49,455 nt of DNA from Betaproteobacteria bacterium SG8_39 (GTDB lineage Bacteria > Pseudomonadota > Gammaproteobacteria > Burkholderiales > SG8-39): NCBI GenBank assembly GCA_001303445.1, contig LJTQ01000012.1:22554-72008 (forward strand), in the 5' to 3' direction. Below are positions 1 to 49,455 of the stretch, one piece after another. The notes beneath the pieces were generated by a model. It saw only the letters and a list, made by a program, of their open reading frames with translations, was not told the DNA's origin and did not search any database. Both the position numbers and the translations under genes were made by a program. Every line of letters begins with the position of its first letter. The stretch's first letter is position 1.

Positions 1-1
1 A

Positions 2-1858
2 CGCCGCATCGGCCCGGCGAGCGCGCGCGAAAGCTATCTCTCGATCGCGGCGGTAATCGAGGCTGCGCACAGCGCCGGTGCCGAGGCGATCCATCCCGGC
101 TACGGCTTCCTGTCGGAGAACGCGGCGTTTGCGAGCGCCTGCAAGGCTGCCGGTATCGTGTTCATCGGGCCAAGCGCGGAGGCGATTGCCGCCATGGGCG
201 ACAAGGCGGCGGCCAAGGCCCTGATGGAGAAGGCCGGCGTGCCGCTGGTGCCCGGCTATCACGGCGACAATCAGGACCCGGCCTTCCTCGCCGGGCAGGC
301 GGCGCAGATCGGCTTCCCGGTGCTCATCAAGGCCTCTGCGGGTGGCGGCGGCAAGGGCATGCGCGTTGTGAACAAGGCAAATGAGTTCGACGCGGCGCTC
401 ACCGGCGCGAAGCGCGAAGCCGCGGCAGCCTTCGGCGACGAGCGCGTGCTGATCGAACGCTATCTGCAGCGGCCGCGGCACATCGAAATACAGGTGTTCG
501 GCGACCCGCATGGCAACATCGTTCACCTGTTCGAGCGCGACTGCTCGGTGCAGCGCCGGCACCAGAAGGTGCTCGAAGAGGCGCCCGCGCCCGGGATGAC
601 GCAGGCGCGCCGGCGCGAGATGGGTGAAGCGGCGGTCGCTGCCGCGCGCAGCATCCGCTACACGGGCGCGGGCACGGTCGAATTCATCGCCGAGCAGGAT
701 GGCCGCTTCTACTTCATGGAGATGAATACGCGCCTGCAGGTCGAGCACCCGGTGACCGAAATGATCACCGGGCTCGATCTCGTCGAATGGCAACTGCGCG
801 TGGCCGCCGGCGAGCCGCTGCCGTGCAAGCAGGACGAACTGGCGATTCACGGGCATGCGATCGAAGCACGCATTTATGCCGAGGATCCGGCGCGCGGCTT
901 CCTGCCGCAGACCGGGCGTATCGCCCATCTGGCGTTTCCAGCCGCTTCGGGCACCGTGCGCATCGACACCGGCATCGAATCGGGCGCCGAAATCTCACCG
1001 CACTACGACCCGATGATCGCCAAGCTCGTCGTCTGGGGCGCCAATCGCGATGCAGCGCTCGCCGGTTTGCGCGCCGCGCTCGGCGAGACCGAGATCGCCG
1101 GTCCGCGCACCAACGTCGGCTTTCTGCAGCGCGTTGCGACGAGTGCGGCGTTCACCCAGGCCGCGCTCGACACCGGCCTGATCGAGCGCAACCGCGACGC
1201 GCTTTTCCCGACGACGGACGGCATGCCACGCGAACTGCTGGCGGGCGCCGCCTATGCCGAGCTGGTGCTGGAGGAAGGCGCTGCGCGTGCGCAGGCGCAC
1301 GCCTCGGGCGATCCGCATTCACCGTGGCACGCGGTCGACGGCTGGCGCCTGAACGAAGACTCGCACCACGACTTTGTTTTTCTCGAGGACGCGTTGGTGC
1401 ACACGGTACGCGTGCGCTTCCTGCCGCAGGAAATGCGCATCGAGATCGACGGCAAGGACCACGCCTTCGACGGCGAGCAGCTCGCCGACGGGCGCATGCT
1501 CGTGCGGCTGGACGGCAGCACGTTCAAGCTGCGCGCGGTGCGCGACGGCAGCGTGTGGCACCTGTTCTGCGGCGGGGCGTATCGCAGGTTTGCGCTGCGC
1601 GACGAGCTGCACGGTCTCGACGAGGATGCGGAAAGCGGCTCGCTCGCCGCACCGATGCCGGGCAAGGTGATCGCCGTCATGGCCAAGGTCGGCGACCGCG
1701 TCTCGAAGGGCAGCCCGCTGCTGGTTCTGGAGGCGATGAAAATGGAGCACACGATCACGGCGCCCGCGGATGGCCTGGTAAAGGACGTGCGCTGCGCGCC
1801 CGGTGAGCAGGTGGTGGAGGGTTTCGAGCTGATCACGTTCGAAGCCGACGCGGCCTGA
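2..1858 (+). CDS. mccA: Biotin-dependent acyl-CoA carboxylase alpha subunit (methylcrotonyl-CoA carboxylase type), 5' truncated by window edge
   Basis: Open frame runs from base 2 (RRIGPASARESYLSIAAVIEAAHSAGAEAIHPGYGFLSENAAF...) into ORF 158..1858; biotin carboxylase motifs and C-terminal EAMKMEH biotinylation motif; next to HMG-CoA lyase, which favours the leucine pathway. Confidence 0.88.
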   Translation, partial: RRIGPASARESYLSIAAVIEAAHSAGAEAIHPGYGFLSENAAFASACKAAGIVFIGPSAEAIAAMGDKAAAKALMEKAGVPLVPGYHGDNQDPAFLAGQAAQIGFPVLIKASAGGGGKGMRVVNKANEFDAALTGAKREAAAAFGDERVLIERYLQRPRHIEIQVFGDPHGNIVHLFERDCSVQRRHQKVLEEAPAPGMTQARRREMGEAAVAAARSIRYTGAGTVEFIAEQDGRFYFMEMNTRLQVEHPVTEMITGLDLVEWQLRVAAGEPLPCKQDELAIHGHAIEARIYAEDPARGFLPQTGRIAHLAFPAASGTVRIDTGIESGAEISPHYDPMIAKLVVWGANRDAALAGLRAALGETEIAGPRTNVGFLQRVATSAAFTQAALDTGLIERNRDALFPTTDGMPRELLAGAAYAELVLEEGAARAQAHASGDPHSPWHAVDGWRLNEDSHHDFVFLEDALVHTVRVRFLPQEMRIEIDGKDHAFDGEQLADGRMLVRLDGSTFKLRAVRDGSVWHLFCGGAYRRFALRDELHGLDEDAESGSLAAPMPGKVIAVMAKVGDRVSKGSPLLVLEAMKMEHTITAPADGLVKDVRCAPGEQVVEGFELITFEADAA

Positions 1859-1876
1859 CCGGCCGGGGAGGACGGG

Positions 1877-2800
1877 ATGACACTGCCCAACACGGTGAGA
1901 ATCGTCGAAGTCGGCGCCCGCGACGGGCTGCAGAACGAGCCGGGCGAGCTGCCGACGCGCGTTAAGCTCGAGCTGATCGAGCGCCTCGGCGAGGCGGGCC
2001 TGCCGGCGATCGAGGCGACAGCGTTCGTTTCGCCGAAGTGGATTCCGCAAATGGCGGATCACACGGAGGTGCTGGAGGGCATCCGCCGAAAGCCGGGCGT
2101 GTCCTACCCCGTGCTGACGCCCAACCTAAGGGGGTTCGAAGCGGCGCTCGCCGCTGGCGCGACCGAGGTCGCCATCTTCGGTGCCGCATCGGAGGCGTTC
2201 TCGAAGAAGAATATCAACTGCTCGATCGCCGAATCGCTCGAACGCTTCGCCAAGGTCGCCGAGGCCGCGCGCGCCGCGAACGTGCGGGTGCGTGGCTATG
2301 TCTCCTGCGTCGTCGGCTGCCCTTACGAAGGCGATATCGCGCCCGAGTCGGTTGCACGTGTGGCGCAGGCGCTGCGCGACCTGGGCTGCTACGAGGTCTC
2401 GCTCGGCGACACGATCGGGGTCGGCACGCCGCGCAAGACGCAGTCGATGATCGAGGCCTGCGCCCGGCACGTGCCGATCGCGCAACTGGCCGGGCACTAT
2501 CACGACACCTACGGCCAGGCGCTCGCCAACATTTACGCCTCGCTCGAGCTGGGCATGGCCACCTTCGACGCCTCGGTCGCGGGCCTCGGCGGCTGCCCCT
2601 ATGCCGCCGGCGCCTCGGGCAACGTAGCCACCGAGGACGTGGTCTACCTGCTGCACGGCCTGGGTATACAGACCGGCATCGATCTCGACCGCCTGGCGGA
2701 GACCGGGCGCTGGATCAGCGACGTGCTCGGGCGGGCGTCGAGCTCGAAGGTCGGGCGCGCGCTCGCCGCGCAGAGCAACAAGGCGCAGCACGCCGCGTGA
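1877..2800 (+). CDS. mvaB: Hydroxymethylglutaryl-CoA lyase
   Basis: [39 protein letters not shown] motifs of HMG-CoA lyase. Confidence 0.93.
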
Positions 2801-2805
2801 GCACG

Positions 2806-2988
2806 ATGGCCTCGCCCTGCGTGAACGTCTGCGTCATGGACGAGGCGCGCGGCCTGTGCCGCGGTTGCTACCGCACGCTCGACGAGATTGCGCGCTGGTC
2901 GGTCATGCATGACGCCGATAAGCGCGCCGTCATCGCCTTGCTCGAAGCGCGCAAAGGGGCAACCCCGGGGTCAGACCCCTGTGGATAA
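2806..2988 (+). CDS. DUF1289 domain protein (small Cys-rich)
   Basis: MASPCVNVCVMDEARGLCRGCYRTLDEIARW; C-terminus SDPCG and TAA stop lie in the palindrome. Confidence 0.8.
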   Translation: MASPCVNVCVMDEARGLCRGCYRTLDEIARWSVMHDADKRAVIALLEARKGATPGSDPCG

Positions 2989-3022
2989 CTTACCTTCGAG
3001 TTATCCACAGGGGTCTGACCCC
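2967..3022. repeat. Perfect inverted repeat, 24-bp arms, 8-nt loop, with two inverted consensus DnaA boxes
   Basis: ggggtcagacccctgtggataact-taccttcg-agttatccacaggggtctgacccc; TGTGGATAA at 2980-2988 and TTATCCACA at 3001-3009. Confidence 0.95.
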
Positions 3023-3931
3023 AGGCTACCGGACTCGATCCGCGTTCTCGAGCGCGGCTGGCTGTCGTCGAACAACATCGTGCTGCATGACGACGCGGAC
3101 AGCGGCACCGTGATCGACACGGGGTACGTGTCGCATGGCGCGCAGACCGTCGCGCTGGTGCGGCACGCGCTCGAGGGCCGCCGCCTCAGCAGACTGGTAA
3201 ACACCCATTGCCACTCGGACCACATCGGCGGCAACGCCGCGCTTGCGCGCGCGTTCGGCTGCACGATCACGATTCCGACGGGCGAAGCGCGCAATGTCAC
3301 CGCATGGGACACCGAGGCGCTGCACCTCGACGGCTTCGGCCAGCGCTGCGAACGCTTCGCATTCGATTCGACGATGACCGCCGGCGACCGCCTGACGATG
3401 GGCGGGTTCGAGTGGCAGGCGCTGGCCGCCCCGGGCCATGACATGGATTCGCTCGTCCTCTATGCGCCCGAACCGAGGCTGCTGATCTCGGCCGACGCGC
3501 TGTGGGAGAACGGCTTCGGCGTGCTGTTTCCCGAGCTCTATGGCGAGCCCGGCCTCGACGCGACGCGCGCGACGCTCGATCGCATTGCCGCGCTCGACGT
3601 TGCGACGGTCATCCCGGGCCACGGCGCGATATTCAGCGACGTCGACGCGGCGCTCGAGCGGGCCTACGGCCGACTGGACGCCTTCGCGCGCGATCCCGGG
3701 CGGGTCACGCGCAATGCCTTTCGCGCCCTGATCGTTTTCCACCTCCTCGATCGCCAATCCGCGCATGTCGACGAACTCGCGGCATTGCTCGAACAGGCGA
3801 GCTTCTTCGCCATGCTCAACGCGCGCTCATATCGGCTGGAGCCGGGCGCGCTGGCGCAGAAGCTGGTCACCGACCTCGTGGCCGCGGGCGTGCTGCAGGT
3901 CGAGGCCGACGTGGTACGCCCCGCGCCCTAG
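2981..3931 (+). CDS. MBL-fold metallo-hydrolase
   Basis: NTHCHSDHIGGNAALARAF, PGHDMDS, VIPGHG motifs; start uncertain, GTG at 2981 is the first plausible start upstream of the conserved region. Confidence 0.8.
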   Translation: MDNLPSSYPQGSDPRLPDSIRVLERGWLSSNNIVLHDDADSGTVIDTGYVSHGAQTVALVRHALEGRRLSRLVNTHCHSDHIGGNAALARAFGCTITIPTGEARNVTAWDTEALHLDGFGQRCERFAFDSTMTAGDRLTMGGFEWQALAAPGHDMDSLVLYAPEPRLLISADALWENGFGVLFPELYGEPGLDATRATLDRIAALDVATVIPGHGAIFSDVDAALERAYGRLDAFARDPGRVTRNAFRALIVFHLLDRQSAHVDELAALLEQASFFAMLNARSYRLEPGALAQKLVTDLVAAGVLQVEADVVRPAP

Positions 3932-3939
3932 AGCGAGTC

Positions 3940-4563
3940 ATGCGCACGATCGCCTGGTACTTCGATTTCGTTTCACCGTACGCCTACCTGTGCCTGCAAC
4001 GGTTGCCCGAGGTCGCTGCCGACATCGAATACCGGCCCGTGCTGTTTGCCGGATTGCTGGCGCACTGGGGACAGAAGGGTCCCGCAGAGCTGGCGCCGAA
4101 GCGGCTGTGGACCTACCGCTTCTGTCAGTGGCAGGCCGACACCCTCGGCATTCCGTTTCGCTTCCCTGCGCAGCACCCGTTCAACCCGCTGCACCACCTG
4201 CGCCTGGCGATTGCCGCCGGCGCAACGCCTGCGGCGGTGCGCCGGATCTTCGAGGCGATCTGGACGACGGGCGCGGACGCCGCCGATCCGGCGGCATTCG
4301 AGGCGCTGTGCCGGGAGCTGAACGTCGAGCCCGACGTGCTCGCCGCGGCCGAGGTGAAGGACGCGCTGCGCGCGAACACCGAGCAGGCCACGCAGCGCGG
4401 CGTGTTCGGGGTGCCGACCTTCGACGTCGAAGGTGAACTCTTCTGGGGCGTCGACGCGATCGACTTCCTCAAGGCCTATCTCGAGGATCCTTCGATCCTG
4501 CGCAGCGCCGAGATGGAGCGCCTGAAGACGCTCCCGGTCGGCGCTGCGCGAAAAGCCTCTTAG
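3940..4563 (+). CDS. 2-hydroxychromene-2-carboxylate isomerase family (DsbA-like) protein
   Basis: MRTIAWYFDFVSPYAYL... GVFGVPTFDVEGELFWGVDAIDFL. Confidence 0.85.
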   Translation: MRTIAWYFDFVSPYAYLCLQRLPEVAADIEYRPVLFAGLLAHWGQKGPAELAPKRLWTYRFCQWQADTLGIPFRFPAQHPFNPLHHLRLAIAAGATPAAVRRIFEAIWTTGADAADPAAFEALCRELNVEPDVLAAAEVKDALRANTEQATQRGVFGVPTFDVEGELFWGVDAIDFLKAYLEDPSILRSAEMERLKTLPVGAARKAS

Positions 4564-4567
4564 CCGC

Positions 4568-5398
4568 CTAGAACTTCAAGCTGTCGCCCGGCTGCATGAC
4601 GTGGACCTTGGTCTGCGTCTTGCCGAGCGCCTTCTTGAATTCGTCCGGGGTGCCCTTGAGCGGCGGGAACGTCCCATAGTGCATCGGCACCACGTGCTTG
4701 GGCTTGAGCATCGTGCGCGTTGCGTAGGCGGCATGCACCGGGTCCATCGTGAAGTGTCCGCCGATCGGCAGCAGGGCGAGGTCGGGCTTGTAATACTCGC
4801 CGATGAATTTCATGTCGCCGAACACGCCCGTGTCACCCGCGTGGTAGATCGTGAAGCCGTTCTCGAGCTTGATGATGTAGCCCGCCGGCTCGCCGCCCGG
4901 GTGCACGGAGCGCTTCTTCGTCTCGGGATCGGTGTACACGACCTCCGAGCTATGCTCCGCGTGCACCATGGTCACGGTGATGCCCGCGCCGAGCGGCTGG
5001 ATCGGGCCACTCTTGTTGAAGCGCACCATCTGCTTGCCGTCGACCAGTCCGAGCGTGTCGTAGGTCGTGCCCATGTCGGCATTGAGCAGCACTTTCGCCC
5101 CCGTCAGCTTCGCGAGCTCGGGCACGTCTGCCGTATGGTCGAAGTGCGCATGGGTGACGAGAATCATGTCGACGTTGCCAAGCGCCTTGAGGTCCTTGTA
5201 CTGGTCGGGCGTCTTCGGGTTCTTCACGAGAAACGGATCGATCACGATCACCTTGCCCTTGGGCGTCGTGATCTTGAACGCAGCCTGACCGAGCCACAGC
5301 ACTTCGGTCTTGCCACCTTGGGCGCTGGCCGCGGTACCGAAGGCGACAAACGCACAGGCACAGAGCAGCGCGCACAGCGCGCGGACGAGCTTCGTCAT
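4568..5398 (-). CDS. MBL-fold metal-dependent hydrolase with signal peptide
   Basis: MTKLVRALCALLCACAFVAFGTAASAQ signal; VTHAHFDHTAD; YHAGDTGVFGDM. Confidence 0.85.
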   Translation of the reverse strand: MTKLVRALCALLCACAFVAFGTAASAQGGKTEVLWLGQAAFKITTPKGKVIVIDPFLVKNPKTPDQYKDLKALGNVDMILVTHAHFDHTADVPELAKLTGAKVLLNADMGTTYDTLGLVDGKQMVRFNKSGPIQPLGAGITVTMVHAEHSSEVVYTDPETKKRSVHPGGEPAGYIIKLENGFTIYHAGDTGVFGDMKFIGEYYKPDLALLPIGGHFTMDPVHAAYATRTMLKPKHVVPMHYGTFPPLKGTPDEFKKALGKTQTKVHVMQPGDSLKF

Positions 5399-5463
5399 AC
5401 GGGGTTCCTCCTCCAAAAGGGACGCCACACTAGCACGAAGCGGGCGCCGGCCGTCAAGCGCCG

Positions 5464-6714
5464 TCAGCCGTACTTGCGCAGGTCCTCGATGACCTTGCCG
5501 TCGTTCGGCAGGCTGCCGGGCGCGACCAGCTCGACCTCGCCGCGCAGCTTGGTGACGTCGCGAATCGATCCGACGATCGCCTCGACCAGCCCGGCCGGTC
5601 GATCGTTCGCCTCGCAACGCAACGTCATGCGGTCGTTGCCGGTCTCGCCCTCGACCACCAGACGCGCCTTGGTCACCTCGGGGTGACGGCGCAGCACCTC
5701 GTTCACCTGCTTCGGCGTGACGAACATCGCCCGCACCTTGGTCGTCTGGTCGGCGCGCCCCATCCAGCCCTTGATGCGGGTGTTGGTGCGGCCGCAGGGA
5801 CTCGTCCCCGGCAGGACCGCGGACAGGTCGCCGGTGCCAAAGCGGACCAGCGGGTAGTCCTTGTTGAAGGTGGTGACGACGACTTCGCCCACCTCGCCTG
5901 GCGCCACCGGGTCGCCGGTACCGGGGCGCACGATTTCGACGATCAGCTGCTCGTCGAGAATCATGCCTTCATTGACGCTGCCGTCCGGATTGAGCGACTC
6001 GTAGCCCAACAGGCCGAGGTCCGCTGTCGCGTAAGTCTGGGAAACACCGATGCCGCGCGCGCGCATCGCTTCACGCAGGGCGGGCGGCAGATACTCGGCG
6101 CCGACATGGGCCTTTTTCAGGCAGGACAGATCGACGTTCAGCTCGGCCGCCTTCTCGACGATCAGCTTGAGGAACGACGGGGTGCCGACGAAGGCCACCG
6201 CGCCGAGATCGCGGATCGTCGACACCTGGATCTCGGTCTGCCCGGTGCCGGTGGGCACCACGGTGCAGCCGATGGCGAGCGCGCCCGATTCGAGCATCGA
6301 GCCCGCAGGGGTGAAGTGATAGGCGAAGGTATTGACGACGAGGTCCCCGGCGCGAAAACCGCCGGCATAGAGGCCGCGTGCCGTGCGCCACCAGTTCTTG
6401 CCGAGGCCCTCCGGCTCGTAGATCGGCCCGGGCGAAACAAACAGCTTGTTGAGCTTCTCGAGCGGCGTGGCGTTCAGCCCGCCGAGCGGCGGAGCCGCTT
6501 TCTGCAGCTCGCCAAGATCGGACTTGCGCGTCACCGGCAGCCTGGCGAGTGCCGCGCGCGAGTCGACGCTTTTCGCATCGACTCCTTTGAGAATGCGCCT
6601 GAAGCCGGGCGCGCGACGCTTGGCCAGCGCGATCTGCTTCGGCAGCGCCGCCATGAGCTGCGCCTCGCGCTCGTCCGGCGAGCGGGTCTCGAGCGTGTCG
6701 TAGTGCTCGGTCAT
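5464..6714 (-). CDS. Phenylacetate-CoA ligase family adenylate-forming enzyme
   Basis: PaaK-like architecture: YATADLGLLGYES, PLVRFGTGDLSAV, CGRTNTRIKGWMGRADQTTKVRAMFV. Confidence 0.85.
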   Translation of the reverse strand: MTEHYDTLETRSPDEREAQLMAALPKQIALAKRRAPGFRRILKGVDAKSVDSRAALARLPVTRKSDLGELQKAAPPLGGLNATPLEKLNKLFVSPGPIYEPEGLGKNWWRTARGLYAGGFRAGDLVVNTFAYHFTPAGSMLESGALAIGCTVVPTGTGQTEIQVSTIRDLGAVAFVGTPSFLKLIVEKAAELNVDLSCLKKAHVGAEYLPPALREAMRARGIGVSQTYATADLGLLGYESLNPDGSVNEGMILDEQLIVEIVRPGTGDPVAPGEVGEVVVTTFNKDYPLVRFGTGDLSAVLPGTSPCGRTNTRIKGWMGRADQTTKVRAMFVTPKQVNEVLRRHPEVTKARLVVEGETGNDRMTLRCEANDRPAGLVEAIVGSIRDVTKLRGEVELVAPGSLPNDGKVIEDLRKYG

Positions 6715-6719
6715 GCCTT

Positions 6720-7544
6720 TTACAGCCAGCGCTTGCGGCGCCTGTAGGACTTTACGTCGCGGAAGCTCTTGCGCTCGCCCGAGGAGAAGCCGAGGTAAAA
6801 CTCCTTCACGTCCTCGTTCTCGGCGAGTGACTTGCCTTCCCCGTCCATCACCACACGCCCGTTCTCCAGGATGTAGCCGTAATCGGCGTACTTGAGCGCG
6901 ATGTGGGTGTTCTGCTCCGCAAGCAGGAAGCTCACGCCTTCCTTGCCGTTCAGGTCCTTGACGATTTCGAAGATCTCTTCGACCAGCTGAGGCGCCAGAC
7001 CCATCGACGGCTCGTCGAGCAGGATCATCTTCGGACGCGCCATCAGCGCGCGACCGATCGCCGTCATCTGCTGCTCGCCGCCCGAGGTGTAGCCGGACTG
7101 CGACTTGCGGCGATCCCTGAGGCGCGGAAAGTAGGTGTAAACCTTGTCGAGCTCAGCCTGCAGGTCGGCGCCTTTGCGGGTGTACGCCCCGGTCAGTAGG
7201 TTCTCCTCGACCGTGAGGTGCTGGAAGCAGTGCCGGCCCTCCATCACCTGGCAGATGCCGCGGCGCACCAGCTCGGATGGGTTGAGCTGGTCGATGCGCT
7301 CGCCCTGGAACAGGATCTGGCCCTTGGTCACCTCGCCGCGCTCGGCGCGCAGCAGGTTGGAAATCGCCTTCAGCGTCGTCGTCTTGCCGGCACCGTTGGC
7401 GCCGAGCAGGGCGACGATCTGGCCTTCAGGGACCTCGAGACTGACACCGCGCAGCACCAGAATGACGTGATCGTAAATGACCTCGACATTGTTGATGGAC
7501 AGGTACGCGCGGGGCTGGGATTGCGGTACTGCGGACATCTGCAA
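6720..7544 (-). CDS. livF: Branched-chain-type ABC transporter ATP-binding protein (LivF-like)
   Basis: Walker A GANGAGKTT, signature SGGEQQM, Walker B MILLDEPSMGLAPQLVEEIFEIV. Confidence 0.9.
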   Translation of the reverse strand: MQMSAVPQSQPRAYLSINNVEVIYDHVILVLRGVSLEVPEGQIVALLGANGAGKTTTLKAISNLLRAERGEVTKGQILFQGERIDQLNPSELVRRGICQVMEGRHCFQHLTVEENLLTGAYTRKGADLQAELDKVYTYFPRLRDRRKSQSGYTSGGEQQMTAIGRALMARPKMILLDEPSMGLAPQLVEEIFEIVKDLNGKEGVSFLLAEQNTHIALKYADYGYILENGRVVMDGEGKSLAENEDVKEFYLGFSSGERKSFRDVKSYRRRKRWL

Positions 7545-7555
7545 ACTCCGGACGT

Positions 7556-7582
7556 AAAAAGGGGGAAGGTCGCCCTTCCCCC
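7556..7582 (-). terminator. Intrinsic terminator/attenuator between SBP gene and livF-like gene
   Basis: Minus strand GGGGGAAGGgcgaCCTTCCCCC followed by TTTTT. Confidence 0.7.
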
Positions 7583-7599
7583 GATTCGCCTTACCGTGC

Positions 7600-8928
7600 T
7601 CAGCTTTCCTTCGAGCAGTCGCGCGGGGTGATGCCCTTCTCCTTGGCGTACTTCGCGGCGTCCTCCTCGATCATCGGCCGCACCAGCGCCTTGTCGGCCG
7701 TGATCCAGTCGGTGATCACGTTCCACTTGGTGCCGTCCCACTGCTGGAACTTGACCTGGCCGCCACCCTCATGATCCAGGCAGGAGACCTTCAACGGCTG
7801 CATGAAGCCCGTGGCGCCGAGCTTCTTCAGATAGGCCTCGCTGATGTCCAGGTTCTCGAGGCCCCAGCGCACCTGCTCGCCCGTCATCGACTGCCCCTTG
7901 CCGTACTTCTCCTGCGCCTTGCGCACCGCCTCGACCGTCACGATCGCGAACACCACGCCGCGGTTGTAGAAGATCGAGCCGATCCGGCTTTGGTCTTCCA
8001 TCTCGCCTTCGCCCTTGGCATAGACGTTCTTCTTGATGTCCTGGATCACCGGGAAATTGGCGCCCGATATGTTGAAGCCGGCTGCCATGTAGCCCTTCGC
8101 CGCGCTGCCGGCCGGAATGACGTCCTCTTCCGCGCCCGACCACCACACGCCGATCATCTTGTTGCGCGGGAATCCGATCTTGGCTGCGGCCTTGATCGCC
8201 GTCGGGTTCATCACCCCCCAGCCCCAGAGGATCACCCAGTTCGGCTTGATCTGGCGGATCTGCAGCCACTGCGACTGCTGCTCGTTGCCGGGATGCGGGA
8301 CCGCGAGGAGCGTCAGCTCATAGCCGTACTGTTCCGCCATCTTCTGCAGGACTGCATGCGGCTCCTTGCCGTAGGCCGAGTCGTGATAGACGAGCACGAT
8401 CTTCTTGCCCTTCAGCTTGGCGGTGCCGCCTTCCTTCGAAGCGATGAACTTGATCATCGCCGTCGCCTGCGACCAGTAGGTTGTGATCAGCGGGAACACG
8501 TAGGGGAACACGCGCCCGTCAGCAGCCGAGGTGCGCCCGTAGCCGATCGACACGATGGGAATCTTGTCCGCAGTCCCCTTCTCGATCAGCGAATAGGTGA
8601 TTCCGGTCGAGAGCGGGTGGATCATCGTCGCGCCGGTCGGACCCTTTTTCTTCGAACGCTCGTAGCACTCGACGCCGCGCGCGTTGTTGTACTCGGTCTC
8701 GCACTTCTCCCAGGTGAACTTGACGCCGTTCACCCCGCCATCGCGGGCGTTGATCATCTTCAGGTAATCGAGAAATCCGCCGAAGATTCCCGAGCCACCG
8801 GGTGCATACGGGCCGACCCAGTATCCGTTCGCCGGAACGAACTGCTCCTTCGCCTGCGCCGACGCCGTTCCGGTGTAGCCGGCCGCCAACAGCGCAACGC
8901 TAGCCAATGCCAAAGTGGTGCGTTTCAT
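7600..8928 (-). CDS. ABC transporter substrate-binding protein (LivK/periplasmic binding protein type 1)
   Basis: MKRTTLALASVALLAAGYTGTASA signal; position inside liv cluster. Confidence 0.88.
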   Translation of the reverse strand: MKRTTLALASVALLAAGYTGTASAQAKEQFVPANGYWVGPYAPGGSGIFGGFLDYLKMINARDGGVNGVKFTWEKCETEYNNARGVECYERSKKKGPTGATMIHPLSTGITYSLIEKGTADKIPIVSIGYGRTSAADGRVFPYVFPLITTYWSQATAMIKFIASKEGGTAKLKGKKIVLVYHDSAYGKEPHAVLQKMAEQYGYELTLLAVPHPGNEQQSQWLQIRQIKPNWVILWGWGVMNPTAIKAAAKIGFPRNKMIGVWWSGAEEDVIPAGSAAKGYMAAGFNISGANFPVIQDIKKNVYAKGEGEMEDQSRIGSIFYNRGVVFAIVTVEAVRKAQEKYGKGQSMTGEQVRWGLENLDISEAYLKKLGATGFMQPLKVSCLDHEGGGQVKFQQWDGTKWNVITDWITADKALVRPMIEEDAAKYAKEKGITPRDCSKES

Positions 8929-9046
8929 GATTCCTCCTCCTCCGTAACCGCCCTAGGGTTCTGTTCAAAATAGCGGAACAACGAGTATAGCCAGAAAGTT
9001 CCGGGTGTCCACCCCCGGGGCATTCCGCGATCCGGGGCTCACTTGC

Positions 9047-10123
9047 TCAATGCGGGAACGGCCACAGCCGCAACTTCTCCTTGGCGATCTGCCAAAGCCG
9101 AGCCAAACCGTTCGGCTCGACGATCAGGAAAAAGATAATCAATCCGCCGAAAATCATCAGCTCGGCATTCGACACGACCGCGTGCGAGATCTCGATGTCG
9201 AAGGTATTCGCGATGACCTCGGTCGCCAGGTTGAGGAAGATCGGCAGCAGCGTGATGAAGGCCGCACCGACGAACGAGCCCATGATCGAGCCCACGCCGC
9301 CGATGATGACCATGAACAGCACGCGGAAGCTCAGGTCGAGCACGAAGGCCTCGGGCTCGACCGTGCCGAGGTAGCAGTAAGCGTACAGCGCGCCGGCGAC
9401 GCCGCAGTAAAACGAGCTGATCGCGAAGGCCAGCAGTTTGGTCTTCATCATGGGAATGCCGATGACTTCGGCGGCAACGTCCATGTCGCGCACCGCCATG
9501 AATGCGCGCCCGGTCTCGCTGCGCATCAGGTTCTTCGCCAGCAGCGCCAGCACGACCACGATCGACAGCGTCAGGACATACTTCGAGGCCGGCGTGTCGA
9601 AGGTGTAGCCGAGGATCACCATCTTCTGCGCCGAAATGACGCCGGACGAGCTGTAATTGGTGAACCAGCCGACGCGGTTGATCGCCCACAGCACGAAGAA
9701 CTGGCAGGCCAGTGTTGCGACCGCGAGGTAGAACCCCTTGATGCGCAGGCTCGGCAGCCCGAAGACGACGCCGACGGCCGCCGCGCACAGCCCGCCGATG
9801 ATGAACGAGCCAAGGAGCGGCATGCCCGGGATGCGCAATTCGGCGTTGTAGGCCATGAACGCGCCGACCGCCATGAACGCCGCGGTGCCGAGCGAGATCT
9901 GGCCCGCGTAGCCGGTGAGGATGTTGAGTCCCAGCGTCGCGAGCGACAGAACCAGGAACGGGATCAGCAGCGCGGAGAACCAGTACTGGGTAGCGACGAA
10001 GGGCACGACAAGGAACGCGACGGCCAGCAGCAGGATCACCCCGATCCGGTCCTGCCGGATCGGGAAGATCTGCATGTCCTCGGCGTAGGTGGACTTGAAC
10101 TGTCCGGCTTCGCGGTAGAGCAT
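9047..10123 (-). CDS. livM: Branched-chain-type ABC transporter permease (LivM-like)
   Basis: Hydrophobic permease, LNILTGYAGQISLGTAAFMAVGA motif. Confidence 0.9.
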   Translation of the reverse strand: MLYREAGQFKSTYAEDMQIFPIRQDRIGVILLLAVAFLVVPFVATQYWFSALLIPFLVLSLATLGLNILTGYAGQISLGTAAFMAVGAFMAYNAELRIPGMPLLGSFIIGGLCAAAVGVVFGLPSLRIKGFYLAVATLACQFFVLWAINRVGWFTNYSSSGVISAQKMVILGYTFDTPASKYVLTLSIVVVLALLAKNLMRSETGRAFMAVRDMDVAAEVIGIPMMKTKLLAFAISSFYCGVAGALYAYCYLGTVEPEAFVLDLSFRVLFMVIIGGVGSIMGSFVGAAFITLLPIFLNLATEVIANTFDIEISHAVVSNAELMIFGGLIIFFLIVEPNGLARLWQIAKEKLRLWPFPH

Positions 10124-10125
10124 GG

Positions 10126-11019
10126 CTATACCCGGTCGATGATCTTTTCGCCAAACAATCCCTGCGGGCGCACCAGCAGGAACACCAGGGCGATGACGTA
10201 GGCGAACCAGGACTCGATGCCGCCGCCGACGTACGGACCGAGATAGACCTCCGCCACCTTCTCGGAGGCGCCGATGATCAGGCCGCCGATGATCGCGCCG
10301 GGCACGGACTCGAAGCCCCCCAGGATGAGCACCGGCAACGCCTTCAGCGCGGTGAAGGTCAGCGCGTACTGCACGCCGTTACGCACGCCCCACATCATGC
10401 CGGCGACCAGCGCGACGAACCCCGCCACTGCCCAGACGATCGCCCAGATGTGCTGCAGCGAGATGCCGACCGCGAGCGCCGCCTGGTGGTCGTCGGCCAC
10501 GGCGCGCAACGCGCGCCCGATGCGCGTCTTCTGGAAGAACACCGCAAGCGAAGCGACCAGCACGCCGGCGACAGCCGCCGCGAACAGGTCGAACTTGCTG
10601 ATGTTGATGTTCCACTTCTCCGACAGCCACTCCATCGGCACGTCCGCGATGCCGAGCTCGAGGCCGTGCGGCTGCGAGCCCCAGACCATCTGCGACAGCC
10701 CCTCGAGCACGAAGGTCAGACCGATGGTCGCCATGAACAGCGTGATTGGCGGCTGGTTGACGAGCGGCCGCAGCACGATGCGCTCGGTGAGCACGCCGAC
10801 CCCCACCATCACCACCAGCGTCACGAGCAGCGCCAGCCAGAAGTTCCATCCCATCTCGAGCAGCGAGACGAAGGTGAGCGCCGCGAGGAACACCATCGCG
10901 CCCTGGGCAAAGTTGAACACGCCCGAGGCCTTGTAGATCAGCACGAAGCCGAGCGCGACCAGGGAGTACATCACGCCCGCAAGCAGTCCGCCGGCGAGCA
11001 CCTCGATGAAGAATGTCAT
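10126..11019 (-). CDS. livH: Branched-chain-type ABC transporter permease (LivH-like)
   Basis: GVMYSLVALGFVLIYKASGVFNFAQGAMVFLAAL motif. Confidence 0.9.
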   Translation of the reverse strand: MTFFIEVLAGGLLAGVMYSLVALGFVLIYKASGVFNFAQGAMVFLAALTFVSLLEMGWNFWLALLVTLVVMVGVGVLTERIVLRPLVNQPPITLFMATIGLTFVLEGLSQMVWGSQPHGLELGIADVPMEWLSEKWNINISKFDLFAAAVAGVLVASLAVFFQKTRIGRALRAVADDHQAALAVGISLQHIWAIVWAVAGFVALVAGMMWGVRNGVQYALTFTALKALPVLILGGFESVPGAIIGGLIIGASEKVAEVYLGPYVGGGIESWFAYVIALVFLLVRPQGLFGEKIIDRV

Positions 11020-11020
11020 G

Positions 11021-11830
11021 CTAGTGCGTCACCCCTAGGTAGGCGTCGATCACGGCCTGGTTGGCGCGTACGTCGTCGGGCGTACCGTCGCCGATCTTGC
11101 GGCCATAGTCCAGCACCACGACGCGGTCCGAGATGTCCATCACCACGCCCATGTCGTGCTCGATCAGCACGATCGTGGTGCCGTAATGGTCGTTGACGTC
11201 GAGCACGAAGCGGCACATGTCCTGCTTCTCTTCCAGGTTCATGCCGGCCATGGGCTCGTCGAGCAGCAGGATCGTCGGCTCGGCAGCGAGCGCCCGCGCC
11301 AGCTCAACCCGCTTCTGCAGGCCGTAGGGCAGCCGGCCGACCGGCGTCTTGCGGATGTGCTGGATCTCGAGGAAATCGATGACCTCCTCGACCGCGTGGC
11401 GGTGCGCCAGCTCCTCGCGCCGCGCAGGACCCCACCACAGCGCCTGCTGCAGGAAATTCGAGCGCATCTTGAGGTTGCGGCCGGTGAGGATGTTGTCGAG
11501 CACGGTCATCCCCTTGAACAGCGCAATGTTCTGGAATGTGCGGGCGATCCCCATCGCCGCCGCCTCGTGCGAGACCATGTCGCTGAACGACTTGCCGCGC
11601 AGGCGGATGGTGCCCTTCTGCGGGTGGTAGACGCCGTTCAGGACGTTCAGCATCGAGCTCTTGCCAGCGCCGTTCGGCCCGATGATCGCGCGGATCTCGT
11701 GCTCCCGCACGTCGAAAGAAATGTCGCTCAAAGCCTTCACGCCGCCGAACGACAGCGAGACATTCTCGACGGCAAGCAGCACCTCGCCGATCGGGTGCGC
11801 GCGCGGATGCTGGTGAAGCGCGATGCTCAT
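11021..11830 (-). CDS. livG: Branched-chain-type ABC transporter ATP-binding protein (LivG-like)
   Basis: GPNGAGKSSMLNVLNG, LLLDEPMAGMNLEEK, VLIEHDMGVVMDISDRVVVLDYG. Confidence 0.9.
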   Translation of the reverse strand: MSIALHQHPRAHPIGEVLLAVENVSLSFGGVKALSDISFDVREHEIRAIIGPNGAGKSSMLNVLNGVYHPQKGTIRLRGKSFSDMVSHEAAAMGIARTFQNIALFKGMTVLDNILTGRNLKMRSNFLQQALWWGPARREELAHRHAVEEVIDFLEIQHIRKTPVGRLPYGLQKRVELARALAAEPTILLLDEPMAGMNLEEKQDMCRFVLDVNDHYGTTIVLIEHDMGVVMDISDRVVVLDYGRKIGDGTPDDVRANQAVIDAYLGVTH

Positions 11831-11837
11831 GCCGCGC

Positions 11838-13742
11838 TCAGGCCGCTTTCTTCGCCGCCGCCGGCGCGAAGGTCTTCGCGCTGCGGATCTTCAGATCGGC
11901 CGAGATCGACCCGGTGCGGCCGTCCTCGTAGCGCACCTTCGCCTCGATGTGGACACTGTCCTTGCCGCTGTACAGCGCATCGACGAGTGTCGCGTACTTT
12001 TCGGCGATGAACCCGCGCCGCACCTTGCGCGTGCGCGTGAGCTCCTCGTCGTCCGCGTCGAGCGCCTTGTGCAAGGTGAGAAAGCGGTGGATCTGCGAGT
12101 TTGCAAGCTCCGGCTCCTGCGCGAGGTCTGCGTTGACCTTCTCGACGCATTCGCGCAACAGGTCGTTCACCTCGTCGCGCGTGGCGAGGTCGGTGTAGCC
12201 GGAATACGGCATGTTCTGCCGCTCGGCCCAGTTGCCGACCGCCTCCATGTCGATGTTGACGAAGGCGCAGACCTCGTCGCGCTTGTCGCCGAACGCCACC
12301 GCCTCCTGGATGTAAGGGAAGAACTTCAGCTTGTTCTCCAGGTACTTCGGCGCAAACAGGGTGCCGTCGGACAGCGCACCGACGTCCTTCACCCGGTCGA
12401 TGATCTTCAGGTGGCCGTCGGGGTCGACATAGCCCGCGTCACCGGTACGGAACCATCCTTCGGCGTCCTTCGCCTCCAGGGTGGCCTGGGGATTCTTGTA
12501 GTACTCCTTGAACAACCCGGGCGAACGAATCAGCAGCTCGCGCTGTGGCGTGAACTTGAGCTCGACGCCCGGCACCGCCGGGCCGACCGTGTCGGCTTTC
12601 ACCTGGCCGTTCGGCTGGATGCAGACGAACACGCTGGTCTCGGTCGAGCCGTAGAGCTGCTTCAGGTTGATGCCAATCGAGCGGTAGAACTTGAACAGGT
12701 CTGGCCCGATCGCCTCGCCTGCGGTATAGGCAACGCGCACCCGGCTCATGCCGAGCACGTTGCGCAGCGGGCCGTAGACGACGAAATCGCCGACGGCGTA
12801 CAGCAGCCGGTCCAGAGGACCGACCGATCGCCCATCGAGCAGCGCCCCCCCGACACGCTGGGCAAGGTTCATGAACACGCGGTACAGCCAGCGCTTGACC
12901 GCGCCCGCGTCCTCCATGCGAATCGACACCTGGGTGAGCAGGTTCTCGAGTACCCGGGGATGCAATAGCCGGCGACGAACGGCTGCGCATACGAGAAGAT
13001 GTTCTGGCCGATCCAGGCCGGCGGCAGGTAGGCCAGCACCACGTCGCGATCCGTCAGCCCTTCGAACTCGGCGGCCGCGCGCGAGCGGTCGATCAGCGCC
13101 AGGTGTGTCAGCACGACGCCCTTGGGTACCCCCGTGGTTCCCGACGTGAAGAACATCGCGGCCGCGTCATCCTGCGAGCCTTTGGCGATCTCCGTCTCGA
13201 CGAACGCAGGGTCGCGCTTGAACGATTCATGACCCAGCGCGAGCAGCTGCTCATAGCTCATCAGCTCCGACTGCTTGTAATGCCGCATGCCGCGCGAATC
13301 GTCGTAATAGATGTGCTTCAGCGTCGGGCAGTGAGGCAGGATCTCCAGCAGCTTGTCGACCTGCTCCTGGTCTTCGGCGAGCGCATGGGTGATTTCCGCG
13401 TTCTGGATCGGGAACGCCATCTCGGCCGCGGCCGAGTCCTGATAGAGCGTCACCGGCACCGCTCCAAGGCATTGCGCTGCACACAGCATGGCGTAGAGCC
13501 GAGGACGGTTGTCGCAGACCAGCGCAAGATGGTCGCCGCGCTTGAGGCCCTGCTCGGCGAGCCCGCAGGCCAGCGCGCGCACTTCGTCGGCGAGATGCTT
13601 CCAGGTCCAGGTCTGCCAGATGCCGAGGTCCTTCTCCCGGATCGCCGGCCGATCGCCGCGTGCCCTGGCGTGGTGCAGGAGCAGCTTGGGAAACGTGTCC
13701 AGCGTGTCGAGCGCACTCGACGGTCCGACGCGTGTGGCCATC
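11838..13742 (-). pseudogene. Long-chain acyl-CoA synthetase (AMP-binding), disrupted: N-terminal part ~12966..13742, C-terminal part 11838..12965
   Basis: N part MATRVGPSSALDTLDTFPKLLL...AQPFVAGYCI and C part PRVLENLLTQVSIRMEDAGAVKRW... are in different frames and are the two halves of one ligase. Confidence 0.82.
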
Positions 13743-13955
13743 GGTCGGTCTCCTCCTCCAGAATCCTCCGGGGTCGGCCGGCCCTGCGCCGGCGCGACAA
13801 GTGGGGAATTCTCACATAAAACCCGGGGGCTGCGAACCTGTGGCGGATCAAGGAACTGGCGCTCATCTGGACGGCTTTGCGGTGTTTCGCGAGGGCGGAG
13901 AGAATCCGCTCCTGACCGGCGCAGCCAACCGACCGGGGCGACAGGGGGCCCGAAC

Positions 13956-14750
13956 ATGACCGATCCCAGGAGCGAAGGACGCATCACCTTCGAGCGACGC
14001 GACGCGCTCGCCCTCATCGGTATCGACCGACCGAAAAAGCTCAACGGCTTCACACCCGCGATGTATCGCGCACTGTCCGATGCGTTCGGCGCGCTCGAGC
14101 GGGAGGCCGACGCGCGAGTCGGGGTGCTCTACGCGCACGGTGCCAATTTCACGGCCGGCCTGCAGTTGGATCTCTTCGCACCCATGATGCAGCGCGGGGA
14201 GCCGATGGTTCCGCCCGACGGCGTCGATCCCCTGGGCCTGCGCGAGCCGATGCGCACCAAGCCCGTGGTCTGCGCCGTACAGGGCATCTGCTTCACGCTC
14301 GGCATCGAACTGATGCTGGCGCAGGACATCGTCGTCGCGGCCGACGACTGCCGCTTTGCGCAGATCGAGGTCAAGCGCGGCGTGATACCCACGGGCGGTG
14401 CGACGATGCGCTTCGTCGAGCGTGCGGGCTGGGGAAACGCGCAGCGCTATTTGCTCACCGGCGACGCGTTCGGCGCGAACGAGGCTTTCCGTCTCGGCTT
14501 CGTGCAGGAGGTGGCCCCCGCCGGGCAGCAGCTCGAGCGCGCGCTCCAGATCGCCCACACGATCGCCGCGCAGGCGCCGCTCGCGGTGCGCGCCTCACTC
14601 GCCTCGTCGCGACGCTATGCCGAGCGCGGCCCGCTGGGCATGAAAGACGACATGGAAGCGGTGCAGCGCAGGCTCGCGCTGACCGAGGATGCCGCCGAAG
14701 GCGTACGTTCCTTCGTCGAGCGACGCACAGCGCGCTTTTCCGGCAAATGA
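13956..14750 (+). CDS. Enoyl-CoA hydratase/isomerase family protein
   Basis: Crotonase fold: KPVVCAVQGICFTLGIELMLAQDIVVAADDCRFAQIEVKRGVIPTGGATMRF. Confidence 0.88.
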   Translation: MTDPRSEGRITFERRDALALIGIDRPKKLNGFTPAMYRALSDAFGALEREADARVGVLYAHGANFTAGLQLDLFAPMMQRGEPMVPPDGVDPLGLREPMRTKPVVCAVQGICFTLGIELMLAQDIVVAADDCRFAQIEVKRGVIPTGGATMRFVERAGWGNAQRYLLTGDAFGANEAFRLGFVQEVAPAGQQLERALQIAHTIAAQAPLAVRASLASSRRYAERGPLGMKDDMEAVQRRLALTEDAAEGVRSFVERRTARFSGK

Positions 14751-15250
14751 GCGCCCACGCCGATATTCAGACCCCGTTCGCCGAGGCGCGTGCCGTCGTG
14801 CGGCCCGAGTGGATCGACTACAACGGTCACATGAACGTCGGCTATTTCAGCGTCGTTTTCGACATCGCGGCCGACGCGTTTCTCGAGTTTCTCGGCTTCA
14901 CCCAGGACTTCCGCAGGCAGTACGGCTCGACCACCTTCGCGCTCGAGCAGCACCTCAACTTCCTGCGCGAGGTGAATCAGGGCGACACGCTGCGCTTCGA
15001 GGCGCGCCTGCTCGACTACGGAGAGAAGCGTTTCCATTTCTACCAGGAGATGTTCTGCGTCGGCGACGACCGCCCTGCGGCCTCCTGCGAAGGGCTGAGT
15101 GCGCACGTCAGCACCAAGACCCGCAAGACGGCGGCGATGCCGGAGGTACTGCTCGAGCGGCTCGCGGCGATCAAGCAGGCCCACGCCGTGCTCGCGCGTC
15201 CCTGGCAGGTCGGACACGTGATTTCGGTGCGTCCGCCGGCGCGACGCTAG
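14747..15250 (+). CDS. Acyl-CoA thioesterase (4-hydroxybenzoyl-CoA thioesterase-like hotdog)
   Basis: VRPEWIDYNGHMNVGYFSVVFDIAADAFL; start overlaps upstream stop (ATGA). Confidence 0.83.
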   Translation: MSAHADIQTPFAEARAVVRPEWIDYNGHMNVGYFSVVFDIAADAFLEFLGFTQDFRRQYGSTTFALEQHLNFLREVNQGDTLRFEARLLDYGEKRFHFYQEMFCVGDDRPAASCEGLSAHVSTKTRKTAAMPEVLLERLAAIKQAHAVLARPWQVGHVISVRPPARR

Positions 15251-15266
15251 GCGTTCGGCAGCACGC

Positions 15267-15887
15267 TCAGACCTGCAAGGCGTCTGACCGCGTGCGCTTG
15301 ACGCCCGCGGCGTGCATCTCCTTCCACGCCGCGTCGAGCGAACCGTTCAGGTCGATCGCACGGCAGGCATCCTCGATCACGGTTGCCTCGAACCCCGCGG
15401 CGCGTGCGTCGAGCGCCGACCACAGGACGCAGAAGTCGGTCGCCAGCCCGACGAACCACAGCCGGCGGATGCCGACTTCGCGCAGCCAGCCCGCGAGGCC
15501 GGTCGAGGTCCTGCGGTCGGCCTCCACGAACACCGAGTAGCTGTCGACGTCCGGCCGATAGCCCTTGCGCACGATCAGCTGCACCCCCGTGAGCGAAAGG
15601 TCGCGGTGAAACGCCGCGCCCTCGGTCCCTTGCACGCAGTGATCGGGCCACAACACCTGCTCACCGTAGGAAAGCCGCGTCGTCTCAAAGGGCTTTTTGC
15701 CCGCGTGCGAGGACGCGAATGACGCATGCCGGGCCGGGTGCCAATCCTGAGCCGCCACCACCCATTGAAAGCGCGCCGCAAGGCGGTTCACGATCGCAAC
15801 GATCGCGTCTCCCTGCGGTACGGCAAGCGCGCCGCCGGGCATGAAATCGTTCTGGATGTCCACCATGACCAGGCAGGCATCGCTCAT
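15267..15887 (-). CDS. pncA: Nicotinamidase
   Basis: VDIQNDFMPGGALAV, QDWHPARHASF, GLATDFCVLWSALDA motifs. Confidence 0.92.
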   Translation of the reverse strand: MSDACLVMVDIQNDFMPGGALAVPQGDAIVAIVNRLAARFQWVVAAQDWHPARHASFASSHAGKKPFETTRLSYGEQVLWPDHCVQGTEGAAFHRDLSLTGVQLIVRKGYRPDVDSYSVFVEADRRTSTGLAGWLREVGIRRLWFVGLATDFCVLWSALDARAAGFEATVIEDACRAIDLNGSLDAAWKEMHAAGVKRTRSDALQV

Positions 15888-15990
15888 GAGCGTCTCCCTG
15901 TTTCGCCGCCGCGATCGATTCTAGCCCGCGGGCTTGCCTGCCCGCGGGCCGATTGATAGTCTGCGCCCTCCCCTGTTCTGGAGTTTCCGC

Positions 15991-16839
15991 ATGCACCGCA
16001 TCCTCATCGCCGTGCTTGCGCTGGCTTTGCCCGCGCTGGCGACCGCGCAAGACACCGCGCTCGACAAGATCCGCAGCAGCAAGACCGTCACCATGGCCTA
16101 CCGCACGAACGCCCTGCCGTTCTCGTTCAAGGACGCGAACGGGCAGCCTGCAGGCTATACCGTCGAGCTGTGCAAGCGCGTCGCGGCGAGCATGGAATCT
16201 CAGCTCAAGCTGCCGGGACTCAAGATCCGCTGGGTCGAGGCGACGAGCCAGGACCGCTTCGACCTGGTCGAGAAACGCGAGGTCGACATGGAGTGCGGCG
16301 CGACCACGGCCACGCTCAAGCGCATGGAACGAGTGGATTTCTCGAGCTACGTCTTCGTCGACAGTACGGGGCTGCTGGTGAGCGTCGCCTCCGGCATACG
16401 GACGTTCCCCGACGTCGCCGGCAAGCGGATCGCCGTGATCGCGGGCTCGACCAACGAAGAGGCCGTCAAGTCGGCGCTCAAGCGCGCGCTTCTCAAGGCG
16501 GAGGTGGTGTCGGTGAAGAGCCGTGAAGCGGCGGTCGCGGCGCTCGAGGGCGGGAAAGTCGACGCCTTCGCGAGCGACAAGATCCTGCTCGAAGGCATCG
16601 CCAACAAGATCAAGGACACCCGCAAGTACGGTCTGCTGCCCGATGACCTGTCGATCGAGCCCTACGCGATCATGCTGCCGCGCGGCGATTCGGCGCTGCG
16701 CCTCGAGGTCAATCGCGCGCTGTCGCGCGTGTTCGGCTCGCGCGCGATCCAGGACATCTTCGAGCGCACCTTCGGTCACGACATCGAGCCGGCGCCGCTG
16801 CTGCTCGCGCTCTACACGATCGGCCAGATCCCGGAGTAG
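15991..16839 (+). CDS. Amino-acid ABC transporter substrate-binding protein (family 3)
   Basis: Signal peptide MHRILIAVLALALPALATAQ; PFSFKDANGQPAGYTVELCKRVA; ECGATTATLKRMERVDFS. Confidence 0.88.
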   Translation: MHRILIAVLALALPALATAQDTALDKIRSSKTVTMAYRTNALPFSFKDANGQPAGYTVELCKRVAASMESQLKLPGLKIRWVEATSQDRFDLVEKREVDMECGATTATLKRMERVDFSSYVFVDSTGLLVSVASGIRTFPDVAGKRIAVIAGSTNEEAVKSALKRALLKAEVVSVKSREAAVAALEGGKVDAFASDKILLEGIANKIKDTRKYGLLPDDLSIEPYAIMLPRGDSALRLEVNRALSRVFGSRAIQDIFERTFGHDIEPAPLLLALYTIGQIPE

Positions 16840-16856
16840 CGCACTCAGGCGCCGCG

Positions 16857-18848
16857 TTAACCGGCGCTGCCGCTGGCAACCATCGAGGCCGCGCGCGGGC
16901 TTTCCGCCGCGCGCGTCTCGGCGTCGCTGATCAGGGCGAACACGTCCACGGCCTGCGACTTGCCCTTGAGCTGCAGCGATCCGACCGGCTCGAGGTGGAA
17001 CCCAGGATCGAGCTGCTCGACGGTCGAGGCGGCCACCATGATCTGGCAGTACGGATCGACCAGGTGCTCGGGGATTTCCTTGCCGTAGCTCTCGAGCCGC
17101 GCGGCGGTGTTCACCACGTCGCCGATGGTCGTGTATTTCATGCGCTGCGCGCTGCCGAGGCAACCCGCCACCACCGACCCCGTGGCGATGCCCGCGCGCA
17201 CTTTGACGCGCGGCGCGTTTTCGGCGGACCAGGCCGCATTCAGCTTTTCCATCGCCGCACGCATGTCCATCGCGCAGCGCACGGCATTCATCGCGTCCCG
17301 GCGGATCTCCTCGGGCGTCTTGCGCGGCAGCGGCACGCCGAAATTCGACTTGATGGCATCACCGTAATAGTCGTCGACGACGCCACCGTGCTTGATGACC
17401 AGGCCCGCCATGGTCTCCATGTACTCGTTCAGCCAGTTCATCAGCTCCTCGGCGCTCAGGCGCTCCGCGACCGGCGTGAAACCCGCCAGGTCGGAAAACA
17501 GCACCGTCACGGTCATCGTCTGAGGCTGCAGCCGACCGCCCTTGATGAACATTTCGCGCTGCCGCCACATCTCGTCGGCAACCTCGGGTGAAACACTCTT
17601 GGAGAAGATATCCATGAGGAACTTCTTCTCCTGCCGCTCGTGGCCGGACAGGAAAGCGGTCACCAGTCCCGCCGACGCCACCCCCGCGATCGCCACCGGC
17701 GCGACCGGCAGCCACCAGTGGCCGAGAAACGCGAGCAGGGTCCCGCCCGCGAGGAGGATCAACCCGCCTGCCGTGAACAGCGTGAAGCGCACGGTGGAGC
17801 GCGCGGCCCGCCCCAACAGGGCACCGAGGACTCCCCACAGCAGAATCCACAGATTTTCGAAACGGTCGCTGAGGAACCGTATCGGCGCGTCTCCGTTCAG
17901 GGCCGCGCGAATCAGCTGGCTGACCTCGTGGCCGTGCACCGCGATCCCGGCGGTCGTCTGGCCACGACGGGTGAAACGATCGAAGGGCGTCAGGAACGCA
18001 TCCTTCACGCTCTCGGCGTTGACCCCGACGATGACGACGTTGCCCTCAATGAGTTTCGGATCGACCCGGCCTTCCAGCACGTCGCTGATCGAGTAGGTCT
18101 TGAACCGCTCCGCCCCGCCCCGGTAATCCAGCAGGTATTGATAGCCCTGGGCATCCGCGTGGACATAGGCGCCGTCATTGGCCTCAAACGGCCGCAGCGT
18201 CACCGACCCGAGGCGCATGTGTGCCGGATCGTCGCTGCCCGGCTGCGGCGTGATGCCGGCCTCGGCCAGATAGGCGAGCGCCAGGCGTAACGCAAGCGAG
18301 ACCGAGAAATTCTTGCCGTCGTCGAGAAACAGCAGGCCGCGGCGCACCACGCCGTCTTCGTCAACGGTGACGTCGGCGAAACCGATCTGCTCCGTTCCGC
18401 GCAGGACCGGGGGCCCCGCGACGCGTTTGCTGCTGTCCTTGCCGAACTTCTCGATGAAGACGACGCGCTTGTCGCTCTTCAGCAGGCGATGCAAGTCGTC
18501 GGTGCCCGGCGGTACCGGGATGTCGCGATACAGATCGACGCCCACACTGCGCGGCTCATGGGCGAGCAGTTTCTTCAACACCGCGAACATGTTGCGATCC
18601 GACAGCGGCCACTCCGCAAGCTTCTGGATGTCCGCCTCGAACGCTTGCACCAGAACCACGCGTGGTTCCAGTACGCTCTGGCGCTCCTTCACCCGCAGGT
18701 AGGCGTCGTAGCTCGCCAGCTCGACGAACTGCAGCATGCCCGCGCTGCGCAGGCCGATGACGAGCAGGCTCGCCGCGATACCCAGCGCGACGCTGATCAG
18801 CGTCGGGTTACGCAGCTTTTCGAGCCACGACGAGATCGCGGGATGCAT
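16857..18848 (-). CDS. CHASE2-domain class III adenylate/guanylate cyclase
   Basis: N-terminal CHASE2-like sensor, TM helices, C-terminal cyclase domain FSDLAGFTPVAERLS...YTTIGDVVNTAARLES. Confidence 0.88.
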   Translation of the reverse strand: MHPAISSWLEKLRNPTLISVALGIAASLLVIGLRSAGMLQFVELASYDAYLRVKERQSVLEPRVVLVQAFEADIQKLAEWPLSDRNMFAVLKKLLAHEPRSVGVDLYRDIPVPPGTDDLHRLLKSDKRVVFIEKFGKDSSKRVAGPPVLRGTEQIGFADVTVDEDGVVRRGLLFLDDGKNFSVSLALRLALAYLAEAGITPQPGSDDPAHMRLGSVTLRPFEANDGAYVHADAQGYQYLLDYRGGAERFKTYSISDVLEGRVDPKLIEGNVVIVGVNAESVKDAFLTPFDRFTRRGQTTAGIAVHGHEVSQLIRAALNGDAPIRFLSDRFENLWILLWGVLGALLGRAARSTVRFTLFTAGGLILLAGGTLLAFLGHWWLPVAPVAIAGVASAGLVTAFLSGHERQEKKFLMDIFSKSVSPEVADEMWRQREMFIKGGRLQPQTMTVTVLFSDLAGFTPVAERLSAEELMNWLNEYMETMAGLVIKHGGVVDDYYGDAIKSNFGVPLPRKTPEEIRRDAMNAVRCAMDMRAAMEKLNAAWSAENAPRVKVRAGIATGSVVAGCLGSAQRMKYTTIGDVVNTAARLESYGKEIPEHLVDPYCQIMVAASTVEQLDPGFHLEPVGSLQLKGKSQAVDVFALISDAETRAAESPRAASMVASGSAG

Positions 18849-18981
18849 GCAGCCATTGTGAAGCGGGAACTGCCCAGGGGCAACGGCCGGGCCATCCCAC
18901 GGGACCAGCGAATCAACCGCGGTTTGCGCGCCCCGGGCGCGGCTCACGGCCTCCGAGTTGCCGTACACTGCGCGGCGACCC

Positions 18982-20655
18982 ATGGCCTACGACCTCGTCA
19001 TCAAGAACGGCTTGCTGATCGACGGCACCGGCGCGCCAGCGCGCTCCGGCGACCTTGCCATCGCCGAGGGTCGTATCGCCGCGATCGGCACTGTCAAGGA
19101 CGGCGCCGCGCGCGTCATCGATGCCTCCGATCTCGCGGTCGCGCCCGGCTTCATCGATCCGCACACCCATTACGATGCGCAGATCTGCTGGGACAGCGCG
19201 CTGACGCCGTCTTCCTGGCACGGCGTGACCTCGGTGGTGATGGGCAACTGCGGCGTTGGCATCGCGCCCTGCCGGCCGGCGGCGCGCGAAATCGCCATGC
19301 GCGATCTGGTCAACGTGGAAGCGATCCCCTTCGAGGTGCTCGAGCAGGGCATCCGCTGGGACTGGGAGAGCTTTCCGCAGTACCTGGACGCCGCCGCGGG
19401 CTACAAGCTCGCGCTCAACGTCGCCTTCCTCGCGCCGCTGACGCCGTTTCGCCACTACGTCATGGGCGAAGCCTCGATGGCGCGTGCCGCATCGCCGGAG
19501 GAGACGGCGGCCATCGCCGCACTGCTCGGCGAGGCGATGGACGCCGGCGCCTACGGTTTTTCCAGCACGCTGCTCAACCAGCACATGGGCTTCGCCGGCC
19601 GGCCGCTCGCCTGCCGCAACGCCAGCCGCGACGAGCTGAAGGCCTACTGCAACGTGCTGAAAGCGCGCGGCAAGGGAGCGATCGAGATCGCGATGACCAA
19701 GCAGATCGGCGTCATGGACGACCCGGAGCTCGAGCTGCTCGACTTCATGCTCGAGGAAAGCGCGCGGCCGATCACCTTCATCGCCATGTTCGACCGCGAC
19801 GACATCTCCGAGGCCGTGCGCACCTCGCTCGCCAAGGCCGCGCCGATGATCGCGCGCGGCGCGCGGCCGCAGACCTCGCCGCTGCCGCTGACGCGCGAGG
19901 TCAACATGCGCAACCCGTTCTCCTTCGCCGGCTTTCCGTCGTGGAAGCGCGTGTTCGAGGACAAGTCGAAGGCGGCACAGGCCGCGGTGTACCGCGACCC
20001 GGCGTTCCGTGCGCAGTTCCGCGAGGAGCTCAAGCGCCCGGCGGGCTTCGGCAACTGGGGGCGCATCACCGTGCACGAAGTGAAGTCCTCTGCGCTCAAG
20101 CATCTCGAAGGACAGACCGTGGCCGAGATCGCCGCGGCACAGGGCAAGGACGGCGTCGACGCCTTTCTCGACCTCACGCTCGCCGACGACCTCGACAACG
20201 AGTTCACCATGGCCTCGTTCAACACACGGGTCGACCGGATGGCCGAGATCCTCAACAACCCGGCCATGCTGCTCGGCCTGGGCGACGGCGGCGCGCACCT
20301 CGACATGCTGTGCGACGCCGGCTATCCGACTTACGTGCTCGGCACCTGGGTGCGCGAGCGCAAGGTGCTCAGCCTCGAGCACGCCGTGCAGCGCATGACC
20401 GCCGACCCGGCGGATTTCTTCGGCATTCGTGATCGCGGCCGGCTCAAGGAAGGATTCGCCGCCGACCTCGCGATCTTCGATCCCGCAACGGTCGGCTCGG
20501 CGGGACGCCCGGAGCGGCGCTACGACCTGCCGGGCGGGGCGAAGCGCATGGTGATGCGCTCGCAGGGCATCGAGTACACCGTCGTCAACGGCGCGGTGAC
20601 CTGGGAGAAGGGCGCGCTGACCGGTGCCGCTGCCGGCACGGTGCTGCGCGCCTGA
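18982..20655 (+). CDS. N-acyl-D-amino-acid deacylase / amidohydrolase family 3
   Basis: MAYDLVIKNGLLIDGTGAPARSGDLAIAEGRIAAIG; PGFIDPHTHYDAQ; LGDGGAHLDMLCDAGYPTY. Confidence 0.88.
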   Translation: MAYDLVIKNGLLIDGTGAPARSGDLAIAEGRIAAIGTVKDGAARVIDASDLAVAPGFIDPHTHYDAQICWDSALTPSSWHGVTSVVMGNCGVGIAPCRPAAREIAMRDLVNVEAIPFEVLEQGIRWDWESFPQYLDAAAGYKLALNVAFLAPLTPFRHYVMGEASMARAASPEETAAIAALLGEAMDAGAYGFSSTLLNQHMGFAGRPLACRNASRDELKAYCNVLKARGKGAIEIAMTKQIGVMDDPELELLDFMLEESARPITFIAMFDRDDISEAVRTSLAKAAPMIARGARPQTSPLPLTREVNMRNPFSFAGFPSWKRVFEDKSKAAQAAVYRDPAFRAQFREELKRPAGFGNWGRITVHEVKSSALKHLEGQTVAEIAAAQGKDGVDAFLDLTLADDLDNEFTMASFNTRVDRMAEILNNPAMLLGLGDGGAHLDMLCDAGYPTYVLGTWVRERKVLSLEHAVQRMTADPADFFGIRDRGRLKEGFAADLAIFDPATVGSAGRPERRYDLPGGAKRMVMRSQGIEYTVVNGAVTWEKGALTGAAAGTVLRA

Positions 20656-20699
20656 GCGTGAAAGAATCCCCGCCCATTTCTTAATCTGAGGAGAACGTC

Positions 20700-20993
20700 A
20701 TGCCCAAGGCTTACATGGTTGTCACCTATCGCTCGATCAGCAATCCCGAGGCGCTCGCCGCCTACGCCAAGATTGCCGGGCCCGCCATCCAGGCCGCGGG
20801 GGGCAAATTCCTTGTGCGTGGCGTCCCCGCCAAGACCTACGAAGTGGGGATGAAAGAGCGCACCGTGGTGGTCGAGTTCGACAGCATCGCGCAAGCGATC
20901 GCGGCATACGACGGGCCCGGCTACGCAAAGGCGCTCGACGCGCTGGGCAAGGACTCGGCGGTTCGCGACATGCGCATCGTCGAGGGCGTGTAA
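20700..20993 (+). CDS. DUF1330 domain protein
   Basis: MPKAYMVVTYRSISNPEALAAYAKIAGPAIQAAGGKFLVRG; RBS-like gaggag upstream. Confidence 0.88.
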   Translation: MPKAYMVVTYRSISNPEALAAYAKIAGPAIQAAGGKFLVRGVPAKTYEVGMKERTVVVEFDSIAQAIAAYDGPGYAKALDALGKDSAVRDMRIVEGV

Positions 20994-21021
20994 TGAGCGG
21001 GCGCTAGGCCCGCAAGCGCCG

Positions 21022-24000
21022 CTACATCGATCGCCGGTACTGCCCGCCCACTTCGAACAGCGCGTGGGTGATCTGGCCGAGCGAGCAGCAGCGCACCGCG
21101 TCCATCAGCACCGCGAACACGTTCTCGTCGGCGATCACTGCCTGCTGCAGCCGATCGAGCACCGCCGGCGCGTCCTGGGCGTGCTGCTTGTGGAAGGCGC
21201 GCAGGCGCTTCAGCTGTGAGCGCTTCTCCTCTTCGGTCGAGCGGATCAGCTCGAGCGCCTCGGGCACCGGATCGCCGTGCGGGTTGCGGAAGGTATTGAC
21301 GCCGACGATCGGGTAGGAGCCGTCGTGCTTCTTGTGCTCGTAATAGAGCGACTCCTCCTGGATCTTGCCGCGCTGGTAACCGGTTTCCATCGCGCCGAGC
21401 ACCCCGCCACGCGCCGAGATCGCCTCGAATTCCTTGAGCACCGCTTCCTCGACGAGATCGGTCAGCTCGTCGATGACGAACGAACCCTGGTTCGGGTTCT
21501 CGTTCTTCGCCAAACCCCACTCCTTGTTGATGATCAGCTGGATCGCCATCGCGCGGCGTACGGACTCCTCGGTCGGCGTGGTGATCGCCTCGTCGTAGGC
21601 GTTGGTATGCAGCGAGTTGGTGTTGTCATAGGTCGAAATCAGCGCCTGCAGCGTGGTGCGGATGTCGTTGAACGCGATCTCCTGGGCGTGTAGTGAGCGC
21701 CCGCTGGTCTGCGAGTGGAACTTGAGCTTCTGGCTGCGCTCGTTGGCGCCGTAGCGTTCGCGCATCGCCACCGCCCAGATGCGCCGCGCGACACGCCCGA
21801 GCACGGTGTACTCGGGATCCATGCCGTAGCTGAAGAAGAACGACAGGTTGGGCGCGAAGTCATCGATGTGCATGCCACGCGCGAGATACGCCTCGACGAA
21901 GGTGAAGCCGTTGGAGAGCGTGAAAGCAAGCTGCGAGATCGGGTTCGCGCCCGCTTCGGCGATGTGGTACCCGGAAATCGACACCGAGTAGAAGTTTTTC
22001 ACGCCGTGGTGGATGAACCAGTCCTGAATGTCGCCCATCACCTTGAGCGAGAACTCGGTCGAGAAGATGCAGGTGTTCTGGCCCTGGTCTTCCTTCAGGA
22101 TGTCGGCCTGCACCGTGCCGCGCACGCTGGCCAGCGTCCATTCGCGAATCTTCTCCGCCTCGTCCTCGGTCGGCTCGCGACCGTTGTCCTGCACGAACTT
22201 CTCCACCTGCTGGTCGATCGCGGTGTTGAAGAACATCGCCAGCAGGGTCGGCGCCGGCCCGTTGATCGTCATCGAAACCGAGGTGTTCGGCGCGCAGAGG
22301 TCAAAGCCCGAGTACAGCACTTTCATGTCCTCGAGGGTCGCGATCGACACGCCCGAGTTCCCGACCTTGCCGTAGATGTCCGGCCGCTCGTCCGGATCGA
22401 AGCCGTAGAGCGTGACCGAGTCGAACGCGGTCGACAGCCGCTTGGCCGGCATGTCCTTCGACAGCAGATGAAAGCGCTTGTTGGTGCGGAAGGCGTCGCC
22501 CTCGCCCGCGAACATGCGTGTCGGATCCTCGTTCTCGCGCTTGAAGGCGAACACGCCCGCGGTGTACGGGAACGACCCCGGCAGGTTCTCGCGCAACTGC
22601 CATTTCAGGATCTCGCCGGGATCCTCGAACTTCGGCAGTGCGACCTTCGGCACCTTGGTCCCCGAGAGCGAGGTGGTGCGCAGGCCGGTGCGGATCTCGC
22701 GGCCGCGAATCTTCACCACGTACTCGTCGCCGGCGTAGGCCTTGACGGTCGCAGGCCACTGCTCGAGCAGCTTCTTCGAGCGTGCATCGAGCGTGTCGTT
22801 TTTTTCCTCGATCAGCGCGGTCAGCGCGTGCGCATCCGCCCCCGCCTTCATGAGCAGCGTCTTTGCGGTGATCAGGCTCGCGCGCTCGCGCGCGTGCTGG
22901 GCCTGCGTGTGCGCGTGCGCGTGGTAGCCGCGCAGGCACTCGGCGATCTCGGCGAGATACCGGCTGCGCTTCGGCGGCACCACCGCGTCGACCCGCGACG
23001 AGACGTGCGCGTCGACCTTCGGCAGCCTGCCGGGTTTCAGCTTGAGACCCTTCTCGCCCAGCCGCGCCACGATCGCCTGATAGAGCGCGGTCACGCCGTC
23101 GTCCGAGAACCGGCTCGCGACCGTGCCGAACACCGGCATCTCGTCGGGGGCAGCGCGGAACGCCTCGCGATTGCGCTGCACCTGCTTGCGCACGTCGCGC
23201 AGCGCGTCCTCGGCGCCCTTGCGGTCGAACTTGTTGATCGCGACGAAGTCTGCGTAATCGAGCATGTCGATCTTCTCGAGCTGGCTCGCCGCACCGAATT
23301 CGGGCGTCATCACGTAAAGCGACACGTCCACGTGCGGCACGATCGCGGCATCGCCCTGGCCGATGCCCGAGGTTTCTACGATCACCAGGTCGAAACCCGC
23401 CGCCCGGCAGGCCGCAACCGCGTCGGGCACCGCCTGCGAGATTTCAGCCCCTGAGCCGCGCGTCGCCAGCGAGCGCATGAACACCGCGTCGCCGTGGATC
23501 GCGTTCATGCGGATGCGGTCGCCGAGCAAAGCGCCGCCGGTCTTGCGGCGCGAGGGGTCGACCGCAACGATTGCAATCTTCAGTCGATCATCCTGGTCGA
23601 GCCGGAAGCGGCGCACGATCTCGTCGGTGAGCGAGCTCTTGCCGGCGCCGCCCGTGCCCGTAATGCCGAGCACCGGCGCGCGGCGCCTGGCCGCCGCGTC
23701 CTGCAGGCGTTGCTTCAGCGCCGCGTTGGCCGCGCCCAGCTCGAGCGCCGTGATGAGCTGCGCCAGCGCCCTGCGGTCGCCTTTGCCGACGCGCTCGAGA
23801 TCGGCCGGCGAATGCGTCGTCGGGTCGAAATCGCAGCGCGCGAGCATGTCGTTGATCATGCCCTGGAGGCCCATTTTCTGGCCGTCCTCGGGCGAATAGA
23901 TGCGCGCCACCCCGTAGGCGTGCAGCGCCTTGATCTCGGCCGGCACGATCACGCCGCCGCCGCCGCCGAACACCTGGATGTGCGCCCCGCCCCGTTCGCG

Positions 24001-24276
24001 CAGCAGGTCGATCATGTACTTGAAGTACTCGAGATGGCCGCCCTGGTAGGACGACACCGCGATGCCCTGCACGTCCTCCTGCAGCGCGGCGGTGACGACG
24101 TCCTCGACCGAGCGGTTGTGGCCGAGGTGAATCACCTCGGCGCCGGAGGCCTGCACGATGCGGCGCATGATATTGATCGAGGCGTCGTGGCCGTCGAACA
24201 GGCTCGCCGCGGTGACGAAGCGAATCTTGTGCTTCGCCTTGTAGATCAGGTTCTGGCTGTCGGACAGATCGGTCAT
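21022..24276 (-). CDS. icmF: Fused isobutyryl-CoA mutase (B12-binding domain + MeaB-type GTPase + mutase large domain)
   Basis: [30 protein letters not shown] (B12 domain); [16 protein letters not shown] (P-loop); [14 protein letters not shown] and [13 protein letters not shown] (mutase). Confidence 0.93.
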
Positions 24277-24319
24277 CGGGGGCCTCGTTCCGCGGACCGG
24301 GGAAGGGAGAGCAGGCTAC

Positions 24320-24341
24320 TTTACGTTTACGTAAACGTCAA
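24320..24341. promoter_or_regulatory. 22-bp operator-like palindrome upstream of icmF
   Basis: TTTACGTTTACGTAAACGTCAA; core ACGTTTACGTAAACGT (24323-24338) is a perfect palindrome. Confidence 0.72.
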
Positions 24342-24379
24342 CCTGCCCGGCGCCTGCCTGCGCCGCGTCGTCCGGCAGT

Positions 24380-25039
24380 TTACCGATCGTGCGCGGCCGC
24401 AGGGACGGCCGCCGCCACGGCGAGAAAGCCGCCCCAGGGCGCGCACACCGAAAGCAGGCCTTCGAGCGTCCGCGCCACCGTGCCGCCCGAGGCGAGGAGT
24501 ACCGCGCTGCGCATCTCGATCCCGCGCGCCCCGGCTGCGCGCAGCAGCGCCCGCGCCTCGGCGGCGCGATGCCAGCGCGCGCCGCGATAGGCGCCTTTGC
24601 CGCCGCCGCGCCCCTTCTGCAGGTACAACACGCTGCGCCGGTTGAGCAGGCCCAGCGCCACGCGGCCGCGCGCCACCCGCATCATTTCGGCGAGCGCCCG
24701 CGCCTCCTCGCGCACGAAGCACAAGGCGGTCACAGACACGCAGCAATCAAAAGCCCGCGAGACGAACGGCAGCGCAGCCGCGTCCGCCACGAGGTAGTCT
24801 TCCACCGCCGCCCGGTGCGCACGCGCGTACGCGATCATCGCCGCGTCGAAATCGATGCCGGTCACGCGGTAGCCGTCGCGGACGAGGCGACGCGTGAACC
24901 AGCCGCTGCCGCAGCCGACATCGAGCATGCGTGCGTTCGGCGATGGGCGCAGCAGCTCGATGAGCAGGCGGTACTCGGTCTCGCCGATCCAGCGCCCGCG
25001 CGGCGTGTTGTACCAGGCGTCGTATTGCTCGGGCGTCAT
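24380..25039 (-). CDS. Class I SAM-dependent methyltransferase
   Basis: MTPEQYDAWYNTPRGRWIGETEYRLL...MLDVGCGSGWFTRRL. Confidence 0.85.
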   Translation of the reverse strand: MTPEQYDAWYNTPRGRWIGETEYRLLIELLRPSPNARMLDVGCGSGWFTRRLVRDGYRVTGIDFDAAMIAYARAHRAAVEDYLVADAAALPFVSRAFDCCVSVTALCFVREEARALAEMMRVARGRVALGLLNRRSVLYLQKGRGGGKGAYRGARWHRAAEARALLRAAGARGIEMRSAVLLASGGTVARTLEGLLSVCAPWGGFLAVAAAVPAAAHDR

Positions 25040-25128
25040 ATCGAACGCCCTAGTGTGGGACGCGCACACCGCCAGCGCAATGACGCAGACTTTGACGTCG
25101 CCTGACCCCGAGCCTACAGTTGCCCAGG

Positions 25129-25776
25129 ATGAGCACGCCGATCGAAACGCCTGATGCCGGCGCGGTGCAGTTCTTCGACCGGCAGTTCGAACGGCAGGTC
25201 GGCGCCGCCGATTACGCGCTCAATCCCTTCGAGCAGGCCGTGCTGCCATTCCTGCACGGCGACGTACTCGACCTCGGCTGCGGACTCGGCAACCTCGCAC
25301 TCGCCGCCGCCGCACGCGGCTGCCGGGTGACGGCGCTCGATGCCAGCCCGCTGGCAATTACCGATTTGGTCGGCCGTGCGCGGGCGCAGGGGCTGGAGAA
25401 CGTCCAGGCGCACACGGCCGAGCTGCGTCACTATGTCCCGGCGCGAATGTACGACTCCGTCGTCGCGATCGGCCTGCTGATGTTCTTCGCCTGCGACGAT
25501 GCGCGCGGACTGCTTGCGCGCCTGCGTGAGGCGGTAAAACCCGGCGGCCGCATCGCGCTCAACGTGCTGGTCGAGGGCACGACCTGGCTCGAGCCCTTCG
25601 GCAGCCAACCCTACTGTCTGTTCGCGCCCGATGCCTTGTCAGGCGAAGTCGCGGGATGGAAGGTCCTTGTTTCGCGCCACGACGACTTTCCGGCGCCGAA
25701 CGCCACGCTCAAGCGCTTTCACACCCTCGTCGCCCAACGTCCGGTCGCGCCTAGCTCTCGGACAAGCTCTCGATAA
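25129..25776 (+). CDS. Class I SAM-dependent methyltransferase (TehB-like)
   Basis: DVLDLGCGLGNLALAAAARGCRVTALDASPLAI. Confidence 0.85.
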   Translation: MSTPIETPDAGAVQFFDRQFERQVGAADYALNPFEQAVLPFLHGDVLDLGCGLGNLALAAAARGCRVTALDASPLAITDLVGRARAQGLENVQAHTAELRHYVPARMYDSVVAIGLLMFFACDDARGLLARLREAVKPGGRIALNVLVEGTTWLEPFGSQPYCLFAPDALSGEVAGWKVLVSRHDDFPAPNATLKRFHTLVAQRPVAPSSRTSSR

Positions 25777-26152
25777 TCGCGCAGCCGCGCGCTGCGCCCG
25801 TGTCGCAGCGTGCGATCAGCTCCTCGAGCACCGACTTCAGCCGAACCAGATCGCGCAGCCGCGCGTCGACGACGGTGAGCTTTTTCGCCGCCAGCGCGCG
25901 CGCCGGGCCGCAGGCCGAGAAGCGCTCGAGCCGCAGCAGCGCGGCGATCTCGTCGAGCGTGAAACCGAGAGCCTGCGCGCGCCTGATGAAGCCGATGCGG
26001 GCCAGCGCATCCTCGCCGTAGCGCCGCACGCGACCCGTGGGACGTGCCGGCACGCCAAGCAGTTTTCGGCGCTGGTAATAGCGCACGGTTTCCACGTTCA
26101 CGCCGGCGTCCCTCGCCAGCGCACCGATCGTCATGGAACGGGCAGCCGTCAT
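25751..26152 (-). CDS. merR: Mercuric resistance regulator MerR
   Basis: MTIGALARDAGVNVETVRYYQRRKLL HTH; three Cys placed as in Hg-sensing MerR (ACGPAR, ARCDTGAARGC). Confidence 0.9.
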   Translation of the reverse strand: MTAARSMTIGALARDAGVNVETVRYYQRRKLLGVPARPTGRVRRYGEDALARIGFIRRAQALGFTLDEIAALLRLERFSACGPARALAAKKLTVVDARLRDLVRLKSVLEELIARCDTGAARGCAIIESLSES

Positions 26153-26156
26153 CTGC

Positions 26157-26187
26157 TTGACTCCGTACCTGAGTACGGGCTGAGAAT
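26157..26187 (+). promoter_or_regulatory. MerR-type operator/promoter
   Basis: TTGACT (-35) - 19 bp spacer carrying CCGTAC-ctga-GTACGG dyad - GAGAAT (-10). Confidence 0.9.
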
Positions 26188-26220
26188 GCGCCTTTCTCCC
26201 CTTTGAGCGCAAGCGCCCGC

Positions 26221-26574
26221 ATGAAGCCACCCGCAGCGGAAAACGCCTCGATCGCCGCCGGCGCGCTCGCCGCACTCGGCGCCTCGACCTGCTGCGTGCT
26301 GCCGCTCGCCCTGGTCACGGTCGGCCTCGGCGGTGCCTGGATCGCGCAGTTGCGTGCGATGGAGCAGTTTTTCCCGCTGTTCGTCGGCATTGCGATTGCC
26401 GCGTTCGCCTACGCCTTCTACCGCCTGTACCTGCGCCCGGCGGCGTGCGCGCCGGGCGAGGCCTGCGCCGATCCGACCACGCGCCGACGCCAGCGCATCG
26501 CGTTCTGGATCACGCTCATCGGGGCGAAAGCGCTGATCGCATCGCCCTATGTCTATGCCGCCTTGGCGAACTAG
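26221..26574 (+). CDS. merT: Mercuric ion transporter MerT
   Basis: STCCVLPLALVTVGLGGAWIAQL with CC in TM1; second Cys pair CAPGEAC in loop. Confidence 0.9.
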   Translation: MKPPAAENASIAAGALAALGASTCCVLPLALVTVGLGGAWIAQLRAMEQFFPLFVGIAIAAFAYAFYRLYLRPAACAPGEACADPTTRRRQRIAFWITLIGAKALIASPYVYAALAN

Positions 26575-26854
26575 CCTGCTCCCTGCAGTCGGCGCCCTGC
26601 TGCTCGCGTTCGCCCAGCCGGGGACCGCGGGCGAGCCCAAGCAGGTGACGCTCGACGTGCCGAGCATGAACTGTTCGCTCTGCCCGATCACCGTACGCAA
26701 AGCACTCGAACGCGTGCCCGGGGTGATCGCCGCGCGTGCGACGTACGAGCCCAAGCGCGCCGAGGTGACTTACGATCCGGACAAGGTGACGCCTGAGGCA
26801 CTGGCGAAGGCCGTTGACAACGCGGGCTACCCGGCGACCGTGAGGAAACCGTGA
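26549..26854 (+). CDS. merP: Periplasmic mercury-binding protein MerP
   Basis: HMA motif MNCSLCPITVRKALERVPGV after signal peptide. Confidence 0.9.
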   Translation: MSMPPWRTSLLPAVGALLLAFAQPGTAGEPKQVTLDVPSMNCSLCPITVRKALERVPGVIAARATYEPKRAEVTYDPDKVTPEALAKAVDNAGYPATVRKP

Positions 26855-27066
26855 GCACGGCCGTGGTGCTTGAGAGCCTGCTCACCTGCCCGACGTGCGG
26901 CCACCAGGCACGCGAGCGCATGCCGACCGACGCCTGCCTGTTTTTCTACGACTGCCCCGGATGTGGCGCACGCCTGAAGCCCGAGCCCGGCGATTGCTGC
27001 GTGTTCTGCAGCTACGGCGACGTGCCCTGCCCGCCGGTGCAGCGCGACGCCCCCGGCTGCTGCTAG
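26851..27066 (+). CDS. GDCCVxC-domain small protein (mer-associated)
   Basis: CPTCG...CPGCGARLKPEPGDCCVFCSYGDVPCPP...CC; GTG start overlaps merP stop. Confidence 0.85.
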   Translation: MSTAVVLESLLTCPTCGHQARERMPTDACLFFYDCPGCGARLKPEPGDCCVFCSYGDVPCPPVQRDAPGCC

Positions 27067-27118
27067 CGCACGGCGCCTGGCGCGGGCGCGCGCCATGGCA
27101 TAGCCTTCGCGTCATCCG

Positions 27119-28039
27119 ATGACGCATTCGCACCACCACGCAGGCCACCCCCACGGCACGACGCACGACGTCGGGCGCGTGTTCGCGCTGGGCGTTGCGC
27201 TGAACGTCGGATTCGTCGTCGTCGAGACGGCCGCGGGGTTGTGGGCGAACTCGCTTGCGCTGCTCGCCGACGCCGGTCACAACCTGAGCGACGTGCTTGC
27301 GCTGCTGCTCGCCTGGGGCGCGACCACCCTGTCGGCGCGCCAGCCGAGCGCGCGCTTCACCTTCGGCCTGCGCAGCACCTCGGTGCTCGCCGCCCTCGCC
27401 AACGCGCTGCTCCTGCTCGCGGTGTGCGGCGCGATCGCATGGGAAGCAGTCGGTCGTCTGCAGCTGTCGGTCGCCGTACCCGGCCTGCCCGTCATCGGCG
27501 TCGCGGCCTGCGGCGTCGTGGTCAACGCCGCAACCGCGCTGCTGTTCCTGCGCCGGCAGAAAGTCGACCTGAACGCGCGCGGCGCCTATCTGCACATGGC
27601 CGCCGACGCACTCGTCTCGCTCGGCGTCGTCGCCGCCGGCATCGGCATGCTGCTCACCGGCTGGAGCTGGCTCGACCCGGTGGTGAGCCTGGCGGTAGTC
27701 GGCGTGATCTTCGCCAGCACCTGGGGGCTGGCACGCGATTCGCTCGACCTCGCGTTGCACGCGGTGCCTTCCGGCATCGACCCGGCCGCGGTGCGCGCGT
27801 TTCTCGCCGCACGGCCGGGCGTCGCCGACGTGCACGACCTGCACATCTGGGGCATGAGCACGACCGAGAACGCGCTTTCCGCGCACCTCGTGATCCCCGA
27901 CGGCCACCCGGGCGACCACTTTCTCGCCGAGACGGCGCGCGAGCTCGAGCAACGCTTTCGCATCGGGCATGCGACGCTGCAGATCGAGCACGGCGACCCC
28001 GAGCATCCCTGCGGGCTCGAGCCCGATCACGTCGTCTGA
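27119..28039 (+). CDS. Cation diffusion facilitator (CzcD/ZitB-like)
   Basis: His-rich N-terminus; SLALLADAGHNLSDVLAL and HMAADALVSLGVV CDF motifs. Confidence 0.92.
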   Translation: MTHSHHHAGHPHGTTHDVGRVFALGVALNVGFVVVETAAGLWANSLALLADAGHNLSDVLALLLAWGATTLSARQPSARFTFGLRSTSVLAALANALLLLAVCGAIAWEAVGRLQLSVAVPGLPVIGVAACGVVVNAATALLFLRRQKVDLNARGAYLHMAADALVSLGVVAAGIGMLLTGWSWLDPVVSLAVVGVIFASTWGLARDSLDLALHAVPSGIDPAAVRAFLAARPGVADVHDLHIWGMSTTENALSAHLVIPDGHPGDHFLAETARELEQRFRIGHATLQIEHGDPEHPCGLEPDHVV

Positions 28040-28055
28040 GCGCGGGTGTTTCGCG

Positions 28056-28493
28056 TCAGCGCGACTGGCGCAGCATCTCGGCGCGCGCCTCGATCACCTG
28101 CTTCGGCCAGCGCGACTGGATATAGGCCAGCACTGCGCGGATCTGCGCGTCGCTCAACACGCCGGCGAACGCTGGCATGTCGCTCGCGTACCCCGCTGGC
28201 GCATAGGGTGGAACCAGGCCGTGCTTGGTGATGCCGAAGAGCAATTTGTCCGGGTGGTGCCAGGTATGGCCGCTCGCATCGTGTGGCGGCGCCGGCAGGC
28301 GGCCGTTCGGCAGGCGCCGCCGCCAGTCCGGCTGACCCTCGAGATTCGCGCCGTGGCAGGCTGCGCAGTGCTGCGTATAGAGTGCAGCGCCGGCCACAAC
28401 CTGCTTCTGATCGGTTGCGTCGATGCGCTGCGCATCCTCACCGCAGGCCGCGACCAACAGCACGCAGCCGACCAGCGACCATCGCCCAGGCAT
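28056..28493 (-). CDS. c-type cytochrome (lipoprotein-like)
   Basis: VGCVLLVAACGEDAQ lipobox-like; heme motif CAACH; DMPAFAGVLSDAQIRAVLAYIQSRWP. Confidence 0.85.
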   Translation of the reverse strand: MPGRWSLVGCVLLVAACGEDAQRIDATDQKQVVAGAALYTQHCAACHGANLEGQPDWRRRLPNGRLPAPPHDASGHTWHHPDKLLFGITKHGLVPPYAPAGYASDMPAFAGVLSDAQIRAVLAYIQSRWPKQVIEARAEMLRQSR

Positions 28494-29878
28494 CACGCGA
28501 CGCGGATCACCGCCATCATCCCCGTGGCCTGGTGTTCGAGGACATGGCAGTGGAACATCCAGCCGCCGGGATTGTCGGCTACGAACGCGATCTCGGCGCG
28601 CTCGCGCGGCGCGAGCAGCACCGTGTCGCGCCATTCGCGATGGCGTGTGGCCTTCCCGTCGCGGCTCAGCACACGGAAGACGTGGCCGTGCAGGTGGATC
28701 GGATGCGGCCAGAGCGTGTCGTTGACCAGCTCGAGCACCACCGAGCGGCCGCGCCCGATCTCGAGGATCGGCTCTGCGTCGTGCGCGGTGATCGGCTCGC
28801 CATTCACCGTCCAGGCCACGCCTCGCGCCGAGGCAAAGCGCGGCATGCGGCCCATCATGCCGCCGCCGAACACGATCTGATGACGCTCGGCATCCGCAAG
28901 CACCGGATCGGCAAGCGGGTTCGGCGCGAGCTTGGGCAGCGCCTCGCCCGCGCGGCCGCGGCGCGGCGCATCCGCGTAGCGAAGATCGAGCAGGCGGTAG
29001 GCCATGCGCGCGTAGAAATCGTCGACCACCGGGTAGCGCTTGCCCGGCTCGCCCGTCATGTCGAGGATCAGGTCGGCGCGCATCGCCGGGCCGAGCACCA
29101 CGCGATCGCCCTCCGGGCGATGCGGCTCGACCGGGTGGCCATCGTAGGCGATGACCATCGGCGCGTGGCCGCGGAAATCGAGCGCGTAGATGCGCGCGTT
29201 CGACGCGTTGACCAGCCGCAGCCTCAGGCGCTCGCCGGGCACGACGTCGAATGTCTCGCGCACTTCGCCATTCACCGTCACGGTGTTGCCGATCCGGCCG
29301 GCGTGGCTCGCGTCCATGAAATTGCCGAAGTTCGCGACGATGCGCGCCTCGCGGTCGAGCCGCCAGTCCGACAGCACCCAGACCCGGTCGCGATCGACAC
29401 GCGGCGGATCGGCTTCGTCGACGATCAGCGCGCCCGACAGCCCGCGCCCGACCTGCTCGGGGCTGCCGAGGTGCGGGTGGTACCAGTAGGTGCCAGCGTC
29501 CGGCAGGTCGAATTCGTAGACGAAGCGCGCCCCCCGCTCGATCGGCGGCTGCGTCAGCTGCGGCACGCCATCCATCGCGTTCGGCAGCCGGATACCGTGA
29601 AAGTGGACCGTAGTCGGATCCGGCAACGCGTTCTCGAATTCGACGCGCAGGCGCTCGCCCTGCCGATAGCGCAGGACGGGGCCGGGAATCGAGCCGTCGT
29701 AGCTCCAGACGTCGGTCGAGGGATACGCGGCGCCGACGATCGCACGTTGCGCGGCATGCGCGCGCAGCACGCGCGGTGCTGCAAACGCCGACCCGCCCAC
29801 GGGCGCAAACGCCGCCGCACCGAGGCCGAGTGCCGTGCGCAGGAAATCGCGTCGGCTACGCCCGCGCGCCGACGTCAT
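28493..29878 (-). CDS. Tat-exported multicopper oxidase (laccase/CueO-like)
   Basis: SRRDFLRTALGLGAAAFA Tat-like signal; HFHGI, WYHPH, HPIHLHGHVF, HCHVLEHQATGMM copper motifs. Confidence 0.9.
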   Translation of the reverse strand: MTSARGRSRRDFLRTALGLGAAAFAPVGGSAFAAPRVLRAHAAQRAIVGAAYPSTDVWSYDGSIPGPVLRYRQGERLRVEFENALPDPTTVHFHGIRLPNAMDGVPQLTQPPIERGARFVYEFDLPDAGTYWYHPHLGSPEQVGRGLSGALIVDEADPPRVDRDRVWVLSDWRLDREARIVANFGNFMDASHAGRIGNTVTVNGEVRETFDVVPGERLRLRLVNASNARIYALDFRGHAPMVIAYDGHPVEPHRPEGDRVVLGPAMRADLILDMTGEPGKRYPVVDDFYARMAYRLLDLRYADAPRRGRAGEALPKLAPNPLADPVLADAERHQIVFGGGMMGRMPRFASARGVAWTVNGEPITAHDAEPILEIGRGRSVVLELVNDTLWPHPIHLHGHVFRVLSRDGKATRHREWRDTVLLAPRERAEIAFVADNPGGWMFHCHVLEHQATGMMAVIRVA

Positions 29879-30390
29879 TGCGCGGATCGTGATCGCGTTA
29901 ACCGCCCCCAAGCGATCGCCAGCGCGATCGCCACCGCGCCGGCGATGCAGACCCACCCCGCCGGCCGTGCCAAGAGCAACACGCCTACCCCAAACAGCGC
30001 TGCGAACCCGCTCGCGGATGCGCCCCGGCCCGCGTCGGCGAGCTGCGAGAGCCGCAGCGGAAATGCCGCGACGACGCAGGCCGCATTCGCGAGAATTCCA
30101 ACGAGGGCCACAACGATCAGCACCCATCCGGGGACCGCCACCGGCGCAATCAACGCGACCGCGATCGCCACACTGGCGAGCGTTGCGATCGCCAGCGAGG
30201 CCCATCGCAAAGTGCGCGCCTCGCCTCCTTTCGCGAATCGCTCGCCATCCGCGAGCGCGCCAAGGCTCGCCACACCCAATGCGGGGCAGGCGAAGGCAAG
30301 CGCAAACCCGGCGCCGAGCGCGCCTGCCGTCAGCTGCAGCGCCGCGGGATAGCGCGAGACCGGTATCGGCTGCAGTTCCTCGGAGACCAT
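29875..30390 (-). CDS. Small polytopic membrane protein
   Basis: 171 aa, several hydrophobic segments, overlaps downstream MCO start. Confidence 0.6.
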   Translation of the reverse strand: MVSEELQPIPVSRYPAALQLTAGALGAGFALAFACPALGVASLGALADGERFAKGGEARTLRWASLAIATLASVAIAVALIAPVAVPGWVLIVVALVGILANAACVVAAFPLRLSQLADAGRGASASGFAALFGVGVLLLARPAGWVCIAGAVAIALAIAWGRLTRSRSAQ

Positions 30391-30430
30391 GCCGTCTTCC
30401 GCTCGCCCTCGGGCTCGACGCAGCGCCCGC

Positions 30431-30880
30431 CTAATGCTGCTCGAACACCCGCGCGCCGCCCTGATCGTCGATCAGCAGCGTCGCGTAGGGCTGCTTGGGC
30501 GCGCTCTCCATGCCCGGCGAACCGCCCGGCATGCCGGGCACCGCGAGGCCGCGACCCTTGGGCCGCTCGGCGAGCAGCCGCTTGATGTCGCTCGCCGGCA
30601 CGTGTCCCTCGAGCGTGTAGCCCTCGGCGATCGCCGTGTGGCACGACGCGTACTGCGGCCGCACACCCAGGTTCTGCTTGATGCGATCGAGGTCGGTGAC
30701 GTCGTGCGACTCGACGCGGAAGCCGTTCGACTCGAGGTGCTTGACCCAGTCCTTGCAGCAGCCGCAGGTCGCGGTCTTGTAGACCGTGACCGCGGGGATG
30801 CGCTGCGCGAATGCAGTTGCCGCCGCGCTCCAAGCGAGCGCGGCAAGCAACAGCAGGCCCAAACTACGGATCACGTTCAT
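30431..30880 (-). CDS. DUF411 domain protein (metal-associated)
   Basis: VYKTATCGCCKDWVKHLESNGFRVESHDVTDL; GHVPASDIKRLL. Confidence 0.9.
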   Translation of the reverse strand: MNVIRSLGLLLLAALAWSAAATAFAQRIPAVTVYKTATCGCCKDWVKHLESNGFRVESHDVTDLDRIKQNLGVRPQYASCHTAIAEGYTLEGHVPASDIKRLLAERPKGRGLAVPGMPGGSPGMESAPKQPYATLLIDDQGGARVFEQH

Positions 30881-31551
30881 CGTCCTCCTCCCGGTCCCCG
30901 CGGACCACCTCGCATGTGTTCGCCCAGTGCCTCGCGCTGCTCAGGCGTGAGGACTTCGTTCATCCGCTTGCGCGTCTCGAGCATCGAATCGAACATCTGC
31001 TTGTGCGCCGCGGCCATCGCATCGTAGGCCTTGCGCGCCTCTGCGTCATCCAGCTTACCCTGGCTCTCGAGTTCGGACAGCGTGTAGCGCGCCTCATGCA
31101 TCGTTCCCATGAGGGCCCAGTGCGTTTGCCGCAGACCACTCTGCATCTCGGCAATCGTTGCGCGCTGCGCATCGCTCAGGTCGAGCGCCGCGTAGCCGCC
31201 CATCATACCGGGGCCCATGCCATAGCCGCCCATCATGCCCGGGCCCATGCCATAGCCGCCCATCATGCCCGGGCCCATGCCATAGCCACCCATCATCCCC
31301 GGGCCCATCATCCCGCCGCCATATCCGGGCCCCATCTGGCCATACCCCTGCCCCATCATTCCGGGCCCCATCGGTCCATAGCCCCGGCCATAGCCCCGGC
31401 CATAGCCCGGGCCATAGCCTTGGCCGTAACCCGGTCCCATCATGCCCGGACCCATGCCGGTCCCCGGTGCCGCAGGGCCGCTCTGAGCGAGCGCGGCCGG
31501 TGCCGCCAAACCCGTGGCGATCAACGTCGCGACAAGCAGCATTCGTTTCAT
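30877..31551 (-). CDS. Spy/CpxP-like periplasmic protein with Gly/Met/Tyr-rich tandem-repeat N-terminal region
   Basis: Signal peptide; (GYGMGPGMMG)n; LDLSDAQRATIAEMQSGLRQTHWALMGTMHEARYTLSEL. Confidence 0.85.
   Translation of the reverse strand: MKRMLLVATLIATGLAAPAALAQSGPAAPGTGMGPGMMGPGYGQGYGPGYGRGYGRGYGPMGPGMMGQGYGQMGPGYGGGMMGPGMMGGYGMGPGMMGGYGMGPGMMGGYGMGPGMMGGYAALDLSDAQRATIAEMQSGLRQTHWALMGTMHEARYTLSELESQGKLDDAEARKAYDAMAAAHKQMFDSMLETRKRMNEVLTPEQREALGEHMRGGPRGPGGGR
31201..31320. repeat. 30-bp in-frame tandem repeat (about 3.5 copies)
   Basis: catcatgcccgggcccatgccatagccgcc repeated at 31201, 31231, 31261, partial at 31291. Confidence 0.9.
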
Positions 31552-31649
31552 GGTCTTTTCCTTTCGCTTTGCGCAGTTGGATTGAACGTGTCAAATGGAC
31601 GACCAACGCCATTCGACACGGGTAGCAGACGGTTTTCGTCGCGCGCCGT

Positions 31650-32324
31650 TCAGCAATCGCAGTTTGCTCTCCGCGTTCGGCCAACCGCCAGGTAACTCGT
31701 TCCAAGGTGGAAACGCTGAACGATGCGGAATTCTTCCAGTCGCTCGCCAAGCATTGCCCAGGGCGCCCGTAGACCGCGGTACGTGGTCAGGTAGCATCGG
31801 CCGCGCCACAGTTTCCAGAGATTGATCGGAGTGCCCCACCACCATGGCAGCAGGCACAATCCCAGTACCGCGATGCGCGCGCCCGGTCGCGCATGCGCCA
31901 GAAGATTGTCTAGCGCGCGTGGCGACTGCAGGACATCGTGCGTGTAGCAGAGCAGCAGCGCGTCGGCCGGTGTCGCGGGATGTGCGTTCTCGACGGGAGC
32001 GACCAGAAGCTCGACGTTGCCTCGCAACTCCGCGGCCGCGAGGCGCGCTGCAGCCTGTTGCGCCATTTCGGGCGACTGCTCGATGCCGATGACCCTTCCG
32101 CGCTCTCCTACCCGCCGCAGGAGCTCGGCAAGGACGGCGCCAGTGCCGCAGCCCACGTCGATCACCGTGTTGCCGGGCCGCAAATCGAGCGCGTCGACCG
32201 CAGCGAGGCGCAGGCCTTCGATGAGTCGGCACGATTTGTCATACTTGCGCGCCAACGCCCGGTAGCGCTCGAGCGAGACGCCGCGGTCGGGCGCCTTGCG
32301 CAGATTGCCGATCAGCCGGTCCAT
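31650..32324 (-). CDS. SAM-dependent methyltransferase
   Basis: ALDLRPGNTVIDVGCGTGAVLAELLRRVGERGRVIGIEQSPEM. Confidence 0.85.
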   Translation of the reverse strand: MDRLIGNLRKAPDRGVSLERYRALARKYDKSCRLIEGLRLAAVDALDLRPGNTVIDVGCGTGAVLAELLRRVGERGRVIGIEQSPEMAQQAAARLAAAELRGNVELLVAPVENAHPATPADALLLCYTHDVLQSPRALDNLLAHARPGARIAVLGLCLLPWWWGTPINLWKLWRGRCYLTTYRGLRAPWAMLGERLEEFRIVQRFHLGTSYLAVGRTRRANCDC

Positions 32325-32465
32325 CGGTCGTCTTTCGTCAGTGACGCACCATGGCTAGGTCGCGCAACGGAACTCTGCCTTACTGCAGATCGCCCCGGTA
32401 CGGCTGCGCTGGAAGGCGGCGAATCCTGCTCGCCATCCCAAGCGCAGCCGCGCCTGACGGGCTGA

Positions 32466-33095
32466 TCAGCCGGCGCGTTCACCGCGCGTCAACTGATCGC
32501 GCTGCTCCTGCGTGAGGAGCGCTTCGATGCGCTGCTGCGCATCGCGCACGGTTGCGAGCATCTGCTGGTGTACTGCAGACATTGCGTCATAGGCCTCGCG
32601 CGCGGCCACGTCATCCGCCTTGCCCTCGCTTTGCAGTTCGAGCAGCTTTTGACGCGACTCGCGCATGGCGCCCATGAGCGCCCAATGCGTCTGCCGCAGT
32701 CCATCCTGGATCTCGGCGATCTTGGCGCGTTGCTCATCGCTCAGATCCAGCGCGGCATAGGCGGCGCCATGCATCATGCCGCCCATCCCACCAGGCCCGT
32801 ATCCGGGGCCCATCATGCCGGGACCCATCGGGCCAGAGCCGCGGCCCATCATTCCAGGTCCGTAGCCCTGCCCCATCATGCCGGGACCCATCGGGCCATA
32901 ACCGCGGCCCATCATTGCGGGGCCATGGCCGCGTCTCATCATCCCGGCCCCCACGCCCGGTCCCCACTGCGGCGCAGGCCGCGCAAACGTGGCGGCGTCG
33001 CCCGCCCCGACTGTTTCGTCCGTACCGCTGGCCGCCCAGGCAGACGCGACGACGAGCGCCGCAGCGACGGCTGATGCAATCAAAGTGCGTTTCAT
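32466..33095 (-). CDS. Second Spy/CpxP-like Gly/Met-rich periplasmic protein
   Basis: Signal peptide; MGRGYGPMGPGMMGQGYGPGMMGRG; LDLSDEQRAKIAEIQDGLRQTHWALMGAMRESRQKLLEL. Confidence 0.85.
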   Translation of the reverse strand: MKRTLIASAVAAALVVASAWAASGTDETVGAGDAATFARPAPQWGPGVGAGMMRRGHGPAMMGRGYGPMGPGMMGQGYGPGMMGRGSGPMGPGMMGPGYGPGGMGGMMHGAAYAALDLSDEQRAKIAEIQDGLRQTHWALMGAMRESRQKLLELQSEGKADDVAAREAYDAMSAVHQQMLATVRDAQQRIEALLTQEQRDQLTRGERAG

Positions 33096-33227
33096 GGTGT
33101 CACTCCGTTCGATTCGAGTTCGACTGCTGTTGCGTGATGCGGTGCTCGACGCGCGTAGGCGCGCGATCCGCGAATTCTTAACGCATGATGTGCCGGCCGC
33201 CGTTGCGGCGCGGCGCAGTCGATCGGC

Positions 33228-33656
33228 TCAGCGCAGAATGCGCGTCGAGCGGACGTAGAACGGCGGGCTGCCGGGAGGAATGACCGAGGCGGTCAAGGCG
33301 TGCAGCAGCGGCATCGCGGCCGGCAACGCCGCCCGCATGGACTGCAGCAGCACGGGCGCAGAGCCCTGCCCGGTGCGCCATGGCAAGACGTCCGCTGGCT
33401 TGACGAGCGCCGAGCCCCCGATGCTTTCGCAGCAGGGTTCGTCGTGCGGTGCCTGCGCCGGCGCCTCGTGCGTTGACGCATCGTGCGCGTTGTGCGCAAG
33501 CGCATGATGCGGAACGTCGCTCTTCCCCCAGTGCGACAGCCAGACGTCGCAGGCCGGGCGCAGCGACATCAGGGCAAGGGCAACGATCGCCAGCGCAGCC
33601 CACCACCTGCGTTGCCGCGCCGTGGGCGTGATCGAGATGACCCCTGTGGCACTCAT
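33228..33656 (-). CDS. Small His/Cys-containing exported or membrane-anchored protein
   Basis: N-terminal TM; HHALAHNAHDASTHEAPAQAPHDEPCCES. Confidence 0.6.
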   Translation of the reverse strand: MSATGVISITPTARQRRWWAALAIVALALMSLRPACDVWLSHWGKSDVPHHALAHNAHDASTHEAPAQAPHDEPCCESIGGSALVKPADVLPWRTGQGSAPVLLQSMRAALPAAMPLLHALTASVIPPGSPPFYVRSTRILR

Positions 33657-33693
33657 TTCAGGCTCTTATCCTGCGCCTGCCGGCTGTTCGCAT

Positions 33694-33709
33694 ATTGACG
33701 CACGTCAAT
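33694..33709. promoter_or_regulatory. Palindrome ATTGACG-CA-CGTCAAT upstream of 33228..33656
   Basis: 7-bp perfect arms; near-identical element at 37765-37778. Confidence 0.6.
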
Positions 33710-33778
33710 CGACGAAGCGCTCTCATAGTTCGACCTGCCCGCCGGGCAGGAGTTCGCAAGCCCCACCCGCCCAATTTG

Positions 33779-34069
33779 TCATTTCGCCGGCTCGATTTTG
33801 GTCACCGTCATCGCCCCGCCCTTGCTTTCCACCGCGAAGCGCACCTTGTCGCCTTCCCTGACCTGGTCGAGCATCGCCGGGTCCTTGACCTGGAACACCA
33901 TCGTCATCGGCGGCATGTCGAGATGCTTGATCTCGCCGTGCTTGATGGTGAGCTTGCTGGCGTCCTTGTTGACTTTTCGAATCACGCCTTCGGTCATGTC
34001 GTCGGCCAGCGCCGGAAGCGCAGCGAACAGGATGGCCGCAAACGCGGCACGCAACATCATTCTGAGCAT
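33779..34069 (-). CDS. CusF-like periplasmic copper-binding protein
   Basis: GVIRKVNKDASKLTIKHGEIKHLDMPPMTMVFQVKDPAML. Confidence 0.88.
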   Translation of the reverse strand: MLRMMLRAAFAAILFAALPALADDMTEGVIRKVNKDASKLTIKHGEIKHLDMPPMTMVFQVKDPAMLDQVREGDKVRFAVESKGGAMTVTKIEPAK

Positions 34070-34137
34070 TGCAGGATCTCCTTACAGGTTGAAAAAGGAT
34101 GTGGCTCTCGCGAGCCGGTTGAAGAGTTTCGGCATCG

Positions 34138-35517
34138 TCATTTTTGCCCGCCGTGCCCATTCGGCTTGCGCGCGCGCACCACGCGCTCGCCGGGCTTCGG
34201 CCCGCGCGCAGGCGAGCGGGCAGCCCGCGGCGCCGCGCCCTTGAGCGCGTACGCCACCGTGCCGGACGGATGCCGGTACCAGCCCGGATCCTTGTAGTCG
34301 TCGCGCGCCAGGCCTTCACGCACCTTGACCACGCTGAACATGCCGCCCATCTCGATGGCGCCGAACTGCCCGGCGCCGGTCATCATCGGCAGCGTGTTGT
34401 CCGGCAGCGGCATCTCCATCTCGCCCATGTCGGCCATGCCGCGCTCGCCCATCACCATGTAATCCGGCACGAGGTCGATCACCTTCTTCACTACGCCGCG
34501 CTGGTCGACCCCGATCATGGTGGGCACGTTGTGACCCATCGCGTTCATGGTGTGGTGCGACTTGTGGCAGTGGATCGCCCAGTCGCCCGGCTCGCTGGCG
34601 ACGAACTCGAAGGCGCGCATCTGCCCGATCGCGACGTCGACCGTGACCTCCGGCCAGCGTGCGGCCTCGCGCACCCAGCCGCCGTCGGTGCAGGTGACCT
34701 CGAAGTCGTAGCCGTGCATGTGGATCGGGTGGTTGGTCATGGTGAGGTTGCCGAAGCGGATCCGCACCCGGTCGTCCTTGCGCACGACGAAGTGATCGAT
34801 GCCGGGAAACACGCGCGAGTTCCAGCACCACAGGTTGAAGTCGAGCATGGTGTTGACCTTCGGCGTGAAGGCGCCCGGGTCGATGTCGAATGCGTTCAGC
34901 AGGAACACGAAATCGCGGTCGACGCGCATGAACTGCGGGTCTTTTGGATGCACCACGAAGAACCCCATCATGCCCATCGCCATCTGCACCATCTCGTCTG
35001 CGTGCGGGTGATACATGAAAGTGCCGGACTTCTTCATCTCGAACTCGTAGACGAAGGTCTGGCCGGGCTTGATGTGCGGCTGGGTGAGACCGCCAACGCC
35101 GTCCATGCCGCTCGGCAGCAGGATGCCGTGCCAGTGAATCGTGGTGTGCTCGGGCAGCTTGTTGGTGACGAAGATCCGCACCCTGTCGCCCTCGACGCAC
35201 TCGATCGTCGGTCCCGGCGACTGGCCGTTGTAGCCCCAGAGGTGCGCGGTCATCCCGGGCGCGATCTGGCGGCGCACCGGCTCGGCGACGAGGTGGAACT
35301 CCTTCCAGCCGTTTTTCATGCGCCAGGGCAGCGTCCAGCCGTTCAGCGTCGCCACCGGCTGGTAGGGTCGGCCGTTCGACGGCTCGAGCGGCGGCGCCAT
35401 GTCGGGTTTGTCCCTGAGTGGCGCCTCGGGCAACGAGGCGGCCTGGACGCGCGAGACGAGCGCGGCACCGAACAGGCCGGCGGCCGAAGCGCGGAAAAAG
35501 TTTCTGCGTGAATTCAT
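34138..35517 (-). CDS. Multicopper oxidase (copper oxidase family), Tat-like signal
   Basis: MNSRRNFFRASAAGLFGAALV; TIHWHGILLPSGMDGV; FMYHPHADEM; HPIHMHGYDFEVT; IHCHKSHHTMNAMGH. Confidence 0.9.
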   Translation of the reverse strand: MNSRRNFFRASAAGLFGAALVSRVQAASLPEAPLRDKPDMAPPLEPSNGRPYQPVATLNGWTLPWRMKNGWKEFHLVAEPVRRQIAPGMTAHLWGYNGQSPGPTIECVEGDRVRIFVTNKLPEHTTIHWHGILLPSGMDGVGGLTQPHIKPGQTFVYEFEMKKSGTFMYHPHADEMVQMAMGMMGFFVVHPKDPQFMRVDRDFVFLLNAFDIDPGAFTPKVNTMLDFNLWCWNSRVFPGIDHFVVRKDDRVRIRFGNLTMTNHPIHMHGYDFEVTCTDGGWVREAARWPEVTVDVAIGQMRAFEFVASEPGDWAIHCHKSHHTMNAMGHNVPTMIGVDQRGVVKKVIDLVPDYMVMGERGMADMGEMEMPLPDNTLPMMTGAGQFGAIEMGGMFSVVKVREGLARDDYKDPGWYRHPSGTVAYALKGAAPRAARSPARGPKPGERVVRARKPNGHGGQK

Positions 35518-35531
35518 CGTCCGCTCCCCGT

Positions 35532-36944
35532 TCAATGCTCGGCGCCGGATCCGGCACCGGCCATCGCCGCCGCGGATGCCCGCATCGCCATGCCGCCGGG
35601 TGAGCGCCCGGTGAGCGCCATCTGCAGGGTCCCGTCGGCAATCCAGAAATCGCGTAACGCCTCGATCGCGGCGTTGACGCTCGCGATCGTGGTGCGCGCG
35701 TCCGCCAGCAGCTCGAACACGCCGATCAGCATGCCGTTGTAGCGCAGCAGGTTTTCCTCCGAGATGCGCTTGCGCAGCGGCACGATCTCGTCGCGGAAAA
35801 GCTTCGCGCTGTCGTAGGCGCTGCGGTACGCGGTCCAGGCCTCGCGCACCTCGGAGCGCGCGTGGATCGCGATCTGCCGCGCGCGCTGCACGGACTGCAT
35901 GTAGCGGTGCTGCGCGCCGGCCAGGCGCGCATCGCCGGTGTCGAAGACCGGCAGCTTGAGCTCGACCTCCCAGCCCTTTTTCACCGGCTCGGCCGACTCC
36001 GTCGTGTACTGGTAGCCGACCTCCAGCACGTTGACGAAGCGCGTGGCGTCGGTCAGGCCCAGCGTGGCGGCAAGGCTCTCCGCGTCGTGCTTTGCCGCGC
36101 GCACGTCGAGCCGCTCCCGCATCGCCGTCGCTTCGAGCTGGCCGAGCGCGCGCGGCGCCTTCGGCAGTGCGGGCAGACGCTCGGGCAGGCTGAACAGCGT
36201 CTGCGCGCCCCACAGGCCGAGTACGCGCGTCAGGTTCTCGCGCGCGGCGACTGCGGTCTGCCGCGCGCGCGCCAGCTGTGCCGTGGTTTCGGCGTAGAAG
36301 GCCTGCTCGCGCATGCGCTGCAGCTTCGAAAAGTTGCCGGCTCCGGCCATGCGCGCGGCGAGCTCTGCGCTCGCATCCGCCGAGCGCATCACCATCTCGA
36401 AGTAGCGTTCGCTTTCCTTCGCCGCGACCGCCTCGAACCAGCCGCGGCGCGCTTCCAGCGCGACACGCAGCGCCTCGGCGGCAGCAAGCAGCTTGGCCTG
36501 CTCGAAACGCTGCTCGGCGATCTCGACGCGCGAGGACATCGTGATGAGCGACATCAGGTTGAACAGGAAGAAGCGCTCGATCTCGAGACCGTCGCCGCGC
36601 ACCAGGCGCGCATAGGCGAAGCTCGGATTGGCGAGCCGGCCGGCTTGCACCAGATCGGCCTCGGCGATGCCGAGCTCGGCGTAGGCCGCCTGCAGGCCGC
36701 GGTTGTTGAGCAGCGCGATGCGCACCGCCTGTTCCGGGCCGATCGGCGCGGCGAGCAGCGTGTTGACCTCCGCCGCAACGCTCGTTGCGGTCTTGTCGTC
36801 GCGCACCCAGGTGGCGTCCTGGCCGGTGCGCGCCCTGACGGCCGCGTTCACGCTGTCAAAGCCGCCGTCCTTGGAGAACGTGGAGCAGCCGCCGAGGAAC
36901 AGCGCTGCGAGCGCGGCCGCGCACAAACGCGAACGCGCGCTCAT
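35532..36944 (-). CDS. TolC-family outer-membrane efflux lipoprotein
   Basis: LFLGGCSTF lipobox; coiled-coil TolC-type repeats (RIALLNNRGLQAAYAELGIAEADLVQAGRLANPSF). Confidence 0.87.
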   Translation of the reverse strand: MSARSRLCAAALAALFLGGCSTFSKDGGFDSVNAAVRARTGQDATWVRDDKTATSVAAEVNTLLAAPIGPEQAVRIALLNNRGLQAAYAELGIAEADLVQAGRLANPSFAYARLVRGDGLEIERFFLFNLMSLITMSSRVEIAEQRFEQAKLLAAAEALRVALEARRGWFEAVAAKESERYFEMVMRSADASAELAARMAGAGNFSKLQRMREQAFYAETTAQLARARQTAVAARENLTRVLGLWGAQTLFSLPERLPALPKAPRALGQLEATAMRERLDVRAAKHDAESLAATLGLTDATRFVNVLEVGYQYTTESAEPVKKGWEVELKLPVFDTGDARLAGAQHRYMQSVQRARQIAIHARSEVREAWTAYRSAYDSAKLFRDEIVPLRKRISEENLLRYNGMLIGVFELLADARTTIASVNAAIEALRDFWIADGTLQMALTGRSPGGMAMRASAAAMAGAGSGAEH

Positions 36945-37246
36945 CGCTCCCCTCCCACCATCGGGCGCGGGGCTTTCGGCCCTGCATGCTGCGGTGCCTG
37001 CGCGCGCCCTCTCACCTGCCCCATGTGGCCGCCGAGCGCGCCGGCTTCATCGTTCGCCTCGCGCCAGTCCCGCAGCCTGGTTTCCTCGTAGGGCTGGTAG
37101 CCCTCGAGCGCGGACTGGTACTTCGTCTCCGGCACCGGCGCCTTCGGATCCGCCGGATCCGCGGCCGCCGGCCGCTGGTTCTCGGCGAGGACGGCGGTCC
37201 ACGCCAGCAGCTGCACCGCCAACGCGGCGCGCAACCATCGATGCAT
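36941..37246 (-). CDS. Hypothetical exported protein in copper cluster
   Basis: Signal-like MHRWLRAALAVQLLAWTAVLA; stop/start overlap with TolC-like gene. Confidence 0.6.
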   Translation of the reverse strand: MHRWLRAALAVQLLAWTAVLAENQRPAAADPADPKAPVPETKYQSALEGYQPYEETRLRDWREANDEAGALGGHMGQVRGRAQAPQHAGPKAPRPMVGGER

Positions 37247-37331
37247 CGTAGTTTCCCCTGCCATGCGCCCGCATGCAGCGGACGCGGTCGAACACCGGGC
37301 GCGCGCGATCAAGCGCGCGACCCGACCCGGG

Positions 37332-37739
37332 TCAGGCGAGGGGCGTCAGCGGAGGTCGGTCGAGCGCTTCGGGGACGAAGCCGACGAACGAGGACAACGC
37401 CTGCGCGACGACGTCGCGCTCAGGCGAAACGGGAAACGGGAACGGCGACGCGGCGACGATGCCGGCGACGACCCCGCAGGAGGCGCAGGCTGCGCAGTGC
37501 GCGCTAGACGGATCCTGTGCCTCACCTGCGTCATCGCCGAGTGTCGCATTGGCACTGCCATGCGCGTCGTGGTCATGTGCCTGCGCAGACGCCGTCGCGG
37601 GCATGTGCCCGTGCCCGCCATCGTGTTGCGAATGCTGCAGGTCGCGGCAGATGCCGGCGCCCAGCGCGGCGAATCCCTGCAGCGGAACCGCCGCAATGAG
37701 GATCGCTGCCAGCAGGACGCGAATGAATTTCTTCGGCAT
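37332..37739 (-). CDS. Small His/Cys-rich exported protein
   Basis: Signal MPKKFIRVLLAAILIAAVPLQGFA; HSQHDGGHGHMP, HDHDAHG, HCAACASC. Confidence 0.7.
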   Translation of the reverse strand: MPKKFIRVLLAAILIAAVPLQGFAALGAGICRDLQHSQHDGGHGHMPATASAQAHDHDAHGSANATLGDDAGEAQDPSSAHCAACASCGVVAGIVAASPFPFPVSPERDVVAQALSSFVGFVPEALDRPPLTPLA

Positions 37740-37747
37740 GGGCGCGG

Positions 37748-37778
37748 ATTATAGCCAGCAAGCTTTGACGCGCGTCAA
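37748..37778 (-). promoter_or_regulatory. Promoter-like element with TTGACGCGCGTCAA palindrome (37765-37778) and TATAAT (37753-37748)
   Basis: Minus strand TTGACG - 19 bp - TATAAT, 8 nt before the ATG at 37739. Confidence 0.6.
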
Positions 37779-37803
37779 CGAATTTTGTTCCTGTCGGCTG
37801 AGA

Positions 37804-39355
37804 TCACCGCAGCCGCCGGCCGAGGTCGCGCAACACTTCGCGCGCGCAATTCCGCCCCGGCAGCCCGGTCACGCCGCCGCCCGGATGCGCGCCAGAGCCG
37901 CAGAGGTAGAGACCCTTGAGCGGCGAACGATAATCCGCGTAGCCCAGCATCGGCCGCGCCGACCAGAGCTGGTCGAGCGTCAGCTGGCCGTGGAAGATGT
38001 CGCCGCCGACCAGGCCGAACTCGCGCTCCAGGTCGGTTGGCGAAAGCGCGGTGTGTGCGATCACCTGGGCGCGGAATCCCGGCGCATGCATCTCGACGAC
38101 GTCGAAGATGCGCTCGATCGCCTCGTCCTTGCGCGCGACCCAGTCCGCGCCCGGGTCGAAATGCTGGCAGAACAGGCTCGCGACATGCGCGCCCGCCGGG
38201 GCGAGCGAGTCGTCACGCGCGCGCGATGCCCTCGCGCCGGGCATCGCTGTGCGCTGCGTCCATGTAGTCGAGCGACGGCGCAAGAATGATGCCGCTCGCG
38301 TGATGCGGGCCCGGCTGCGGCAGGCAGGCGAAGCGCGGCAGCGCAGAGAGCGCAACGTTCATGCGAAAGCTCGCCGAGGCGCACTTCCAGCCGCGCATCC
38401 GACCGACGAAGGCCTCCGGTAGCGCCAATGGATCGACCATGTCGAGGTAGAGCAGCTTTGGATTGACGTTGCCGACGACGATATCCGCATCGAGCGTTCG
38501 CCCGTCGGTCAGCGTGACACTCCTCGCCGCGCCGTCGTGCGTCCCGACCCGCGCAACCGTGGCCGAGGTTTCGATCTCGACGCCGTGTGCACGCGCCTCG
38601 GCAGCAATCGCATTCGAGATTGCGCCCATGCCGCCGATCGCGTGGCCCCAGGCGCCCTTCCTGCCGTTCACCTCGCCGAAGCAGTGGTGCAGCAGGACAT
38701 ACGCCGTTCCGGGATGAAACGGGCTCGCATAGCTGCCGACGACCGCATCGAAGCCGAACGCCGCGCGCACCGGATCGGACTCGAACCAGCGCGCGAGCAG
38801 GTCGGCGGCGCTCTTCGTGAACATGTCGAGCAGGTCCCGCCGCGCCTCCATGTCGAGCGTTCGCACGCGGCGCGCGGCCGACAGCGCGCGCCACAGGTCG
38901 CCGAGCCCGCCGCCGAGGTTCGGCGGCGTCTCGAGCACCAGTGCGCGCAACACGTCCGCAACGCGCTCGAGCATCACCCAGTAGGCAGGCAAGCGCTCGG
39001 CGTCGGTCGGCGAAAATTTCGCAAACTCGCGCTGCGTCGCTTCGAGACCGCCACCGACGCGCAGGCAGCGTGCGTCGTCGAGCGGCAGAAAGTTCGCCAA
39101 CGGGCGCTCGACGATGCGCAGTCCATGCCGCGCGAGGCGCAGCTCGCGGATCACCGCAGGGTGGAGCAGACTGACCGTGTAGGCCGCAACCGAATTGCGA
39201 AACCCCGGGTGGAATTCCTCGGTCGCCGCGGCGCCGCCGATCACCGGCCGGCGCTCGAGCACCTTGACGCGCAGCCCGGCGCGCGCGAGATAGGCGGCGC
39301 AGGCGAGGCCGTTATGGCCGGCACCGATGACGATTGCCCGCGGATTTTGCGCCAT
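37804..39355 (-). pseudogene. Phytoene-desaturase-like FAD-dependent oxidoreductase, frame disrupted near 38210-38225
   Basis: N part MAQNPRAIVIGAGHNGLACAAYLARAGL...SLDYMDAAHSDARREGIARA*; C part DDSLAPAGAHVASLFCQHFDPG...LCGSGAHPGGGVTGLPGRNCA in another frame. Confidence 0.8.
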
Positions 39356-39450
39356 GCACGCGGCCCGAACGGAGAGTCGGGCATGATAGCCGGCCCCCGG
39401 GCATCGCCGCGGCTCGGTAACATTGCGTTCGCATCTGTCGAGGAACCCGA

Positions 39451-40383
39451 ATGAGCGATCCACAGTCCGGCTGGCGTCCGAGCCAGCGCTATCCCGATCC
39501 CGCGGTGGTCGTCGTCGACGAATCCTTCGCCCGCTACCGCCTGCCGCTCGCCAAGATCGAGCGGCTCGAAGGGCCGGTCTGGTTCGGCGACGCGCGCTGC
39601 CTCATCTGGAGCGACGTGCCCGGCGACTGCATGTGGCGCTGGGATGAGGAAAGTGGCGTGATCGGGGTCTACCGACGGCCATCGAACAACGCGAACGGCA
39701 ACACGCGCGACGGCGAAGGCCGTCTGGTCACCTGCGAGCACCGCGGGCGACGCGTCGTACGCACCGAGCACGACGGCAGGCTGACGGTGCTTGCCGAGCG
39801 CTTCGAGGGCAAGCGGCTCAACTCGCCGAACGACGTCGTGTGCAAGTCCGACGGGTCAATCTGGTTTACCGACCCCGCCTTCGGGCTGCTCAGCCACTAC
39901 GAGGGCGAGATCGCCGAACAGGAACTGCCGACGCACGTTTACCGCATCGATGCGACGGGCGCGCTGAGCGTGGTCGCCGAGGGCATCAACCAGCCGAACG
40001 GGCTGGCATTCTCGCCCGACGAATCGATTCTCTACATCGTCGAGTCGCGCTCCGTACCACGCAAAATCCTTGCCTACGACGTGAAAAGCGGTACGACCCT
40101 CACCAATCGACGCGTGCTGATCGACGCCGGGCCCGCAGGCACGCCCGACGGTTTCCGCTGCGACGTCGACGGCAACCTGTGGTGCGGCTGGGGCATGGGC
40201 GAAGCCGGGCTCGACGGCGTGCACGTGTTCAACCCGGACGGGCGGCTGATCGGGCGCATCGATCTGCCCGAGCGCTGCGCCAATCTGTGCTTCGGCGGGC
40301 TGCAGCGCAACCGGCTCTTCATGGCGGCGAGCACCTCGCTCTACGCGCTCTACGTCAACACGCAGGGCGTGCCGTACGTCTGA
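39451..40383 (+). CDS. SMP-30/gluconolactonase family protein
   Basis: EGPVWFGDARCLIWSDVPGD; RLNSPNDVVCKSDGSIWFTDPAFGL; QPNGLAFSPDESILYIVES. Confidence 0.92.
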   Translation: MSDPQSGWRPSQRYPDPAVVVVDESFARYRLPLAKIERLEGPVWFGDARCLIWSDVPGDCMWRWDEESGVIGVYRRPSNNANGNTRDGEGRLVTCEHRGRRVVRTEHDGRLTVLAERFEGKRLNSPNDVVCKSDGSIWFTDPAFGLLSHYEGEIAEQELPTHVYRIDATGALSVVAEGINQPNGLAFSPDESILYIVESRSVPRKILAYDVKSGTTLTNRRVLIDAGPAGTPDGFRCDVDGNLWCGWGMGEAGLDGVHVFNPDGRLIGRIDLPERCANLCFGGLQRNRLFMAASTSLYALYVNTQGVPYV

Positions 40384-40435
40384 TACCGCCACGCGCCCCG
40401 GCCGGATATCCTGACCCCGGGGTTCGGGGCGGCAC

Positions 40436-40454
40436 CTGAGCGGTCCGCGCTCAG
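40436..40454. terminator. Hairpin between convergent SMP-30 and DUF3300 genes
   Basis: CTGAGCG-gtccg-CGCTCAG; no T-tract. Confidence 0.45.
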
Positions 40455-41923
40455 CCTTGCGGTTGGCGCTCCCGCGCCTCGTCCGCGCTGCGCGACCCGC
40501 GCTCCGGCGCCGATCGCGGCCCAATCCGTTCCGCGGACTGCGCACGCCGCGACCGCGACTGCGCTTCAGGTTGGCGCTCGGCCGGCTGCGTCTCGTCGTG
40601 CTGCGGCTGCGCAGGTCGCGCCTCGCGCTGCGGCTCCGGGCGCCGCGCCTCACGTTGTGGTCCGCGCTGACTCGTGGCCCGCGGACGCTCGCTCGCCGGG
40701 TTCTGGAACTCGCGTGCCGGCGGCTGCTGCGCTTCGGCGCGGCGCGTCTCGCGCGGTGGTGCCGCCCGCGCCGTCGACGGTGCGCGTTCGCGCGCCTCGG
40801 GTCGACGCGGCTCCGGCCGAGCGACTTCGGGCGGACGCGCTTCAGGCCGGCGGACTTCGGGCTGACGCGGCTCGGACCGTCTTGCGTCCGCGCGCTGCGA
40901 CTCAGGCCGCGCGACTTCGGGCTGACGCGGCTCTGGCCGTCTTGCGTCTGCACGCTGCGGTTCCGGCCGCCTGGCCTCGGGTTGACGGTTCTCGGGGCCG
41001 CGCACCTCCCGCGGCGCCGTGCTCCGCTCGATCGCGTGCGACGGGCCCGGCCTCGGACGATAGCCGGCATGACGCCGCGTCGGCTCGTGATGCCAGCGGC
41101 CCGGCCTGATCACCACGACGCGTTGCGGCGCACGGTGCTCGATCGAGCGATGCACGTACCATGTGTCGACGCGCACCACGCGCACCTCGCGGCGCGGCCA
41201 GTCGATGTCGCTGTAGAAGAAGCCGACCGAGAGGCGCACGCCGCTGCTCCACCAGAATCCGACGCTGATGCCCGGCGCGCGCGGCACGAAGCGATACCCC
41301 GGCCAGGGCGCCCAGACCACCGGCGGGTGCGCCGGCCACCCCCAGCGGCCATAGGCGACGCGCGGATCGTAATACGGCAGGTAGACCACCGCCGGCGAGG
41401 CGAACACGATGTGGATACGCGGCCCGTCCTCGATGACCTGGACGCGCCCGTCACTCGCCAGCGCGCCTGCGACGCGCGCGCGGCGGCGCAGCCCCTGCAC
41501 CGCGTCCATCACGTCCTGCTCCTGGGCAAGGAACGCGTCGCCGAGCTCGCGCGTCCAGTCGATCGTCTCGTCCATGCGCTGAATCAGGCCGGGGAAGGCA
41601 AGCAGCGACTTGACGCTCGGGTCCCAGTCGAAGGCGTCCGCAGCGCGCACGGCGTCTTCGCCGACCCGCTCCGGATGGATGCGCGACCAGCGTGCCGCCG
41701 TGACGATTTCGTCGGGATAGGTCGCCGCGATCAGCACCTGTGCAAGCAGCGCATCCGGATAGAGCGCGACCGGTGCAAGCAACTGGTCGAGCTCAGCGGC
41801 GCTCCAGCCGCGCGTCTGCGGCTGCGATTGTGCCGTGGCGCAGCCGCCGGCCATTGCGGCGAACAGCACCGTGAAAAGTACGGCGGCGATTCGATTGAGG
41901 ATGGTTCGTGCAGTCGCGTTCAT
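40451..41923 (-). CDS. DUF3300 lipoprotein with low-complexity R/P/E/Q C-terminus
   Basis: AAMAGGCATAQ lipobox; LDQLLAPVALYPDALLAQVLIAATYPDEIVTAARW; C-terminal RRPEPRQPEVARPE repeats. Confidence 0.9.
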   Translation of the reverse strand: MNATARTILNRIAAVLFTVLFAAMAGGCATAQSQPQTRGWSAAELDQLLAPVALYPDALLAQVLIAATYPDEIVTAARWSRIHPERVGEDAVRAADAFDWDPSVKSLLAFPGLIQRMDETIDWTRELGDAFLAQEQDVMDAVQGLRRRARVAGALASDGRVQVIEDGPRIHIVFASPAVVYLPYYDPRVAYGRWGWPAHPPVVWAPWPGYRFVPRAPGISVGFWWSSGVRLSVGFFYSDIDWPRREVRVVRVDTWYVHRSIEHRAPQRVVVIRPGRWHHEPTRRHAGYRPRPGPSHAIERSTAPREVRGPENRQPEARRPEPQRADARRPEPRQPEVARPESQRADARRSEPRQPEVRRPEARPPEVARPEPRRPEARERAPSTARAAPPRETRRAEAQQPPAREFQNPASERPRATSQRGPQREARRPEPQREARPAQPQHDETQPAERQPEAQSRSRRAQSAERIGPRSAPERGSRSADEARERQPQG

Positions 41924-42033
41924 GGGGCACCTCCGGTCACCCCATTAGCGCGCATCTCGCCCGCGGTGTGCGTGAGCGATTGCTACCGGATGTAAGCGGC
42001 TTAACGCAGCAGCAACAATCGCCCGCCGGCGGT

Positions 42034-42474
42034 TCAGCCGCGCCGGCGCGCCACCAGCTTGAGCAGCGTCTCGAGCGTGATCGAGCGGAACGTCGCCTTG
42101 GCGATCTCGTCGATCTCCAAAAGCACCACGCCGATCGCGTCCTCGACCTCCCAGGCCGTCGCGCCGGCCTCGGATTTCGTGCGCCGGCCGCTGCGGCGGA
42201 CGCCGCTTTTCGGTGCGCTGATGTCCTCGAACAGCTCGATGACGTCCATCAGCGTTACGCGCCGCGTGTTGCCCGCGAAGCGGTACCCGCCGCCCGCGCC
42301 GCGCGCGGCCCGCACCAGCCCTGCCCGGCCGAGGGTGCGCAGCACCTTGGCGAGGTGGTGCGGCGACATGCGGTACTTCTCGGCGATTTCCGCCGCCGAG
42401 AGCTGAGTGCCGGGCCGCGCCGCGAACTCCAGCACGCTGCACAGCGCGAGATGCGTGTTCTTCTGCAGCTTCAC
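42034..42474 (-). CDS. Rrf2-family transcriptional regulator
   Basis: LSAAEIAEKYRMSPHHLAKVLRTLGRAGLVRAARGAGGGYRFAGN; lacks the Cys triad of IscR/NsrR. Confidence 0.88.
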   Translation of the reverse strand: MKLQKNTHLALCSVLEFAARPGTQLSAAEIAEKYRMSPHHLAKVLRTLGRAGLVRAARGAGGGYRFAGNTRRVTLMDVIELFEDISAPKSGVRRSGRRTKSEAGATAWEVEDAIGVVLLEIDEIAKATFRSITLETLLKLVARRRG

Positions 42475-42481
42475 ACGCGCC

Positions 42482-42961
42482 TCAGTCGAGGTTCTTCTCG
42501 AGCGGGATGAAGGGCGCCGCCATCATGCCCTGGCTGCGAAAGAACGACAGCACGAGAGGGTTGTCTCGCGCGAGCAGGGTACGCACGGTGCTTACGCCGA
42601 GGCGCCGGAAGCCGTCGCAGATCGCATCGAGCAGCTGCGTCGCGATGCCCGACAGGCGTGCGTCCGGCCGCACGCCGACACCGAACACCCAGCCGCAGGG
42701 CGGCGAGCCAAACTCCCAGTCGCGCACATCGCCGACGACGTAACCCTCGATGCGCCCGCCGCGGTCAGCAACCAGGAAAAAGCGCTGCTGCCGTGCGCCA
42801 CCGTAGCGGCGCAGGATCTCGCCCCAGTACGCGGCCTTGCGCAAGCCGGTGATGCCGGCGTCGATTTCGACGACCTGCTCGAGATCCCCCGGCTGAACGC
42901 CGCGGATGCGCGTGGCGCCCGGCGTCCTGCGGGCGGCCGCGGATTTCTTGAGTGAGATCAA
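42482..42961 (-). CDS. GNAT-family N-acetyltransferase
   Basis: VFGVGVRPDARLSGIATQLLDAICDGFRRLGV. Confidence 0.88.
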   Translation of the reverse strand: MISLKKSAAARRTPGATRIRGVQPGDLEQVVEIDAGITGLRKAAYWGEILRRYGGARQQRFFLVADRGGRIEGYVVGDVRDWEFGSPPCGWVFGVGVRPDARLSGIATQLLDAICDGFRRLGVSTVRTLLARDNPLVLSFFRSQGMMAAPFIPLEKNLD

Positions 42962-42988
42962 GTGGGGGGGCCTCGGGGCGAACTATCG

Positions 42989-43005
42989 TCAAAATACGCT
43001 TTTGA
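42989..43005. promoter_or_regulatory. Inverted repeat TCAAAA-tacgc-TTTTGA in divergent intergenic region
   Basis: Perfect 6-bp arms between GNAT/Rrf2 and thioesterase/pad genes. Confidence 0.5.
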
Positions 43006-43115
43006 GTACCGAATTACCAGCATGGCCGTGGCGTGGCGCGCCGCGGCGCTTGAATTCGCGCCGGGCGCGGTGCAGCATGGGCGAAGACCCGACCGGGGCG
43101 CACCGAGGAGGAAGC

Positions 43116-43520
43116 ATGAAATCCACCCTAGCCGCGGGGCTTTCCGCGAGCCGCAGCTATGCCGTAGACCGCGAGCGCACGATTGACTTCATGGGCGAGG
43201 CCGCGCGCGTCTATGCCACGCCGATGATGGTGCGCGACATCGAGATGACCTGCCGCGAGCTGCTGCTCGAGCATCTCGAACCGGGCGAAGACTCGGTCGG
43301 CACGCGTGTCGAGGTCGATCACCTGGCGGCGACCCTGCTGGGGCAGACGGTGACCATCGAGGCGAAGATCGTCGAGGTGAAGGGCCGCGCGGTCACGTTC
43401 GAGATCAGCGGCACGGACGGCATCGACACGATCTGCCGCGGACGCCATGGCCGCTTCGTCGTCGACGTCAAGCAGACCGAGCAGCGCCTCGCGGCGAAGA
43501 AGCAGAAGGCCGGCCTATGA
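43116..43520 (+). CDS. Hotdog thioesterase, fluoroacetyl-CoA thioesterase (FlK)-like
   Basis: ATPMMVRDIEMTCRELLLEHLEPGEDSVGTRVEVDHLAATLLGQTVTIEA. Confidence 0.83.
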   Translation: MKSTLAAGLSASRSYAVDRERTIDFMGEAARVYATPMMVRDIEMTCRELLLEHLEPGEDSVGTRVEVDHLAATLLGQTVTIEAKIVEVKGRAVTFEISGTDGIDTICRGRHGRFVVDVKQTEQRLAAKKQKAGL

Positions 43521-46294
43521 AAAACCTGAGCACGGTCAAGCTTGTCGAGCATCCGGCGAAGACGCTGGATGCCGGCACGCACAAGCTCGCGACCTACTGC
43601 TACCAGTGCGTCGCGGGTCCCGACCTGCTCACGGTCAAGGTCAACGACCAGGGCGTCGCGACCGAGGTCGAGCCGAATTTCGCCGCCGAGCCGGTGCATC
43701 CCGGAGGCGGCAAGGTCTGCGTCAAGGCCTACGGCCTGGTGCAAAAACTATACAACCCGAACCGCGTGCGCGCGCCGATGAAGCGCACCAATCCGAAGAA
43801 GGGCCGCGACCAGGATCCCGGCTTCGTGCCGATCTCCTGGGACGAGGCGCTCGACACCGTCGCAAAGAAGCTGCTTGAGGTTCGCGCCAAGGGGCTGCTC
43901 GACGAATCCGGTTACCCGAAGGTGGCCACCAGCTTCGGCGGCGGGGGCACGCCGCAGTCCTACATGGGCAGCTTCCCGGCCTTCCTTTCGGCCTGGGGCC
44001 CGATGGATATGGGCTTCGGCTCGGGTCAGGGGGTCAAGTGCTACCACTCCGAGCACCTGTACGGGGAATTCTGGCACCGCGGCTTCACGGTGTCGGCCGA
44101 CACGCCGCACTGCAACTACAACATTTCCTGCGGCGCCAACATCGAGGCCTCGGGCGGCGTCGCCGGCGTCTGGCGCCACGCCAATGCCCGTGAGCGCGGC
44201 ATCAAGCGGGTGCAGGTGGAGCCGCACCTTTCGGTCACCGGCGCCTGCTCGGCCGAATGGGTGCCGATCAAGCCGAAGACCGACCCGGCGTTTCTCTTCG
44301 CGCTGATCCACGTGATGCTGCACGAGCACGCGCGCGAGCGTCTCGACGTCGACTTTCTCAAGCATCACACCTCCTCTCCCTACCTCGTCGGCCCGAACGG
44401 CTTCTACCTGCGCGATCGCGAGACGCGGAAGCCACTGGTCTGGGACGCGAAGAACGAAAAGGCGGTGCCTTTCGACACGGCCGGCATCAACCCCGCGCTC
44501 GAAGGCAGCTATGACGCAGAGGCGATCGAAATCGGTCCGGACGCGCAAACGCTCGGCGAGGGCGACCTGGTGGGCGAGCCGGCCTTCGGCCGGCTGGTTG
44601 CGCACATGCGCGCGTACTCGCCGGAGTGGGCGAGCGGCATCTGCGATGTCAAGGCCGAGACGATGCGCCGCATCGCGAACGAGTATCTCGACGCCGCGCA
44701 GGTCGGCGCGACGGTCGAGGTCAACGGCCGCAGGCTGCGCTACCGCCCGGTCGCGGTCACGCTCGGCAAGACCGTCACCAACGGCTGGGGCGGCTACGAA
44801 TCCTGCTGGGCGCGCACCGTGCTTGCTGCGCTGGTCGGCGCGCTCGAGACGGTCGGCGGCACGCTGGGTACCACGGTGCGCCTCAATCGGCCGCTCAACG
44901 AGCGCCACAAGAGCGTGCGCAAGGGTCCCGACGGCTTCATGGCCTATCCGCTCAATCCGACCGACAAGGAACACTGGTCGGCACAGCCGAACATTCGCAA
45001 CGCGTACCGCTCGATGGTGCCGCTGGCCGGCGACGGGCCCTGGAGTCAGGCGCTCGGGCCGACGCACTTTTCCTGGATGTTCCTCGACCAGACGCCGAAG
45101 GGCCTGCCGCGCGTGACGCTGCCCGAGGTCTGGTTTCTCTATCGGACCAACCCGGCGATCTCGTTCTGGGACACCGATGGCATCACCGACAAGATGGCGC
45201 GCTTCCCGTTCGTCGTCGCCTTCGCCTACACGCGCGACGAAACCAACCATTTCGCCGACATTCTGCTGCCCGACGCAGTCGACCTGGAAAGCCTGCAGCT
45301 GATTCGCATCGGCGGCTCGAAGTTCATCGAACAGTTCTGGGAACACGAGGGCTTCGCGCTGCGCCAGCCGGTCGTGGCGCCGGCGGTCAACGCGCGCGAC
45401 TTCACCGACATCGCCACCGAGCTCGCGGCGCGCACCGGACTGCTCGAAAAGTACAACGCGGCGATCAACAAGGGCGTGGTCGGCGTCGCGCTGAAGGGCG
45501 AGGCCGACGGCGGGCAGTGGGATTTCTCGCTCGACACCACGCTGGTGCACAGCCGCGAGACGATCTGGGACGCGGTCTGCCGCGCAGCGAGCGCCGAGCT
45601 GACCGGCGGGCAGGAGACGCACGGCCTCGACTGGTGGAAGGAACACGGTCTGCGTACCCGGCCGTTTCCCAGGGTCGACTGGTACCTGCAGCCCACGCTC
45701 GAGGAGATGGGGCTGCGCTTCGAGCTGCCGTACCAGGAACGGCTGTATCGCGTCGGCCAGGAGCTGGGCAAGCGGCTGCACGAGCACGACATGAACTGGT
45801 GGGACACGCAGCTCGCCGAGTACCAGACGCTGCCCGCGTGGAAGGACTTCCCGAAGCTGTGGGAAGAGGAAGTCGGCCGCATGGGCGGGCGCGCCGAAGA
45901 CTATCCCTTCTGGCTGCTCACCTCGCGCAGCATGCAGTACGCCTGGGGCGGGAATGTCGGCATGCAGATGATCAAGGAGGTCGCGAACAACATCGCCGGC
46001 CATCAGGGCGTGATTCTGAACGCGCGCGCTGCCGAGGATCGCGGTATCGCCGAGGGCGACATGGTCGAGATCGCGACGCCCAAAGCGAACGTCAGGGCGA
46101 AGGCGGTACTGCGCCAGGGCATCCGGCCCGACACGCTGCTGTTGCTCGGCCAGTTTTCGCACTGGGCGACGCCGTACGCCAAGGAGTTCGGCATGCCGAG
46201 CATGAACAGCCTGGTGCCGATGTCGCTGCCGCTCACCGATGCGACGGGGTCGGGAGCGGACTTGGTGCGGGTTTCGCTCAGGAAAGTGGGTTGA
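43517..46294 (+). CDS. padB: Molybdopterin oxidoreductase large subunit, phenylacetyl-CoA:acceptor oxidoreductase type
   Basis: 925 aa DMSO-reductase family protein with N-terminal Cys motif; followed by FeS and membrane subunits and PaaK as expected for PadBCD. Confidence 0.82.
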   Translation: MKNLSTVKLVEHPAKTLDAGTHKLATYCYQCVAGPDLLTVKVNDQGVATEVEPNFAAEPVHPGGGKVCVKAYGLVQKLYNPNRVRAPMKRTNPKKGRDQDPGFVPISWDEALDTVAKKLLEVRAKGLLDESGYPKVATSFGGGGTPQSYMGSFPAFLSAWGPMDMGFGSGQGVKCYHSEHLYGEFWHRGFTVSADTPHCNYNISCGANIEASGGVAGVWRHANARERGIKRVQVEPHLSVTGACSAEWVPIKPKTDPAFLFALIHVMLHEHARERLDVDFLKHHTSSPYLVGPNGFYLRDRETRKPLVWDAKNEKAVPFDTAGINPALEGSYDAEAIEIGPDAQTLGEGDLVGEPAFGRLVAHMRAYSPEWASGICDVKAETMRRIANEYLDAAQVGATVEVNGRRLRYRPVAVTLGKTVTNGWGGYESCWARTVLAALVGALETVGGTLGTTVRLNRPLNERHKSVRKGPDGFMAYPLNPTDKEHWSAQPNIRNAYRSMVPLAGDGPWSQALGPTHFSWMFLDQTPKGLPRVTLPEVWFLYRTNPAISFWDTDGITDKMARFPFVVAFAYTRDETNHFADILLPDAVDLESLQLIRIGGSKFIEQFWEHEGFALRQPVVAPAVNARDFTDIATELAARTGLLEKYNAAINKGVVGVALKGEADGGQWDFSLDTTLVHSRETIWDAVCRAASAELTGGQETHGLDWWKEHGLRTRPFPRVDWYLQPTLEEMGLRFELPYQERLYRVGQELGKRLHEHDMNWWDTQLAEYQTLPAWKDFPKLWEEEVGRMGGRAEDYPFWLLTSRSMQYAWGGNVGMQMIKEVANNIAGHQGVILNARAAEDRGIAEGDMVEIATPKANVRAKAVLRQGIRPDTLLLLGQFSHWATPYAKEFGMPSMNSLVPMSLPLTDATGSGADLVRVSLRKVG

Positions 46295-46345
46295 GGGTGG
46301 TGGCACTCAGTATTTTCCGCTGTCGCCTTGCCGAGGCTGCTTTTG

Positions 46346-46396
46346 TCTCGTGCAATCGCACGGTCGCAAAAAGCGCGACCATGCGATTGCACGAGA
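46346..46396. repeat. 22-bp-arm inverted repeat between padB-like and padC-like genes
   Basis: tctcgtgcaatcgcacggtcgc-aaaaagc-gcgaccatgcgattgcacgaga, one mismatch position. Confidence 0.9.
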
Positions 46397-46430
46397 TCGA
46401 TGAAAAGCGGTCGAGGTCGGAGGTGTTGCG

Positions 46431-47093
46431 ATGACCCGCTGGGCCATGGTCGCCGACCTGCGGCGCTGCGTCGGCTGCCAGACCTGCACCGCGGCGTGCA
46501 AGCACACCAATGCGACGCCGCCGGAAGTGCAGTGGCGGCGGGTGCTCGACATGGAAGTCGGCGAGTATCCCGAGGTGCAGCGCGTGTTCGTGCCAGTGGG
46601 CTGCATGCACTGCGCCGACCCGCCGTGCATGCACGTCTGTCCGTCGACGGCGACGAAGCAGCGCGCGGACGGCATCGTCACGATCGATTACGACCTGTGC
46701 ATCGGTTGCGCGTACTGCGCGGTGGCCTGCCCCTATCAGGCGCGCTACAAGACGGATGCGCCGAGCTTCGCATATGGCGAAGGGCCGATTCAAAGCGAGG
46801 CGGCGCGCTTCGACGATGGCCGCATCGGGGTGGCGACGAAGTGCACGTTCTGCTCGGACCGCGTCGATGCGGGGCTGGAGCAGGGGCTCACGCCGGGCAT
46901 CGACCCGCAGGCGACGCCGGCCTGCGTCAATTCCTGCATCGCCAAGGCGCTGCATTTCGGCGACGCCGAGGATCCGGCGAGCAACGTGTCGCAGCTGCTC
47001 GCCGAGAACCAGTTTTTTCGCATGCACGAAGAGCTCGGCACGGATCCGGGTTTCTATTACTTGTGGGACAAAAAGGCGGAGGGCGCGGCATGA
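46431..47093 (+). CDS. padC: 4x[4Fe-4S] ferredoxin-type subunit
   Basis: CVGCQTCTAACK, CMHCADPPCMHVCP, CIGCAYCAVACPY, CTFCSDR, CVNSC motifs. Confidence 0.87.
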   Translation: MTRWAMVADLRRCVGCQTCTAACKHTNATPPEVQWRRVLDMEVGEYPEVQRVFVPVGCMHCADPPCMHVCPSTATKQRADGIVTIDYDLCIGCAYCAVACPYQARYKTDAPSFAYGEGPIQSEAARFDDGRIGVATKCTFCSDRVDAGLEQGLTPGIDPQATPACVNSCIAKALHFGDAEDPASNVSQLLAENQFFRMHEELGTDPGFYYLWDKKAEGAA

Positions 47094-47926
47094 GCTTTGG
47101 ACCACGCCCCTGGCAGCAACTGCACTGGGATGAACGCGCTGCGGCGAACTTCATCCTCGGCGGTACGGGCGCCGGGCTGCTGGTCGCCTGGGCCGTATCG
47201 GCGGCGGTGACGCCGGTCTGGCAGGCCTACCTGCTCGCCGGGATGGCGTCGATCGGCCTCGGCCTGGGCGCGGTGTGGCTCGAGATCGGCCGCAAGCTGC
47301 GCGCGATCAACGTGTTCTTCCATCCGCAGACGTCGTGGATGACGCGCGAGGCGATGGTCGCGGTGCTGCTGTTCGGCTCCGGGCTGGCGGCGCTCGCCTT
47401 TGGCCTGCGCGCGCTCGGCTTCGTCGCCGCGCTGCTCGCGCTCGGTTTCGTCTACTGCCAGGGTCGTATCCTGCACGCCTCGAAGGGCATTCCGGCCTGG
47501 CGCGAACCGAGCGTCACTGCGTTCATCGTCACCACCGGGCTCGCCGAGGGCGCCGGCGCATTCCTCGCCGCCAGCGCGGTTGCGGGCAGTGCGCACCGCG
47601 CCGGGCTCGCGTTCTTCGCCCTCGCGGCGGTCGCGCGCGTGCTGGCCTGGTCGCGCTACCGCGCGCGCCTCGAGCACGGCGCGTCGCGCCGCGCACTCGA
47701 AGTACTCGATCCGGCCGGGCGCATGCTGGTGCAGCTTGGCACGATCGTGCCGCTGGTACTCGCGGTCGCCGGGCTCGCGTTCAGCGAGTTCGCGGCCCCG
47801 GCAGGCATCTTTGCGGGCCTGCTGGCGCTCGGCACCGGCTGGGCCCTGAAGTTCGTGCTGGTCACGCGCGCGGCCTTCAACCAGGGCTTCTCGCTGCCCA
47901 AGCTGCCGGTGCGCGGCAGCCGTTAA
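47090..47926 (+). CDS. padD: DmsC/NrfD-like membrane anchor subunit
   Basis: Polytopic hydrophobic protein; ATGA overlap with padC-like gene. Confidence 0.83.
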   Translation: MSFGPRPWQQLHWDERAAANFILGGTGAGLLVAWAVSAAVTPVWQAYLLAGMASIGLGLGAVWLEIGRKLRAINVFFHPQTSWMTREAMVAVLLFGSGLAALAFGLRALGFVAALLALGFVYCQGRILHASKGIPAWREPSVTAFIVTTGLAEGAGAFLAASAVAGSAHRAGLAFFALAAVARVLAWSRYRARLEHGASRRALEVLDPAGRMLVQLGTIVPLVLAVAGLAFSEFAAPAGIFAGLLALGTGWALKFVLVTRAAFNQGFSLPKLPVRGSR

Positions 47927-47938
47927 CGACCCGCGACG

Positions 47939-49309
47939 ATGACGCCGGTCCTTCAGTCCCGCTATGCCAGGCTGCACCATCGCGCGTCGAAGACGCGCGG
48001 CGCACGCTTCTACTTCGAGCGCGCCGCGGAAACGATGTCGCGCGAGGCGCTGGCGAAACTGCAGCTGCGGCGCCTGCGCGCCTCGCTGAAGAACGCCTGG
48101 CAGCACGTGCCGCTTCATCGGCAGCGCATGAAGGCGGCGCGCGTGAAGCCGGAGGATGTCCGCAGCCTCGAGGACGTCGTGCGCCTGCCGTTCACCGTCA
48201 AGACGGACCTGCGCGACCATTACCCATTCGGGCTTTTCGCGCGTCCCCGCACGCAGCTCGTGCGCGTGCATGCCTCCTCGGGCACCACGGGCAAGCCGAC
48301 AGTGGTCGGCTATACCGCAAAGGACCTCGAGACCTGGACGCGGATCATGGCGCGGACGCTGGCCTGCGGCGGCATGCGGCCCGGCGACCTGGTGCACAAC
48401 GCGCTCGGCTACGGGCTTTTCACGGGCGGGCTCGGCTTTCATTACGGCATCGAGCGCCTGGGCGCGACCGTGGTACCGGTTTCCGGTGGCATGACCGAGC
48501 GCCAAGTCGTGCTGCTGCAGGATTTCGGCGCGCGGGTGCTCTGCGCGACGCCCTCGTACGCTCTCAACATCGCCGAGGTCGCCGAGCGTGACGGCGTCGA
48601 TCTGCGCAAGAGCAAGCTGGAGGTTGCGCTGTGCGGCGCCGAACCCTGGAGCGAGGCGATGCGCCGCGAGATCCAGGTTCGCCTCGGCGTGCGCGCCTAC
48701 GACAACTACGGGCTGTCCGAGATCATGGGTCCGGGCGTTGCGGTGGAGTGCGAGGCGCAGGACGGCATGCATGCCTGGGAGGACCATTTCCTGCTGGAGA
48801 TCCTCGACCCGGAAACCGGCCAAGCGGTGCCCGACGGCCAGGCGGGCGAGCTGGTGATCACCACGCTCACCAAGGAAGCGCTGCCGATGATCCGTTACCG
48901 CACGCGCGACATCACCTCGATCGAACGCAAGCGTTGCAGCTGTGGCCGCACGCACGCGCGCATCCGTCGCCTGACCGGGCGCAGCGACGACATGCTGATC
49001 ATCCGCGGCGTAAACGTCTATCCCTCACAGGTCGAGTCGGTCCTCATCGGCCTGCCCGACATCGCGCCGCACTACCAGCTGGTGGTGGAGCGCCAGGGCG
49101 TGCAGGACGCGCTCAAAGTCGAGGTCGAGGCCGCGCCCTCGGTTGACGCCTCGCCGTCGGCCTATGCGCGACTCGGCGAGAAGGTACAGCACCAGATCAA
49201 GTCGATGATCGGTATCACGACGCGCGTGGTGGTCAAGCAGCCGGGCGAGGTACCACGCTCCCAGGGCAAGGCCGTGCGCGTGCGCGACGAGCGCCCCAAA
49301 ACCCGTTAG
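47939..49309 (+). CDS. paaK: Phenylacetate-CoA ligase
   Basis: HASSGTTGKPTVVGYTAKDL; YGLSEIMGPGVAVEC; CGRTHARIRRLTGRSDDMLIIRGVNVYPSQVES. Confidence 0.93.
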   Translation: MTPVLQSRYARLHHRASKTRGARFYFERAAETMSREALAKLQLRRLRASLKNAWQHVPLHRQRMKAARVKPEDVRSLEDVVRLPFTVKTDLRDHYPFGLFARPRTQLVRVHASSGTTGKPTVVGYTAKDLETWTRIMARTLACGGMRPGDLVHNALGYGLFTGGLGFHYGIERLGATVVPVSGGMTERQVVLLQDFGARVLCATPSYALNIAEVAERDGVDLRKSKLEVALCGAEPWSEAMRREIQVRLGVRAYDNYGLSEIMGPGVAVECEAQDGMHAWEDHFLLEILDPETGQAVPDGQAGELVITTLTKEALPMIRYRTRDITSIERKRCSCGRTHARIRRLTGRSDDMLIIRGVNVYPSQVESVLIGLPDIAPHYQLVVERQGVQDALKVEVEAAPSVDASPSAYARLGEKVQHQIKSMIGITTRVVVKQPGEVPRSQGKAVRVRDERPKTR

Positions 49310-49324
49310 CCGGATGAGGCGGGC

Positions 49325-49455
49325 GTGATCCCGGTTTTTTCCGGCGCTGCGCGCAGCCGCTTGCTTCCGCCGTCGGTCCCTTTTCGCTACTTCGGCGCCG
49401 CCGTTCTGTTCCATATCGTCGCCTGGGCGGCGCTCGTCGCGGGCGCCGCGGAACT
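49325..49455 (+). CDS. Hypothetical membrane protein, 3' truncated by window edge
   Basis: GTG start; (M)IPVFSGAARSRLLPPSVPFRYFGAAVLFHIVAWAALVAGAAE with a hydrophobic helix. Confidence 0.5.
   Translation, partial: MIPVFSGAARSRLLPPSVPFRYFGAAVLFHIVAWAALVAGAAE

Follow-up and report, generated by a model that had tools for sequence, protein, structure and literature searches.

A genus-specific REPIN, probably maintained by a single RAYT, whose arms coincide with consensus DnaA boxes

Introduction

Why does a palindrome outside any origin context carry two consensus DnaA boxes? The question arose at positions 2967-3022 of a 49,455-nucleotide stretch of DNA from Betaproteobacteria bacterium SG8_39 (hereafter the window, meaning this whole stretch), where the first-pass annotation had proposed either a dispersed REP/BIME-like element or a DnaA titration or regulatory site. 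We analysed the source genome (G000; 3.14 Mb, 233 contigs, 84% complete) together with a second species (G083), the sole other genome of the genus compared; both are draft MAGs. The locus set comprised nearly all core matches in the source genome plus the copies of the second species.

Results

Anatomy of the palindrome and its neighbours

Sequence inspection of the 56-bp palindrome revealed that all 24 bp of the arms pair around an 8-nt loop, as had been described. The left arm (2967-2990, GGGGTCAGACCCCTGTGGATAACT) opens with the REP core palindrome GGGGTCAGACCCC (2967-2979, plus strand), whose central base, in the inward reading, is A, as it is in almost every copy. The adjoining DnaA box TTATCCACA lies on the minus strand at 2980-2988 and is read inward as TGTGGATAA; within it, the GTGG tetranucleotide at 2981-2984 (plus strand), where the 9-mer is nearly invariant, agrees with the GT[AG]G tag known from REPs and may share its role. 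After the loop TACCTTCG (2991-2998), which is short compared with the rest of the family, the right arm (2999-3022) carries TTATCCACA on the plus strand at 3001-3009, with CCAC at 3005-3008 mirroring GTGG, and ends with the core palindrome GGGGTCTGACCCC (3010-3022, plus strand). Thus each arm does hold a DnaA box, but the boxes are not head-to-head as first thought; they are oriented outward, each pointing away from the other. The 13-mer GGGGTCAGACCCC had been called self-complementary, and it is indeed a palindrome, but its central A is left unpaired. When folded as single-stranded DNA the element reached −31.1 kcal/mol, compared with −9.45 ± 2.01 for shuffled sequences (z −10.8).

The palindrome follows an open reading frame for a DUF1289 protein (PF06945; 2806-2988, plus strand), to which the left arm supplies the last codons and the stop. 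This stop is the TAA at 2986-2988 of the left DnaA box, and the frame is identical in the same-genus species (L173). Downstream, a metallo-beta-lactamase-fold hydrolase (PF00753) is encoded on the plus strand within an open reading frame extending over 3017-3931, its start codon being provisional. The window lacks an oriC context, as had been noted: dnaA is located on another contig (C128), flanked on both sides by its own TTATCCACA. An origin or plasmid origin was ruled out by this location and by the metabolic genes that neighbour the palindrome.

The palindrome belongs to a dispersed family of inverted doublets

The core GGGGTCWGACCCC was found at 103 places in the source genome and the reversed control at none, so its occurrence is not due to chance; the arm plus box, GGGTCWGACCCCTGTGGATAA, was found at 63 places. 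Core-bearing loci numbered 71 in the source genome (49 with box-type arms) and 73 in the second species (60 with box-type arms). The genome-wide count proposed at the outset therefore showed a multi-copy element, and the possibility of a single-copy regulatory palindrome was discarded. In its predominant form the repeat is an inverted doublet, GGGGTCAGACCCC-TGTGGATAA-S-T-Y followed by a variable loop and the mirror image, and all 57 box-type doublets face inward, with none outward. Fold z values of the elements ranged from −9 to −11. The window copy is atypical in its spacer only, with 12 nt between the boxes compared with 31-43 in most copies. By a GC3 rule, which is not a full annotation, none of 109 box-type elements was crossed by a coding-like frame, showing them to be extragenic, while coding-like open reading frames terminated within 29 of them, including those for DUF1289 and the RAYT described below. 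The REP/BIME-like proposal is borne out by the many copies, their inverted-doublet form, their extragenic sites and the position of a RAYT between arms of the same kind, and a mobile palindrome that distributes DnaA boxes is a correct description at the level of sequence.

Both genomes also contained a second REPIN subtype, GGGGTCAGACCCC-TTC...GAA-GGGGTCTGACCCC, which lacks the box and is more closely spaced (L194, L196, L202, L204 and L205 in the source genome, L230 in the second species); no RAYT belonging to it was found in either. The outer flanks beyond the core palindromes (for example at L015, L026 and L029) often read GCGACnnT ... AnnGTCGC or consisted of A-rich tracts such as GATAAAAAC, and could be extended ends or a target preference.

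A single RAYT lies between the same arms

A search for a RAYT (TnpA_REP) gene, as the first reading had suggested, identified one HUH/Y1 transposase gene (PF01797) in the source genome, on contig C11 between arms at 5896 and 6612. Its counterpart in the second species likewise sits between the same arms, at the same locus and with the same downstream gene. The RAYT is intact in both species, with 236 aa counted from the first possible start and the terminus ...LSTGV*, the last codons and stop being encoded by the right arm. It scored 49.4 bits against Y1_Tnp (PF01797), above the cut-off, and 73.6 bits against the NCBIfam model REP_Tyr_transpos (NF047646), just below the cut-off of 80; it also matches the solved structure of E. 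coli TnpA_REP (4er8) and contains an HVH motif and a conserved Y. Only Y1_Tnp was detected in it, and a subclass 2.1.2-type RAYT with a DnaA-like C-terminal domain was accordingly rejected as the source of the box.

Distant RAYTs from Halomonas and Thioalkalivibrio are accompanied by the same core palindrome without the box. A single occurrence of the full exact arm was recorded outside the genus, in G004 of the same family; all further genomes sampled across the order lacked it. Since the distant palindromes lack the box and the arm is nearly confined to one genus, the box is a local addition to a widespread RAYT palindrome. At the Thioalkalivibrio- and Halomonas-type RAYT loci (L056, L082 and L100), GGGGTCAGACCCC is arranged in tight clusters with other spacers.

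The repeats predate the species split and retain their arms

At the junction orthologous to that of the window, the second species carries a single arm, GGGGTCAGACCCCTGTGGATAACTT, while no arm is present there in G058 and G054, which are more distant members of the family. The corresponding junction of a close relative thus does carry a REP; its absence there had been listed by the first-pass annotation among the findings that would count against the proposal. Across nine orthologous doublets, 386 of 396 arm positions were identical (97%), whereas loop identity was 0.45-0.76, compared with 0.52 for non-orthologous loops. Constant arms around nearly random loops indicate that the repeats predate the split of the two species and that the arms have been held constant. 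One element of the source genome, C192:2740, was cleanly missing in the second species, leaving an empty site, and the indel ends at the outer palindromes. This comparison of two draft genomes points to movement of the element.

At several orthologous junctions the two species carried different REPIN subtypes (source genome C113 and second species C214, C133 and C92, C61 and C10, C169 and C298), and at C61 one subtype was nested within another, a picture suggestive of new copies displacing older ones or landing inside them.

The two arms of a doublet also vary together. The base beside the box was G/G in 34 of the 57 doublets, C/C in 19 and mismatched in 4 (Fisher P 9e-12, approximate because related copies were pooled), and three non-consensus changes were common to both arms, compared with 0.31 for shuffled partners (P 0.0026, approximate for the same reason). 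This covariation fits pairing between the arms, or a homogenising copying process.

Most perfect DnaA boxes of the genus lie within the element

Perfect TTATCCACA sites fell within arms in 68 of 73 cases in the source genome and 65 of 69 in the second species, while 96 other genomes of the family contained 0-26 perfect boxes each. Through this repeat, perfect boxes have become about ten times as numerous in the genus. The boxes form dispersed pairs and no datA/DARS-like cluster at a conserved locus. Of the five remaining sites of the source genome, two flank dnaA, two form one inverted pair that precedes an open reading frame resembling xseA (named by eye), and one is at C30:4484.

The xseA-like open reading frame of the source genome is preceded by the closely spaced form TTATCCACA-N5-TGTGGATAA, which recurs with equal spacing in many family genomes and looks, from its sequence, like a conserved DnaA-regulated site; such pairs were seen at L153 (1383-1405, source genome C194), L211 (2053-2075, second species C44) and L253-L257. 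Four genomes of another genus (g3; L246-L249) had a single TGTGGATAA-N32-TTATCCACA pair without the GGGGTCAGACCCC core, which at L249 is near a hemE-like open reading frame (by eye).

Substitutions within the box spare the GTGG segment

The box was intact in 133 of 174 box-type arms, so it is conserved among copies, contrary to one result that might have counted against the initial proposal. Among arms with an exact core, substitutions at box positions 1-9 numbered 4, 8, 3, 3, 1, 1, 0, 0 and 14. The CCAC segment, which reads GTGG on the opposite strand, accounted for 2 of the 34 changes (binomial P 8e-7, approximate because related copies were pooled), and positions at which TTWTNCACA tolerates change likewise accounted for 2 of 34. 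The same tendency was seen in a smaller set of arms chosen by an intact partner arm alone. The ends of the box vary and position 5, which DnaA tolerates, does not, a pattern unlike selection on DnaA-contacted positions; the suggestion of a titration or regulatory site gains no support from it. In the second species the box was broken in 27 of 92 box-type arms. Some breaks were symmetric (C10:2962, C254:787 and C86:974), so that the hairpin survives and both boxes are lost; the variant at C10 and C254 is GGTGGATAA...TTATCCACC.

RAYTs need a GT[AG]G tag (PMC6006769, PMC3733652). GTGG is near-invariant here, but it is located 1 nt inside the outer palindrome, on the loop side, whereas canonical GTAG is 5′ of the foot. 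Because of this difference in position from canonical GTAG REPs, a guide-tag role for GTGG would be a guess from the sequence.

Discussion

We consider it highly probable that the palindrome is a copy of a genus-specific REPIN, maintained by a single RAYT, whose transposase end is at the same time a consensus DnaA box. Two inverted REP units would form one long hairpin when single-stranded, and the RAYT located between the same ends would copy and maintain the REPIN; RAYT relatives act on single strands at replication forks (PMC6006769). If the arm is recognised by the RAYT in its single-stranded, hairpin form, and if GTGG serves as the guide tag, the nine bases TGTGGATAA would belong to the transposase end, which happens to match the DnaA box. 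The invariance of GTGG and the symmetric broken boxes favour this explanation; the loop-side position of GTGG and the coexistence of a box-less subtype for which no separate RAYT was found speak against it. DnaA domain IV of the host aligns to that of E. coli (1j1v, 116 bits), and since the DNA-binding domain is thus of the E. coli type, DnaA would likely bind the REPIN boxes in vitro. Such binding would be a side property of the REP and not the reason for which the repeat is kept.

Alternatively, the host might use the scattered boxes, either to titrate DnaA or to regulate the genes nearby. The element holds 93-94% of the perfect boxes in both species, far from the state of the rest of the family, the host domain IV resembles that of E. 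coli, and the box upstream of dnaA (AAGTTATCCACAGG) equals one arm variant over 14 bases. However, it is the box ends required by DnaA that vary and the DnaA-tolerated position 5 that is conserved, and the second species has lost more than a quarter of its arm boxes, several symmetrically with the hairpin kept. By simple arithmetic, moreover, a 4.6-Mb genome of even composition should contain roughly 35 boxes by chance; the count of about 70 is only about double that, so that the load, though high for this GC-rich family, is not extreme. We therefore regard use by the host as improbable. Pure coincidence deserves more weight, although we think it doubtful; it is a sub-case of the REPIN explanation that differs on binding, in that the arm would resemble a DnaA box and be unbound in the cell. 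If the transposase imposes GTGG, only five bases are left to match by chance, and the restriction of box-bearing arms to one genus and the coexistence of the box-less subtype agree with this. Against it, the match is exact, the adjoining bases also agree with the box upstream of dnaA, and binding to naked duplex would be expected from the E. coli-like domain IV.

A role at the RNA level, in which a hairpin at the 3′ end would terminate or protect transcripts and provide stop codons, seems as improbable as use by the host. The ends of coding-like open reading frames within box-type elements, those of DUF1289 and the RAYT among them, speak for such a role. However, TAA and TGA in the arms give stop codons mechanically, and such a role would leave unexplained why a RAYT lies between the same ends, why the arms have the box-type sequence and how the element spread to roughly 70 loci. 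Even less likely, by analogy with the ABC primosome, the single-stranded REPIN hairpin could act as an A-site that recruits DnaA and then DnaB and primase. The arm would be single-stranded on the lagging-strand template or on an excised circle, and the element would be converted to duplex or tied to replication. If true, the REPIN would be a miniature mobile element that carries its own site for the replication initiator.

Literature searches for the core sequence returned unrelated papers only, and those for REP together with DnaA box returned nothing relevant. In the literature searched, the REPIN described here is the first REP family with a perfect DnaA box in its unit. It offers a natural experiment in which two species possess numerous additional DnaA sites, along with natural controls in the broken-box variants of the same hairpin and the box-less sister subtype in the same genomes. 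With this system one could test directly if strong boxes at scattered sites alter the control of initiation, and if replication proteins are exploited by RAYT elements. The case also advises caution: repeats should be checked for before a DnaA box is called an origin or a regulator.

Among known systems, the REPINs of Pseudomonas fluorescens SBW25 (Bertels and Rainey 2011, PMC3116915) are also extragenic inverted REP doublets with conserved arms and a variable spacer, and are also tied to one RAYT, their singlets being decayed remnants. The present family differs in sequence, in having an arm made of an outer 13-nt palindrome plus a complete DnaA box, and in its lower copy number, dozens and not hundreds. 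GTAG-tagged REPs, REPtrons and TIRtrons (PMC3733652) likewise have palindromic units that bear a motif of four bases, and a RAYT gene located between such units or between terminal inverted repeats; in the present family the motif reads GTGG and is found on the loop side of the short palindrome. The word DnaA is absent from the main text of that paper. In TnpA_REP subclass 2.1.2 the C-terminal region is similar to Bac_DnaA_C (PMC6006769), whereas the present RAYT has Y1_Tnp only and the link to DnaA is in the DNA end, not the protein. Finally, according to the account of Masai 1990 given in PMC6127211, the A-site of the ABC primosome, where DnaA loads DnaB, is a single-strand hairpin whose stem holds a DnaA box, an anatomy that the REPIN would match when single-stranded. 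The A-site so described is a defined priming site, whereas the REPIN is known here from sequence, and a REPIN hairpin has two boxes in its stem, each paired with the complement of the other.
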